This document shows, in pieces, positions 1-64,000 of a stretch of 64,000 bases of DNA. The notes beneath the pieces were generated by a model. It did not search any database. It worked only from the letters and a program-made list of their open reading frames with translations, and was not told the origin of the DNA. Position numbers and translations under genes: made by a program. Numbering within the stretch: position 1 is the stretch's first letter; each line of letters opens with the position of its first letter. Origin of the DNA: Akkermansiaceae bacterium (GTDB lineage: Bacteria; Verrucomicrobiota; Verrucomicrobiia; Verrucomicrobiales; Akkermansiaceae); the NCBI GenBank assembly GCA_026461385.1, contig JAPJNB010000045.1, positions 1-64,000 of the forward strand, in the 5' to 3' direction.

Positions 1-37
1 GAAAGCTGAAATGGCGATCACGGGTGGGAAAGGGGAG

Positions 38-312
38 CTGCAAACCCAGAGGCTCATTTACACGCACCTTGGGCCGTTCTGCACGGACCTTGGCATCAAC
101 TCGCATGGACCATGGGCCGTTCTGCCCGGAAGTAGAGCCATCCTGCACTCACCTCGGGCCGGGCTGCCGTAATCTAGGAAAGGGCTCGCACGCACCTGAA
201 GGCGTTTCCGCAGGCACCTTGGCACGTTCTGCAAGCACCTTAAGGCCCGCTGCCATCACCTTCTAACAGACTGCGCTCACCTGGAGCGAGGCTGCCATGA
301 CCTCGCTTGGGG
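38..312. repeat. Degenerate 21-bp tandem repeat array, about 13 units, approximate consensus CTGCANNCACCTTGGGCCGTT
   Basis: Unit starts read at 38, ~59, 79, 100, 122, 143, 164, 185, 208, 229, 250, 271, 292; spacing almost always 20-23 and usually exactly 21. Confidence 0.85.
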
Positions 313-573
313 TGGGAGAGAGGTGGGAGCGAGGTTTTTTAACCGCAAAGGCTGAAGATGAGTGGATGGGGGAGGCTTACGCGTCGATTATGGAGGCCTG
401 AATGGCTGTGAAGAACCGCAAAAAGAGGCTTGCCCGACCGCGGTCGCTCGCCTATATCAGGGCCGTAGATGCGTTTTGGGTGGGGTGAGGCTTTTTCTCA
501 AACCACCGCCGCAGCACAGATTTTCGGCACCCGCCGCTCAATGATTTCCTTGGAACGATCCGCCATGAACCTT

Positions 574-598
574 AAAACCAATCGCCTTGATTGGTTTT
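574..598. other. Perfect inverted repeat AAAACCAATC-gcctt-GATTGGTTTT upstream of infC (hairpin; possible terminator or attenuator)
   Basis: 10-bp perfect stem, 5-nt loop, T-rich 3' arm. Confidence 0.6.
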
Positions 599-729
599 CC
601 CCCGCTGTCCCCGATCTATGATCCGGCGTCTGGCACATCGTTCTGCATCCCTCTTCGCATCGTTTTCGTGCGGCGGCTTTGGTCGTTTGTGCCGCGATGC
701 GTCGCATCTACCCACTGGAGGACAACACC

Positions 730-1434
730 ATCGCTAAGCCACAAAGAGACCCAAACAGGGGCCGTTTCCGCGACATGACGCGGATCAACGACCGAATCCG
801 TGCACCGAAAGTCCGCGTCGTACTCGCCACCGGCGAACAACTTGGCGTGATGAGCTCGCGTGACGCACTTGCCAAAGCTCAATCGCTCGGACTCGATCTG
901 GTCGAGATCGCTGGCCAAGTCGATCCGCCGGTCTGCAAGATCGTTGACTACGGGAAGTTCAAGTACGAGCAGGCCAAGCTGAAAAAGCAGAAGTCGAAGA
1001 GCGCGACCCGCATGAAGGAAGTGAAATTCCGCGTGGGCACGGGACAGCACGACTACAACATCAAGCTGGGTCGGGCGGAAGGTTTCCTCGAAGCGAATCA
1101 CAAGTGCCGCTTCGTCTTGCAGTTCCGGGGTCGCGAAAATGCTCACAAGGACCTTGGATTTGTTGTCCTCAACCGGATCATCGAAGATCTGAAATCAATG
1201 GCGCAAGTGGACCAACCCCCGCGCCTCAACGGACGGGCGGTCGCGATGATTCTCTCGCCGCTACCCGCGCATCAGCGCAAGCGCAAATTCCATCTGTTCC
1301 ACGGTGAACTCATGGAGGAAGACGATTTCGAAACCGATGCGGAGCAAGAAGACGACATCCCCGACGACGATTTCGTCCCGGATGAGGTGCCTGATGAGGC
1401 CTCCGATGAGGCTGCTTCAAAGCAGGCGGAATAA
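730..1434 (+). CDS. infC: Translation initiation factor IF-3 with acidic C-terminal extension; probable non-canonical ATC start
   Basis: TRINDRIRAPKVRVV, LDLVEIAGQVDPPVCKIVDYGKFKYEQ, VKFRVGTGQHDYNIKL are IF-3 signatures. ORF track starts at 679; GGAGG at 717-721 followed by ATC at 730. Confidence 0.93.
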   Translation: MAKPQRDPNRGRFRDMTRINDRIRAPKVRVVLATGEQLGVMSSRDALAKAQSLGLDLVEIAGQVDPPVCKIVDYGKFKYEQAKLKKQKSKSATRMKEVKFRVGTGQHDYNIKLGRAEGFLEANHKCRFVLQFRGRENAHKDLGFVVLNRIIEDLKSMAQVDQPPRLNGRAVAMILSPLPAHQRKRKFHLFHGELMEEDDFETDAEQEDDIPDDDFVPDEVPDEASDEAASKQAE

Positions 1435-1528
1435 GTTTAACGTGCCTGCTGGCGGCGAGGAGATTTTCATCGCCCGCCGCTAGCAGGATTTGTCGAACCA
1501 CTCGTAAGATTGCGACCCACTTTGGCCC

Positions 1529-2188
1529 ATGCTCTATCTCTTTGATATCGATGGAACACTCGTCGACACGGGTGGTGCAGGGATGAGGGCGTTGCAGGAA
1601 GCCACGCGCGAAGTTTTCGGGCACGAGGGACCGGCACTGGACCTTGCAGGAAGCACGGATCTTGGGATTGTGGGGTGCATCCACCACCATTTCTCGATCG
1701 AATCCACTCCCGAGCGGGTGGACGCCTATTTCCAAGTCTATCTCGATCGGTTAGACTGGAATTTAGCGCATGGCGGGTTCCCGGGGCGGGTTCTGGATGG
1801 GGCGGCGGACTTGCTCGTTGCCTTGGCCGCGCGGGCTGATGCGACGATTGGCTTGCTGACTGGCAACACGGCGGGTGGGGCCGCCGCGAAGATGCGGCAC
1901 TTTGGTTTGGCAAGTCACTTCCCCTTCGGCGCTTACGGCTGCGACCATGCCGATCGAAATCGCCTCGGCCCGATCGCCCTCCAGCGGGCAGCCGTCCACG
2001 CGGGGAAAAATTTCACGCCTGATGAAACTTGGGTCATCGGAGATACGCCCAAAGACATCGCCTGTGCTCATGCCATGGGGGCACGCTGCCTCGCGGTTGC
2101 GACGGGTCAGTTTTCTTCGAAACAACTCACAGAGCATCAGGCGGATGTGGTGGTGGAATCGTTGGAAGATGCGCTCGGCTGGATTTGA
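1529..2188 (+). CDS. HAD-family hydrolase (phosphoglycolate phosphatase-like)
   Basis: N-terminal LYLFDIDGTLVDTGGAG, LLTGNT, VIGDTPKDIACAHAMGAR. Confidence 0.85.
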   Translation: MLYLFDIDGTLVDTGGAGMRALQEATREVFGHEGPALDLAGSTDLGIVGCIHHHFSIESTPERVDAYFQVYLDRLDWNLAHGGFPGRVLDGAADLLVALAARADATIGLLTGNTAGGAAAKMRHFGLASHFPFGAYGCDHADRNRLGPIALQRAAVHAGKNFTPDETWVIGDTPKDIACAHAMGARCLAVATGQFSSKQLTEHQADVVVESLEDALGWI

Positions 2189-2295
2189 GTGAGAGGCGAA
2201 TCGGTTTCTGACGGATCGCCCGGTTTTCGGACGACGATTGGTCTATTCGGGATTTTTTTGTATGCCGATCGCCACCGCCCTGCTTCACTGTTCCC

Positions 2296-3690
2296 GTGTC
2301 CGCAATGCAGACAAACCCGACGGAAGATACCCTCCTGTTAGTCGATCCTGATCTTGATTTCTTGGATTGGGCGACCAAGCATCTTTCCGCCAAAAATTTG
2401 AGAGTTTTGCGGTGCGACAATGCGGCGAATGCGATCAAAGTGATCGAAAAAACTTCGGTGAGTGTGGTGGTCGCGGCCATGGATCTCGAGCCGTTTGACG
2501 GCCCAGAATTGCTCGGGCGCATCATGCAACAAAGCCCGCAGACGCTGGTCATTCTCACAGCGGGTTTTCCCACGACCGGCCAGATCATCGAGGTGACCCA
2601 GCGCGGTGCCCACGACGTGTTGCGCAAGGAATCTCTCGCTTTCGAGCTGCGCCCGGTGATCGAGTCCGCGCTCCAGATCCAAGATGACCGCCGTGCGGCG
2701 CATCATCCAGATGCGGAAATGCCCAAGCACGATGGTCGGGTGAAAATGATCGGGATTTCCCGGGCGCTTCAGGAGGTTTTCAAGCTCGTCGGTCGGGTTG
2801 CGCGTTCCGATGCACCGGTCTTGATCGCCGGGGAGAGCGGAACGGGCAAGGAGCTCGTGGCCAAGGCCGTGCACGAATACAGCCCACGCCGACAGAAGGA
2901 AATGATCACCATCAACTGCGGTGCGATTCCTGAAAATTTGTTAGAAAGCGAACTGTTTGGACACGAGAAAGGTTCCTTCACCGGAGCGATCGCCCGTCGC
3001 GCTGGCCGTTTTGAGCAAGCGGACGGCGGAACGCTCTTCCTCGACGAAATCGGGGACATGCCGCTGTCGATCCAAGTGAAGCTTTTGCGCGTTCTGCAGG
3101 ATGGGTCATTTTCACGAGTGGGTGCAAATGAGACGATGACCACCGATGTCCGGATCGTAGCAGCCACGCACAAAAATCTATCAGACGAAGTTGTGGCGGG
3201 GCGATTCCGCGAAGATCTTTACTACCGGCTTAACGTAGTGGAAATCAAGATCCCCGCGCTGCGTGAGCGTTTGGAAGACATCCCGCTTCTTGCGGAATTT
3301 TTCCTTCAACGCATCACCCGGAAGAATGGCATGGCCCGAATCCGGATTTCGGCCGAGGCCGTGAGCACCCTGCAGGCCCACCATTGGCCTGGGAATGTGC
3401 GCGAACTCGAGAACACCATCGCCCGTGCCTGTGCCCTTGCGTCATCGCAGATCCTTCTTCCAGCAGATATTCCGTTAGCATCCGCACCGCGCAAGGCGCC
3501 AGATGGATTTAACGCCTCGTTAGACAAGTTAATCAATACGGCACCCACCGATATGAACCTGCTCGATTGGCTCGGCGGCGAAGTTGCCAAGCGCATCCTT
3601 GAGCGGTCGGATGGTGACCTCAAGGAGGCCTCAATCGCCATGAATCTTCCTCTAGCAGAACTTAGAAAATTGTTGGCACAGAAAAAATAA
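2296..3690 (+). CDS. Sigma-54-dependent response regulator (NtrC family) with atypical receiver domain
   Basis: AAA+ motifs GESGTGKELVAKAVHEYS, ELFGHEKGSFTGA, GGTLFLDEIGDMP, WPGNVRELENT; degenerate Fis-like C-terminus. Confidence 0.9.
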   Translation: MSAMQTNPTEDTLLLVDPDLDFLDWATKHLSAKNLRVLRCDNAANAIKVIEKTSVSVVVAAMDLEPFDGPELLGRIMQQSPQTLVILTAGFPTTGQIIEVTQRGAHDVLRKESLAFELRPVIESALQIQDDRRAAHHPDAEMPKHDGRVKMIGISRALQEVFKLVGRVARSDAPVLIAGESGTGKELVAKAVHEYSPRRQKEMITINCGAIPENLLESELFGHEKGSFTGAIARRAGRFEQADGGTLFLDEIGDMPLSIQVKLLRVLQDGSFSRVGANETMTTDVRIVAATHKNLSDEVVAGRFREDLYYRLNVVEIKIPALRERLEDIPLLAEFFLQRITRKNGMARIRISAEAVSTLQAHHWPGNVRELENTIARACALASSQILLPADIPLASAPRKAPDGFNASLDKLINTAPTDMNLLDWLGGEVAKRILERSDGDLKEASIAMNLPLAELRKLLAQKK

Positions 3691-3695
3691 TTCCG

Positions 3696-4319
3696 ATGTT
3701 TCACGCCATCGACCATCCGCTCATTGCAGAAGAGTTGACCAAGCTTCGCAACCCCGAGTGTCCGTCGCCCGAGTTTCGGCAGCGCGTGCGCCGGATCGCT
3801 TCATTGATGGCTCCTAGCGTCACGGCGAATCTCGAAACCACCGTCGTTTCTTGCCAAACGCCGCTCGAAATCACCTCGGGCAGCCACGTCGCGCGGGCGA
3901 TCATTCTTGCCCCAGTGCTTCGTGCAGGGCTGGGATTTCTCGATGGTTTTCTGGATTTGATTCCGCAGGCATCCGTCGCGCACATCGGCCTAGCGCGCAA
4001 CGAGCAAACGCTGCAGCCTGAGCCCTATTACCTCAAGCATCCACCGGTTTTGGGCGAGAGCGAGATCATCATCCTTGACCCCATGCTCGCGACCGGTGGC
4101 TCTGCGGTTGAGGCCGTCCGCAGCCTTTGGGGTGCTGGCGCTCGCCATATCCGATTCGCCTGTCTCGTGGCCGCGCCCGAGGGGGTAGCCGCGCTGGAGG
4201 AGGCGTTTCCTGGCCTGGCGATCTATGCCGCTTGCCTTGACCGCCGCCTCAATGACTCCGGATACATCCTGCCTGGCTTAGGCGATGCGGGAGATCGACT
4301 TTACGGTACCTGCGGCTAA
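3696..4319 (+). CDS. upp: Uracil phosphoribosyltransferase
   Basis: APVLRAGLGFLDGFLDLIPQASVAHIGLARNE and DPMLATGGSAVEAV (PRPP loop). Confidence 0.92.
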   Translation: MFHAIDHPLIAEELTKLRNPECPSPEFRQRVRRIASLMAPSVTANLETTVVSCQTPLEITSGSHVARAIILAPVLRAGLGFLDGFLDLIPQASVAHIGLARNEQTLQPEPYYLKHPPVLGESEIIILDPMLATGGSAVEAVRSLWGAGARHIRFACLVAAPEGVAALEEAFPGLAIYAACLDRRLNDSGYILPGLGDAGDRLYGTCG

Positions 4320-4383
4320 CCGTGGTTTTCCGATCATCAGGGCTGGCAATGAGCCGGCGATCGCTGTATTTTCCGCCAGTCCG

Positions 4384-6975
4384 ATGAAATGGTGGCCAAG
4401 ATTATCACTGCTTCTGTTTTCCCTGCAGCCGTTGCTGGGTCAAGGGGAGCTCGTGACCACGCCGAGAGAGCAAAAGGGGGACGATGCCCTCGCTGCCGGC
4501 TTGTGGGAGGTCGCTGAACTGCATTTCAAGGAGTGCCTTGCCGCCTCCGCCTCCGCCCCGCCCGAGGTGAGAGCCAGAGTGGCCATCCACCTCGCCGAGT
4601 CCTTGATCCGCGGCGGAAATCCCGCTGAGGCCGCCGATCTGCTCGAGCAATCATGGGTTTCAGGAAATCCCGCAGCCCCATTTTGGAAAGCCCAAGCCTT
4701 GGCTTCTCAAGGCCATCTCGCCGAGGCCTCCGCCCTCTTGTCAAAGCTGCTGAGTGATCCCGCGGCCCCCCATCGCATCGAAGCGGCGTTCACCCTAAGC
4801 CGTGTTCAACTGACACTCGGTCAGCCGCAATCCGCGCTTGATACACTCGGCGCGCTCCTTCCGGAAGCCAACCCCGCAACCCGAGCGAAGATCCGACTCG
4901 AGCAGGTCGAAATTCTAATCGATCTCGATCGCGCGACCGAAGCACGCAGTTTGCTTTCAGCCGTCGACTCCATCGCCGCTTCTGGCCAGCCGATCGCCGC
5001 ATTTTTAACAGCCCGATTGTGGTTAAAAGAAGGCCGATTCACCGAAGCTCGGGTTGGATTCCAAGAACTCATCAATCACCCACAAGGACAATCGCTCGAA
5101 CGCTATCACCTCGCCGCCATCGGTCTTGCGGATGCGATCATGGCTGAGGGAAATCCAGAAGAGGCTTCTAGCTCGCTGATCGGATTTCTCGATGATCACC
5201 CGGCCTCACCGTTCCTCGATGCGATTTTTCAACGGTTGGTGCAGTGCGTGCCCTCTAAACCGAAGACCAACGATTCGACGCTTGAGGGCATCGCCCGTTG
5301 GATCACGATTCCGACGATACCCACAAGCGGGTTGATCGCCACATCGTCACCCGCGAATGCCTCTGCCACTGCCGCGTGGCCGGTGACGCGAATTTCTAGC
5401 GATCTAACCGAACTTCGTGTATACTCGCTCTACACGCGGGCGCGGGTCATTCATCGATTTGGAACGAAAGAGGCCAATGCTGAATCCAAGCAACTCCTGA
5501 GGCGCTTGCTTCTTGAAAATCCCGATCATGCCCTTGCCCCTCGGGCACTCTATCAGCTCGCTAGATGGGCTCTCGAAGAAGGTTCGGTGGAGCAGGCATT
5601 TTCCATACTGGCAGTTCTTAGGGATTCCACCAAGTTATTGGATCTCAAAGGTGAAGCAACGTTTCTAGAGGCTCGTGCCACTTGCTTGAATGGCGACCCA
5701 ACCAAAGCCGTTCAGTTATTCAATGAAGCTGCCATTGAGTTGACCGGGGCAAATGCTCGGACCGCGCGACTCATGTCGGCGATCGCCCGCCTTCGCGGCG
5801 GAGACTTCAGTGGCACGTCGCTTATTCAACACCGAAATGCCGCTAGCGATGATGGACTGGAAGCAGACATCGAGCTTGAGCGCGCCCTTGCGACGCCAAC
5901 TCCGAATGCTGCTAGATCGTTACTTGAGGAATTTCTTCGCCGATTCCCAAGCCATCCGAGAGTTGCAGAAGCAAAGCTTGCCGCTGTGGAGGCTGCGCTC
6001 AATAGTCCGAACCCCGACCTTGGATTTGCCAAATCCGAATTGGATAGTCTGTTAGAAAATGGTGAAAGCCCCAGCGCCGCCACCGCACCGCGAATCGCGC
6101 TGAATCGCCTAAAAATTGCAGACCTTTCAAACGATGCGCAGGCGACGGCGACCATCGCTGAATCCATCATGACGCAATACCCATCCACACCCGCCGAAGC
6201 GGAAGCCGCGTTGACATCAGGGCGAAGCCTTTTCCAATCAGGTAGCTACAATGCCGCCCGGTTGGTCCTTGAAAAACTTGCTGCATCCAACACGCACTCA
6301 GCAAATGCGCAGGCGGCATGGCTCCTCGCCGCCCGTGCGGCAGCACTCGGCGGAACCCCTCAGTCGAAGGAAGAGGCTCTGATCCTTTTTGATAAGGCCA
6401 TTGGAAGTAGCGGGCCCGTAAGCTCGATTGCGATTCTCGAAAAGGCAAAACATCTCATCAATCTCTATCGGCTCAACGATGCCTCGACCTTTCTATCCAA
6501 GTGGATGGCGACTTTACCAGAAACCGATCCTCTTCAACTGCCTGCAGGTCTTCTGTTAGGTGATGCTTTGTATGCGCAAGGAAGTTCAAATCCTGCTTCG
6601 CTGGTAGAGGCTCTCGCAGTGTACGATAAGTTGCTGAAGCAGGCGGTGAACCAGACGGCATTACTGAATCGGCTTCAATACCTGCGCGGCCTCACCCTTG
6701 AGCAACTTCCGGATGAGTTGGACCCAGCAAAAAAGCGAGATAAACAGGCGCTCCAAGCCTACCACTCGGTGCTGGAAGTGACCACTCGACCCACGGAGTG
6801 GTATTATTTTGAGCTCTGCGGATTTCGCGCGCTCACCTTGTTAGAAAACACCCAGCGCTGGCGGGAGGCGGTAAATGTCGCAAATCAAATCGCTTCCTTC
6901 AAGGGCCCTCGCGCCGAAGAAGCCTCCACTCGCGCAAGCCAACTCCAGCTCAGGCACATGATCTGGGAGGACTAA
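4384..6975 (+). CDS. Secreted tetratricopeptide-repeat protein
   Basis: Signal peptide MKWWPRLSLLLFSLQPLLG; repeated helical TPR-like segments. ORF track starts at 4285; 4384 gives a signal peptide. Confidence 0.75.
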   Translation: MKWWPRLSLLLFSLQPLLGQGELVTTPREQKGDDALAAGLWEVAELHFKECLAASASAPPEVRARVAIHLAESLIRGGNPAEAADLLEQSWVSGNPAAPFWKAQALASQGHLAEASALLSKLLSDPAAPHRIEAAFTLSRVQLTLGQPQSALDTLGALLPEANPATRAKIRLEQVEILIDLDRATEARSLLSAVDSIAASGQPIAAFLTARLWLKEGRFTEARVGFQELINHPQGQSLERYHLAAIGLADAIMAEGNPEEASSSLIGFLDDHPASPFLDAIFQRLVQCVPSKPKTNDSTLEGIARWITIPTIPTSGLIATSSPANASATAAWPVTRISSDLTELRVYSLYTRARVIHRFGTKEANAESKQLLRRLLLENPDHALAPRALYQLARWALEEGSVEQAFSILAVLRDSTKLLDLKGEATFLEARATCLNGDPTKAVQLFNEAAIELTGANARTARLMSAIARLRGGDFSGTSLIQHRNAASDDGLEADIELERALATPTPNAARSLLEEFLRRFPSHPRVAEAKLAAVEAALNSPNPDLGFAKSELDSLLENGESPSAATAPRIALNRLKIADLSNDAQATATIAESIMTQYPSTPAEAEAALTSGRSLFQSGSYNAARLVLEKLAASNTHSANAQAAWLLAARAAALGGTPQSKEEALILFDKAIGSSGPVSSIAILEKAKHLINLYRLNDASTFLSKWMATLPETDPLQLPAGLLLGDALYAQGSSNPASLVEALAVYDKLLKQAVNQTALLNRLQYLRGLTLEQLPDELDPAKKRDKQALQAYHSVLEVTTRPTEWYYFELCGFRALTLLENTQRWREAVNVANQIASFKGPRAEEASTRASQLQLRHMIWED

Positions 6976-7013
6976 TGTAACCATCGCCAACAATCATCTA
7001 ACCCATTTCATTT

Positions 7014-7748
7014 ATGCCAAATCTACTCGTCACTGGAAAATCCGGCCGCATGGGTCAAGCGGTACTGGAAGCTGCTGCTCAAGCGAATGTCAATGTCGCT
7101 GCCACTCATGATACGGGTGAAGATCTGATCGCCGCAATCGCAAAGGCCAACTGCGCCATCGATTTTACCATTCATTCATTCACTTCGACCCTCGTCGAAG
7201 CAGCTCTAAAGCACAACGTTCGTCTGGTGATTGGTACCACTGGACATACCGATGACGAGCGCGCCATCATTCACGAGGCTGCTAAGTCAATCCCGATCGT
7301 CTATGCGGCTAATTATTCAGTCGGCGTCAATACGCTTTTTTGGCTGACACGCCAAGCCGCTCGGATTCTCACTCAGGAGCGCTTTGACATCGAGGTGACC
7401 GAGATGCACCACAAACACAAGATCGATGCGCCCTCCGGCACCGCTCGCAGGATATTGGAAATTCTCAACGATGAAACAGGAACGACCTATCAAAACGATG
7501 TGGCGCATGGACGTTTTGGTAACATCGGTCCACGCAAGCCCCGCGAGATCGGCATGCACACGCTTCGTGGCGGTGATGTCGTTGGCGATCACACGGTACT
7601 CTTCGCAGCTGATGGCGAGAGGGTTGAACTGACTCACAAGGCGTCATCCCGCCTGACCTTTGCTGCAGGGGCGGTCCGGGCTGCTCGGTGGCTTCAAGAT
7701 CAACCGGTCGGACTTTACGACATGCAGGACGTGCTTGGCCTCGTCTAA
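7014..7748 (+). CDS. dapB: 4-hydroxy-tetrahydrodipicolinate reductase
   Basis: GKSGRMGQAVLE, IGTTGH, ANYSVGVNTLF, EMHHKHKIDAPSGTA, GDHTVLFAADGERVELTHKASSR. Confidence 0.96.
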   Translation: MPNLLVTGKSGRMGQAVLEAAAQANVNVAATHDTGEDLIAAIAKANCAIDFTIHSFTSTLVEAALKHNVRLVIGTTGHTDDERAIIHEAAKSIPIVYAANYSVGVNTLFWLTRQAARILTQERFDIEVTEMHHKHKIDAPSGTARRILEILNDETGTTYQNDVAHGRFGNIGPRKPREIGMHTLRGGDVVGDHTVLFAADGERVELTHKASSRLTFAAGAVRAARWLQDQPVGLYDMQDVLGLV

Positions 7749-7774
7749 CGAATGCACCGGTTCTTAAAACAAGA

Positions 7775-9322
7775 ATGACACTCATGCGCTCCCTATCAAA
7801 ATTTACACTACTGCTCATTCTAACGGCTTGTGAGCCCAAGAAAGCCGACCATGTCGGCAAGCCTTCACCCGCGCCACAGACAACAGTTGCGGATTCGCTC
7901 GCCTCACCTCGCGCCGATTTTAAGTCGTCCGTGGTGCGCGTGAGTTCCACCCAGCAATCATGGAATGCCGGCCAGCCATGGGAAAAAAACCCACCTGCCC
8001 AGCGGCGGGCGCTCGCTGCGATCGTGAGTCCTCAACGGGTTCTAACCACTTCTGAAATGGTCGGCGATGCGACCTATCTTGAGCTTGAATCTCCGGATGG
8101 CACGCACTTTGCTCAGGCAAAGGTGATCGCGGTGGACTATGAGGCAAATCTTGCGTTGTTAGGCCCTGCTTCTGAAGAAGAAGGTAGGTCTCTATTCGAG
8201 CACACGATCCCGCTTGAAATGAACACGCCTCCTACCATCGGAGAAGGAGTTCAAATCATTCAAATCGAAGAAAACGGCCAAACTATTCTAACCGATGGTA
8301 GTATTCAAAGTATTGATGTCGCCTCGGATTTCTTGCCCGGCAATCGTTTTCTGACGTACTTGGTAAAAGCATCCATGCAAAGCGTCGCCAGCAGCTTTTC
8401 GCTGCCGGTGCTTCATGAGGGCAAAATGGTGGGTGTTCTAACAGGTTATCAAGCCAAGGATCAGATCTGCAATGTGATTTCCACTGACATCATCAACCGC
8501 TTCATCGGGGAAGCTGCCGATGGCAACTACCGGGGTTTTCCAAGTTTAGGAATATCCACTGCAAAGACAGAGGATCCATCGTTTCGGCAGTGGCTTAAGC
8601 TCAAGGATCAAGACGGTGGACTTTACATTCACGGCGTGCGGAAAGGCGGTGCCGCTCAAGTGGCTGGGGTTAAGGAGGGTGATGTCTTGCTCGCCATCGA
8701 TGGTCACGCGATCGATCGTCGCGGTTTCTATCAGCACCCGGTTTACGGAAGTCTTTTTTGGGGCCATTTGGTCCGTGGTGAAAAATCGACGGGCGATGCT
8801 CTTACGCTTTCTCTGGTGAGAGAGGGCGAGCCAATGGAACTTAGGGCGACGCTCACTCGTGAAGATGAGAATTCCAAATTGGTGCCTGCCTATCAATTTG
8901 GCAAAGCACCCAATTTCATGATTAAGGGTGGCTTGGTCTTCCTTGAGCTCACGCGACCCTTGCTAGAAGCGTTTGGTGAAAATTGGGAAACTCGGGCACC
9001 ACTCGATTTTCTCGACGCGCTTGAAAATCCCGAAAAATATGAGGACAAGGTGGAGCGCATCATTTTCCTCAGCCGATCCATCCCGACCCCTGCTACCGTG
9101 GGTTACGATTCTGTTAGAAATCTCATCGTCTGCAAGGTCAACGGTAAGGAGATCAAGAATATGAAAGGCCTCATTGCTGCATTCAAAGGAAACCTTGGGG
9201 AGCGCCACACCATCGAGTTCGCGGAGGATCAATTTAAACTGTATCTCGACGAGGCAACCTCGGCTGCCGTTGATGCCCAACTCCTTCAGCACGGGATCAG
9301 TCGGCTCTCCCGAGCGGAATAA
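7775..9322 (+). CDS. PDZ-domain lipoprotein related to HtrA/DegP, predicted catalytically inactive
   Basis: Lipobox LLILTAC; PDZ segment GLYIHGVRKGGAAQVAGVKEGDVLLAIDGHAID; HtrA-like fold region without His/Asp/Ser triad motifs. Confidence 0.7.
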   Translation: MTLMRSLSKFTLLLILTACEPKKADHVGKPSPAPQTTVADSLASPRADFKSSVVRVSSTQQSWNAGQPWEKNPPAQRRALAAIVSPQRVLTTSEMVGDATYLELESPDGTHFAQAKVIAVDYEANLALLGPASEEEGRSLFEHTIPLEMNTPPTIGEGVQIIQIEENGQTILTDGSIQSIDVASDFLPGNRFLTYLVKASMQSVASSFSLPVLHEGKMVGVLTGYQAKDQICNVISTDIINRFIGEAADGNYRGFPSLGISTAKTEDPSFRQWLKLKDQDGGLYIHGVRKGGAAQVAGVKEGDVLLAIDGHAIDRRGFYQHPVYGSLFWGHLVRGEKSTGDALTLSLVREGEPMELRATLTREDENSKLVPAYQFGKAPNFMIKGGLVFLELTRPLLEAFGENWETRAPLDFLDALENPEKYEDKVERIIFLSRSIPTPATVGYDSVRNLIVCKVNGKEIKNMKGLIAAFKGNLGERHTIEFAEDQFKLYLDEATSAAVDAQLLQHGISRLSRAE

Positions 9323-9366
9323 TCAGGAATGCTGGTAGTTCCACCAATCTATAAGACTGACCTTTC

Positions 9367-10827
9367 ATGAAATTTGCATTACGCATCATGGTTCTCGCTG
9401 CCACTTTGATAGCGTTTTATGTAAAACCCGCGACCGCAGCACCCTCTGCGCGCAATGTGCTATTCATCATCGCGGATGACCTCAACACCTTTCTGGGTTG
9501 CTATGGAGATCCGCGAGCCAAGACTCCAAATATCGACCGATTGGCAGCGCGTGGTGTGCGCTTCGACCGTGCCTATTGCTCGCAGCCACTGTGTGGGCCT
9601 AGCAGAAATTCGATTCTAACAGGTCTCTATCCCAATAGCACGGGGATCCTTGCAAATGCCCAAATTTTTCGCCAAAGCATCCCGAATCAGATCAGCCTTC
9701 CACAGGCATTTCGCAACCAAGGTTGGTTCGCAGCACGAGTGGGAAAGCTTTATCACTACGATGTACCGAAGTCGATTGGCACCGCTGGACATGATGACCC
9801 CGCGTCATGGGAGGTTCAGATGAATCCAGCAGGCGTCGATCACTTGGAGGAGGAAAATAAGATTGTGAGCCTCTCGCCCGGAAACTTCGGTGCGACCCTC
9901 AGTTGGTATGCTTCACCTAGAACCGATGCTGACCACACGGATGGCAAGGTCGCGAGCGAAGCCGAATGGATTTTGGAACGCTGTGCCAAGCAGCAGGACC
10001 GACCGTTCTTTCTCGCCGTGGGCTTCTTCCGGCCCCACACCCCTTTCGTCGCTCCAAAGTCTCCATACTTTGACGAGTATGCGGAGGCTGATATGCCGAT
10101 CGTCGCTGGAGTGAAGGAGGATCAGGCTGATCTTCCACCCGCAGCGCTCGCAAGTCGCAAGGCAGAAGAGGAAAAGATGACCGACACCCAACGCCGTCGA
10201 GCCATGCAAGGCTACTATGCGAGCATTAGTTTCATGGATGCCCAAGTCGGGCGAGTGATTGAAACGCTCGATCGATTAAATCTAACAGATAATACAGTTA
10301 TCGTATTTACCAGCGATCACGGCTATCACATGGGAGAACATGGATTGTGGCAAAAACGCAGCTTGTTCGAGGAGAGCACTCGCGTGCCACTCCTCATCGT
10401 CGCGCCAGGAGTCATCCCCCAAGCGGCAGTCGCGAAATCGCCGATCAGCCAAGTCGATCTTTATCCAACGCTCGCCGGACTCTGCGGCATCAAGGCGCCT
10501 TCTAACCTACAAGGCCAAAACCTCATCAAAATGTTCACTGATCCCAGCGAAGTGGGACGGGGCTGGGCGGTCACTCAAGGAACGCACGGCTATAGTTTGC
10601 GCACGACGCGCTGGCGCTACACCGAATGGGATGAGGGGAAGCAAGGTCGTGAGCTATACGACCATGATGCCGACCCCAAAGAGCTTAGAAATCTCGCAAG
10701 AGATCCAGCCCTTGAGCAAGTCGTCAAAGCGCTTTCCGAGCAGCTTCGATCAGCGGTTAAGACGACGTTCCCACCCTCGGGTAAGACGCCGGAAATCAAG
10801 GAGGGTCTTTGGACTCCAAGCTTCTAA
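9367..10827 (+). CDS. Sulfatase (iduronate-2-sulfatase-like)
   Basis: Signal peptide, NVLFIIADDLNTFLGCYGD, CGPSR (C-x-P-S-R formylglycine motif), SDHGYHMGEHGLWQK. Confidence 0.93.
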   Translation: MKFALRIMVLAATLIAFYVKPATAAPSARNVLFIIADDLNTFLGCYGDPRAKTPNIDRLAARGVRFDRAYCSQPLCGPSRNSILTGLYPNSTGILANAQIFRQSIPNQISLPQAFRNQGWFAARVGKLYHYDVPKSIGTAGHDDPASWEVQMNPAGVDHLEEENKIVSLSPGNFGATLSWYASPRTDADHTDGKVASEAEWILERCAKQQDRPFFLAVGFFRPHTPFVAPKSPYFDEYAEADMPIVAGVKEDQADLPPAALASRKAEEEKMTDTQRRRAMQGYYASISFMDAQVGRVIETLDRLNLTDNTVIVFTSDHGYHMGEHGLWQKRSLFEESTRVPLLIVAPGVIPQAAVAKSPISQVDLYPTLAGLCGIKAPSNLQGQNLIKMFTDPSEVGRGWAVTQGTHGYSLRTTRWRYTEWDEGKQGRELYDHDADPKELRNLARDPALEQVVKALSEQLRSAVKTTFPPSGKTPEIKEGLWTPSF

Positions 10828-10843
10828 CATCTTATAAAATCCC

Positions 10844-12721
10844 ATGCATTGGAAAATTCTAATGTGGGTATTGGGAGTGCTTGCGGTCCCAGTAGCATCC
10901 CGAGCCGCCGACCGCCCGAATATCCTCTGGCTGAGCAGCGAAGACAACACCACTCTGTTAGGGTGTTATGGTGATTCCATGGCCCGCACCCCAACTTTGG
11001 ATCAGCTTGCTCGCGATGGAATTCTCTTTGAAAACTGTTTTGCTCAACCGGTTTGTGCACCATCGCGGTTCGAGTTGATCACGGGCACGTTCGCGGCATC
11101 CTCCGGTCCAGCAAATCACATGCGGGCCGAGGGGAAAATTCCTTCATGGATGACGGGCTTTCCTGAGTTTTTGCGCAAGGCGGGCTATTTCACCACGAAC
11201 CAGTTGAAGACCGACTACAATGCATCCATTCGTGTCGGCCAGGTTTGGAATGAATGTGGAGGCACTGCCGACTATGTGAATCGAGCAGTGCCGAATCAAC
11301 CATTCTTCAGCGTTTATAACCACGAGGTGACCCATGAGAGTTGCTTGTTTAAGGCGGCTGAATTGCCACTCAATTTCCCCCCAACCGATCCGACGAAGGT
11401 ACGCATTCCGTCGTACCAGCCGGACACTCCCGAGATTCGTGCAGACTGGGCGCGTTACTATGACTGCATCAAATTGATGGATCAACAAGTCGCGGTGAAG
11501 TTAGATCATCTATCTGAACAAGGACTATCAGATAATACGATCGTATTTTATTTCGCTGACAATGGAGGGGTTTTACCCCGTAGCAAGCGCTTCCTCCATG
11601 AGAGTGGAACCCATGTTCCGCTCATTGTCTATTTCCCGCCTAAGTGGCGGCATCTTGCGCCTGGACCGCCCGGATCGAGGATCAAAACGCCCGTGAGCTT
11701 TGTGGATTTCGCGCCGACGGTTTTATCGTTGGCTGGCCTCGAAATCCCTGTGCAGATGCAGGGTCGGCCGTTCGCTGGTCCACAGATAAAACTGAACGAG
11801 TTTGTGTTCTGCACCCGCGACCGCATGGACGAGCGCTATGACATGGTGCGGTCAGTCGTTGACTCACGCTGGCTTTATATCCGGAATTTTCGCCCAGATC
11901 TAAGCTACATTCAGCCATTGAGCTACATGTTCAATGCTCGCGGGTATCGGTCTTGGGACCGCATGGCCCGAGCAGGAAAGCTGACCGAAGCGACAGCAAG
12001 TTTCTGGGGTGAGAAGCCCACTGAGGAACTTTATGATATGGCGGTGGATCATGATAATGTCCATAACCTCGCCAATGATCCTACATGCCAGGAGACTCTC
12101 GGTCACATGCGCGATGCCTTGAAAAGACATACATTAGAAATCAATGATAATGGTTTCCTTCCGGAAGGCTCGGTGCTTGAAGGGTATAATGAATCGAGAG
12201 CGGTGGGGGCGTACCCACTTGCGGAGGTGTATCAAATGGCAATGCTTGCATCAGAGCGAAACCCCAATCATCTAATGAACCTGAGTGAAGGTCTGAGGAG
12301 TCCATTTGAGCCGATCCGGTGGTGGGCGGCGCAAGGATGCACGATGCTGGGTGACCGCGCTGGATCTGCGAAGAGCGCTCTGGTGCGTTGCCTAGGAGAT
12401 CCGTCAGGAGCGGTTCAGATCGCTGCTGCTGAGGCTCTTGCTTGCATGGGTCAATATGATGATGGCCTTCGGATCCTACAGCATTGGCTATGTGCAAATG
12501 AAAATCCGAAATTTTCTCTCCAAGCTGCCAATGTCATCGACCGAATCGTCGAGGGCTCAAGGCCCGTGCCAACCATGATGAAAGCATTTCTCGATGAGGC
12601 CGATAGGCGATTTAAGCCTGATGGGAACCATAGCGATGCTCAAAGGATGCTGAAGCGGATGCGATCGGTCATGGAGGGTAAAATCCCTGCATGGGTTTCA
12701 AATCCTAAGATCCGAGACTAG
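10844..12721 (+). CDS. Sulfatase with C-terminal HEAT-like region
   Basis: RPNILWLSSEDNTTLLGCYGD, CAPSR motif, FYFADNGGVLPRSKRFLHESGTHVPLIVYFP; C-terminal WWAAQGCTMLGD...AVQIAAAEALACMG. Confidence 0.9.
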   Translation: MHWKILMWVLGVLAVPVASRAADRPNILWLSSEDNTTLLGCYGDSMARTPTLDQLARDGILFENCFAQPVCAPSRFELITGTFAASSGPANHMRAEGKIPSWMTGFPEFLRKAGYFTTNQLKTDYNASIRVGQVWNECGGTADYVNRAVPNQPFFSVYNHEVTHESCLFKAAELPLNFPPTDPTKVRIPSYQPDTPEIRADWARYYDCIKLMDQQVAVKLDHLSEQGLSDNTIVFYFADNGGVLPRSKRFLHESGTHVPLIVYFPPKWRHLAPGPPGSRIKTPVSFVDFAPTVLSLAGLEIPVQMQGRPFAGPQIKLNEFVFCTRDRMDERYDMVRSVVDSRWLYIRNFRPDLSYIQPLSYMFNARGYRSWDRMARAGKLTEATASFWGEKPTEELYDMAVDHDNVHNLANDPTCQETLGHMRDALKRHTLEINDNGFLPEGSVLEGYNESRAVGAYPLAEVYQMAMLASERNPNHLMNLSEGLRSPFEPIRWWAAQGCTMLGDRAGSAKSALVRCLGDPSGAVQIAAAEALACMGQYDDGLRILQHWLCANENPKFSLQAANVIDRIVEGSRPVPTMMKAFLDEADRRFKPDGNHSDAQRMLKRMRSVMEGKIPAWVSNPKIRD

Positions 12722-12735
12722 CGGTCGTTTGGATC

Positions 12736-15648
12736 GTGGATGGAATCAAGTGCGAATTCTCATCCACCCTTCCGCAACTTTGCAGGTTCGGCATGGTTTC
12801 TAGCATCATGCTCCAGAAAGCCCAAGGTCCTGTGCCAACCTCTCAAGGAGAACGTGGGCCCCAGAGTTTACCCGAAATCGGTCTAACATCTATTAGGCGT
12901 CTCAAACTGCCATGGTTTGCCCTTGCCATCTTGCCTTGCGTTGCCTTCGGTGCGATCGATTCAAATGGCGATGCCCCACCTCAAGCGGCACCCTTTGCCG
13001 CCTTTGCCCCGCGAGTGAAGCTCCATTGGGACAGATCATTCCTCTACGTCGAAGACAATGGTCTGCCTGCCCATAACATGATGGTGGGGATTACCGCATG
13101 GCAGCAACAGGTGCCATTGCCTCAATCCTATATGGGCGACAATGCTTGGCAGGTCCCGCTTCACCCAGTCCCAGCGAAGAAATCACAGACGATCAAAGGG
13201 CACTTCCTTCGTGGCGCGATTGCACTTGCTGCAAATGGCATTCCGATTTTCAACCCACAAAACAACCGAGGAGAAATCTCACAGGAGATCGGCGAACTCG
13301 ACCAATGGGGTGGTCACTGCGGCCGGGCAGATGATTATCATTACCATGCGGCACCACTCCATTTGCAAGCGGCAGTCGGCAGTGATAAGCCCATCGCCTA
13401 CGCCCTTGATGGCTATCCCATCTATGGTCTAACAGAAGTTGATGGCTCGCCGCCTGGTAAGCTCGACGAATGCAATGGGCACACCACGCCTTCCCTTGGC
13501 TACCATTATCATGCGTCAACGAAGTACCCTTATGTGAATGGAGGCTTCCATGGCGAGGTGGTGGAAGTCGATGGGCAGGTGGATCCTCAGCCCCACGCGA
13601 AGTCAGTGAGGCAAGCACTGCCGCCGCTGAACGGTGCCAAGATCACCGGGTTTAAGGCCTCGGCTGATGAAAAATCGTTTAGCCTCCAATACACGGTTGG
13701 TAACAAACCTGCATCGGTCAGCTACAGCACCTCTGGCGATGGTCTATGGAAATTCCAATATGTGAAAGCCGATGGAACGACCCGTGAGGAATCCGGAGCG
13801 ATGTCGACCCGTGGTAGCGGCGGAGGCCGCCAAAAGGAGCGCAATGGTGACGGTCCTCCAAAGGATCGTGATGGCGCTTCGAGCGAACAAGGCGGCGCGC
13901 CGACATCGGATGGTCTGCCGCGCAATCCAGTGCCAAAAGGGTCGAGCCATGAGCCTCAGGCACCCATTCATTCGCAATCGAGTGGAACGTTTAAACTCAC
14001 CAGCCCAGAGGTGATGAATGGCGGTAACTTGCCTATCGATTACACAGGTGACGGCAGCAGTGCGACTCTTCCCTTGGCATGGACCGCTGCGCCTGCTGGA
14101 ACCAAGAGTTATGCTTTGATCATGCATCATCTGGACCCTGAAGGTAAAACAAAAATCTACTGGACTCTTTATAACATCCCGGCAACCACCCAAGGGTTAT
14201 CAAAAAATGCCAAGGACGTCGGAGTCTTGGGGCGCAATACGGTCAATGATCGGTTAGCCTATGCCCCGCCGCATTCCAAAGGCCCTGGCGCAAAGACCTA
14301 TGTGCTCACACTTTACGCACTATCTGCGCCCCCGCAGATCACCACGGCTCCATCTCAGGTCACTGGCGAGAGCCTTGCTGCAGCACTTAAGGATCGTACT
14401 CTCGCGACTGCGGAACTCAGTGTGGTCTACACGCGTAACAGCACATCCGGTGACCAAGCGCAGGGTGGACGAATGTCGCCGCAGCGTGAAGGTCGCAACG
14501 GAAATTCTAACAGCGATCAGCCACCACCACGCGAAGACGGCGCGTCGAATGATGTGCCGCTGAATGATACTTCCGCTCAGCGTGTCCAACCCTCGCCATG
14601 GTTGAAGGTGCATGGCCATGAGATCGACACCGATGGAGATGGTGTCATCACGCTTGCCGAGATGGCAGATGATATGAATCGTGGATTTGCGATTTATGAC
14701 CTCGATAGAAACGGCGTAGTGACTTCTGTGGAAGTCAAGAGAACCGGAGGCGCTCGGGGAGGTGCTGCCTTTGCAGGTTTTATTTTTGAGCACGATTCGG
14801 ATCTCGATTCCACTGGCGATGGGAACGTTTCTCGGGACGAGATGGTGGCGGCGTCCAAGTCCATCTTCACCGCTGCTGATCTCAATCACGACAACCGCGT
14901 GACATCTAAGGAATGGCAAAATGCTCCCGATGCTCCGTCTTTGATGCGGTCAGAAATTCTGAGTGGGGCAGCGCCGTCGCCCCGTCCCCCTGCCAAAGAC
15001 CCAGCGAGCGAGAATCGACTTGCTAGGAAAGCTCCAGATACAAAGGGCTTAATCAAGCCCGATCTAACTGATACAATCAAAGTAAGGATCTATGCGGACA
15101 ATTGGTTCATGCTATACATCAATGGCAAGCTGGTCGCCGTTGATCCAATTGAGTTCATTCCTCACAATGTGGTTAGCGTCGATATACTACCAGAATATCC
15201 CATGACCATTGCGGTGATGGCGAAAGACAATGCGGATCCCAAGACCGGAATGGAATATGGAAATCATGTCGGTGACGGTGGTTTCATCATCAAGTTTGCC
15301 GATGGCACCGTGAGCAACGCAACGTGGAAGGCAAAGAATTTCTTCAAGGGTCCAATCAACCATGATGTGGTTCACCCATTGGTTGAGCAAATACCGATTC
15401 CTGAAAACTGGTATGCCGTGAATTTTGATGATCGCAAGTGGTCAAGTGCTACTGAATATACTGAGCAACGAGTCAACCCGAAAGAGGCATTTTATCAGGC
15501 GGATTTTACTAGAGCAAAGTTCATTTGGACCGAAGACCTCGACCTTGATAACACAATCATTTTTCGAACGAAGATCGAGAAGCCCACATGGACGAAGCGC
15601 TGGAATACCAAGCCTGACTTGGATGTCACTGGTGCACCCACCCTCTAA
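12736..15648 (+). CDS. Multidomain secreted YHYH-domain protein with PEBP-like, EF-hand-like and C-terminal shared module
   Basis: HCGRADDYHYHAAPLHL and LGYHYHAST (YHYH); PEBP-like FKLTSPEVMNGGNLPIDYTGDGSSATLPLAWTAAPAGTKSYALIMHHLDP; EF-hand DTDGDGVITLAEM, DLDRNGVVTSVEV, DSTGDGNVSRDEM. Confidence 0.85.
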   Translation: MDGIKCEFSSTLPQLCRFGMVSSIMLQKAQGPVPTSQGERGPQSLPEIGLTSIRRLKLPWFALAILPCVAFGAIDSNGDAPPQAAPFAAFAPRVKLHWDRSFLYVEDNGLPAHNMMVGITAWQQQVPLPQSYMGDNAWQVPLHPVPAKKSQTIKGHFLRGAIALAANGIPIFNPQNNRGEISQEIGELDQWGGHCGRADDYHYHAAPLHLQAAVGSDKPIAYALDGYPIYGLTEVDGSPPGKLDECNGHTTPSLGYHYHASTKYPYVNGGFHGEVVEVDGQVDPQPHAKSVRQALPPLNGAKITGFKASADEKSFSLQYTVGNKPASVSYSTSGDGLWKFQYVKADGTTREESGAMSTRGSGGGRQKERNGDGPPKDRDGASSEQGGAPTSDGLPRNPVPKGSSHEPQAPIHSQSSGTFKLTSPEVMNGGNLPIDYTGDGSSATLPLAWTAAPAGTKSYALIMHHLDPEGKTKIYWTLYNIPATTQGLSKNAKDVGVLGRNTVNDRLAYAPPHSKGPGAKTYVLTLYALSAPPQITTAPSQVTGESLAAALKDRTLATAELSVVYTRNSTSGDQAQGGRMSPQREGRNGNSNSDQPPPREDGASNDVPLNDTSAQRVQPSPWLKVHGHEIDTDGDGVITLAEMADDMNRGFAIYDLDRNGVVTSVEVKRTGGARGGAAFAGFIFEHDSDLDSTGDGNVSRDEMVAASKSIFTAADLNHDNRVTSKEWQNAPDAPSLMRSEILSGAAPSPRPPAKDPASENRLARKAPDTKGLIKPDLTDTIKVRIYADNWFMLYINGKLVAVDPIEFIPHNVVSVDILPEYPMTIAVMAKDNADPKTGMEYGNHVGDGGFIIKFADGTVSNATWKAKNFFKGPINHDVVHPLVEQIPIPENWYAVNFDDRKWSSATEYTEQRVNPKEAFYQADFTRAKFIWTEDLDLDNTIIFRTKIEKPTWTKRWNTKPDLDVTGAPTL

Positions 15649-15653
15649 ACAAG

Positions 15654-17090
15654 GTGAAATTTTACCACCTCATTGCCCTTGCAGGTCTTGCCGTGATTCT
15701 GTTGGTCGCTGCTAAACCGGATGGTCGACCCAAAGGGGGCGCAGGTGGGGGAGCATCCGTTGAACCTGCCATCATTCCGAGTTATTGGTACAATGTTTGG
15801 TTATGCCGTCCCGGCGCAAACTCGGTAACAGCCAACGTGATCGGGTTGAGGGACATGGAAGTATATGCTTCGTTTGGCAAGAGTCCTGAGGCCATGTCCC
15901 AGAGCACGCAAAGGGTCAAACTCGCTGCAGGACAGACCCAGAACTTGGTCATGGATCAGTTAAAGCCAGACACGGCGTATTTCTATCAGGTTTCTCGGTC
16001 GATCGATGCAGGAGACTTTGTCAAGGGCGAGGTTCGGAGCTTTCACACCCAACGCAGCCGCAGTTCCACATTCTCTTTTGATATTCAGGCGGATTCACAT
16101 CTCGATGTTAGCTCTGATTTGAAGGTCTATCAGCAGACACTCTCAAACATGCTTACGGATAAGCCCGATTTCATGGTGGATCTTGGCGATACCACAATGG
16201 TTGACAAGTTTGGGAGTTTCTACAGCCGTGCCGAATCCCAGTATCGGGCGCAGCGTTATTATATTGGTCAGATCGCCCATTCGGTCCCGATTCTGCTTAC
16301 GCTTGGGAATCACGACGGCGAGCAGGGTTCACGCCTAACAGGGCTACCAAATTCCATGCCGCTTTTGTCGGTTGCGCTACGAAAAAAGTATTTTCCCAAT
16401 CCCGAGCCTGGTGGGATTTACACTGGAAATTCTGTTCCTCGATCTGATGCTGGATTACTGCAGGACTATTATGCGTGGGAGTGGGGGAGTGCATTGTTTT
16501 TGGTGTTAGATCCATTTTGGTTCACCACAGCTCGTCAAGCGGATGACAACTGGAGCATGACACTTGGCAAGACACAATATGATTGGTTGAAGCGGACGCT
16601 TGAGGCGAGCACGGCACCTTACAAGTTTGTGTTCATTCACCATCTCGTTGGTGGGTTAGGGCGTGATGTACGCGGCGGAGTATCCCCAGCGCCGTACATG
16701 GAATGGGGCGGAAAAAATGCAGATGGAAGCGATGGGTTTGCGCAACATCGTGCTGGTTGGGAGATGCCGATTCATCAGTTGTTGGTGAAGAACGGGGTTA
16801 GTGTGGTGTTTCATGGCCATGATCACTTATTCGCAAAGGAGGAGCTTGATGGAGTGATCTATCAGGAAGTTCCCCAGCCGAGTCATCCGACCGGTGGCAC
16901 GCGAAGCGCCGAGGAATACGGATACACGGGTGTCATTCTTGGAAGCTCCGGTCACCTTCGAGTCACGGTTCAACCAGCGCAAGCCAGTGTCGAATACGTT
17001 CGCTCGATTGTGCCGGGGGTCACCAAAGATCAAGTCGATGATGCGAGCGTAGCCCATCGATATGTGGTCCAGCCTCGGGGTGTTAATTGA
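15654..17090 (+). CDS. Metallophosphoesterase with purple-acid-phosphatase-like N-terminus
   Basis: DLGDTTMVD, LGNHDGE, VFHGHDHLFA metallophosphoesterase motifs; signal peptide. Confidence 0.88.
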   Translation: MKFYHLIALAGLAVILLVAAKPDGRPKGGAGGGASVEPAIIPSYWYNVWLCRPGANSVTANVIGLRDMEVYASFGKSPEAMSQSTQRVKLAAGQTQNLVMDQLKPDTAYFYQVSRSIDAGDFVKGEVRSFHTQRSRSSTFSFDIQADSHLDVSSDLKVYQQTLSNMLTDKPDFMVDLGDTTMVDKFGSFYSRAESQYRAQRYYIGQIAHSVPILLTLGNHDGEQGSRLTGLPNSMPLLSVALRKKYFPNPEPGGIYTGNSVPRSDAGLLQDYYAWEWGSALFLVLDPFWFTTARQADDNWSMTLGKTQYDWLKRTLEASTAPYKFVFIHHLVGGLGRDVRGGVSPAPYMEWGGKNADGSDGFAQHRAGWEMPIHQLLVKNGVSVVFHGHDHLFAKEELDGVIYQEVPQPSHPTGGTRSAEEYGYTGVILGSSGHLRVTVQPAQASVEYVRSIVPGVTKDQVDDASVAHRYVVQPRGVN

Positions 17091-17117
17091 GGGTCAATTC
17101 CACCGAACCAGTTCGCT

Positions 17118-17975
17118 TCACTGGAAAGGGCCAACTGTGTATTGCTTCGCATCGTGATCGACCGCCGCATGCCATGCTTCACGGAGAAATTGGGTCGCGG
17201 ATCCTAATGGAAATGTTCTCTCATCAAGCTTTGAAACGCTTGTTAGCCCCCGAAGTGATGAGGTGACAAAAATCTCGTCGGCCTTAGCGACGTCTGAGGA
17301 TGTTAGATGAGACTCCTCACAGCAAATGCCGAGGCTCGTGGCGAGTTCCATGGTGACCCCACGGGTGATCCCAGGTAGGCAGCCTGATGACAGCGGAGGC
17401 GTGTAGATTCTGTTATTTCTCACAATAAATATATTTGCGGTAGCTGCTTCGCACAGGTGGCCAGCGGTGTTGAAGAAGATCGTTTCGTCGAAGCCCATCT
17501 GTTGTGCACGACTGAGTGCGATGACATTTTCCGCGTATGAAGCACATTTGAGTCCTGCGAGCGGCGAGTGTTCGTTTCTCGGCCAAGGACTGAGTGAAAG
17601 GGTTAGGGTTTCGGGGGCGTCGCCGACGGGTAGGGCAATCACCGAGACGAGGTGGTCAATTCCCAAAGCAAGATCGTGCACGGGTCCGCTACCGCCCGAG
17701 ATGGCAAGGCGAACGCGCGCACGCCCAGTGGTGAGATGGTTGCGGACTAGCAGTTCGGATGCAGTTTTTTGAAAGTCAGGAACCGACGCATGCCATCCGA
17801 GACGCTCACAGCTCTGCTTGAATCGGGCAAGGTGGCGGTCGGCAAAGACGGGCACACCATCCACCGCGAGTAAGGTCTCGAACAAGCCGAGGCCAAGCGT
17901 CACCCCACGATCGGTTGGTGGAAATGGGAAATCACCCGATTCAAGCCACTGTCCATTGCACCAGAGCTGCGTCAT
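17118..17975 (-). CDS. Aminotransferase class IV (branched-chain aminotransferase / aminodeoxychorismate lyase-like)
   Basis: DRGVTLGLGLFETLLAVDG, KCASYAENVIALSRAQQMGFDETIFFNTAGHLCEAATANIFIV, SSGCLPGITRG. Confidence 0.88.
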   Translation of the reverse strand: MTQLWCNGQWLESGDFPFPPTDRGVTLGLGLFETLLAVDGVPVFADRHLARFKQSCERLGWHASVPDFQKTASELLVRNHLTTGRARVRLAISGGSGPVHDLALGIDHLVSVIALPVGDAPETLTLSLSPWPRNEHSPLAGLKCASYAENVIALSRAQQMGFDETIFFNTAGHLCEAATANIFIVRNNRIYTPPLSSGCLPGITRGVTMELATSLGICCEESHLTSSDVAKADEIFVTSSLRGLTSVSKLDERTFPLGSATQFLREAWHAAVDHDAKQYTVGPFQ

Positions 17976-18081
17976 GCGGGTAGATTTTGCTGCGAACTGG
18001 GCGATTGTAAACATGGAAACGCCTCGGGTCCTCGAATCGTATGCATGGCGTGTGCATCAGTCTTTGCAGGGCGGGCAATTC

Positions 18082-18474
18082 ATGCCAGTGTCCGGAATGC
18101 GATTTTACATCATTTTCAGCGGGCTCGCGATTTTGGGTCTCGGGTTTGCAGCCCTTCACTTGTTGGATCGTTCGGATGCGCTTGGGTTTCTCAACGGGGC
18201 ACTCACCTTGGGAGGCAGCATGGTCATCTGTGGAATCTTTTCACTAAAGATGCAATGGCATGGGATCATCGGCGCGGGAATCGTCGCCCTGCTTGGAGCT
18301 GCACGGGGGCTGGGAAACTTGCCTCGCTTGGCAAAGTTTATCGCTGGGGAGCGCACCCATGGTGTTACTCCGCTGTTAGAGCTTGGAGTGTTGTTGATTT
18401 GCCTGCTGCTTGTCGTGAAAATCATTCAGGCGTTGTCGAAGGAGCGGCTTCGTCGGATGTTGGAGTCGGAGTGA
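18082..18474 (+). CDS. Small membrane protein, unknown function
   Basis: Several hydrophobic helices in [31 protein letters not shown]...[16 protein letters not shown]; start chosen inside ORF 17818-18474. Confidence 0.5.
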
Positions 18475-19882
18475 TCTCAGGTGCGATCTCCGGCGGTGGG
18501 GCAGGTTTGGTGAGTGAATCTGCCCATGGATACATTTCATATCCTTCGCCAAGCCCGCCGATTTCATTGACCAATTCATGGCAACGTTGCCGCCATTGTT
18601 CATAGTTAGGAGCGTCACGAACCTCCGAGCGGCTACCAGGGAAGATAAGATAGCTGACTTTCAAATCGGACACGGGTCGGCTGTAGGACGATGCTTTCGA
18701 ATTCAGCTCTTTCGCCAATCGCAGAGAACCTTCACCGACCTTAAAGGCAGGCCCGCCATCGCCCACGATAGTTGGATAGATTTTCCCAGCATAGATCACC
18801 ACGGCGAAGTCACCGACATGAGGGGCGAAGTCATCCTTGGATGCGAGGATGTTTACGGGGAGAACGATGAAGGGGTCGTAGTCCGCAATCAGGAAACTTC
18901 GTGTCTTAAGTTCAGTGATTCCTCGCTTTAGGTACTGGATACGATCTTTTAACCACGTTTTGCGTGGTGCGGTTGTTACTGGATCTTCTAACTCCTTTTT
19001 GGCTGCGGCAATGCGTCGTTCCCAACCCACGGTAAGCGGGTTAGGGGCTAAGGTTTTTTTGGGCCATGCATAACTGGTGAAGGGTTGGTAATTGGTAGAA
19101 TTCACGATGTCGTCAGGCATTATCGGAAGGCGATCGCCATCGGAACCATCTGAAACCACATCCATGTCCGCTTGCAGAAAAAACACCTTTCTTCCAGCAT
19201 CAGATTTGAATTGGAGCATCGTTTCGCAGTCGTATAGATTATGTTTTGTTAGAACTTCGCTGAGAAGATTTGCATCTCGCCGAATTCGGGTCACTTTATT
19301 CTGATAGAGTTGACTGAACCATCCGGAAACTTCAGATTTACCGATTAGATTGGCAATTCCGGGTAGGATTTTTGAGAGGCCGGGACTGGCTCGTTCGAGC
19401 TCTGCAAGGGTCTTCACAGGTTGTGGCAGCCGCAAGGAAAGCTGGAAGGCCGCGGTGTAGCTTTGTTCATCCCGCCGTTCGACCGACGCAATGCTGCCTT
19501 TGTTGATGTTGATTTCCGAGGTGAAAGGAATCCCCGAACGCAGTTGTCTAACATCTGAGACTTTCCCGACCTCGGGGATTGCGGCGGCTGTCGCATTTTG
19601 CCTCTCTGCCTCGTCCAATGACCTTTTCAGGTCGGCGATCTCGGCGAGGTATTTGGCCTCCAATTCCATGCGCATTTGTACCTCGATCAGTCGATGCGCC
19701 TCCTCTCGTGAGGTGCCTTGGTCGATTGTCTTACCTGAAATCGCCGGAAATTGCCCAGTTTTCGATCTTCCAACACCCAAATGGCGCAGACCGATCAGCC
19801 CCAGAATCAGGCACGAAATCAGCACGGCTCCGCCATAAAGCCATCGAGATTTGCGGTGTTTGGAGGCTTGGCGCGGCTTCAT
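18422..19882 (-). CDS. Membrane-anchored coiled-coil protein, unknown function
   Basis: N-terminal TM segment [23 protein letters not shown] followed by coiled-coil [25 protein letters not shown]; long single ORF. Confidence 0.65.
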
Positions 19883-20017
19883 GTCCCAGCATTCATAGCA
19901 AGATCGTTTGAACCTTCAATCCTCGTCGTACATCTTTTCGCTCGGTCCGCTCGATCTTTTTCCAATTCCCCAAAACTCGGCGATGACAAATCCGCAGCGA
20001 TCCCTACACTCTCACCC

Positions 20018-21577
20018 GTGAGTTACCAGGTCTTCGCCCGTAAATACCGACCCAAAACCTTCGACGATGTCCTAGGACAGGATCATGTCGTGAGGACACT
20101 TCGCAATGCCATCGCTCAAAACCGCTTGGCTCATGCTTATCTTTTTGTAGGGCCGCGTGGCACTGGCAAGACATCGACTGCTAGAATTCTCGCTAAGGCA
20201 CTCAATTGCACCGCTGGGCCGAAGGCGGATTTCGATCCGGATGAAGACATCTGCATCGAAATCGCCGAGGGCCGCTCGCTCGATGTCTTGGAAATCGATG
20301 GTGCATCGAACAACGGCGTCGACCAAGTCCGCGATCTTCGCGAGTCGGTTCGTTTTGCTCCGGCCCGTGGACAATTCAAGATTTTCTACATCGATGAGGT
20401 TCACATGCTTTCGAATGCCGCATTCAATGCGCTGCTCAAGACGCTCGAAGAACCACCACCGCACGTCAAATTTATCTTCGCGACCACAGAGGCTAACAAG
20501 ATTCTCCCAACGATCCTCTCACGATGCCAGCGCTTTGACCTCCGCCCGATCCCGACGGAGACGATCGCCGCGCACTTGCTCCACATCGCGGGCGAGGAAG
20601 GCATTGCTCTCGACGAGACCGCCGCATGGGCGATCGCCAAGGGAGCCGATGGTGGGATGCGTGATGCTCAGTCGATGCTCGATCAGTTAGTGTCTTTCTG
20701 CGGTGACCACATCAACGAAGCCAATGTTCTGGATGTTTTCGGGTTCACCTCGCGGGAAAAGGTCGCAAGTTTGGCCCAAGCGCTGCTCACCCGCGACAAC
20801 CCTGCGGCACTTTCACTCATCCAAAGAGAGGCTGAAACCGGCCGCGAGCTTTCGCAACTCCTCGGCGAGTTGATCGGTTGCCTCCGCGCCTTGCTCGTCG
20901 CGAAATTGGATCCGTCGGCCGATGGCGAGGGAATCCCTGCCACACTCTGGTATGCGCTTTTGCAGACCGCCGCTGAATACGCTCCAGATCGCATTCTTGC
21001 GGCCATCGACGTTTTTGCAGAAACGGAAGGCCGCATGAAATGGGCCACCAACAAGCGCCTGCATTTCGAGCTTGGTGTCATCAAGGCCATCCAAGCACTC
21101 GGAGAGGTCCGCATCACCGATGTCATCAACGTCCTCACCCGCGGCGCGGATTTTATCGTGGCACCCTCAGGTGCAACTCCCGCAGATACGGTCCGTCCCG
21201 CCGCAGTGGTCGAGTCGAAGGCTTCGCCCCTTGCGGAAGAGGTGGCGGAACAAGATCTCTCAGAACTTAAGTTAGATCCAGAACCCGAGGTGGAACCCGC
21301 CGTGCCTGCGCCAGCCGTCCCGGCCCCCGCCGCATCAAAACCGCGCCCGATGGATGGACTCTCGAGTTTGGATTCGCTCATTGAGTCCGCACCCGAGGTT
21401 AGCGAACCACCCGCACCTCCAGAGGTACCCCCTTGGAAAAGTGAAAAGCCTGAGGTAGAAGCTAAAGCGCCCGAGCCCGCACCGCAAACACCCAGCCTCG
21501 ATGATTCCTTTCACCAAGACCCATTGATCCAAGCGGCACTCGTCAAGTTTGAAGGCAAGCTAGTATCTAACAACTAA
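20018..21577 (+). CDS. dnaX: DNA polymerase III subunit gamma/tau
   Basis: MSYQVFARKYRPKTFDDVLGQDHVVRTLRNAI, GPRGTGKTSTARILAKALNC, IDEVHMLSNAAFNALLKTLEEPP; GTG start at 20018. Confidence 0.95.
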   Translation: MSYQVFARKYRPKTFDDVLGQDHVVRTLRNAIAQNRLAHAYLFVGPRGTGKTSTARILAKALNCTAGPKADFDPDEDICIEIAEGRSLDVLEIDGASNNGVDQVRDLRESVRFAPARGQFKIFYIDEVHMLSNAAFNALLKTLEEPPPHVKFIFATTEANKILPTILSRCQRFDLRPIPTETIAAHLLHIAGEEGIALDETAAWAIAKGADGGMRDAQSMLDQLVSFCGDHINEANVLDVFGFTSREKVASLAQALLTRDNPAALSLIQREAETGRELSQLLGELIGCLRALLVAKLDPSADGEGIPATLWYALLQTAAEYAPDRILAAIDVFAETEGRMKWATNKRLHFELGVIKAIQALGEVRITDVINVLTRGADFIVAPSGATPADTVRPAAVVESKASPLAEEVAEQDLSELKLDPEPEVEPAVPAPAVPAPAASKPRPMDGLSSLDSLIESAPEVSEPPAPPEVPPWKSEKPEVEAKAPEPAPQTPSLDDSFHQDPLIQAALVKFEGKLVSNN

Positions 21578-21599
21578 CAGAATTTTACTATAACTTCCC

Positions 21600-21905
21600 A
21601 TGAATATCGCAAAATTGATGAAACAAGCCCAGCAAATGCAAGCTGGTCTGGCTGCAAAACAAGAAGAGCTTTCTATTCAAACAGTCGAAGCATCGGTTGG
21701 GGGCGACAAGGTCCATGTGATCGCAACCTGCTCGGGCGACGTGCTTTCCATCCGGATCGACCCATCTATCATAGATCCAGAGGACAAAGAATTTCTCGAA
21801 GGTTTGGTGCTCAAAGGCGTGCAGGAAGCGCTCGCGAAGGGTAAGGAGAAATCCGCTGCCGAAATGAAAAAGCTCACCGGTGGTCTTGGCATTCCTGGGA
21901 TGTGA
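21600..21905 (+). CDS. YbaB/EbfC family nucleoid-associated protein
   Basis: MNIAKLMKQAQQMQAGLAAKQEEL...VEASVGGDKVHVIATCSGDVLSIRIDP. Confidence 0.92.
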   Translation: MNIAKLMKQAQQMQAGLAAKQEELSIQTVEASVGGDKVHVIATCSGDVLSIRIDPSIIDPEDKEFLEGLVLKGVQEALAKGKEKSAAEMKKLTGGLGIPGM

Positions 21906-21933
21906 TCCGAACCACCTAGGAATTCCCTGCCCA

Positions 21934-22929
21934 GTGATCCGCCTTCGCCGTCGACTCGGATGGATTTTGTTAGGTTTTTCTGGGTTGCTCTGTGCCCTTA
22001 CGATTGGGGCGTTTACGCTGCGGCCGGACTTTCTCGCCGCATTCACGGTCGTTCCCGTTTGGCTGTGGGGAGGAATCGGGATTTTAGGTGCGGTCATCTC
22101 CTATCGGCTGCGACGCGAACGATCTGCTCTAATCGCTGCGGTCGTTTGGCTCGTGACCATCGGTTGCGTCGCGGATGAAAGCCGATCGCTATTACGTTTC
22201 CCAAGCGAGGCATCCATGCCCGGACCTGCCATGCCCTATCATGGAAAGTCGGTCATCCGTGTGGCCACCTTGAATTGCTCCTCATTCCGTTTTGGTAATC
22301 CTGCCGCCGAGCTTGCTGCGTGGCAACCAGACATCGTGCTACTCCAAGAGGTGTTTCCCTATCAGGTCCAGCAAATCGCAACTGCGCTCGGCGGCCCCAA
22401 AAATGAGTGGAGGGTCAACCTTACGAACGCGGTGATCACGCGCTGGAAAATCGAGCGGGAGATCAATGACCCTAACCGACGAAAACAACAAGTTTCCATC
22501 GCAACCCCCAGCGGTAAGAAAATTGAGGTCGTCAACGTCCACCTTGCAACGGCGGCGACGGATCTACGCCTATGGCGGATGGCTGTGTGGGTCGGGCATC
22601 GAGCCAATCGCGCAACGCACCGACAAGAACTGAGTCAAGATTTCCAACAGCTCAGAAATACCACTCAATTTCCCGCCACTCCAACCGTGTTTGGGGGTGA
22701 TTTTAATTCGACTGCATCCGACGGGATTCACCGGCAACTCGCCGGAGATTTTGTTGATGCCTTCGCTGCGGTGGGCACGGGACTCGGTAATACATTCCAG
22801 CGCCGACTACCCTTCATGAGAATCGACTATCTCTATGGCAGTCGTGAACTGACGCCCGTTCGTTGCCGAACCGTTACCACACGTCATAGTGACCACCGGA
22901 TGGTGATTGCAGATTTTCTGTTGAAATAG
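21934..22929 (+). CDS. Endonuclease/exonuclease/phosphatase family protein, membrane anchored
   Basis: N-terminal TM helices, VATLNCSS, LLQEVFP, VFGGDFNSTASDG, TRHSDHRMVIADF. GTG start at 21934 inferred; ORF track starts at 21880. Confidence 0.8.
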   Translation: MIRLRRRLGWILLGFSGLLCALTIGAFTLRPDFLAAFTVVPVWLWGGIGILGAVISYRLRRERSALIAAVVWLVTIGCVADESRSLLRFPSEASMPGPAMPYHGKSVIRVATLNCSSFRFGNPAAELAAWQPDIVLLQEVFPYQVQQIATALGGPKNEWRVNLTNAVITRWKIEREINDPNRRKQQVSIATPSGKKIEVVNVHLATAATDLRLWRMAVWVGHRANRATHRQELSQDFQQLRNTTQFPATPTVFGGDFNSTASDGIHRQLAGDFVDAFAAVGTGLGNTFQRRLPFMRIDYLYGSRELTPVRCRTVTTRHSDHRMVIADFLLK

Positions 22930-22985
22930 AGCGTTGGCGATCACAGGTGAATTGATGTACAATTTCCAAATAAACCACTCTTGCC

Positions 22986-24725
22986 ATGACCCGTGAAAAC
23001 CTTGCTGAAGTCCTCGACGAAATCGCTATCCTGTTAGAACTTAAGGGTGAAAATCCATTCAAGATCCGCGCCTATCGGAATGGTGCACAGGTTATTCGTA
23101 ATTTCGATGGCGACATCGTGGATCGCGCGGTGAACGAGCAGCTCGACGGCATCGAAGGGATTGGCGAGGCGTTGCGTGACAAACTGCATGAGCTTGCGAG
23201 CACCGGCAGCCTCCAGTTTCATCAAAAATTGCGTGCGGAGTTTCCAGCAGGAATCTTCGAGCTATTCGACGTTCAAGGGCTAGGCCCCAAAAAGGTGAAG
23301 GCCCTGCATGGTACGCTAGGGGTGACATCGATTGCCGAGCTTGTCGCGGCCTGCAATGCAAATCAAGTCGCAACGCTTCCCGGCTTCGGCCCAAAAACTC
23401 AAACCAAGATCCTTGAGGCAATCGCTCACCGCGCAGCGTATGCAGATACATTTCTGTTAGGTTCTGTTAGCTCGATCGTGAACGAGATGCTCGATATCCT
23501 CCGCATGCACCCAGAAATCGTACGAGTCTCAGCTGCTGGCTCATTTCGCCGTGCGAAAGAGACCGTGCACGATCTCGACTTTCTTGTCGCCACTCGTGAG
23601 CCCGCACTCGTTTGCGAAGATTTCACCACGCTTCCTCAGGTCGAATCGGTGATCGTTTGTGGTGATACGAAGGCTTCCATTCATTTGAAAAATGGCATTC
23701 AGTGCGATCTTAGAGCCGTCTCGAATGTGCAGTATCCATTCGCGCTGCTCTACTTCACAGGCTCCAAGGAGCACAACGTCGCCCTGCGTTCGCTGGCGCT
23801 CAAAAAAGGTCTGTCACTCAACGAATACGGATTCACGCCGACTGACCCAGTCAATCCGGCAACCATTCCTGAGGTTCACGATGAGGCTGACATCTACCGT
23901 GCGCTTGGCCTCGATTTTATTCCACCTGAACTTCGGGAAAATATGGGAGAACTTGAAGCTGCGGCGAACCAAAGCATTCCACGCCTTGTAGATCTTGAGC
24001 AACTGCGTGGCACGTTTCACAACCATACAACCGCATCCGATGGGCATGACACACTTGCCGCAATGGCGGAGGAGGCAATCGATCTTGGCTTGCAATACCT
24101 TGGTATTGCGGATCACTCAAAGGCTTCTTTCCAAGCGAATGGGTTGAGCGAAGACAGGCTGTTAGAACAGATCGCTACTATCAAGAAACTGAATGAAGAA
24201 TTCGATAGTTTCAAATTATTCTCGGGATCCGAGGTGGACATTTTAAAGGATGGAACCTTGGACTTTGAAGATGAATTATTGGGCCAGCTCGATTACTGCG
24301 TGGCCTCCGTGCACGCCTCATTCACCCTAACGGAAGAAGAGATGACCCGCCGCATCTGCCGGGCAATGGAGAACGAACACGTTACGATGCTTGGGCATCC
24401 GACGGGTAGGCTCTTGCTCCGGCGCGATGCCTATGCCCTCAACCACGCGATGATCATCGACTGCGCAGCAGAAACTCGCACGATGATTGAACTCAACTGC
24501 AATCCACAGCGCATGGACATGGACTGGCGGTGGTGGAAACGAGCCCGTGACAAAGGAGTGCTTTGCTCGATCAATCCGGATGCGCACTCGACCCTAGGCC
24601 TTCATCACCTCGGTCTGGGTGTTCGGCTTGCACGCAAGGGTTGGCTCCGCAAGCAGGACATCTTCAACACGCGCTCCGCTGCTGAGGTCGAGGCATTCCT
24701 CAAGACTCCGAAGGCAAAGCGCTGA
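22986..24725 (+). CDS. polX: Family X DNA polymerase with PHP domain
   Basis: ENPFKIRAYRNGAQVIRNF, helix-hairpin-helix IEGIGEALRDKL, GSFRRAKETVHDLDFLV, PHP motifs FHNHTTASDGHDTLAAMAEEAIDLGLQYLGIADHS. Confidence 0.93.
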   Translation: MTRENLAEVLDEIAILLELKGENPFKIRAYRNGAQVIRNFDGDIVDRAVNEQLDGIEGIGEALRDKLHELASTGSLQFHQKLRAEFPAGIFELFDVQGLGPKKVKALHGTLGVTSIAELVAACNANQVATLPGFGPKTQTKILEAIAHRAAYADTFLLGSVSSIVNEMLDILRMHPEIVRVSAAGSFRRAKETVHDLDFLVATREPALVCEDFTTLPQVESVIVCGDTKASIHLKNGIQCDLRAVSNVQYPFALLYFTGSKEHNVALRSLALKKGLSLNEYGFTPTDPVNPATIPEVHDEADIYRALGLDFIPPELRENMGELEAAANQSIPRLVDLEQLRGTFHNHTTASDGHDTLAAMAEEAIDLGLQYLGIADHSKASFQANGLSEDRLLEQIATIKKLNEEFDSFKLFSGSEVDILKDGTLDFEDELLGQLDYCVASVHASFTLTEEEMTRRICRAMENEHVTMLGHPTGRLLLRRDAYALNHAMIIDCAAETRTMIELNCNPQRMDMDWRWWKRARDKGVLCSINPDAHSTLGLHHLGLGVRLARKGWLRKQDIFNTRSAAEVEAFLKTPKAKR

Positions 24726-24749
24726 CAAATCGGTTTCTGGAAATCCCGC

Positions 24750-25430
24750 TTAGGGCTGCTTCCAGTTCTTCTCGAGAGCCGGGTGCAAAACCGACGTCAG
24801 CCTGCGGTAGCCCTCCGGGGTGAAGTGAAGTTTATCCTTCCCATAACACTCGACGAGAGACTCGCCAGCCGAGTCCTCTAACACCGGATTCACGTCGACA
24901 TAAGTGAGGTCAGTTGAGTCTGTGGCAAGAGAGCGCAAGCCCTTGTTGACCTCGTCTACTAGTACAAGGTATCCATCTTCGCGCTTTTGTGGTGCGCGAA
25001 TGACCGAGATCAAAACGATGCGGGCGTGTGGTAAGGCCGCGCGTGTCCGGTTAATCCAATCCTGGGTGTTCTTTAAAATGAAATCGGGTTTTTTGTGATT
25101 ATTGATATCATTGCTTCCGCAGTACCATACCACAAGACGGGCATGTGATGTGGGGACAATCTGATCAAAAAAGAGCAGTTGGTCTTTCGTCTGTGAACCA
25201 CCGAACGCCCGATTGGTAGCTGGAAGGGGAGCAAGATCACTGGCAAACGTCAGCCATTTGCGGAAAATGCTACTGCCAACCAAAAGGATGCCTCCCGGTG
25301 CTGGCACGGGCTCGGTCGCGAACTTCGCAACATCCTCAGGAAATTTGTTTTTAACTTGCGCAGTGCGAGTTTCTGCCCCGCGTGACAATGATATGGTCAC
25401 CAAGGCAATCGTTAAAATTAAGGTTCTCAT
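24750..25430 (-). CDS. SGNH/GDSL hydrolase, secreted
   Basis: GGILLVGSSIFRKW, NRAFGGSQ, VVWYCGSNDIN, DKLHFTPEGYRRL. Confidence 0.88.
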   Translation of the reverse strand: MRTLILTIALVTISLSRGAETRTAQVKNKFPEDVAKFATEPVPAPGGILLVGSSIFRKWLTFASDLAPLPATNRAFGGSQTKDQLLFFDQIVPTSHARLVVWYCGSNDINNHKKPDFILKNTQDWINRTRAALPHARIVLISVIRAPQKREDGYLVLVDEVNKGLRSLATDSTDLTYVDVNPVLEDSAGESLVECYGKDKLHFTPEGYRRLTSVLHPALEKNWKQP

Positions 25431-25609
25431 ATGTTCTAAATCTCCAATGAAGGTTGGTGTGATGTCGATCAAAAAATCCTGAAAATAAATTCATTTCAGC
25501 GTCGAGAAATATTTGTTTTCTGATATCTTGTGAGGTTCATACATGCCGTTGGCTTGGTGAGTGCCGGTATGATCATTCACGCAAGAATCGAACGTGGAGC
25601 CATGCAGCA

Positions 25610-28375
25610 ATGATCGCAGAAAATCAAGCCACGAGCCCCCCAAACCAATGGCATGCTGCGGATGTGAAAGAGGTGATTCTCCTAACAGGTAGCAATGCAG
25701 ATGAGGGACTCTCGCATGAGGAGGCTTCTCGGCGGCTCTCGATTTGCGGGCCAAATGCCCTTGTCGAGAAAAGGCCTCGCTCGCTCATGACGATCTTTAT
25801 GAGTCAGTTTACGAGCCCGCTCATCTATCTATTATTACTCGCGGCACTGATCTCTTTGCTCCTTGGAGAGCGGGGTGACTCCATGGTGATTCTTGCTGTC
25901 TTGGTGATCAATGCGGTGATTGGTGCGATCCAAGAGGGAAGGGCCGTGCATTCCATGGAGTCACTGCACCGGCTGGCTACGTTAAAGGCCCGGGTCGTGC
26001 GCGGTGGAATCGAATCGCTTGTGGAGGCACGTGGACTCGTTCAAGGTGATGTTTTGATACTCGCTGCTGGTGATGCAGTCGCTGCCGATGCACGGATGAT
26101 CGAATCGCGAACTTTGGAGGTGTCAGAGGCAGCTCTAACAGGCGAATCACAACCCATTGCAAAGATTGTTGAACCGATTCCTGTGGATTCACCACTGGCC
26201 GAACAGGTAAACCTCGTTTTTTCTGGGACGCACATTACCAGTGGCCGGGGGCGTGCGATCGTGGTGACGACTGGTGGTAAAACTGAAATCGGCAAAATTG
26301 CCAACCTTACTGAGTCTGTGAGAGATTCGAAGACGCCATTAGAACTCCGGATCAACCAGTTCGGCCACTATCTCGCGGGGTCATCGATTGTGTTATTCGT
26401 CGTGATCATTATCTTTGGTATCAGACGGGGGTTGCCATTTGTGGAGATTCTCATGGTGGCGATCAGTCAGATGGTCTCGATCGTGCCAGAAGGCTTACCT
26501 GTCGCGATGACGATCGCATTGGCGATCGGGATGCAGCGGATGGCTGCTCGAAAAGTGATTGTGAGAAGGCTCGCGGCCCTTGAGACGCTTGGCTCCACCA
26601 GCGTGATTTGTACCGATAAGACGGGAACGCTGACACGCAATGAGATGACGGTAACCGCACTCTGGCTCGCCGACGGTCGCACATTTCAAGTGAGTGGAAT
26701 TGGATATATTCCTGAGGGGCAGTTGAAGGGCGAGGGGGATGTATGTATTGCAGCAAATGATATAGGGATCGCTCATTTGTTAGAGGCACTGGTACTTTGC
26801 AATGATGCACACTTGGTGCCACCGGATGGGGCCGATCCTCGCTGGCGTTCACTGGGTGACCCGACGGAGGCAGCGCTACTCACACTGGCTCACAAAGCTG
26901 GAATCCATCCGGAGCATCTGCGGGGGCAGTTCCCTCGGGTCGCGGAAATTCCATTCGATTCCAGCATCAAAATGATGGCTACCCAACACGGCCATGGAGA
27001 GCACGCAAGGATCTGCCTGAAGGGCGCACCAGAGAATCTAATGGCACTCTGCAGTCATGTCCAAATGAACGATCAGCGGATGCTTATTGATTCAGAGGTT
27101 CGCATGGCCATGGAATCTGCATGCGCAGCCTTTGCCGCAAGGACGCTACGGTTGCTTGCTGTTGCTGAAGTTCGGGGGCTGGATCTTGCTGAGGGTGCTG
27201 GAATCTCACGACTTCATGGAATGGCAACCTTTCTCGGGCTGGTCGGTGAAACCGATCCGCCCCGCGAGGAAGTGGAGGCTGCCGTTAGAGAATGCCAAAG
27301 CGCGGGTATTAGACCGGTCATGGTCACTGGCGATCATAAGGCCACAGGCTTGGCGATCGCGACCTTGCTTGGAATCGCCCGTGAGGGAGATCTTGCCATT
27401 GAGGGGCGTGAGCTTGAGCAGATGACCGAAGATGAGTTGCGGGCAAAAATTGAGCACGTTTCGGTTTTCGCTCGCGTTCACCCTGCCCAAAAGCTGCGAA
27501 TTGTGAAGGCGTTTCAAGATCTGCACCATGTGGTCGCGATGACCGGTGATGGTGTCAATGACGCGCCGGCGCTTGCTGCTGCAGACGTCGGAGTGGCAAT
27601 GGGAATCACAGGCACAGAGGTGGCCAAGGGTGCGGCGAAAATCATCATTGCAGACGATCAATTTGCGACGATCGTTCACGCCATCGAGGAAGGACGCCTC
27701 GTCTATCAGAATCTCAAGAAGGTAATCTTGTTCCTGTTTGCCACATCAATCGACGAGGTGATGATCCTGCTCATCGCGTTATGGTTAGGTCTTCCATTGC
27801 CACTTGCTGCTGTGCAGATTCTCTGGATAAACATCGTTACGGAAGGAGCGTTGACGATCAACTTGGTCATGGAAGGTCCGGAGGGGGATGAGATGGCACG
27901 GCGTCCGATTCCTCGTGAGGAGGCGTTGATCACACGCAAAATGTTTGGGAGGATGTTTTGCATGGTTGCCTCTGCGGTGATTGCGACTCTTGGTTTCTAT
28001 GGGTGGCAGCTTTCGCGTGGTTTGCCATTCGGGCTGGTGCGCACAGAGACATTTACGATTTTGGCGGTGAGTCAATGGTTCAATGCACTCAACTGCCAAA
28101 GTGCAACCCAATCGGTATTTCGGCTCGGCCTTTTCAAGAACCGTTGGCTGCTCAGTGGCCTACTTCTGGCGAACGTACTCCACCTTGCGGTGATCTACAC
28201 CGGACCGATGAACCAGATTTTTCATACCCAACCCATTCCGCTTGTTGATTTTTTCCTGATTGGCGTTGTAGGAAGTCTGGTTCTGTGGACTGAGGAAGCC
28301 AGGAAACTTGTAGCACGGGTCCTTGCGAAACGCCGCGAGCCTCGTCATTTCCCCAACCAGATTCCGGTGGAGTGA
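25610..28375 (+). CDS. Cation-transporting P-type ATPase (P2-type, Ca2+-ATPase-like)
   Basis: PEGLPVAMTIALAIG, VICTDKTGTLTRNEM, MTGDGVNDAPALAAADVGVAMG, LTGESQP. Confidence 0.94.
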   Translation: MIAENQATSPPNQWHAADVKEVILLTGSNADEGLSHEEASRRLSICGPNALVEKRPRSLMTIFMSQFTSPLIYLLLLAALISLLLGERGDSMVILAVLVINAVIGAIQEGRAVHSMESLHRLATLKARVVRGGIESLVEARGLVQGDVLILAAGDAVAADARMIESRTLEVSEAALTGESQPIAKIVEPIPVDSPLAEQVNLVFSGTHITSGRGRAIVVTTGGKTEIGKIANLTESVRDSKTPLELRINQFGHYLAGSSIVLFVVIIIFGIRRGLPFVEILMVAISQMVSIVPEGLPVAMTIALAIGMQRMAARKVIVRRLAALETLGSTSVICTDKTGTLTRNEMTVTALWLADGRTFQVSGIGYIPEGQLKGEGDVCIAANDIGIAHLLEALVLCNDAHLVPPDGADPRWRSLGDPTEAALLTLAHKAGIHPEHLRGQFPRVAEIPFDSSIKMMATQHGHGEHARICLKGAPENLMALCSHVQMNDQRMLIDSEVRMAMESACAAFAARTLRLLAVAEVRGLDLAEGAGISRLHGMATFLGLVGETDPPREEVEAAVRECQSAGIRPVMVTGDHKATGLAIATLLGIAREGDLAIEGRELEQMTEDELRAKIEHVSVFARVHPAQKLRIVKAFQDLHHVVAMTGDGVNDAPALAAADVGVAMGITGTEVAKGAAKIIIADDQFATIVHAIEEGRLVYQNLKKVILFLFATSIDEVMILLIALWLGLPLPLAAVQILWINIVTEGALTINLVMEGPEGDEMARRPIPREEALITRKMFGRMFCMVASAVIATLGFYGWQLSRGLPFGLVRTETFTILAVSQWFNALNCQSATQSVFRLGLFKNRWLLSGLLLANVLHLAVIYTGPMNQIFHTQPIPLVDFFLIGVVGSLVLWTEEARKLVARVLAKRREPRHFPNQIPVE

Positions 28376-28444
28376 TTTCGTTAAAAATCGTTCTTTTTCT
28401 TTGAAATCACCCTAACAAACGATAAAAAAGAGGTGTTTCACGCT

Positions 28445-28483
28445 CGCAGCGCATCGGAGCCCGATGATTGAACCATCGCTGCG
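28445..28483 (+). other. Two-stem inverted-repeat structure upstream of YHYH gene
   Basis: CGCAGCG (28445-28451)/CGCTGCG (28477-28483) outer stem; ATCGG/CCGAT inner stem (28453-28457/28461-28465). Confidence 0.4.
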
Positions 28484-28501
28484 TTAAAACCGCATTTACT
28501 C

Positions 28502-31500
28502 ATGAGTCATTTGTTACGAGTACTGATTATTTCTGCTGCAGCATGCAAATGTTGCTTTGCTCAGGGGACAGTCGCACCTGCGGGGAATGGGGCGCTGATG
28601 GCTGCATCTTTTGCGCCATTTAAGCCGAAGGTTCGCTACTACTGGGATAGTAATTACTTCTATGAAGAGTCGGATAGTATCCCGGACCGCACGCGCCAAC
28701 CGAATTTGATGGTAGGAATCACCTCGTGGCAACAGCAGGTTCCCTTGCCCGCATCGTATTTCGGCGGTACCACCAACAGCGCTGGCTCGGGATCTAGTGG
28801 ATATTTGCAACCGAACTTTTGGAGGATCCCCTTGGTGCCGGTTGCAGCAGCCTCGCCGATTACTCTCACTGGAAATTTCCTTCGTGGCGCAGTAGCACTT
28901 GGTGCGGACGGGGTACCTATCTTTAACCCGCGAAATAATACGGGTAAGTTTTCACAAGAAATTGGTGAGCTGGATGCTTATGGTGGCCACTGCGGACTTG
29001 GCGATGATTATCACTATCATATATTCCCAGTTCACTTAATCCCAGTGCTCGGCAATGCCAAACCCATCGCGTGGGGACTTGATGGCTACCCAGTTTATGG
29101 TTATGTGGAGCCTGATGGAAGTACGATGCAAGCGCTCGATAGCGATGGCGGCCACACCCACGGATCATGGGGTTACCACTACCACGCACGTGGAACGCAG
29201 AATGCGGTGACGAAGACCTGGACTCCATCGTCCCCGTACATGATGAACTCGATGCATGGCACGGTGGTCAACTTCGATTCGCAGATTGATCCGCAGCCGA
29301 GTGCGTCTGGACTGCGTGGCTCCGGAACTGGCGGATACACTGCATCTCCGGTAGCAGGTGCGACGATCACTGCATTTAAAAACCCAGTCGCGCTCACTCT
29401 CAGTGGTGGCCATCTTGTTGAGAATGCAAATGGAGTTGCGAGCGACGACAACTGGCTCATGCGCTATACAGCAAATAGCACCACTTACGATATCTGTTGG
29501 CAACTGAATCGGTCAGTGAATCCAAAAACCATGACCATCACATGGAGGCACCCGACCTCCGGAACCACGACGACGACCTATGCCAATTCAGGGAACCGAA
29601 TCACTGCGTATTCCATGGCGGCATCGACTATGGTAAAACTTCCAGACACGGGGCAGATCCTGCCAGCGACGACCATGGTGGGGGAGGATTCGGATTATAC
29701 CATGAACGCACCCTCGTTTACCGACAACAACAACGGCACGATCACCGACAACGTTACGGGGTTGATGTGGCAAAAAACGGATAATGGTGAGTGTACGTGG
29801 GAGAATGCGGTCACCAACGCTGCATCCATCACCACCGGTGGATATAGTGACTGGCGGCTACCAACACCCAGCGAGGCATTTAGCATTCTGAATCACCAGT
29901 TGAATCCGGCGCTTAATTCAGTCTATTTCACCAACAATGCTGGAGGCAGCCCAGCCTACTGGTGGACGAGTGATATCTTCGGCAGCAGTACGACCAATGT
30001 ATGGTGTACCAACTCGGGTGGTGGACTGGGGCCGAAGCCAAAATCAGAGACGCTAAGTGCGGGTGGTACTTATCGGTACCATGCCCGCTACGTGCGTGGT
30101 ACCAAGCCAAACAATGGTCACAACTATATCAACAATGGTGATGGGACGATCACCGACACTGACACCAACCTCATGTGGTCACAGGCACCTAGCACAAGCC
30201 TGAGTTGGTCCGCTGGGGTCGCTTATGCGGAGGGGCTTACGCTCGCAGGGTATTCCGATTGGCGGCTTCCCAACGTGAAGGAATTGCAGTCGCTAGTAGA
30301 TATCACACGTGCCACTGCGACCGGTTCAACCACTTCGGCCTGCATCAACCGCACGTTGTTTCCCGCTGCAACCGCAACTGGATATTGGTCTTCAACCTCG
30401 GTAAAGTCCGGAACGTTCACGGAAGCGTGGCTCGTTGAGTTCGGCGTAAACACCAGTTCGAATCCACCTCGAAATGCTCAAGGGATCGTGAGTTACGAGC
30501 CATACAGTTCTGGCTACCCGGTGTTTGCGGTGCGATCGCTATCCGCCTCTTCGGTTTCCCAAGGGCGAGCGATCACGACGATCACGAATCTTTTGCCGAC
30601 GGGTCAGCGTGTCAGCGGCGTGGGCAGCATCACGGCTACCGATGGTACCGTGTGGACGGTTCCCGCAGCGACCCAGTTCACGACTGGTGTCAAGGCAGTG
30701 GATCTTTACAACGAGGTGACCGGGGTCACGCCTGCCAGTATCGGCGGTGCAGCTTCTGCCATTTCAAATGCGCCCACGGTGGTCGTGGATGCAGATGGAG
30801 AGGTGGTGACGGGATATATTTTTGCAGATAATTATTTTGAATTGTATGTCAATGGTTCGCTGGTCGCGGTTGATCCGGTGCCATACACGCCATTCAATTC
30901 TTGTGTGGTAAAGTTCAAGGCGAAACGTCCGATTTCCTATGCCTTCAAGCTGGTGGATTGGGAGGAAAACCTTGGGCTGGGGACCGAATTGAATGGTGGA
31001 AATGCATATTATCCTGGGGATGGCGGCCTTATGGCAAGTTTTAGCGATGGCACGGTCACCAATGGCAGCTGGAAGGCGCAGAGTTTCAATATCGCTCCGC
31101 TGGATAGCCCAAGTGTCGTCACCGAACTTTCTAATGGAACTCATGATTCCTCGGCGGCTACCACCCACAATCTAACAGAAACCGCATACGCACTGCATTA
31201 TGCGGTGCCGTCGGATTGGTATTCGAAGACGTACAACGACTCGGGCTGGCCAAATGCCACGACCTACACCGAGGCGGCCGTCGGGGTGAATAATAAGCCC
31301 GCATACACGAATTTCCCCGCGCAATTTAGCAACAGTGGCGCGCAGTTCATTTGGTCTTCGAACCTCGTGCTCGATAACGAGGTCATCGTCCGCTACACGG
31401 GGCCTTCGGCCGTGGTTTTACCTCCAAGCATCTCCGAAGTGCTGACGCGCCCAAATACGCCGACCTATCTGGATTCGGTTTACGTTACCGCCAAGCTCCA

Positions 31501-32482
31501 AGGGGGGACGGGGGCGACGGTCGGGCAAGCGCAGCTAATCTATAGCAATGGCAGTCAGAGCACGAGCACCGTTTTCACTGAGACGATGGCTGCAACTGCT
31601 AGCTCTGGAACCGCAGGTTGGGATGGCAGCGGCGCAATCAACTCATGGACGGTTACCAATACCAGCGGTGGTGCTGGAAATGTCAAACAGACGCTCGCCG
31701 CCAATCATGGCACTGGCAATCCATGTGGCCTCGACATGAACAAAGGCTCGTCGAATGCCGCCGCAACCATGGTCACCACCACGAATCCCATCAACGCAAC
31801 GGGCACATCCGGTTACGTCGAATTCTGGACGGCAACCACCAATCTCACTGCTGGACTGGGATGGAATTTTCAGACTTCGACCGATGGAGTCAATTGGACA
31901 ACGCGTGTAACCGAACTTACTGGAAGCAATCATGCTTATGCCGCATGCCACTATGATCTGCTATCGGCTGAACGGGTGAGTACGCTTAAAATGCGCTTCC
32001 AGTTTATCGGAAATGGGACGGGTGGTCCGACGGGTCCGAGTGTGCAAATTGATGATCTGAAGGTGGTAACCACCACTGGATCTCCTCCGGTATCGATGCC
32101 GATGGTTGATGATGGGCTTCACGGCGACGGTGCTGCTGGCGACGGAGTTTACGGTGCGCTGATTCCCGTATTTCCTGCGGGTACGGCCTTGTCCTATAGC
32201 CTCACGATCACCGATAGCAACGGTGCGTCCGTATCGTCTACGACTCCCGGTGTGTATACGGTAAGCGCGATCACTCCGCCATCGAGTTTCGCTGCTAGTG
32301 CCACAAGAACGGGTAGTAATGTGATGCTTCAATGGCCCTCACAAGTCGGGATCAGCTATTCGGTTCAATGGTCGGCCGACCTCATTCGCTGGACCAACAT
32401 TCCTGTTGGGCAAACGAATACGTGGACGGACCTCGGGGTAATGAGTTCAGCTTCAAAACGTTTCTATCGTGTCATGCGGTGA
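28502..32482 (+). CDS. Large secreted YHYH-domain protein with two DUF1566-like repeats and C-terminal module shared with the 12736 ORF
   Basis: HCGLGDDYHYHIFPVHL, WGYHYHARG; GTITDNVTGLMWQKT...GGYSDWRLPTPSEA and GTITDTDTNLMWSQA...AGYSDWRLPNVKELQSLVD; IFADNYFELYVNGSLVAVDPVPY. Confidence 0.85.
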   Translation: MSHLLRVLIISAAACKCCFAQGTVAPAGNGALMAASFAPFKPKVRYYWDSNYFYEESDSIPDRTRQPNLMVGITSWQQQVPLPASYFGGTTNSAGSGSSGYLQPNFWRIPLVPVAAASPITLTGNFLRGAVALGADGVPIFNPRNNTGKFSQEIGELDAYGGHCGLGDDYHYHIFPVHLIPVLGNAKPIAWGLDGYPVYGYVEPDGSTMQALDSDGGHTHGSWGYHYHARGTQNAVTKTWTPSSPYMMNSMHGTVVNFDSQIDPQPSASGLRGSGTGGYTASPVAGATITAFKNPVALTLSGGHLVENANGVASDDNWLMRYTANSTTYDICWQLNRSVNPKTMTITWRHPTSGTTTTTYANSGNRITAYSMAASTMVKLPDTGQILPATTMVGEDSDYTMNAPSFTDNNNGTITDNVTGLMWQKTDNGECTWENAVTNAASITTGGYSDWRLPTPSEAFSILNHQLNPALNSVYFTNNAGGSPAYWWTSDIFGSSTTNVWCTNSGGGLGPKPKSETLSAGGTYRYHARYVRGTKPNNGHNYINNGDGTITDTDTNLMWSQAPSTSLSWSAGVAYAEGLTLAGYSDWRLPNVKELQSLVDITRATATGSTTSACINRTLFPAATATGYWSSTSVKSGTFTEAWLVEFGVNTSSNPPRNAQGIVSYEPYSSGYPVFAVRSLSASSVSQGRAITTITNLLPTGQRVSGVGSITATDGTVWTVPAATQFTTGVKAVDLYNEVTGVTPASIGGAASAISNAPTVVVDADGEVVTGYIFADNYFELYVNGSLVAVDPVPYTPFNSCVVKFKAKRPISYAFKLVDWEENLGLGTELNGGNAYYPGDGGLMASFSDGTVTNGSWKAQSFNIAPLDSPSVVTELSNGTHDSSAATTHNLTETAYALHYAVPSDWYSKTYNDSGWPNATTYTEAAVGVNNKPAYTNFPAQFSNSGAQFIWSSNLVLDNEVIVRYTGPSAVVLPPSISEVLTRPNTPTYLDSVYVTAKLQGGTGATVGQAQLIYSNGSQSTSTVFTETMAATASSGTAGWDGSGAINSWTVTNTSGGAGNVKQTLAANHGTGNPCGLDMNKGSSNAAATMVTTTNPINATGTSGYVEFWTATTNLTAGLGWNFQTSTDGVNWTTRVTELTGSNHAYAACHYDLLSAERVSTLKMRFQFIGNGTGGPTGPSVQIDDLKVVTTTGSPPVSMPMVDDGLHGDGAAGDGVYGALIPVFPAGTALSYSLTITDSNGASVSSTTPGVYTVSAITPPSSFAASATRTGSNVMLQWPSQVGISYSVQWSADLIRWTNIPVGQTNTWTDLGVMSSASKRFYRVMR

Positions 32483-32489
32483 TCTTGCG

Positions 32490-33644
32490 ATGCGAAGTTT
32501 TTTCAGGATTTTCGCGGTTTTTGGTTTCGTGTTGACCGCGCAGGGGCATCCGAATTTTCAGAACCCTCTTTCGGTTAGGTTTGAGCCATCGCTCGTGCGG
32601 GTGGTCGTTGGTGTCTCGGTCAAGGAGCTTTCCATCGCACAAGGTGTGGCAGTGGCGCCCGCCGATGGAGTTGGCCGCTTGGACACGGCGGCTATTCAGA
32701 GGGCCGCTGTGGAGCACCGCGAGTATGTGGTTAATCACCTCAAACTAACAGCCTCCAAGGTTCCACTGGTTGGCAAGGTCACGCGACTCATGTCGCCGCC
32801 ATTTTTTGTGGATCCAGCACAGACTTTCTATCAGTATGAAATCGAGTATCATCTGAATGGACCACCAGTAGCAGAAATCGAATTTTACCATGACATGCTC
32901 AAGGAGTGGCCATACGCCATCGGGACGTCATGGAACGTGAGCTACCTCATCCGGTTGCTGGATGAGGATGCCGCCAATCCGATGTCGTGGCTGCTTCGCA
33001 ATCAGCAACCATGCACGATTCCTACAGGGTGGAAACTCTCAGATCCGCCCAAGCCGATTGTAGTTGAGAGCAACCCTTCCCGAAATTTTCGTGAATATCT
33101 GTGGAATGGGATCAGCCATATTTTGAGGGGATATGATCACCTGCTTTTTGTGGCCGCTTTGGTCATCGGGTCGATTCGTTTTTGGGAGATGGTGAAGGTG
33201 ATCGGGGCCTTCACTCTGGCACACACTCTGACTCTAGCACTCAGTGTTTTCGGAATTTTTCGGTTACCAGCTTCCATAGTGGAGCCGATCATTGCTCTGA
33301 GCATTGTGCTTGTGGCGTTCGAAAATGTCATCTGGCCAAACCGTGCGCACTCGAAGGTTAGACTTGGGGTGGCCTTTGGCTTTGGCCTAATTCATGGACT
33401 TGGGTTCGCGGGAGGATTGATGACGGTGATGGCAGGCTTGCCACCGGTTGGGATCTGGGTGGCACTTGTTGCCTTCAGCCTCGGGGTAGAGGTTGGCCAT
33501 CAGGTGGTGGTGTTGCCATTGTTTGGCTTGTTGGTGATGAGTAATGGCCAACTGTCAAAGGCGCTTCACTCGCGAGTGCTGCGATTCGCGTCGGTCCTGA
33601 TCGCATGCTGCGGTGTCTATTACCTTTTCATTGCCCTGCGATGA
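32490..33644 (+). CDS. HupE/UreJ-like membrane protein
   Basis: HILRGYDHLLFVAALVIGS, FTLAHTLTLALSVFG, GFGLIHGLGFAGGL; multiple TM helices. Confidence 0.82.
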   Translation: MRSFFRIFAVFGFVLTAQGHPNFQNPLSVRFEPSLVRVVVGVSVKELSIAQGVAVAPADGVGRLDTAAIQRAAVEHREYVVNHLKLTASKVPLVGKVTRLMSPPFFVDPAQTFYQYEIEYHLNGPPVAEIEFYHDMLKEWPYAIGTSWNVSYLIRLLDEDAANPMSWLLRNQQPCTIPTGWKLSDPPKPIVVESNPSRNFREYLWNGISHILRGYDHLLFVAALVIGSIRFWEMVKVIGAFTLAHTLTLALSVFGIFRLPASIVEPIIALSIVLVAFENVIWPNRAHSKVRLGVAFGFGLIHGLGFAGGLMTVMAGLPPVGIWVALVAFSLGVEVGHQVVVLPLFGLLVMSNGQLSKALHSRVLRFASVLIACCGVYYLFIALR

Positions 33645-33870
33645 AGTTTTGGGTTCTTCTGTGTGGATTTTGATTGGGGGATTGAAGCCGATCGCCATGC
33701 CCTTCGCCGACGGGATGCTGAGTGAGCTGGTGTACCGTCTCTTGATCACCTCAGTGATCTTCATCTACTTGAGGTCAAGGAATCTCAAGCCAAAAGGCAA
33801 CTCTCGGCCATTGGAGGGGAAGTGACGCTGTAGTCGAGCGCGAGATCCTGCGGAGCGGCGTTTGAGGCCG

Positions 33871-34437
33871 CTATTTCCAGTCCACTGGGACTTCCGCGAT
33901 GCGGCCGCTTTTGTCATCGTATTTGAGCAAGCCATGTTGGACGGCATACTCGTGGACGCACTTGGTGACCTTCACGTCGAAGGCGCAGTATTCGGCGATT
34001 TTGCGGAGTGGGGCGAAGTCACCAGATTTTTTGTGTTCTTGCCACCAGCGGAGGGCATCGAGGCCGTCTGCCGTTTTTCCGGTGCCGAGGGTTGCCGAGG
34101 CCACGGAATCGAGTTTCAGGCGGAAACCTACGATTTTTTCCAACTCGAGCATCATGTCGAGATTGAGCGTTTGCTCGCTGAGCGTGTGGAAAACATACGG
34201 CTGCAAGACAGGGTAGTCGAACTGCAGGTGATTCCATCCGACGACGAGATCGGCCCGGACGAGTTCCTCGCCGAGCTTTTCCATCTCGCTTTCCTGGTAG
34301 ATCTCGTAGGTTCCGCGAGCGGTGCTGTAGGTCACCGCGACGGAGACTTGCATCTTGTCCTTGTGCGCGAAGCCGCCGACGTCGCCGAAGCTGCGTTGCG
34401 TTTCGAGGTCGAAGTAGACGATGTTTTTCTCAGCCAC
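33871..34437 (-). CDS. RNase H-like fold 3'-5' exonuclease (DEDD type)
   Basis: VYFDLETQ, DLVVGWNHLQFDYPVL, EYCAFDVKVTKCV. Confidence 0.75.
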   Translation of the reverse strand: MAEKNIVYFDLETQRSFGDVGGFAHKDKMQVSVAVTYSTARGTYEIYQESEMEKLGEELVRADLVVGWNHLQFDYPVLQPYVFHTLSEQTLNLDMMLELEKIVGFRLKLDSVASATLGTGKTADGLDALRWWQEHKKSGDFAPLRKIAEYCAFDVKVTKCVHEYAVQHGLLKYDDKSGRIAEVPVDWK

Positions 34438-34491
34438 GGGATTTGGATCGGTTCCGGGTGTGAGCCCGTTGAGGGCCTGAGTGGCGATCGG

Positions 34492-36333
34492 TTAGCCGCG
34501 TGAGCTGCGATCGTCGGTGCCTTTTTGAGCGCGCTTGCGGACGTTGGCGTCGAGGATTCGCTTGCGCAGGCGGATGTTGAGTGGGGTGGCTTCCACCAGC
34601 TCGTCGGCATCGATGTATTCGATGGCGCGTTCCAGTGAGAAGCGGAGTGCGGGCGTGAGCTTGGAGGTTTTGTCCTTGCCGGATGAGCGCATGTTGTCGA
34701 GGTGTTTTTCCTTGACCGGGTTGACTGGGAGGTCGCCGACGCGCGGGTTTTCACCCACGAGCATGCCGCCGTAAACCGCATCGCCGGGAGCGACGAACAG
34801 GGTGCCGCGGTCTTCCAGCATTTGCAGTGAGTAAGGGGTGGCGGTGCCGGAATCCATCGAAACGAGCGTGCCGGTCGTGCGGTTTTGGATTTCGCCAGCG
34901 TGCGGGCCGTATTCCTTGAACAAGTGGCTCATGATGCCGTGGCCGGAGGTGAGGTTCACGAGTTCGGTTTCGAAGCCAATGAGACCACGAGTCGGGATGC
35001 TGGCTTGAATGAAGACGCGGCCGCTGGCTTCGGTGTCCATGTGTTCCATGAGGCCCTTGCGGTTCATGAGAATCTTGAGGATCCCTTGGGTGTAGTCGCC
35101 TGGGGCTTCGACGTAGAGTGTCTCGAAAGGCTCGAGCAGTTTGCCATGGTCATCGCGGCGGAAGATCACGACTGGACGGGAAACGAGCACTTCGAATCCT
35201 TCGCGGCGCATTTGTTCGACGAGGACGGCGATTTGCATGGCTCCACGGGCGGAGACGTTGAAGAGGCCTGCGGTGTCGGTATCTTCCACGGTGATGGAGA
35301 TGTTGGTCTTCAGCTCGCGCATCAGACGGTCGCGAATGGCGCGGGTGGTGACGTGCTTGCCTTCCTTGCCGGCGAGTGGGCCGTCGTTGATGGAGAACTG
35401 CATCGAAACCGTGGGAGGATCGATGGCGACGAAGGGAAGTGGCTCGATGCTGCCGTCACCGGCGATGGTCTCGCCGATTTGGACGTTTTCAATGCCTGCT
35501 GCGATTCCGACGATGCCGCCTGCGCCGCAACCTTCGGAGTCCGTGGTCGCGAGACCCGAGTAGGTGAAGGTTTTGAGGACTTTCGACTGGGTTTTGGTGC
35601 CGTCGCCGCGGAGAAGGAAAACGGTATCGCCTTTTTTGACATTGCCGCCGAGGACCTTGCCGATGGCGACACGACCGACGTATTCGTCCCACTCGATGTT
35701 TGAAACGAGCATCAGGAATGGTGCATCGGGGTCCGCCTTGGGAGCGGGGATGTGTTCGACGATTTGTTTGAGGAGCGGGATGCAGTCCTTGCGCTCGTCG
35801 TCCGGGCTGTCCATGAAATAGCCGTCACGGGCGGAGCCGTAGGAGAATGGGGCGTTGAACTGGTCTTCATCGGCATCGAGGTCGAGGAAGAGTTCGAGCA
35901 CTTGGTCGCGGACTTTCGCGGGATCGGAGAGCGGGCGGTCGATCTTATTGATGACCACGATCGGCTTGAGGCCTTCTTGCATCGCCTTGCGGAGCACGAA
36001 GCGGGTTTGCGCTTGAGGGCCACCGGAAGCGTCGACCACGAGGATGACGCCATCGACCATTTTCATGACGCGTTCCACTTCGGCGCCGAAGTCGGCGTGG
36101 CCTGGGGTGTCGACGATGTTGATCGTGTAGCCGTTCCAGAGAATGGAAGTATTTTTCGCCTTGATGGTGATGCCCTTTTCGCGCTCGAGGTCCATGGAGT
36201 CCATGGCGCGCTCGGTGGTGGCTTGGTTTTCACGGTAGGTGCCGCCGGCTTGGAGAAGCTGGTCAACCAGTGTGGTTTTCCCATGGTCAACGTGGGCAAT
36301 GATGGCGAGATTTCGAATTTTCAGATCAGACAT
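34492..36333 (-). CDS. typA: Ribosome-associated GTPase TypA/BipA
   Basis: [53 protein letters not shown]-terminal TypA region. Confidence 0.97.
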
Positions 36334-36577
36334 GACAATGGGATAAAGGTGAACCTCCGTGAGAAGGGGGCGCGGCTATGAACGGTTTTGGCCGTCATGG
36401 CAAGGCGGGATTGGGTGAAATGCCGATTGAAATGGCGGAATTTCGCGAATTCAAGGAATTTTCGGCGATTTGGCGTGTGCGGGGCACCGAGTTTCGGGCT
36501 CCTGGCGACGAATGCCGCAAAGTTCTTTCCTTGTGGGGTGGGCGGCTTCAGCATCTGCCGTCCTAACCGAATTTCAC

Positions 36578-37441
36578 ATGACTTTTTCACGAATTCTTAC
36601 CCACCCAGGTGGCTCGCACAAAGATGAGTTTTTGGCTTGCTGCCTTTTGCTGGCCGGAAATTCGGTCGCGGTCTTCCGGCGTGAGCCGACGGCGGAGGAT
36701 CTTGCGGACCGTAGCACCGCGGTGGTGGACGTCGGCCATGAGCACGTGCCCGAGCGGGGGAACTTCGACCACCATCAATTTCCGAAGGACCATCCGCCGA
36801 CGTGTGCGCTGAGTCTTGTGTTGCAGTATCTTGGGGTCTATGAGGATGCTCGGAAATATTGTGAATGGTTGGAGCCGGCCGAGTGGTTCGACACGAGGGG
36901 GCCGATCGAAACGGCACGTTGGCTGGGTGTGGCGCGGGAAACCTTGTTCAAGCTCCACTCGCCGATCGATACCACGTTGTTGCGGCGTTTCGCAGCGGTG
37001 AGCGAATTGCAGCCGGGCGAGCCGCTGTGGGAGGTGATGCGCTGGATCGGAGCGGATCTCTTGGACTACTTGAAAAACCTCCGTGAGCGGATGGATTTCA
37101 TCGCGAGTGTGGCGGAGTTTTGGGAAATCGAGACGCCGAAGGGATCGTTTAACGTTTTGTTCATGCCGCGCACTGAGCCACTGCCGGACGAGCCATCGGC
37201 GGGTTTGCCGCGATTCATCGATTCGAGTCCGGCGGCCGCCGGGGTGGTCGGGATGGTTTACCCAGACCGCCGGGGAGGGGGGTACGGGCTTTCTCGTCAC
37301 CAAGATGATCCGGGCTTGGATTTCACGCGGATCGAGGCCTGCGATGATGTTCATTTTGCTCACGCCCGCGGGTTTGTGGCAAAGACCTCAGCGACCGATC
37401 CGCAGCGGCTGCGGGAATTGCTGGCTCAGGCGTGGGTTTGA
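36578..37441 (+). CDS. MYG1-family (UPF0160) predicted metal-dependent hydrolase
   Basis: ILTHPGGSHKDEFLACCLLL, VVDVGHEHVPERGNFDHHQFPKD, RGGGYGLSRHQDDPGLDF. Confidence 0.82.
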   Translation: MTFSRILTHPGGSHKDEFLACCLLLAGNSVAVFRREPTAEDLADRSTAVVDVGHEHVPERGNFDHHQFPKDHPPTCALSLVLQYLGVYEDARKYCEWLEPAEWFDTRGPIETARWLGVARETLFKLHSPIDTTLLRRFAAVSELQPGEPLWEVMRWIGADLLDYLKNLRERMDFIASVAEFWEIETPKGSFNVLFMPRTEPLPDEPSAGLPRFIDSSPAAAGVVGMVYPDRRGGGYGLSRHQDDPGLDFTRIEACDDVHFAHARGFVAKTSATDPQRLRELLAQAWV

Positions 37442-37481
37442 GAGGGTACTTTGTTTGATTTCATGAAAAACAAGCCCTTGC

Positions 37482-37525
37482 GCCGAATCCGGAACCGTGG
37501 GACTCGTAGCGAGTGCTGATTCGGC
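37482..37525 (+). other. Nested inverted repeat in leader of 37549 CDS
   Basis: GCCGAATC (37482-37489)/GATTCGGC (37518-37525) enclosing ACTCG-TAG-CGAGT (37502-37514). Confidence 0.55.
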
Positions 37526-37548
37526 ACGATCCTTTTGATTCCATTCTC

Positions 37549-38367
37549 ATGCGCGAAACCCTCATTGTCATCGGCCTCATGGTTTTAGCCATGGCGCTGC
37601 GCTCGGCGCGGATGGGATTCTTGCGGAAATTGGGCGCGCTGACGTTTTTAGTGGCGAGCTTTTGCCTCTTTTATTTTCTAACAGAAAAATTTGTTGGTGG
37701 AGTGTTTGGAGTGCTCATGTGGTTATTTTTGCCGTGGGTTGAGTTATTGACCCGCATTCGGCGGATGCGTTTGCCGCTCAACAATCGGTTGCGGCACCGT
37801 GAGGTTCCGAATCCTTCATTTTTCCCCAATGCGAGCGAGTCCGCTGCGGCGATGGAAGAGGCGGGATTTGAGCATGTTTCGGATTGCGGATGGGAGTGGG
37901 CTGGGATGCAGCAATTCTTCCGGTTGTTCTGGCATCCGGAAGAGCGAGCCGTTGCGGCGGTGTGTCTTTGCGAGCAGAGCGACGTGGCCTTTGCGTTTGT
38001 TTCGATCACCTCGTACGACGACGATGGATGCACTTGGCGCACGACGAATTTCCCGTTTGCGCCCACGCTTCAATGCTCACCCAATGTCCAGTGGAACCAC
38101 GTTCCCTGCGATAAAAGTTGTTTTCACGAAATTCTAACAGATCACCGCAAATACTTAAGCCGCTTGCGTATTCCAATCGGTCACTTGAGGATGCCAGATC
38201 CCGAGGAGATTGAGGATGCGATCGAGCTAGAAATGCGCAAACAGGTTGAGCACAATCTAGCGGCAGGGATCATCCGGTTGACGGGCGATGGCCATTTTCA
38301 ATACTCCACGCGCGGCCTCATTTTCCTGTGGGGCCAATTCATCAAGGACATGGTCCGGCTTTGTTAG
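37549..38367 (+). CDS. Membrane-anchored hypothetical protein
   Basis: Continuous ORF with N-terminal TM helices (MRETLIVIGLMVLAMALRSARMGFLRKLGALTFLVASFCLFYFL); ATG at 37549 preferred over track start 37513. Confidence 0.65.
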   Translation: MRETLIVIGLMVLAMALRSARMGFLRKLGALTFLVASFCLFYFLTEKFVGGVFGVLMWLFLPWVELLTRIRRMRLPLNNRLRHREVPNPSFFPNASESAAAMEEAGFEHVSDCGWEWAGMQQFFRLFWHPEERAVAAVCLCEQSDVAFAFVSITSYDDDGCTWRTTNFPFAPTLQCSPNVQWNHVPCDKSCFHEILTDHRKYLSRLRIPIGHLRMPDPEEIEDAIELEMRKQVEHNLAAGIIRLTGDGHFQYSTRGLIFLWGQFIKDMVRLC

Positions 38368-39248
38368 GCTGTTAGAAATCCAGCGGCGATTGAGCCGCCG
38401 ATGATCAGGCCGAGGGCGATGCGGTACCATCCGAAGACCGAGAGGCTGTGGTTTTGTAGATAGGATACGAGCCATTTCACCGCAAGCGCGGCAGACAGAG
38501 CGGCGGCCACGCTACCGGCGAGCAGCGGCATCATTCCGTACTCATGGAGCATCAGCTTCATTCCGCCGAACACCGTGTCGTAGGCGGGGTCGAGTCCTTG
38601 CACCTTACCGATCGCATCCTTGGCGGTGGCGGCGGTGAGTGTCAGGACTCCAAGCAGGAATGAATACTCCACGGCGGCTTGAATCGAGAGGCCCACGAGA
38701 ACGCCACCGCAGATCGTCATGAGGCTGCGACTGGTCCCCGGGCACATCGCCACGCATTGAAGCAGCCCGATCACGAGGGCGAGTTGCCACGTGAGGTCGG
38801 TGAGTTCCTTTTTTCCGGTGCTTGCTAGGTGGTTTTTTCTCCAGCGAGTCACCATGAGGATCGCGATGCCGCCGATCACCCAAGCCGCGATCACGGGCCA
38901 GATGCCGAAGAGGTGGGCTTTGATCCAATGGCTGAGCAGCACGCCGATGCCTGCCGCAGGGAGAAAGCCTGCGATGAGCGTGATGCCGATTTGCAATCCT
39001 TCGCGGTCCATGCCGAGCATGCCGCGCATCACTTGGGCGACCCGCTTCGCATATAGCCCGACGACCGCTAGGATCGCGCCGCCTTGGATGCAGACTGCAA
39101 AGGCATCAGCCGCTTCTTTGGAGGTAGCGCCTTGAGTGCCGATCCCCATCAAGCGTTGGGCGACGATCAGGTGGCCCGTTGAGCTGACGGGAAGGTATTC
39201 AGTGATTCCTTCGATCACGCCGAGGATGATGGCTTGCCAAGAGTGCAT
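38364..39248 (-). CDS. uppP: Undecaprenyl-diphosphatase
   Basis: MHSWQAIILGVIEGITEYLPVSSTGHLIVAQRL and PGTSRSLMTICGG (BacA/UppP motifs). Confidence 0.95.
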   Translation of the reverse strand: MHSWQAIILGVIEGITEYLPVSSTGHLIVAQRLMGIGTQGATSKEAADAFAVCIQGGAILAVVGLYAKRVAQVMRGMLGMDREGLQIGITLIAGFLPAAGIGVLLSHWIKAHLFGIWPVIAAWVIGGIAILMVTRWRKNHLASTGKKELTDLTWQLALVIGLLQCVAMCPGTSRSLMTICGGVLVGLSIQAAVEYSFLLGVLTLTAATAKDAIGKVQGLDPAYDTVFGGMKLMLHEYGMMPLLAGSVAAALSAALAVKWLVSYLQNHSLSVFGWYRIALGLIIGGSIAAGFLTA

Positions 39249-39580
39249 GGTGGTGAAGGGGAGGTTGTGGAAATCAAGCGAGGCGCGCAAGGCATTTGCG
39301 GTGTGGAAACCGGCAGGTGCGGACCGTGGCGATGGAGGTCTAGAAGGAAAAAAGGAGAATTTGCTCAAAAAATCGACTTCTAAGTACACTTTGAATCTCG
39401 TTTTTCAAAAAATGCGCGAAAATTGGTCGTTTTTCTGCAAAAGTGCCCAAAGTTTTTAAAAAGTCCTTGCATCTTTTGAGGCCAGCTCGGTGAAAATTCG
39501 GGTCTTAATCCAACACAACTCGTTGATCTTTATTTACTTAACGATTTATTAAAAATAACCTAATTTGATCTTGATGTTTT

Positions 39581-39600
39581 GGTGTACTCCGGTGTACTTT
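39581..39600. promoter_or_regulatory. Two direct GGTGTACT repeats at 10-bp spacing; candidate MraZ operator
   Basis: GGTGTACTCC GGTGTACTTT directly upstream of mraZ; a related AAGTACAC at 39382-39389. Confidence 0.4.
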
Positions 39601-39654
39601 CTGGCACCGAGCGATCGGTTGATCTTTCCTGTGAGCGCCTCCAACCAGAGTTAC

Positions 39655-40083
39655 ATGGGCTACACGCCCTACAAAATGGACCCGAAATTCCGGGTTTCCA
39701 TTCCGACGGCTTGGCGTCCGGTCGCGGGAGAAGTCCTGTATTTGCTTTCCTCGCGGACGCACGACCTGCCGGTGATCAAGGTGTTGAGCCAGAAGGCGTT
39801 CGATGAGCGCGTCGAGACGGTCAAGTCGAGTGATCTGACGCCGGCCAAGAAGACGGCCATGTTGGGTCGTTTATCGATGCTTTGCCGCACCGCAAGTGTG
39901 AATGACCAAGGCAAATTGTTGGTTCCCAAGGACTTGAGTGAGGGAGCCGGAATTGTTGCGGAGGCCGAGGTGGTATTGGCGGGCCGGGGATTGCATTTCG
40001 AGGTCTGGAGCAAGGCCAACCACTTCCGTGTTCTGGAAATCGAGATGGCGACTGACGAGGCGGACGACCTCGGAATTTTATAA
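39655..40083 (+). CDS. mraZ: Transcriptional regulator MraZ
   Basis: MGYTPYKMDPKFRVSIPTAWR..., SVNDQGKLLVPKDLSEGAGI; first gene of dcw cluster. In-frame GTG at 39631 is an alternative start. Confidence 0.88.
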   Translation: MGYTPYKMDPKFRVSIPTAWRPVAGEVLYLLSSRTHDLPVIKVLSQKAFDERVETVKSSDLTPAKKTAMLGRLSMLCRTASVNDQGKLLVPKDLSEGAGIVAEAEVVLAGRGLHFEVWSKANHFRVLEIEMATDEADDLGIL

Positions 40084-40217
40084 ATTGAAGCTCCACGAAG
40101 CCGATTTTTCTCAATGCACGCGACCCTAACCCAACTTACGCAAGAAACCGGATGTCCATCCGCAGTTTCGGTCGTGGCTGCACGGGTGTTCGGGGGGGCG
40201 TGTTTTTTATTTTCCAT

Positions 40218-40516
40218 TGCATTTGCGCGCTCGGGACAGCACGCGGGTGCATGGATCCAAACGGATGCTCGCATCGCACCTGGCTGGTTGTCGGTGCGAC
40301 ATTCGTTGATTTTCATGGTTGAGCGCGCAGGGTCTCTCGGGACAGAGCGTTGCGCGCGATTTGGAGCGGGGGTCCGTGCCGTTGCCGGCTGGTTGACGGC
40401 GCGGACCTCGCAAATTTTTTTCACAAGGCAAGATGCCGAGCTCGGGACAGCTCGGTCGTTTGCCGCTCAAACGGACGGCTGCGCTGCTTCTGGCTGGTTG
40501 TCAGCGCAGGCGTCCG
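40218..40516 (+). ncRNA. Candidate cis-regulatory RNA: three tandem ~105-nt units, each with two hairpins with conserved loops
   Basis: CTCGGGACAG starts at 40230, 40336, 40441; GGCTGGTTG at 40282, 40387, 40492 (exactly 105 apart); stems vary with compensatory pairing. Confidence 0.6.
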
Positions 40517-41469
40517 GTGAATTCTCTCTGCCTGCGGGCGCAGGTGCGTACCATCTGCCGGTTTTTCCGGCGGAGACGCTCGAGTGGATGGCCGCAGATG
40601 GCGGCAAATTCATCATCGATGGCACCTTAGGTGGTGGTGGGCACAGCGAGCTTTTTCTCAAAGCGGGCGCGAGGGTTTTGGGAGTTGATCGTGACCCAGA
40701 GGCTCTCGAGCATGCGCGGGCGCGGCTCGCTGGATTCGGCGACCAGTTTTCCACTTGGGAGGGGAATTTCTCTGGAGTTGCAGACATTCCGGCCATCCGG
40801 ATGGGTGAGAAGGCCGATGGGTTGCTGATGGATCTGGGGGTTTCGTCCCGGCAGTTGGATTCGGCTGCGCGCGGGTTTTCCTTCATGCGCGAAGGTCCGC
40901 TCGACATGCGGATGGGACCATCCAGCCCAAGGACCGCAGCGGAAATTGTCAATCATTGGTCCGAGGCCGACCTTGTTCGGATTTTATTTGAATATGGCGA
41001 GGAGTCCAAGGCACGACGGATCGCGGCGGCGATTCTCAAACAACGCGAGAGCAAACGCATTGTCACCACCCTCGACCTTGCCAACTGCATCGAAAAGGCG
41101 ATCGGCCGCCATGGCAGAACCCATCCGGCGACCAAGACATTCCAAGCGATTCGCATGGCGGTGAATGAAGAACTCGAATCGCTGGCCACAGCACTTGCGG
41201 CGGCCCCATCGGTGCTCAAACCGGGCGGGCGCTTGTTGATCATCACCTTCCACAGCCTCGAGGATCGAATGGTGAAACGATTTTTAAAGCACCGCTCCAC
41301 GGAATTTCTCGATGAGCCCGGTTGGCCCGAACCCCGCCCCAACCCAGATTACCAATTCAGGCTGTTGGTCCGCAAGGCCATCAGCCCAACCGCCAAGGAA
41401 ACCACCCAGAACCCACGAGCCCGCAGTGCAAAACTGCGGGTTGCCGAGCTTATAGCCCCAACGCCATGA
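40498..41469 (+). CDS. rsmH: 16S rRNA m4C1402 methyltransferase RsmH (MraW); start uncertain, ORF extends to 40114
   Basis: AYHLPVFPAETLEW, IIDGTLGGGGHSELFL, LLMDLGVSSRQLDSAARGFSF, RIAAAILKQRESKRI, LLIITFHSLEDRMVK. Confidence 0.93.
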   Translation: MSAQASGEFSLPAGAGAYHLPVFPAETLEWMAADGGKFIIDGTLGGGGHSELFLKAGARVLGVDRDPEALEHARARLAGFGDQFSTWEGNFSGVADIPAIRMGEKADGLLMDLGVSSRQLDSAARGFSFMREGPLDMRMGPSSPRTAAEIVNHWSEADLVRILFEYGEESKARRIAAAILKQRESKRIVTTLDLANCIEKAIGRHGRTHPATKTFQAIRMAVNEELESLATALAAAPSVLKPGGRLLIITFHSLEDRMVKRFLKHRSTEFLDEPGWPEPRPNPDYQFRLLVRKAISPTAKETTQNPRARSAKLRVAELIAPTP

Positions 41470-41807
41470 ATCGTCATCGCAACGAAGTTCGTACACCTGC
41501 CTCAGTGTTTGTCGCGCTTTTCCTCACCGCTGCCATTGTCAGCGTGGGAGGCGTCCAGCACGCAATTTGCAAAAACCAACAGGTTCGTTTGAGCCGTGAG
41601 GTTGATGCCATTGAACGTCACATCGAGCAATGCCGACTGGACATTCGCACCACGGAGATGCGGATGGACCAACTTCTCAACCGCTTCGTGATCCGCACCC
41701 AAATCGAGGAAAACGGCTCAACCTTACGGCCGATTCCGGCGGGGATCATCGAAGAGATTGAAGCGACGCCAGCACCCCGTGATAGCGTGGCATCTGCCGC
41801 TCCCTAG
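41466..41807 (+). CDS. FtsL-like short membrane/coiled-coil cell-division protein
   Basis: Position between rsmH and ftsI; one TM helix (ASVFVALFLTAAIVSVGGV) followed by heptad-like segment. Confidence 0.6.
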   Translation: MNRHRNEVRTPASVFVALFLTAAIVSVGGVQHAICKNQQVRLSREVDAIERHIEQCRLDIRTTEMRMDQLLNRFVIRTQIEENGSTLRPIPAGIIEEIEATPAPRDSVASAAP

Positions 41808-41810
41808 CTT

Positions 41811-43724
41811 GTGAATTCTGCTTTTCAAAACCGCTGCATCGTTCTGTGCTCGCTCCTGGTGATCGTGCTCAGTGTTTTGTCGGCACGGCTTGTCCAGATT
41901 CAGTTAGTGAACCGCCAGCATTACGCGGAGAATTCGCGCAAGGCCTATCATCGCACGGAGAAATTACCGGCGATCCGCGGGATGATCGTCGACCGCCGAG
42001 AAGAGCCGATGGCGAAGAGTGTTCCGGTTTCCACGCTGTTTGTGGACAAGAATCATCTCATGGATCCCAAGCTCGCGAGTTTTGGTTTGGCGTACGAAGA
42101 GGCATCCCGTGAAGCGGGTTGGAACGAGTTGAGCGAAGCAAAAAAGGGTCGCCGCATCAATGGCTTGAGAGGTGATTTATTGATTCGCGAATCGGCGGAT
42201 TCACTCGTGCAGCGCCATTTGGACTACTCGGTTGGGATCATCGCTCGGCCGCTTGGCATGCGCCGCGATGAACTCCGTGATAAGATTCTAACTAGCAAAG
42301 GAAAATGGGTGCCGATTGCGAAAGATCTGCCTGATGATCTAGCAGAAAATTTGCGAAGGGAAATCGATGGGCGGCGCATTCAAGGGTTTGAGTTCGAAAA
42401 TTCGATCAAGCGCTGGTATTCCGCACCCAATCTCGCGACTCACTTGGTTGGTTTCACGGGTGAGGTTGAAAAGAAGGATGAGGAAGGGAAGCCTCACACT
42501 CAAGTTCTTGGATTGTTCGGAATCGAGTCAACGATGGAATCATTTCTCGCAGGGCGCGATGGCTCACGGGAACACTACCGCGACGCACGAGGTCTCGTGG
42601 TTCCTGGCAATGCGGGCAGCCTGACGCCGCCGCGTGCGGGTTTGAACGTCAAGCTCACCATCGACATGGGGATTCAGTCGATCGTCGAGGAAGAATTGAA
42701 TGCGGGTCTAACAGAGTTTCAGTCGGAGCGGGGAGCGGTGGTGTTGATGGACCCCAAGACGGGTGAGGTTTTGGCGATGGCCAGTCGCCCGCACTTCGAC
42801 CTGAACCAAAAGCAGGACATCGCGGAGAATGGTTACAACTATGCCATTCAGGCGATTTATGAACCTGGTTCGACGATTAAAATTGTAGCAACTTCCGGCG
42901 CGCTCAACGAGGGTCTAGTGACTCCACAAACGTCGATCAATTGTCACAATGGATTCTATCAGGGCAAGGGGTACGTCGTGAAGGATGATCACCCTGCAGG
43001 AACGCTCACTTTTGAAGGTGTACTCCAGAAATCCAATAACAACGGCACCTTTAGTATCGGGCGTCAGCTTGGAGCGAAGCGCTTCTACGAATACCTCCAA
43101 AGCTATGGGTTTGGCCGGAAGACTGGAATTCTGTTGAGTGGTGAAAGCTCGGGGACCGCGCGCAATACAGGCAATGAAGTCGACTTCTCGCGTGCATGCT
43201 ACGGCTACGCATCGAACGTGACCCCTCTGCAGCTTGCGTGCGCCTACTCGGTGATTGCCGGAGATGGAAACCTCAGGAAGCCGCACATCGTTCGATCCTT
43301 GATCGCGAATGACGGAACGGTGGTGGAAGATTATCCACCCGAAGTGGTTCATCAGGTTCTCAAGCCCAAGACCGCAAGTGAGATGCGAAGCGCCTTGGAA
43401 AAGGTGGTCACTGGCGGAACCGCAACCCGCGCAGCCGTTCCTGGGTTCCTCGTTGCAGGTAAGACGGGGACCGTTCAAAAGCACAATCCAAAGGGAGGCT
43501 ACTTCACGGACCGCATGATCACCTCGTTTGCAGGCATGATGCCCGCTCAAGATCCTGCCTTCGTTTGCATCGTGGTCATCGATGATCCAAGGATCCCAAG
43601 TCTCAAACATCAGGGTGGTCTGATCGCCGCTCCTATTTTCAGTAAAATCGGCAAACGAGTTGCATCGCACATGAATCTCCAACCGACCGAAACCACCAGC
43701 TCACCGATTGCCGTTACCCAATGA
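41811..43724 (+). CDS. ftsI: Penicillin-binding protein / peptidoglycan transpeptidase FtsI
   Basis: PGSTIKIVA (SxxK), KSNNNG (SxN), AGKTGTVQK (KTG); TM anchor; GTG start. Confidence 0.92.
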   Translation: MNSAFQNRCIVLCSLLVIVLSVLSARLVQIQLVNRQHYAENSRKAYHRTEKLPAIRGMIVDRREEPMAKSVPVSTLFVDKNHLMDPKLASFGLAYEEASREAGWNELSEAKKGRRINGLRGDLLIRESADSLVQRHLDYSVGIIARPLGMRRDELRDKILTSKGKWVPIAKDLPDDLAENLRREIDGRRIQGFEFENSIKRWYSAPNLATHLVGFTGEVEKKDEEGKPHTQVLGLFGIESTMESFLAGRDGSREHYRDARGLVVPGNAGSLTPPRAGLNVKLTIDMGIQSIVEEELNAGLTEFQSERGAVVLMDPKTGEVLAMASRPHFDLNQKQDIAENGYNYAIQAIYEPGSTIKIVATSGALNEGLVTPQTSINCHNGFYQGKGYVVKDDHPAGTLTFEGVLQKSNNNGTFSIGRQLGAKRFYEYLQSYGFGRKTGILLSGESSGTARNTGNEVDFSRACYGYASNVTPLQLACAYSVIAGDGNLRKPHIVRSLIANDGTVVEDYPPEVVHQVLKPKTASEMRSALEKVVTGGTATRAAVPGFLVAGKTGTVQKHNPKGGYFTDRMITSFAGMMPAQDPAFVCIVVIDDPRIPSLKHQGGLIAAPIFSKIGKRVASHMNLQPTETTSSPIAVTQ

Positions 43725-45220
43725 TTCTCCGCGATATTGTTTCTCATTTGCCTAAAGTCACGATCGCTGGATCGCTGGATTCCGAAGTGAGCGGGATTTC
43801 ATCATCGTCGCGCGAAGTTGTACCTGGCATGATATTTGCAGCGGTGCGCGGTACCAATCTCGATGGGCACCGTTTCATCGATGAGGCCATGACGGCAGGT
43901 GCCACGGTGATTCTAGCAGAAATTGCTCCCCCGCCTGACTTGGCGGCAGCGGTGACTTGGTTGCATGTACCTGACAGCCGGTTGGCGGTCGCCTTGCTTG
44001 CCTCCACCTTTGAGGGAGACCCCTGGAAAGATCTTGCGATGGTTGGGGTCACGGGGACCAATGGTAAGACCACCACCTCATTCCTGCTGCATCATCTCAT
44101 GAAGTCCGTGTGGCACCGTGCGGGTTTGTTAGGGACGATTCTTGTGGATGATGGAGAGACGGTTGAGGCGGCCAAGCATACGACCCCGGGTTCGGTCGAG
44201 CTTGCTGCGTTGTTAGGGAAGATGCGCGACCATGGCTGCCGTGGTGTGGCCATGGAAGTTTCCTCACACGGCATTCATCAGAAACGGGTCTCTGCGATCG
44301 GATTTGACGCCTGTGTGTTCACCAATCTCACCCAAGACCACCTCGACTATCATGGAACGCTCGCGGCCTATTTTAAGGCGAAAGCGGATTGGTTTCTTGA
44401 GTTGGCGGGGAATCCACTCGGAAAAAAACCGCTGGCGGTGATCAACACGGATGACGCCTATGGCTCCGAGCTGGCAGGGATGTTAGAAGGTAAAATGGCG
44501 ATCATCCGCTTTGGATTTGGCGTGCATTCTGATTTTCGGGCGAACAATTTTCGGCAGAGTGCCAAGGGGATGGAATTTGAGCTCGCGGCAAAAGGGAAAA
44601 CCTTTTTGGTGCGCTCTCCGTTGATCGGAAGGTTCAATGTTTATAATTTGTTAGGCGCGATTGCAGCGAGCGCGGCTTGTGGCATCCGTCCGCGCGATGC
44701 GGTCGCGGCGATGGCCGATACTCCACAGGTGCCGGGGCGCATGGAGAATGTTGGCAATGCAGGAGGCGCGACGGTTTTTGTCGATTATGCGCACACGCCA
44801 GATGCCTTGGAAAATGCGTGTCGCACGCTGAAGGAGCTCAATCCGCGCCGTCTCATCACGGTGTTTGGCTGCGGTGGAGATCGCGACAAAGGCAAGCGCC
44901 CGCTCATGGCGAGCGCTGCGGCACGCCACAGCGATGCTTGCGTGGTGACCTCGGACAATCCGCGGTCCGAAGACCCGCTTGAGATCATTCGTGAAATCGA
45001 ATCCGGCCTCAGGGGTAAGACGTATCGAAGCATCCCTGATCGGGCACAAGCGATTGACTTCGCGGTGCAAAACTCGCTTTCGGGCGACGTCATTCTCATC
45101 GCTGGGAAAGGCCATGAGACCACGCAGCAATTTGCCAATGAGACAATTGAGTTTGAAGATCGCAAGCATGCGAGTCGGGCTCTGCGCGAGCGCGCCCAAG
45201 TCATTGCCGACATGAGATGA
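43721..45220 (+). CDS. murE: UDP-MurNAc-tripeptide synthetase, meso-DAP type
   Basis: GVTGTNGKTTTSFLLHHLM, MEVSSHG, DNPRSEDP motif. Confidence 0.95.
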   Translation: MILRDIVSHLPKVTIAGSLDSEVSGISSSSREVVPGMIFAAVRGTNLDGHRFIDEAMTAGATVILAEIAPPPDLAAAVTWLHVPDSRLAVALLASTFEGDPWKDLAMVGVTGTNGKTTTSFLLHHLMKSVWHRAGLLGTILVDDGETVEAAKHTTPGSVELAALLGKMRDHGCRGVAMEVSSHGIHQKRVSAIGFDACVFTNLTQDHLDYHGTLAAYFKAKADWFLELAGNPLGKKPLAVINTDDAYGSELAGMLEGKMAIIRFGFGVHSDFRANNFRQSAKGMEFELAAKGKTFLVRSPLIGRFNVYNLLGAIAASAACGIRPRDAVAAMADTPQVPGRMENVGNAGGATVFVDYAHTPDALENACRTLKELNPRRLITVFGCGGDRDKGKRPLMASAAARHSDACVVTSDNPRSEDPLEIIREIESGLRGKTYRSIPDRAQAIDFAVQNSLSGDVILIAGKGHETTQQFANETIEFEDRKHASRALRERAQVIADMR

Positions 45221-46581
45221 AGCCGATTTCCGTTCAGCAACTCGCAGAAATCCTGGGCGCATCGATCGCCGCGGGCCGGGGCGACGTGCTGATTTCTAGT
45301 GGGGTCTCGACGGACACGCGCACGATTTCCCAAGGGTCGGCCTTTTTTGCGCTTTGTGGTGAAAACTTCGAGGGTGATGCATTCGCCGTGCAGGCGCTTG
45401 AAAAAGGCGCCGCAGTGGTGGTGGTGCGGAAATGGGAGGGAGAATCTCCGGCAAGCGCAGCGGTCATCGTGGTGCAAGACCCGCTGCTTGCGCTGCAATG
45501 CCTCGCACGCTGGTGGCGAAATCAGTTAAAGATTCCGGTCGTCGCCATCACGGGTTCTAACGGAAAAACCAGCACCAAGGATTTTACCGCAGCAGTGCTA
45601 TCTAAAAAATTTCAGGTCTCTGCCACTCGCGGAAATTTGAACAATCACATCGGCGTGCCATTGACGATTTTGGCGACCACCCTCGAGCACAGCGCGGCGG
45701 TTTGGGAAATGGGGATGAATCACCCCGGCGAGATTGCCCCGCTCGGTGAAATGGCTCAGCCGCACTGCGGAATCATCACGAACATCGGCAGCGCGCACAT
45801 TGAGTTTTTTGGGACGCGTGAGGGAATCGCAGAGGAAAAAGGCATGCTCGCACGCGCGCTGCCGTTAGATGGCGTGCTATTTCTTCCTGCGAACGATGAA
45901 TTTCATGATTACCTGCGGCAGCAGACGCGTGCGTCATGCATCGACGTGGGTGGGGCTCTGAGTCCCGTGCGGGCGGAAAACTTGCGGCTTGAGGTCGGTG
46001 GCGCTTCGTTTCGTCTCGTCATCGATGGCGCGGAGTCGGCGGAGGTTTCACTTCCCGTGCCCGGACGTCACATGGTGGTCAATGCCTTGCTTGCTGCGGC
46101 AGTCGGCTGGAAACTTGGTATCTCGCCGGTGGAAATCGCTGATGCACTTTCGAACGCAATTCTAACAGTCGGTCGGTTAGGTCGCTATGATTGTCGTGGT
46201 ATCACCATCATCGACGATACCTACAATGCCAATCCAGAATCGATGGCAGCGGCGATTGAAACGCTGTTAGATTCGCCGGTGGTCGATGGGTCTCGGCGCG
46301 TGATTGTCCTTGGGCGGATGGGTGAGCTTGGTGGCCATGCACCGATGGCGCACCTTCACGTCGGAGCACTTGCAGCGCAGCGCAATCTAACGGTTGTCGC
46401 GGTGGGGGAGGGCGCCGAGGGGATTGCCGAGGGCGCTGGCCATGCACCCTATTTTTCTGATTCTGACGAGGCGGCTAAGTGGTTAGCCCGTGAAGCAAAA
46501 CCTGGCGATGTGGTTTTATTCAAAGGCAGTCGCTCCGCTAAAATTGAACGCGTCATGAACGCTGCATTTCCTCAAAACTGA
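45217..46581 (+). CDS. murF: UDP-MurNAc-tripeptide-D-alanyl-D-alanine ligase
   Basis: ITGSNGKTSTKDF, EMGMNHPGEIAPL, IDDTYNANPESM. Confidence 0.95.
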   Translation: MKPISVQQLAEILGASIAAGRGDVLISSGVSTDTRTISQGSAFFALCGENFEGDAFAVQALEKGAAVVVVRKWEGESPASAAVIVVQDPLLALQCLARWWRNQLKIPVVAITGSNGKTSTKDFTAAVLSKKFQVSATRGNLNNHIGVPLTILATTLEHSAAVWEMGMNHPGEIAPLGEMAQPHCGIITNIGSAHIEFFGTREGIAEEKGMLARALPLDGVLFLPANDEFHDYLRQQTRASCIDVGGALSPVRAENLRLEVGGASFRLVIDGAESAEVSLPVPGRHMVVNALLAAAVGWKLGISPVEIADALSNAILTVGRLGRYDCRGITIIDDTYNANPESMAAAIETLLDSPVVDGSRRVIVLGRMGELGGHAPMAHLHVGALAAQRNLTVVAVGEGAEGIAEGAGHAPYFSDSDEAAKWLAREAKPGDVVLFKGSRSAKIERVMNAAFPQN

Positions 46582-47795
46582 TGCTACCCGCACTCTACGA
46601 TTTCTGGTACCAAGCCTTCGATGCTGAACGCGCATCTGGCCACCACGCTTGGGCGCATGCGTTTTCGTTTTTGAATCTTTTTCAATACATCACCTTTCGT
46701 GCGGCCAGTGCGGGCTTGCTGGCGTTCATCCTCTCGGTGATCGCTGGGCCACGGGTGATTCGCCGCTTGATTTCACTCAAAGTGGGTCAACCGATCCGCA
46801 CGGCTGCAGAGGTCCACAAACTGGCGGAACTTCATGGCGGAAAAATCGGCACGCCGACGATGGGCGGGGTCCTCATCATCGGCGCGGTTCTTGTGGCAAC
46901 GTTCATTTGTGCGCGTCCGTTCAATCCGTTTGTCGCGGTCTGCGCCTGCACCATGGCGGCGTGCGGCTTGCTTGGATTTTGTGATGATTTCAAGAAGGTG
47001 AAGGAAAAAAAATCCGATGGTATCAGCAGTCGCCAAAAAATGGGATGGCAGTTGGTGATCGCATTGGTTGCTGCGTGTTTCTTATATTTTAAAAAAGAGA
47101 TTTCGGGGTTTGGTGCATCGCCCCAGCAGATTGCGGATGGGTTGGCGGGTTATCGGTTAGGAGAAAAACCGTTAGGCATTGGGGCGATTTGCTTTCCGCT
47201 GTTTAAGGTCGGCTTAATCGATCTGCATTGGATGATTATTCCATTTTTCGCGCTGGTGATTGTTGGGTGTTCCAACGCCGTGAATCTCACGGATGGGTTG
47301 GATGGATTGGCGGCGGGAACGACGATCAGTGTGGCACTTTCGTATGCGTTCATCGCTTATCTCGCAGGTCATTTTTTCATGGCCACCGAGTACTTGGTGA
47401 TTCCACACAACCGCTTCATCGGCGAGTTGGCGGTGTTTTTGATGGCCTTGGTGGGGGCTTGCTTTGGCTTCCTGTGGTTCAACTGCCATCCGGCCAAGGT
47501 GTTCATGGGAGACACTGGCTCTTTGGCGATTGGTGGTGCGCTCGGTACGGCGGCGATTTGCACCAAGCAGGAACTCTTGCTTGTCATCATCGGTGGTGTT
47601 TTTGTAATGGAAGCGATGTCGGTGATCCTGCAGGTCGGAAGCTTTAAGCTGAGGAAAAAGCGGATCTTCAAGATGGCGCCGATCCACCATCATTTTGAGT
47701 TGTTAGGTTGGCATGAAAACCAAGTGATTATTCGGTTTTGGATCATTTCGATCATGCTGGCGCTCTTCGGTCTCGCTCTGCTCAAGATTGCATAG
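46581..47795 (+). CDS. mraY: Phospho-N-acetylmuramoyl-pentapeptide transferase
   Basis: GKIGTPTMGG, GFCDDFKKV, NAVNLTDGLDGLA, FMGDTGSLAIGG, HHHFELLGWHENQVIIRFW. Confidence 0.97.
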   Translation: MLPALYDFWYQAFDAERASGHHAWAHAFSFLNLFQYITFRAASAGLLAFILSVIAGPRVIRRLISLKVGQPIRTAAEVHKLAELHGGKIGTPTMGGVLIIGAVLVATFICARPFNPFVAVCACTMAACGLLGFCDDFKKVKEKKSDGISSRQKMGWQLVIALVAACFLYFKKEISGFGASPQQIADGLAGYRLGEKPLGIGAICFPLFKVGLIDLHWMIIPFFALVIVGCSNAVNLTDGLDGLAAGTTISVALSYAFIAYLAGHFFMATEYLVIPHNRFIGELAVFLMALVGACFGFLWFNCHPAKVFMGDTGSLAIGGALGTAAICTKQELLLVIIGGVFVMEAMSVILQVGSFKLRKKRIFKMAPIHHHFELLGWHENQVIIRFWIISIMLALFGLALLKIA

Positions 47796-47798
47796 AAC

Positions 47799-49109
47799 AT
47801 GAATCTCACTGGAAAACACATTGCCATTCTCGGCGTAGGGCGCAGCGGTCGTGCGGCTGCGGCGCTTGCGCTGCGTGAGGGTGCGCGCGTGTCTGCGTGG
47901 GATGCCGCCGATGCCGCAGCATTTGATGGCATGCCGGTCGGCGTCGAGATCCATCCCAATGCCACTGAGGCCGAGGGGCATGAGTTGGTGGCCGACTTGG
48001 TGGTGGTGAGTCCGGGCATTGATACTTTTGGCTCTTACGTGGCCGCATTTTCGCAGCATGCGGGTGAGGTGATCGGCGAGGTGGAATTTGCCTCGCGGTT
48101 CTATCAGGGGCAGATTGTTGGGATCACGGGGACGAATGGCAAAACCACGACGACTGAGCTGATCGAGCGGATTCTCTCTCATGCGGCCCTCGGCGGCACG
48201 GCGTGTGGCAACTACGGCGTGCCGTTTGCGGAGGTGGTTCTGCAAGCGAATCCACCGGCCACGGTCGCCTTGGAGCTTAGCTCATTTCAGTTAGAGACCA
48301 TCCGAACCTTGCGGCCCGTTGTCGCAGTTTGGCTGAATTTTGCGCCAGACCACATGGATCGCTATCCAAGCATCGACGCCTATCGGGCGGCCAAGTTGCG
48401 GATTTTTGAAAACCAGACGTCGGCGGATGTTGCGGTGGTGCGGTGTGGCGAGGAGCTTCCTCGATTGGCGGCGAGAGTTGTCACCTTTTCGACGACCAAT
48501 CGTGCGGCGGACTGGTATTCCGAGGGGCACGTGATCCTTCATGGTGGTGAGGTTTGCTTGGATATGGATCACGACACCAGCTTGCGCGGTCTCCACAATG
48601 CGGAGAATGCCATGGCTGCGTTTGGTGCCTGTCAGGCATTGGGAGTCTCCCTCTTGATGATGCGGGAGGCGCTGAGTGGTTATGCGCCACCGCCTCACCG
48701 ATGCGAGCTGATCCGGACGCTGGACGGTGTCGAGTATCTCAACGATTCCAAGGCGACCAATCTTCATGCGTTGGAAAGTGCGCTTCGCTCTCAGACCCGG
48801 CCGGTGATCCTCATCGCTGGAGGCAAGGAAAAAGGCTTGGACTACGGGCCCTTGGTTCCGCTTCTCGTCGAAAAGGCCAAGGCCGTGGTCACCTTCGGCC
48901 AGATTGCTCGCCCACTGGCGGATCTTTTTTCCCAAGTCGTCCATTGTGAAGCCGTGATGGACTTGTCCGCTGCGGTGGCGACTGCCCGTAGCCTCGCGCC
49001 GCGCGGGTCGACAGTTCTTCTCTCACCGGGGACCTCGTCCTTCGACCAGTTCACTGGATACGAGCAGCGAGGAAATGCTTTCCGAGACCTTGTTCATCAA
49101 CTCAGATAA
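47799..49109 (+). CDS. murD: UDP-MurNAc-L-alanine-D-glutamate ligase
   Basis: GITGTNGKTTTTELI, ELSSFQLETI, LNFAPDHMDRYPS, NDSKATN. Confidence 0.95.
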   Translation: MNLTGKHIAILGVGRSGRAAAALALREGARVSAWDAADAAAFDGMPVGVEIHPNATEAEGHELVADLVVVSPGIDTFGSYVAAFSQHAGEVIGEVEFASRFYQGQIVGITGTNGKTTTTELIERILSHAALGGTACGNYGVPFAEVVLQANPPATVALELSSFQLETIRTLRPVVAVWLNFAPDHMDRYPSIDAYRAAKLRIFENQTSADVAVVRCGEELPRLAARVVTFSTTNRAADWYSEGHVILHGGEVCLDMDHDTSLRGLHNAENAMAAFGACQALGVSLLMMREALSGYAPPPHRCELIRTLDGVEYLNDSKATNLHALESALRSQTRPVILIAGGKEKGLDYGPLVPLLVEKAKAVVTFGQIARPLADLFSQVVHCEAVMDLSAAVATARSLAPRGSTVLLSPGTSSFDQFTGYEQRGNAFRDLVHQLR

Positions 49110-49114
49110 TCGCC

Positions 49115-49969
49115 ATGAAATACCAAGCCCTACCTGTCAAACGCCGCCCCGTTCCCAAGGGAATCCTGAAGCGCCTTCATGCCATCACCCGCAGCCGAAA
49201 GCAACGGGTCGCAGCGACGGCCGAAATGGATGGAGACGATGGTGGATCGAAAATCTCGCGAGCGCTGACGATCATTTTCCTGATTCACATCGTGGCGATC
49301 GGAGGGATCTTTGTGCATCAGAAGTTTTTGGACAGCCGGATGCCGGTCTTGGAAATTGGCAAGGCGGACAAAAAATCTAACACTGGCAAGGGCGCGTCGG
49401 CTGCGGCACCGGTTGTGTCCGAACTGCCGAGGTTTGCCGCTGGGGAAAAGCACCCGTACTTTGTGAGGCAGGGGGACAACTACACCCGCATCGCGATGGC
49501 GGCGGGTGTTGAGGAAAACGACCTCCGGGCGATGAACCAGAATGTCGAGATCGTGCCTGGCCTGATGTTGAAGATCCCACCCAAACGCATTGTTGCAACT
49601 GAGCCACCTGAAGTGGTCGCCATGCGCAGTCAAGAGGTGCCGGATCAAAATCGTGGACTCGTGGAGGCGGTGCCCGCAAGTGTGAGCGGAGCCCCACGAG
49701 CACAAGTGGTTCCTGTGGCGGCCAAGGTGGATGCCAAGCCCGTCGCGAAGACTGCCAACAAGCCGGATGCCAAGACTACCACCAAGTCAGTCGTGAAGCG
49801 CCCGGAGACGATTTCTAAAGGGTCTGCAAAAACCTATTTGGTAAAAAGTGGTGACAACCTCACGCGCATCGCGAGCAGACATAGTGTCAAACAGGATGCA
49901 CTCATGAAGGCCAATGGCATCACCGATCCCGGAAAGATTCGGATTGGCATGAGCCTCGTGATTCCCTAA
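49115..49969 (+). CDS. Membrane-anchored protein with two LysM domains
   Basis: TM ALTIIFLIHIVAIGGIFVHQKF; LysM HPYFVRQGDNYTRIAMAAGVEENDLRAMN and KTYLVKSGDNLTRIASRHSVKQDALMKANGI. Confidence 0.88.
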   Translation: MKYQALPVKRRPVPKGILKRLHAITRSRKQRVAATAEMDGDDGGSKISRALTIIFLIHIVAIGGIFVHQKFLDSRMPVLEIGKADKKSNTGKGASAAAPVVSELPRFAAGEKHPYFVRQGDNYTRIAMAAGVEENDLRAMNQNVEIVPGLMLKIPPKRIVATEPPEVVAMRSQEVPDQNRGLVEAVPASVSGAPRAQVVPVAAKVDAKPVAKTANKPDAKTTTKSVVKRPETISKGSAKTYLVKSGDNLTRIASRHSVKQDALMKANGITDPGKIRIGMSLVIP

Positions 49970-49990
49970 CTCATTTTCAGCCTTTTCCGA

Positions 49991-51136
49991 ATGCTCCGCC
50001 ATTGTTCCATCATTGTTTGTACTGCGGTTTCGGTGCTTGTCGTGCTAGGGCTGGTCATGCTCACGAGCACGGGTGCATGGGTGAAAGGATTTGACGAGTA
50101 CCATTTTTTGTACCGCCAACTGGAGATGTTAGGGGTTGGTCTCATAGCGGCGTTTGTCGCGGCCATGTACCCATTGGAATCCTTGCGGCGTTGGTCGCCT
50201 TGGCTTCTCGGGATTGCCTGTGTGGCGCTTGTCCTGTGCTACGTGCCGGGGATTTCTGAGCCTCAATATGGGTCGAACCGCTGGATCAAATTTCCAGTGA
50301 TCGGGCAGTTCCAGCCGTCAGAGGCAGCCAAGATTGTGATCATGCTGTCGCTGGCCACATGGTTTGCGAGGTGGCAGACGGAGGTTCATACGTTTTGGCG
50401 CGGCTTCGTCCTTCCAGGGGCGATCGCAGGCTTGCCGATTCTTTTAATCGCGGGCGAGACCGATGTGGGCACGGCGCTTTCGCTTTCGATGGCGGTGGGA
50501 GCTGTTTTTTTCTGTGTGGGCACGCGGTTGGTTTACATGGTGCCGACGGCTGTCCTTCTCGGTAGCGGTGCGGTCTACTACATCTTGCATGATGGGGTCC
50601 GCCGGAGCCGGATTGATGCGTGGTTGGATTTGGAAAACCCGATTCATCAACTTGATAAGGGGATGCAGCAGTGGCGGGCTTTGCTGGCGCTTGGAAATGG
50701 TGGGCCATGGGGAGTCGGGCTTGGAAATGGCGTGGAAAAATTTGGGACCCTAACATTTGCTCACATTGACTTTATTTTTCCAGTGATCGGTGAGGAGCTT
50801 GGTTTACCCTTCACGATGGGGGTGGTCATGTGCTACGTGCTCATCGCCGTGGGTGGTTGCGGGATTGCACTGCAAGCGAACAACATTTTTCACCGCTGCT
50901 TGGCCCTCGGGATCACTTGCGTGATTGTATTGCCAGCGATTCAAAACATCGGCGTGACCACGGCGTTGTTACCGAACGATGGATTGCCATTACCCTTTGT
51001 AAGCTATGGCGGGACAAGCTTGGTATTCAGCCTTGCGGCGGTCGGAATGCTGGTCGGCATCCACCGGAAATCGCAACTTCGCGCGGCTCAGGAATTTCCT
51101 CTCACTCGCCAAACCCGACTTGCGGTCCGCCTGTGA
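49991..51136 (+). CDS. ftsW: Septal peptidoglycan glycosyltransferase / lipid II polymerase FtsW (SEDS)
   Basis: GLVMLTSTGAWV, QPSEAAKIVIML, GGTSLVFSLAAVGMLVGI; multi-TM. Confidence 0.93.
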   Translation: MLRHCSIIVCTAVSVLVVLGLVMLTSTGAWVKGFDEYHFLYRQLEMLGVGLIAAFVAAMYPLESLRRWSPWLLGIACVALVLCYVPGISEPQYGSNRWIKFPVIGQFQPSEAAKIVIMLSLATWFARWQTEVHTFWRGFVLPGAIAGLPILLIAGETDVGTALSLSMAVGAVFFCVGTRLVYMVPTAVLLGSGAVYYILHDGVRRSRIDAWLDLENPIHQLDKGMQQWRALLALGNGGPWGVGLGNGVEKFGTLTFAHIDFIFPVIGEELGLPFTMGVVMCYVLIAVGGCGIALQANNIFHRCLALGITCVIVLPAIQNIGVTTALLPNDGLPLPFVSYGGTSLVFSLAAVGMLVGIHRKSQLRAAQEFPLTRQTRLAVRL

Positions 51137-51354
51137 GCAAGGTCTCGCTGGTGGTGCTTGGTCAATGGATGGTCATAGTCACTACATTATGACTCGGATT
51201 GGCAGATTATTTCGGCAGAAGCCGAAAATTGCCGATTCTTGCGATGTGGCTGGTTGACAATGCGGGGTCGGCTTGAGCAGTCTGGCGAGGTTGCAGCGAC
51301 GTTTGCGGTTTGTCTGCAACATCCATAAATCCAAATCCAAGGACTTAAAGACCC

Positions 51355-53034
51355 GTGTTTTCCAACGAAGATTATCTTGCCGAATTGCTTGCCGAAGCCG
51401 GAATGGTGAGTGCTGATGAAATCAATCAAGCGCGGAACGCTCAGTCAGGGGGGGAGACGATCGTTTCCTACCTGCTCGCCAACACGGCTCTCACCCAAGA
51501 TGAGATAGCGCACACCCTTGCCGTAAACGCGGGCATTCCTTTCATTCGCCTTTCTGATGTGGTGTTTGACCCTCGGATCACGGAGGCCATTTCCGAGGAG
51601 GTGGCCAGACGCTATCGGGTGATCCCCGTTCAAGATGAGGGATCGAGTCTAATGATCGCTCTGTCTGACCCGCTCGATTTCGAGTCGCTCGACACCTTGC
51701 CACACGTGATCGGGCGCGAACTGAATTTGGTTTGCGTCACGCACCAAGAAATCAACGACCACCTCCGGCAGTTTTATGCTTCAAATGAGGCGGCAGCTTC
51801 CTCGCAGGCGACGGAGTTTTCAGTCTCGGGTGGAGACGACGAAGCCGGCCCCGCCAGCGGTGACGCGCCGATCATCAGGCTGGTCATGCAGTTGCTGACC
51901 GAGGCATTTCGCCTTCGCGCATCCGACATTCACATCGAGCCGCTCGAGACTTCCGTCCGCATCCGGTATCGCATGGATGGCAAACTCGTCCACGTCGACA
52001 CTCACCCGAAGAAGCTTCTTCCCGCGATCATCGCTCGGTTGAAGGTCATGAGCGGCAGCATGTCGATCGCAGAAAAACGCTTGCCACAGGACGGACGAAT
52101 CCAGCTGAAAATGGGCGACAAGGAGGTCGATCTCCGGGTTTCCTCGGTGCCTTCGAATCACGGCGAGTCAGTCGTCATGCGGATCTTGGACAAGACGGCA
52201 CTGCTCTTGGGTCTTCCCGAGCTCGGGTTCTTCTCAGATGACCAGGCGGTATTCAACCAACTTCTCGGCCTTCCCGACGGTATCTTGCTGGTCACCGGAC
52301 CGACTGGATCTGGAAAAACGACGACGCTCTACGCCTGCCTTAACGTCATCAACAAGCCGGACAAAAAAATCATCACGGTGGAAGACCCGGTCGAGTATGA
52401 ACTCCCCGGCATCAACCAGGTGATGGTCAAGACGGACATCGGCATGACCTTCGCCGCCGCTCTCCGAGCGATGCTCCGCCAAGCACCGAACATCATCATG
52501 ATCGGGGAAATCCGGGATGCGGAAACCGCGAATATCGCGATCAACGCCTCGCTCACGGGTCACTTGGTTTTCTCCACCCTCCACACGAATGACGCGCCTT
52601 CCGCCGTTGCGCGTTTGGCGGACATCGGGGTGAAGCCGTTCCTCATCGCTTCGGCAGTTCGTGCGGTGCTTGCCCAGCGCCTGGTGCGGAAACTTTGCCC
52701 GATTTGCAAAGGCCCTGCGGAATTGACCGAGAAGGAAATGCGCGCACTTTCCCTCGACGCCTCAAGGATGACGGACGCCACGATCTTTGGCCCAGTCGGC
52801 TGCGAAAAATGCCGTGGCGGTGGTTTCAAAGGCCGGATGGGGATTTTCGAGACGTTCATCATCGACGATGAAGTGCGCAGCATGATCAACACCGGGCTAC
52901 CATCGACTCAACTTCGTCGTCGCGCCCGTGAGCTTGGAATGCGCACGCTCCGCGAAGATGGCATTCGCAAGGTGCTCTCTGGCCTCACCTCCGGCGGCGA
53001 GGTGGTCCACGCCACCATGTCCGACGCCGACTGA
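51355..53034 (+). CDS. GspE/PilB-type secretion/pilus assembly ATPase, copy 1
   Basis: GPTGSGKTTTLYACLN (Walker A), IGEIRDAETANIAINASLTGHLVFSTLHTNDA, CPIC...CEKC zinc motif. Confidence 0.93.
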   Translation: MFSNEDYLAELLAEAGMVSADEINQARNAQSGGETIVSYLLANTALTQDEIAHTLAVNAGIPFIRLSDVVFDPRITEAISEEVARRYRVIPVQDEGSSLMIALSDPLDFESLDTLPHVIGRELNLVCVTHQEINDHLRQFYASNEAAASSQATEFSVSGGDDEAGPASGDAPIIRLVMQLLTEAFRLRASDIHIEPLETSVRIRYRMDGKLVHVDTHPKKLLPAIIARLKVMSGSMSIAEKRLPQDGRIQLKMGDKEVDLRVSSVPSNHGESVVMRILDKTALLLGLPELGFFSDDQAVFNQLLGLPDGILLVTGPTGSGKTTTLYACLNVINKPDKKIITVEDPVEYELPGINQVMVKTDIGMTFAAALRAMLRQAPNIIMIGEIRDAETANIAINASLTGHLVFSTLHTNDAPSAVARLADIGVKPFLIASAVRAVLAQRLVRKLCPICKGPAELTEKEMRALSLDASRMTDATIFGPVGCEKCRGGGFKGRMGIFETFIIDDEVRSMINTGLPSTQLRRRARELGMRTLREDGIRKVLSGLTSGGEVVHATMSDAD

Positions 53035-53081
53035 TGACTTTCTTAAATTGATTTTCCAAAAACCTTCCGCTTCCCAGTCCC

Positions 53082-54752
53082 ATGGACAACCAACAGATCA
53101 TTGAACTTTTCCAGTCACGCGGCCTCATCGACCGTGCGCTCGCCCAAGATATTCTCGCGGAGGTCACTCAAAGCGGTAAGGAAATCGCGGAAATTCTCGC
53201 GGACTTCCAAGTCATCCAAAACCGAGATGACATCTGGCCAGTCGTGGCTTCCGAGCTCGGTACTTCGATGGTGGATCTTCGTGACTGGACGCCGCCTGAG
53301 GCGCTGCTCGCGCTCGTCCCTGCTGGAACCGCTCGCTTGCACGGCGCACTCCCAGTGAGCTTTGACGAAACGGGGCTTTACGTCGCACTGGTTGACCCGC
53401 TCAACCCGCAGACACCGGAAGATCTGCGCTTCGCCTTGGGCCGGGAAATCAACGTAGTGGTCGCTCCAGATTACCTAGTGGAAGCGAAGATCAACGAATG
53501 CTACGGCGGCGAGGGCAAGGCGATGGACGATATCCTGAGCCAGCTCGAGGTCAGTGCCGATAACATGAACGCAGCGGATCTTGAGTCCGAGGCGAATTCT
53601 GCGCCGATCATCCGCTACGTCGATCTGGTCCTCTATCAGGCGATCAAAGAAAAGGCCTCCGACATCCACTTCGAGCCATTCGAGAAGGACTTCAAGATCC
53701 GCTACCGGGTCGATGGCGCGCTTTATGAAATGGCCCCACCGCCGATCCACCTTGCCGGCCCGATCATTTCTCGCGTGAAGGTGATGTCGAACATGAACAT
53801 CGCCGAACGCCGTGTCCCACAGGACGGGCGGATCGTGAAGCAAGTCGGCGATAAACAGGTCGACATGCGGGTTTCGTCGCTTCCCACTCACCACGGCGAA
53901 TCAATCGTGTTGCGGGTGCTCGACCGCTCTTCGGTGAACCTCTCACTCGAAAATCTCGGTCTAACCGATCACATCTACAACTACATCACCGAGACCATCG
54001 AGAAGCCAAACGGCATCTTTATCGTCACCGGGCCGACGGGTGCTGGAAAAACCACGACACTCTACGCCGCGCTTCGTCGGATTAACACGATCGACGCCAA
54101 GCTGCTGACCGCGGAAGACCCCGTCGAGTATGACATCGATGGAATCGTTCAGATCCCGATCAATGAAGCGATTGGGCTGGATTTCCCTCGCGTGCTGCGG
54201 GCATTCCTCCGCCAAGACCCTGACCGGATCATGATTGGAGAAATGCGGGACAAGGAGACCGCAACGATCGGGATCCAGGCTGCGTTAACTGGGCACTTGG
54301 TGCTTTCAACGCTTCACACCAATGACGCGCCTGGCGCGGTGACCCGTCTAGTTGACATGGGGTGCGAGCCCTTCCTTGTTTCCGCTTCGTTGGAAGGAAT
54401 TCTCGCTCAGCGCTTGGTGCGTACGATTTGCAAAGAATGCAAATCCCCATACGAGCCGAATGAGTCGATCCTCAACCAGCTCGGCGTTTCCGCACACGAG
54501 CTTGGCGACAAGCAGTTCTTCACGGGCGCCGGCTGCGAGGTCTGCGGTCAAACGGGCTACCGCGGACGCCGTGGCTTGTACGAACTCCTCAATGTCACCG
54601 ACCCAATCCGTGAACTCATCACTTCGCGCGCACCTTCAGTCGTATTGAAGCAGAAAGCCGTCGAACTCGGCATGAACACCCTTCGCGAAGATGGTCTGCG
54701 GAATATCTACCTCGGCACGACTACCATCGAAGAAGTGCTGAAATACACTTAA
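53082..54752 (+). CDS. GspE/PilB-type secretion/pilus assembly ATPase, copy 2
   Basis: GPTGAGKTTTLYAALR, IGEMRDKETATIGIQAALTGHLVLSTLHTNDA, CKEC...CEVC zinc motif. Confidence 0.93.
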   Translation: MDNQQIIELFQSRGLIDRALAQDILAEVTQSGKEIAEILADFQVIQNRDDIWPVVASELGTSMVDLRDWTPPEALLALVPAGTARLHGALPVSFDETGLYVALVDPLNPQTPEDLRFALGREINVVVAPDYLVEAKINECYGGEGKAMDDILSQLEVSADNMNAADLESEANSAPIIRYVDLVLYQAIKEKASDIHFEPFEKDFKIRYRVDGALYEMAPPPIHLAGPIISRVKVMSNMNIAERRVPQDGRIVKQVGDKQVDMRVSSLPTHHGESIVLRVLDRSSVNLSLENLGLTDHIYNYITETIEKPNGIFIVTGPTGAGKTTTLYAALRRINTIDAKLLTAEDPVEYDIDGIVQIPINEAIGLDFPRVLRAFLRQDPDRIMIGEMRDKETATIGIQAALTGHLVLSTLHTNDAPGAVTRLVDMGCEPFLVSASLEGILAQRLVRTICKECKSPYEPNESILNQLGVSAHELGDKQFFTGAGCEVCGQTGYRGRRGLYELLNVTDPIRELITSRAPSVVLKQKAVELGMNTLREDGLRNIYLGTTTIEEVLKYT

Positions 54753-54825
54753 AATTTGTTGCTTGAATTCGCCCTCGTTTCCTTCCTTTACAGACCGCTC
54801 ATAGACACTAAAAAGATCCAATCCC

Positions 54826-56109
54826 ATGGCCAACTTCCAATACTCCGCACTCGATCCCAAAGGCGAACAGACCACCGGTGTTCTCGCCGCTGCCACTGAA
54901 GCCGATGCCATCCAGCAGCTCCGCGCCAAGGGGCTTTACCCGACCCAAATCCACGAGGAAGGCAAGGCGAAGGGCAAGGCAAAGGCCGCTCCAGCCAAAG
55001 CCAAAGGCAAGCCAAAGGCAAAATCGACCGCCAAGGGCCAAGTCGGCGGCCGGGTAAAACCGAAGAACCTCATGATTTTCACGCGTCAGTTGGCAACCCT
55101 GATCGATTCAGGCCTGCCACTGCTTCGCAGCCTCACGGTGCTTGAGAAACAGGAGCCCAACCCCGTCCTCAAGGCAACCGTCAGCGCACTCGCGGAAAAC
55201 GTGCAGGGCGGATCCACTTTCTCGGAATCCCTCGCGCAACACCCGAAGATCTTCAACAAGCTCTACGTGAACATGGTCAAGGCCGGGGAACTCGGCGGTG
55301 TTCTTGAAATCGTACTCAACCGTCTCGCCGAATATCAGGAAAAGGCCCAAAAGCTGAAGAACAAGATTGTCTCGGCGATGGTCTATCCCGTGATCGTGAT
55401 GTTCATCGCGGTGGGCATTCTGGTTTTCCTCATGGTTTTCATCGTGCCGAAGTTCAAGGAGATGTTCGCCAGCACGGACTCGGAACTTCCGTTGATTTCA
55501 AAAATCGTTTTCGGAATGTCGGAATTCTTCCTCGCGCGTCCGCTGTTCATTCCGAACGTGGTCTTCGTGTTCATCATCATAGGCATTGCGGTGGTTCTCT
55601 TCAATCTTTGGGGCCGCACGGGTGGTGGCCGCACGATCATCGATACCCTCAAGCTGAAAATGCCGGTATTGGGTGACATCCAACGCAAAAGCACAGTCTC
55701 ACGCTTCTCACGGACCCTCGGGACCTTGGTGACCTCCGGTGTACCCATCCTCCAAGCGCTTAACATCACCCGCGACACCGCAGGAAATGTGGTGATCTCC
55801 CATGCCATCGAAAAAGTCCACGAGGCGGTCAAGGAAGGTGAAACGATCGTGACACCACTCCAAGCTTCCGGCGTTTTCCCGAACATGGTGATCTCGATGG
55901 TCGATGTCGGTGAGGAAACGGGACAACTTCCCGAGATGCTCCTCAAAGTGGCTGACGTTTACGACGACGAAGTCGATAGCGCCGTCACCGCGCTCACCTC
56001 GATCCTTGAGCCGATCATGATTGTGGTGTTGGCGCTCGTGGTTGGCGCGGTTGTGTTTGCACTCTTCCTGCCATTGATTAAGATGATCTCGACGATGGGC
56101 AATCAGTAA
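54826..56109 (+). CDS. PilC/GspF-type inner-membrane platform protein with Lys/Ala-rich linker
   Basis: FQYSALDPKGEQTTGVLAAATEADAIQQLRAKGLYP, FTRQLATLIDSGLPLLRSL, GEETGQLPEML; linker KAKGKAKAAPAKAKGKPKAKSTAKG. Confidence 0.92.
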   Translation: MANFQYSALDPKGEQTTGVLAAATEADAIQQLRAKGLYPTQIHEEGKAKGKAKAAPAKAKGKPKAKSTAKGQVGGRVKPKNLMIFTRQLATLIDSGLPLLRSLTVLEKQEPNPVLKATVSALAENVQGGSTFSESLAQHPKIFNKLYVNMVKAGELGGVLEIVLNRLAEYQEKAQKLKNKIVSAMVYPVIVMFIAVGILVFLMVFIVPKFKEMFASTDSELPLISKIVFGMSEFFLARPLFIPNVVFVFIIIGIAVVLFNLWGRTGGGRTIIDTLKLKMPVLGDIQRKSTVSRFSRTLGTLVTSGVPILQALNITRDTAGNVVISHAIEKVHEAVKEGETIVTPLQASGVFPNMVISMVDVGEETGQLPEMLLKVADVYDDEVDSAVTALTSILEPIMIVVLALVVGAVVFALFLPLIKMISTMGNQ

Positions 56110-56151
56110 TTCGACGGATCGCCCCAAACCCAGACTCCACATCCGAATCTC

Positions 56152-56745
56152 ATGAAAACCACTCGGCGCAACGGCAAGGCAGCCTTCACTCTGATCGAGT
56201 TGATGGCGGTCATCACCATCATCGTCATTCTTGCCGGACTTGTCGTCGGCGGCATGGGCTTTGTCACCGATCGCCAAGCCAAGGAAAAAGCGCGGGTGCA
56301 AATCGCTCTGCTCTCCAAAGGTCTTGAGGAGTACAAGCTGGACATGGGAGCTTACCCGGCAACTGCGAATTCGCCTTTGGGAGCTACCAATTCGGCGGAG
56401 TTTCTCTACAAGCCGCTTTTCAAGGAGGGTTACGACTACACCAATCCAGCTTCACCACCTGCAAACTGGACCAAAGCGACCAAAATTTACGTCGCGGAAT
56501 TGAATCCAGTCACGACCAAGCAAGGCTGGGTCACGACGGCCACAGGCACGCCGCCGGTTTCCACTACTGTGCTTGATCCATGGGGCAAAGAATATTGCTA
56601 TCGCTCTGCGGTTACCTCAGCCGGCGCAGCCAATGTCGACACCCAGAACCCAGACTTTGATCTTTGGTCGATGGGTAAGGATGGAAAAACGAAGCCTGGA
56701 ACGCCTTCGGATTCCACCAACCGCGACGACATCAAAAATTTCTGA
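56152..56745 (+). CDS. Type II secretion major pseudopilin GspG-like
   Basis: Prepilin motif KAAFTLIELMAVITIIVILAGLVVGG; DMGAYPAT; DPWGKEYCYRS. Confidence 0.9.
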   Translation: MKTTRRNGKAAFTLIELMAVITIIVILAGLVVGGMGFVTDRQAKEKARVQIALLSKGLEEYKLDMGAYPATANSPLGATNSAEFLYKPLFKEGYDYTNPASPPANWTKATKIYVAELNPVTTKQGWVTTATGTPPVSTTVLDPWGKEYCYRSAVTSAGAANVDTQNPDFDLWSMGKDGKTKPGTPSDSTNRDDIKNF

Positions 56746-56859
56746 TCTGCCTGAGAAGTGCTGCCCACCACGGCGGCCGCTTCTTGATGCAGACGCTCGC
56801 AATTTGGCGCTTGGTGGATTGAGACTTGCACCCGGGCGGTCGCTTCTATTGAATCCCTC

Positions 56860-58314
56860 ATGGCAGAGATTTCTCTAGGACTTTCATTTGACGATGTGCT
56901 TCTCGTTCCGGCTTTCAGCTCGGTTTTGCCGGGAGATGCCGATCTTTCCACGCAAGTCACCTCAGGCATTTCCTTGTTCTTGCCCGTGGTTTCTGCCGCG
57001 ATGGACACGGTTTCCGAACATGATCTAGCGATCGCACTGGCCCGCGAGGGCGGCATGGGGGTGATCCACCGCGCCTGTCCGATCGATGAACAGGCAGCGA
57101 TGGTCTACCGGGTGAAGCGTTCGGAAAACGCAGTCATTCAAAAGCCCCACACGGTGCGTAAGGAGGACAGCGTCGAGCATGTCCGTGCGATCATGGCCAA
57201 AAATGGCTTTTCAGGATTTCCCGTGATCGATGCCGATGGCCGCCTCGAGGGGATGGTCACCGGACGGGATGTCCGCTATTTGGACCGTTTGGACGCCACC
57301 GTGGGCGATGTGATGACACCGCGCGAGCGATTGATCACCGCGCCGCCTACCACCGGGCTCGAAGAGGCTCGCCGCATTCTCTATCAGAACCGCATCGAGA
57401 AGCTGCCGCTGGTCGATGGAGAAGGTCGCCTCGCTGGCCTCATCACCGGCTCAGACATCGAAAAGCGCATCACCTTCACCAATGCCGCCAAAGACGACAA
57501 CGGACAACTTCGTTGCGGCGCAGCGGTCGGAGTCGGGCCAGATTGCATTGACCGGGGCCGGGTGTTGATCGACGCCGGTGCAGACGCGCTTTTCATCGAC
57601 GCCGCCACGGGCCACACGCGCCACATCATGGATGTGATCAGCAAGCTGCGCGCGCTTTCGGATGTTCCGGTGGTTGCGGGAAATGTGGTCACCGAGCAAG
57701 GCGCGCGCGATCTCGTGACTGCCGGTGCCAGCGCCGTGAAAGTCGGAGTCGGGCCGGGATCGATTTGCACCACACGGGTGATCTCGGGTGTTGGCATGCC
57801 GCAGTTCACCGCCATCCAGAATGTCGCGGGTGTTTGCCGCGAACACGGAGTGAAGGTCATCGCTGACGGCGGGATCCGCTACTCGGGAGATATCGTAAAG
57901 GCGCTCGCCGCCGGTGCGGATCTCGTGATGTTAGGCTCGCTGTTGGCGGGCACGCGCGAGAGCCCCGGCCAAACGGTTCAATCTCAAGGACGCCGGTTCA
58001 AAACCTACCGCGGCATGGGCTCAATCGGCGCGATGCAAAAGGGCGCGAGCGACCGCTATGGCCAGAACAGCTCTGGAAAACTGGTTGCCGAAGGGGTCGA
58101 GGGCCGCGTGCCGTACAAGGGCCCTCTCTCCGATGTGATTTTCCAACTCATGGGCGGCTTGAAGTCCGGCATGGGCTACATCGGCGCATCCACGATCAGC
58201 GAACTCCGCGAGCGCGCCACCTTCGTCCGGGTGACCGCCGGGGGACTGCGGGAAAGCCACGTGCATGACATCGTCATGACCGAAGAGCCGACCAATTATC
58301 AACCGCTCAGTTAA
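56860..58314 (+). CDS. guaB: IMP dehydrogenase
   Basis: [17 protein letters not shown] pair, [35 protein letters not shown]. Confidence 0.97.
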
Positions 58315-58358
58315 GCGGAAAGATTCCATTAGATTTTCCAATACGATTATCATTTTTC

Positions 58359-59882
58359 ATGCACGATTCCAATCACGTCGCCGTTCTCGACTTCGGTTCG
58401 CAATACACCCAGCTGATTGTTCGGCGGGTTCGCGAACTTGGGTACTTTGCCAAGCTCTATGCCATCGAGGATTTCCCTAACATCGGAAAACCTGGGGCGA
58501 TCATTCTTTCCGGCGGACCGAAAAGCACCAGCGAAGCAGATGCTCCCGATCTCGATTTCGAGGCGCTCAAGGGCTTCGGTGTTCCGGTGCTCGGGGTGTG
58601 TTATGGGATGCAGTTGCTGAACATCAAGTTTGGCGGCACGGTCGAAGCAAGCGATCGCCGCGAGTATGGTCCCGCCAGTTTGTTCCCCACGGAATGCTCG
58701 GGTCTGTACGAAAGCATTTCAGCGTCATCGCAAGTCTGGATGAGCCACTCGGATACGGTGAAAATCATTCCCGATGGAGCGAGGGTCATCGCCTCTAACC
58801 AACATGGCACACCGGTTTCGCTCCAGTGGAACCAGCACTTTTTCGGGATCCAATATCACCCAGAGGTGACTCACAGCCATCAGGGACTCCAGATCCTCAA
58901 GAATTTCCTCGCGCTCTCGAATGGCCTTCTGCCATTCCGCATCGAGGATTTCAAACGGGAGATCATCGAGGGAATCCGCCAAGAGGTCGCAGGCAAACAA
59001 GTGGTCTGCGGTGTCTCCGGTGGTGTCGATAGCACGGTGCTCGCGGTCCTTCTTCACGAGGCTGGCGCAAATGTCCGGGCGATTTTTGTCGATCACGGAT
59101 TGATGCGCAAGGATGAGGGGATCGAGGTCCGCCGCAATTTTGAACGAATGGGCGTGCCCATTGAAACGGTCGACTGCGCGGAGCGTTTCCTAACGGCCCT
59201 CGAAGGGGTGGACGATCCCGAGAAGAAGCGCGTGATCATTGGGAATCTTTTCATCGATGTGTTCTGGGATTCGGTGGGCGATGCCGAAATGCTTGCCCAG
59301 GGAACGCTCTATCCCGATGTGATCGAGAGTGCCTCCAATGCGAAGTCCAAGGCGTCCAAAATCAAGACCCATCACAACCGGGTGGACCGCATCTTGGAGC
59401 TACAGGCGCAAGGAAAAGTGTTAGAACCGCTGGCCGAGTTGTTCAAGGACGAGGTTCGCGAGCTCGGCACTTCACTGGGGATTCCAGCAGACATCTTGCA
59501 GCGCCATCCCTTTCCGGGCCCGGGCCTTGCGGTGCGCTGCCCAGGCATCATCACGGAAGACCGCCTGCACATCATTCGTGAGTGCGATGCGATCTTCATC
59601 GGCAAGCTCAAGGAGCACGGTTGGTACGACAAAGTCTGGCAGGCATACGCCGGCTTGATTCCCGTGAAAACGGTTGGGGTGAAAGGCGACGAGCGCAGCT
59701 ACGAATGGGCCATCACGCTTCGTGCGGTGGTTTCTGAGGATGCCATGACTGCGGACTGGGTTGAGTTGCCGCCGATCCTCTTGCGCGAGACAAGCCACCG
59801 CATCCTCAACGAGGTGAAGGGCATCAATCGCGTGCTTTACGACATTTCGACCAAGCCACCCGCAAGCATCGAGTGGGAATGA
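58359..59882 (+). CDS. guaA: GMP synthase (glutamine-hydrolysing)
   Basis: LDFGSQYTQLIVRRVRE, GVCYGMQLLN, CGVSGGVDSTVLAVLLHEA, RHPFPGPGLAVR, ISTKPPASIEWE. Confidence 0.97.
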   Translation: MHDSNHVAVLDFGSQYTQLIVRRVRELGYFAKLYAIEDFPNIGKPGAIILSGGPKSTSEADAPDLDFEALKGFGVPVLGVCYGMQLLNIKFGGTVEASDRREYGPASLFPTECSGLYESISASSQVWMSHSDTVKIIPDGARVIASNQHGTPVSLQWNQHFFGIQYHPEVTHSHQGLQILKNFLALSNGLLPFRIEDFKREIIEGIRQEVAGKQVVCGVSGGVDSTVLAVLLHEAGANVRAIFVDHGLMRKDEGIEVRRNFERMGVPIETVDCAERFLTALEGVDDPEKKRVIIGNLFIDVFWDSVGDAEMLAQGTLYPDVIESASNAKSKASKIKTHHNRVDRILELQAQGKVLEPLAELFKDEVRELGTSLGIPADILQRHPFPGPGLAVRCPGIITEDRLHIIRECDAIFIGKLKEHGWYDKVWQAYAGLIPVKTVGVKGDERSYEWAITLRAVVSEDAMTADWVELPPILLRETSHRILNEVKGINRVLYDISTKPPASIEWE

Positions 59883-59899
59883 GCCATTAGGCGAGGACT

Positions 59900-60415
59900 C
59901 TAATACTCCTCCTCTTCATCACCCGGCACAGGGGGAATGATGTCCTCTCGCATCAGCAAGCGGCCGAGATCAAGATCTTCTAACAGGTCACCCGGGGTGT
60001 CGCGCACGATCGCGGCGTATGGCGTGATCCGGTCGAGCTCTGCGATGGCGCAGTGGACCATCGAGGAAATGATGTCGCTGTCGAACTTTTCGCGTTCAAA
60101 CAAATTGGTGATTCGAAAGATAAGGTATTCGCGGTCAAGATCGTATTCGAATCCGCCGAGCGTGAGTTGCTTGTTCGCGCGGGCTAGTAATTCTAACACC
60201 GGCGGCAAGTGCTCTTCGTCGAGCCTGAGCGGCGATTCGGACACGATCACCAGCGCATTGAGCTGCGGGTAGGCTTGGGCGATGAGATCGACCCGCGTGT
60301 GATGCGCATCGAAGCCAGCGCGAAGCACGTCGCGGCCTTCGACGAGTTCGCAGTGCCAGCCGTTTTGGCCGAAGGTTTCTTCGACGGTGAGAATTTGTCG
60401 GGAATGCGGTCGCAT
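59900..60415 (-). CDS. YbjN-like domain protein
   Basis: Fold-like pattern ALVIVSESPLRLDEEHLPPVLELLARANKQLTLGGFEYDLDREYLIFRITN; acidic C-terminus. Confidence 0.5.
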   Translation of the reverse strand: MRPHSRQILTVEETFGQNGWHCELVEGRDVLRAGFDAHHTRVDLIAQAYPQLNALVIVSESPLRLDEEHLPPVLELLARANKQLTLGGFEYDLDREYLIFRITNLFEREKFDSDIISSMVHCAIAELDRITPYAAIVRDTPGDLLEDLDLGRLLMREDIIPPVPGDEEEEY

Positions 60416-60433
60416 GGTGGTTCGCCGTTGTGG

Positions 60434-60904
60434 CTAAGAAGGAGATAGCCGCGCGAGCACGGCCTTGGCAAGCAAGCTCCGCTTGTCCGCACGAATCGGC
60501 TTGAGCGAGAGGTGGATGCCGGACGATTTTTCGGCATTGTGGTGCAGGGTGAGAAGCGTGGCTTTTTCATTGACCTCTGCATGATCGATCTCTTGCCAGA
60601 CGACCAAATTCATCCCCGCACTCGGCCGGAAAAATGGGAAGATCTCGATCCCTAAAGGTGTTAGAATGAGGTAGGCATGCCTCGTGAGATTCATGGCAAT
60701 GCGAACGAAAATGAATGAGATTCCCAAGGGCAACAGGGCCCATGCCGGATGGGGGAGCAGGGGATTGATGTCCCGGTAGGAGGCAGTGGCGAGAAGCGTG
60801 ATGCCGACGGATGCCAGCACGGCTGCGCTGACCCAAAAGCCAACCGCTTGGCCCGAGCGGGTGAACCGTAGCTCTTTCTCAGGCGACTGAATGTTCTTCT
60901 TCAT
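60434..60904 (-). CDS. Small membrane protein, unknown function
   Basis: Two TM segments (GFWVSAAVLASVGITLLATA, PAWALLPLGISFIFVRIA); PH-like pattern. Confidence 0.55.
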   Translation of the reverse strand: MKKNIQSPEKELRFTRSGQAVGFWVSAAVLASVGITLLATASYRDINPLLPHPAWALLPLGISFIFVRIAMNLTRHAYLILTPLGIEIFPFFRPSAGMNLVVWQEIDHAEVNEKATLLTLHHNAEKSSGIHLSLKPIRADKRSLLAKAVLARLSPS

Positions 60905-60928
60905 GCGTGAGGAGCGGGGCCGGTGCGT

Positions 60929-61516
60929 TCACTCACCGAGACTCCGGAGCTCATTTTCTAACTGTTCCGCCAGTTCGGTCTTACCCGTGGCTCGCGCCAA
61001 GTCGCGCCTCACGGCCAGCGTTTGTGGGTGATGGAGTTCTTCATGGCTCATCTCGCCGAGCCATGCCCGCGCCGCTTCATAATCGCCGATGCCAAGTGCC
61101 CCTTCGGCCTGAGCAAGACGCGATGGTTGCTCACCTTCTAACGGCTTATCTCGATAGATCACCCATTTCGCTTGGTCCGGCAGGTCTTTGGGAAGATCCG
61201 GGCCGGTCACTTGTTCGAGATAGACCAATTCGTCGCCGTCTTTGTGCTGACGCCAATGATTTAGGAAAATCACAATCATCAGGCCGATCGTCAAAAACGA
61301 TGCTTCCATGAAAAAGGGCGTGGTCATGATCCCGATCATCGTTCCAATCCATTCGCACCAGAGTCCGGGCAGCAGTCGCCAACCCGCCAGTGCGCCAGTC
61401 ACCGCAACGGTCAGCACCACGATGATGCTCACGCCGATCGCAATTTGCTTCAGTCGTTCGTCGGGTGCTTTTTTCATGGCCAATTCCAATTTACGCGACG
61501 TTGCGGGAAAACCCAA
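60929..61516 (-). CDS. Membrane protein of unknown function with TPR-like tail
   Basis: Two TM helices and C-terminal helical repeat LAQAEGALGIGDYEAARAWLGEMS. Confidence 0.5.
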   Translation of the reverse strand: MGFPATSRKLELAMKKAPDERLKQIAIGVSIIVVLTVAVTGALAGWRLLPGLWCEWIGTMIGIMTTPFFMEASFLTIGLMIVIFLNHWRQHKDGDELVYLEQVTGPDLPKDLPDQAKWVIYRDKPLEGEQPSRLAQAEGALGIGDYEAARAWLGEMSHEELHHPQTLAVRRDLARATGKTELAEQLENELRSLGE

Positions 61517-61562
61517 CTTTTGAAATCATCAGGAGCAGGATTGTTCCTTCTCGTGAGCGATC

Positions 61563-63747
<2,185 letters not shown>

Positions 63748-64000
63748 GGGACTTTGTGGCATTTACCCCAGAAGTCAAGAACCCGCCGCATGGATCAGCG
63801 ATGCTTTCGGTAACCGCTTCGAGCTCGAAATTTTTTTCACCATGAGCTAAATTTTTTCTCGACGACCTGAATCCAATTCAAGAGAAGTTGCACCGCGTTT
63901 CGTGCTGAAAAGCATCCCTCCGCCCCTCGCAAACTCCCCAACGACCATGAATCGGTCCTGCCGTCGATTGTTCATCTGCCGCAATTCGCCAACCGTTGGC

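Follow-up and report, generated by a model that had tools for sequence, protein, structure and literature searches.

The window, a 64,000-nt stretch of DNA from an Akkermansiaceae bacterium, carries mraZ on the forward strand (39655-40083; Pfam MraZ, E 2.5e-6), followed on the same strand by an rsmH open reading frame of 451 codons whose ATG lies 30 nt past the mraZ stop codon (40114-41469; Pfam Methyltransf_5, E 3.7e-101, residues 146-445). In most bacteria, the mraZ-rsmH junction opens the cluster of division and cell-wall genes. The first 142 codons of rsmH (40114-40539, forward) form an N-terminal extension that encodes an array of tandem hairpins. The methyltransferase core follows (40540-41466, forward); it has a match in 254 of 262 genomes of the family and is folded in the structure model.

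The array consists of three units of ~105 nt with two hairpins each, spanning 40213-40516 in the window sequence and its predicted fold. Hairpin A carries CUCGGGACAG, with TCGGGACA loops at 40231, 40337, and 40442. Hairpin B has a ~15-nt loop containing GGCUGGUUG, and its GGCTGGTTG loops lie at 40282, 40387, and 40492, exactly 105 nt apart. An earlier note on this DNA, made from the letters alone, had given these loop coordinates and the B spacing, and both agree with the window sequence. It had also described two hairpins in each of three units, and folding of the array region returned all six, with A and B alternating. The A loop is where the note placed it, although it is better read as a hexaloop, CGGGAC, with U-A and C-G as its closing pairs. 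On the forward strand, the A hairpins occupy 40213-40255 in unit 1 (covariance model match 40207-40263, E 1.5e-7), 40323-40357 in unit 2 (40313-40369, E 2.3e-5), and 40427-40464 in unit 3 (40418-40474, E 4.1e-10). The B hairpins, each identified from the fold and from covariation of the B stem, lie at 40260-40307 and 40369-40409 (both with approximate ends) and at 40472-40516. As the note had pointed out, hairpin A of unit 1 is in a shifted frame and is read as SGQ, not LGT. The window's genome has three occurrences of the combined A+B pattern, all at the array, and none of a reversed control pattern. The window array folds at -168.6 kcal/mol over 342 nt. Given that its z score against synonymous-codon shuffles is -5.5 and that the stems covary across genomes, the array is far beyond chance; it is real, and the earlier note understated it. 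The linkers 5' of the A hairpins (e.g., 40310-40322) contain UUUUC, which in many genomes is followed by (A/C)UGGCUGGGCG, a sequence similar to the B loop; an AUG is often present as well.

The array is part of the rsmH reading frame

The array had been taken for a leader between mraZ and rsmH. This placement did not hold: on sequence evidence, the array lies inside the rsmH reading frame and not in an untranslated leader. Across 86 genomes, the stretch from the first ATG in frame past mraZ (40114 in the window) to the RsmH core adds up to 14,107 codons without a single in-frame stop, where ~226 would be expected; the other two frames of the same stretch contain 248 and 204. In several genomes, stops are present upstream of the ATG. 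The start is conserved as MLFxPP in most genomes, with MLFTPP as the start peptide; no Shine-Dalgarno sequence was seen by eye at this upstream ATG. The distance between successive B loops is divisible by 3 in 166 of 168 cases. Because the frame is open from the upstream ATG to the core, RsmH appears to be made with 56-313 additional N-terminal residues, depending on the genome, and the upstream ATG is the place at which the RsmH start ought to be annotated in these genomes. The extension has the peptide repeat consensus FLAGRKKSLGTELLSLFKTMVRAASGWLSARPS and is only mildly basic. In the window's protein, residues 1-140 are predicted to be disordered (pLDDT ~24, from a shallow alignment of 18), and no Pfam match falls within the extension. 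The sole clear exception to the open frame is a metagenome-assembled genome (MAG) with some contamination (G115), in which stops interrupt the upstream part of the array. In another genome (G151), two repeats stand in a shifted frame relative to a close relative, reflecting either a frameshift or an assembly error at a contig end. Two relatives from the order (L135 and L137, family f4) have a different RsmH N-terminal extension, with a conserved peptide (e.g., QVGGWPWFGATDAMDD) and no hairpins.

Conservation of loops, stems, and strand

Conservation in the array is highest in the loops, which are fixed even at synonymous codon positions. Gly-Trp-Leu of the B loop is encoded by GGC TGG TTG in 244 of 250 copies, and Leu-Gly-Thr of the A loop by CTC GGG ACA in 211 of ~228, a codon combination expected in ~1% of cases from RsmH codon usage. 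The neighboring Ala-Gly-Arg, in contrast, is written with many different codons. This difference bears out the proposal that the loops are conserved at the nucleotide level beyond what the protein requires. The motif CTCGGGACA also falls outside its usual frame in 18 of 228 copies, two of which adjoin an assembly gap. The earlier note had set RNA against protein as the object of conservation; the RNA constraint on loops and stems stands, but the opposition does not, as the spacing of the B loops attests to a protein-frame constraint as well.

Compensatory stem changes in relatives, which the note had named as a test, were found for both hairpins. The B stem is 84% paired, with double changes in 13 of 13 pairs and a covariation score of 0.477 (0.186 shuffled, at most 0.135 slid). 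The A stem is 73% paired, with double changes in 12 of 13 pairs and a score of 0.490 (0.199 shuffled, at most 0.276 slid). For both stems, these shuffle and slide controls correct incompletely for sequence relatedness. Pair counts for A come from a MAFFT alignment (A2) that includes one misplaced row, and the covariance model was built from a rebuilt alignment (A3). RNAalifold predicted no pairs on A2, where bulges shift the outer stems out of register, so the A stem was assigned manually. Covariation extends to silent sites: positions -7 and +11 of hairpin B, both third codon positions, form C-G in 127, T-A in 46, and G-C in 29 of 247 copies.

In all 84 genomes compared, the array folded more stably than 30 synonymous-codon shuffles did on average (mean z -4.8), and in 73 of the 84 the sense fold was more stable than the antisense fold. 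Together, these two observations indicate that the array probably acts as mRNA. The B stems contain 112 G.U versus 45 A.C combinations; the same count is uninformative for the A stems, whose outer register is blurred by bulges. In one orthologous unit, seven copies deviate in the B loop, and all seven deviate in the A loop too, which hints at joint use of A and B, although this coupling comes from a single unit and may reflect a single event. A search for long-range pairing between the loops and the rsmH start region found none (mean z -0.11 and 0.14).

Distribution among genomes

Of 262 genomes of the family, 67 have the exact A+B pattern, located between mraZ and the RsmH core; all of these belong to two genera, g1 and g6. 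Judging by the names of public records, g1 contains many Akkermansiaceae MAGs as well as Luteolibacter pohnpeiensis. Carrier genomes have one to seven copies, always on a single strand within a genome; the reversed control pattern gave one match in the 262 genomes, outside the window's own. A covariance-model search of relatives, as the earlier note had recommended, located type A hairpins at rsmH in g1, g6, and a third genus, g15, in which the loop is AAGGGACG. Confident matches were confined to these three genera, and none was obtained in other genomes among 390 of the phylum, a search whose stricter filters may lose weak matches. Only A-type hairpins were found in g15, so B is not always needed; the last of them lies directly 5' of the RsmH core, with an ATG before it. 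In one g15 genome (G249), the second A hairpin has a long G run, perhaps a slippage tract or an assembly error, in place of its 5' strand. As a guess based on the presence of A-type hairpins alone in g15, an early hairpin at rsmH may have been duplicated to build up the array, and the B hairpins may have joined afterwards.

No credible copies were found away from rsmH in the genomes searched. A single covariance match came from a different family (G442); it falls at the gene of an ABC transporter and was put down to chance. Nine single matches in viral contigs are close to the chance estimate for the pattern over that collection, and a phage origin was rejected. At rsmH in other families the hairpin loops are absent, though RsmH there has other N-terminal extensions.

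Proposed function

The array has the appearance of a control element, so far undescribed, within the coding region of rsmH in Akkermansia relatives. As far as genome comparison goes, the A and B stem-loops are kept in the sense RNA, with compensated stems and fixed loops, in an array that is in frame with RsmH. The earlier proposal of a candidate cis-regulatory RNA thus survives as a structured, undescribed RNA at mraZ-rsmH and fails in its placement as a leader; that a protein or another trans factor binds the array is our inference, as it was the note's. In an assessment that we hold at about even confidence, the array may be a cis-acting mRNA element in the 5' coding sequence of rsmH, serving as a multivalent site for a putative RNA-binding factor that controls rsmH and the division and cell-wall (dcw) operon. 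Variable stems and constant loops in one to seven tandem units are how a multivalent binding site would be expected to look, and recognition of the loops is suggested by this combination together with the sense-strand preference and the restriction to one operon. Each A+B pair would be a bipartite recognition site for a putative RNA-binding protein, or less likely a small RNA, and the tandem copies would allow multivalent, cooperative binding. Since RsmH synthesis requires ribosomes to unfold the array, factor binding and translation would compete, and array occupancy would thereby reflect the translational activity of the operon mRNA. Occupancy could then tune rsmH output as well as the stability or read-through of the downstream dcw genes, with feedback on rsmH's own operon as the simplest route. 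Counting against this explanation, the array does not reach the ATG of rsmH, the loops showed no pairing with the start region, and g15 has A-type hairpins alone. A bolder and more tentative suggestion is a kind of bacterial RNA control that would be new as a class: a growing row of factor-binding hairpins would lie in frame within the translated beginning of a division-operon gene, translation would wipe the signal and set it anew, and the enzyme would keep the array as a disordered tail.

Other explanations account for some of the same features. The hairpins might act as roadblocks without a trans factor, slowing ribosomes or shielding the mRNA from nucleases and so setting RsmH output or the half-life of the operon mRNA. 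Their high stability, their translation, and their variable number would suit such a role, which nevertheless calls for stems and not for fixed loops; given that conservation peaks in the loops, we consider it unlikely. Selection on the repeat as protein, with a repetitive RsmH tail contacting the ribosome or a membrane and the RNA features as a by-product, would explain the strict frame, the conserved start peptide, and the repeat consensus. It would not lead one to expect fixed loop codons, covarying third positions, or copies of A in another frame, and a disordered, only mildly basic extension that lacks a Pfam match makes it a rather improbable reading.

An element that works as DNA or single-stranded DNA, such as a cruciform or a protein site for replication, recombination, or segregation, seems to us improbable to a similar degree. 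Each genome has one cluster, the inverted repeats could extrude, and the loops could be DNA sites; however, both folding energy and the excess of G.U over A.C favor the sense strand, and the array is always in frame inside one gene. Tandem copies, conserved loops, and a cis position in a biosynthetic operon also recall a tandem small-molecule riboswitch. This is very unlikely for simple hairpins in which no junction or pseudoknot was found, which vary up to seven copies within a coding region and have no Rfam match. Finally, in-frame palindromic units of ~105 nt that multiply could be a selfish repeat comparable to the Rickettsia palindromic elements, but the units are not dispersed, credible copies occur at rsmH only in the window's own and related genomes, and the loops are kept across genera, leaving this origin extremely unlikely.

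We return to the multivalent mRNA site as the reading that we prefer. No published control of the mraZ-rsmH junction in Akkermansia relatives was found in the literature searched, and the array offers a clear RNA target with fixed loops for fishing out a new RNA-binding regulator. It is also a strong case of dual coding, in which a single sequence is maintained at the same time as a protein frame and a tandem RNA structure.

Comparison with known elements

Rickettsia palindromic elements are palindromic units in frame within genes. The array shares this property but differs in having fixed loops and a single locus instead of a dispersed distribution. CsrA/RsmA sites present ANGGA or GGA in hairpin loops and can form multi-hairpin sponges. 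The A hexaloop likewise contains GGA, as does the g15 loop, and many hairpins stand in a row; unlike CsrA/RsmA sites, however, the C following GGGA is invariant in the aligned set, and loop B has no GGA. CsrA was rejected as the binder, as a csrA gene was found in 0 of 26 genomes in a search whose controls were positive.

The note had judged the array to be unlike the actinobacterial mraW RNA. The cmscan search that it had advised agreed, returning no Rfam match to the array and, for mraW RNA (RF01746), no match at the gathering score and none at E values as high as 5; no matching description of the array was found in the literature searched. The mraW RNA motif occurs in Actinomycetales (PMC2864571) and is also a conserved structured RNA on the 5' side of rsmH (mraW), whereas the array occurs in Akkermansiaceae genera only, among the genomes searched, and is tandem and inside the coding region. 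The pan motif consists of tandem simple stems with bulged As upstream of its biosynthetic operon and has been suggested to be a site for a dimeric protein (PMC2864571). Simple tandem stems at a biosynthetic operon, interpreted as binding a protein multimer, are common to the pan motif and the array, but the array has conserved loops and is translated. ANTAR-target RNAs, which are bound by protein, have two stem-loops per unit with conserved loops, and some lie inside open reading frames (PMC8164766); the array parallels them in layout and, as proposed, in protein binding. In ANTAR targets, each of the two stems is capped by a hexaloop with A1 and G4 (PMC8164766), a pattern that fits neither the A hexaloop CGGGAC of g1 and g6 nor the ~15-nt B loop with GGCUGGUUG; identity with ANTAR targets was rejected. 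A search for ANTAR proteins gave no match in 12 genomes, nor in the control genomes.

Mimicry of 16S rRNA, the substrate of RsmH, for autoregulation of the enzyme was rejected, as g1-type loops have no close match in the 16S of two relatives; AAGGGACG of g15 has a single occurrence, away from h44. The MraZ operator consists of GTG-type repeats with a 10-bp period in the mraZ promoter (PMC7761207). A direct repeat with this period, TGGTGTACTC CGGTGTACTT, lies before mraZ at 39580-39599 and looks like such an operator; it differs in sequence and place from the hairpin loops, and the array was not taken to be an MraZ operator. The sole Rfam match in the window is a TPP riboswitch at 63637-63750 on the reverse strand.
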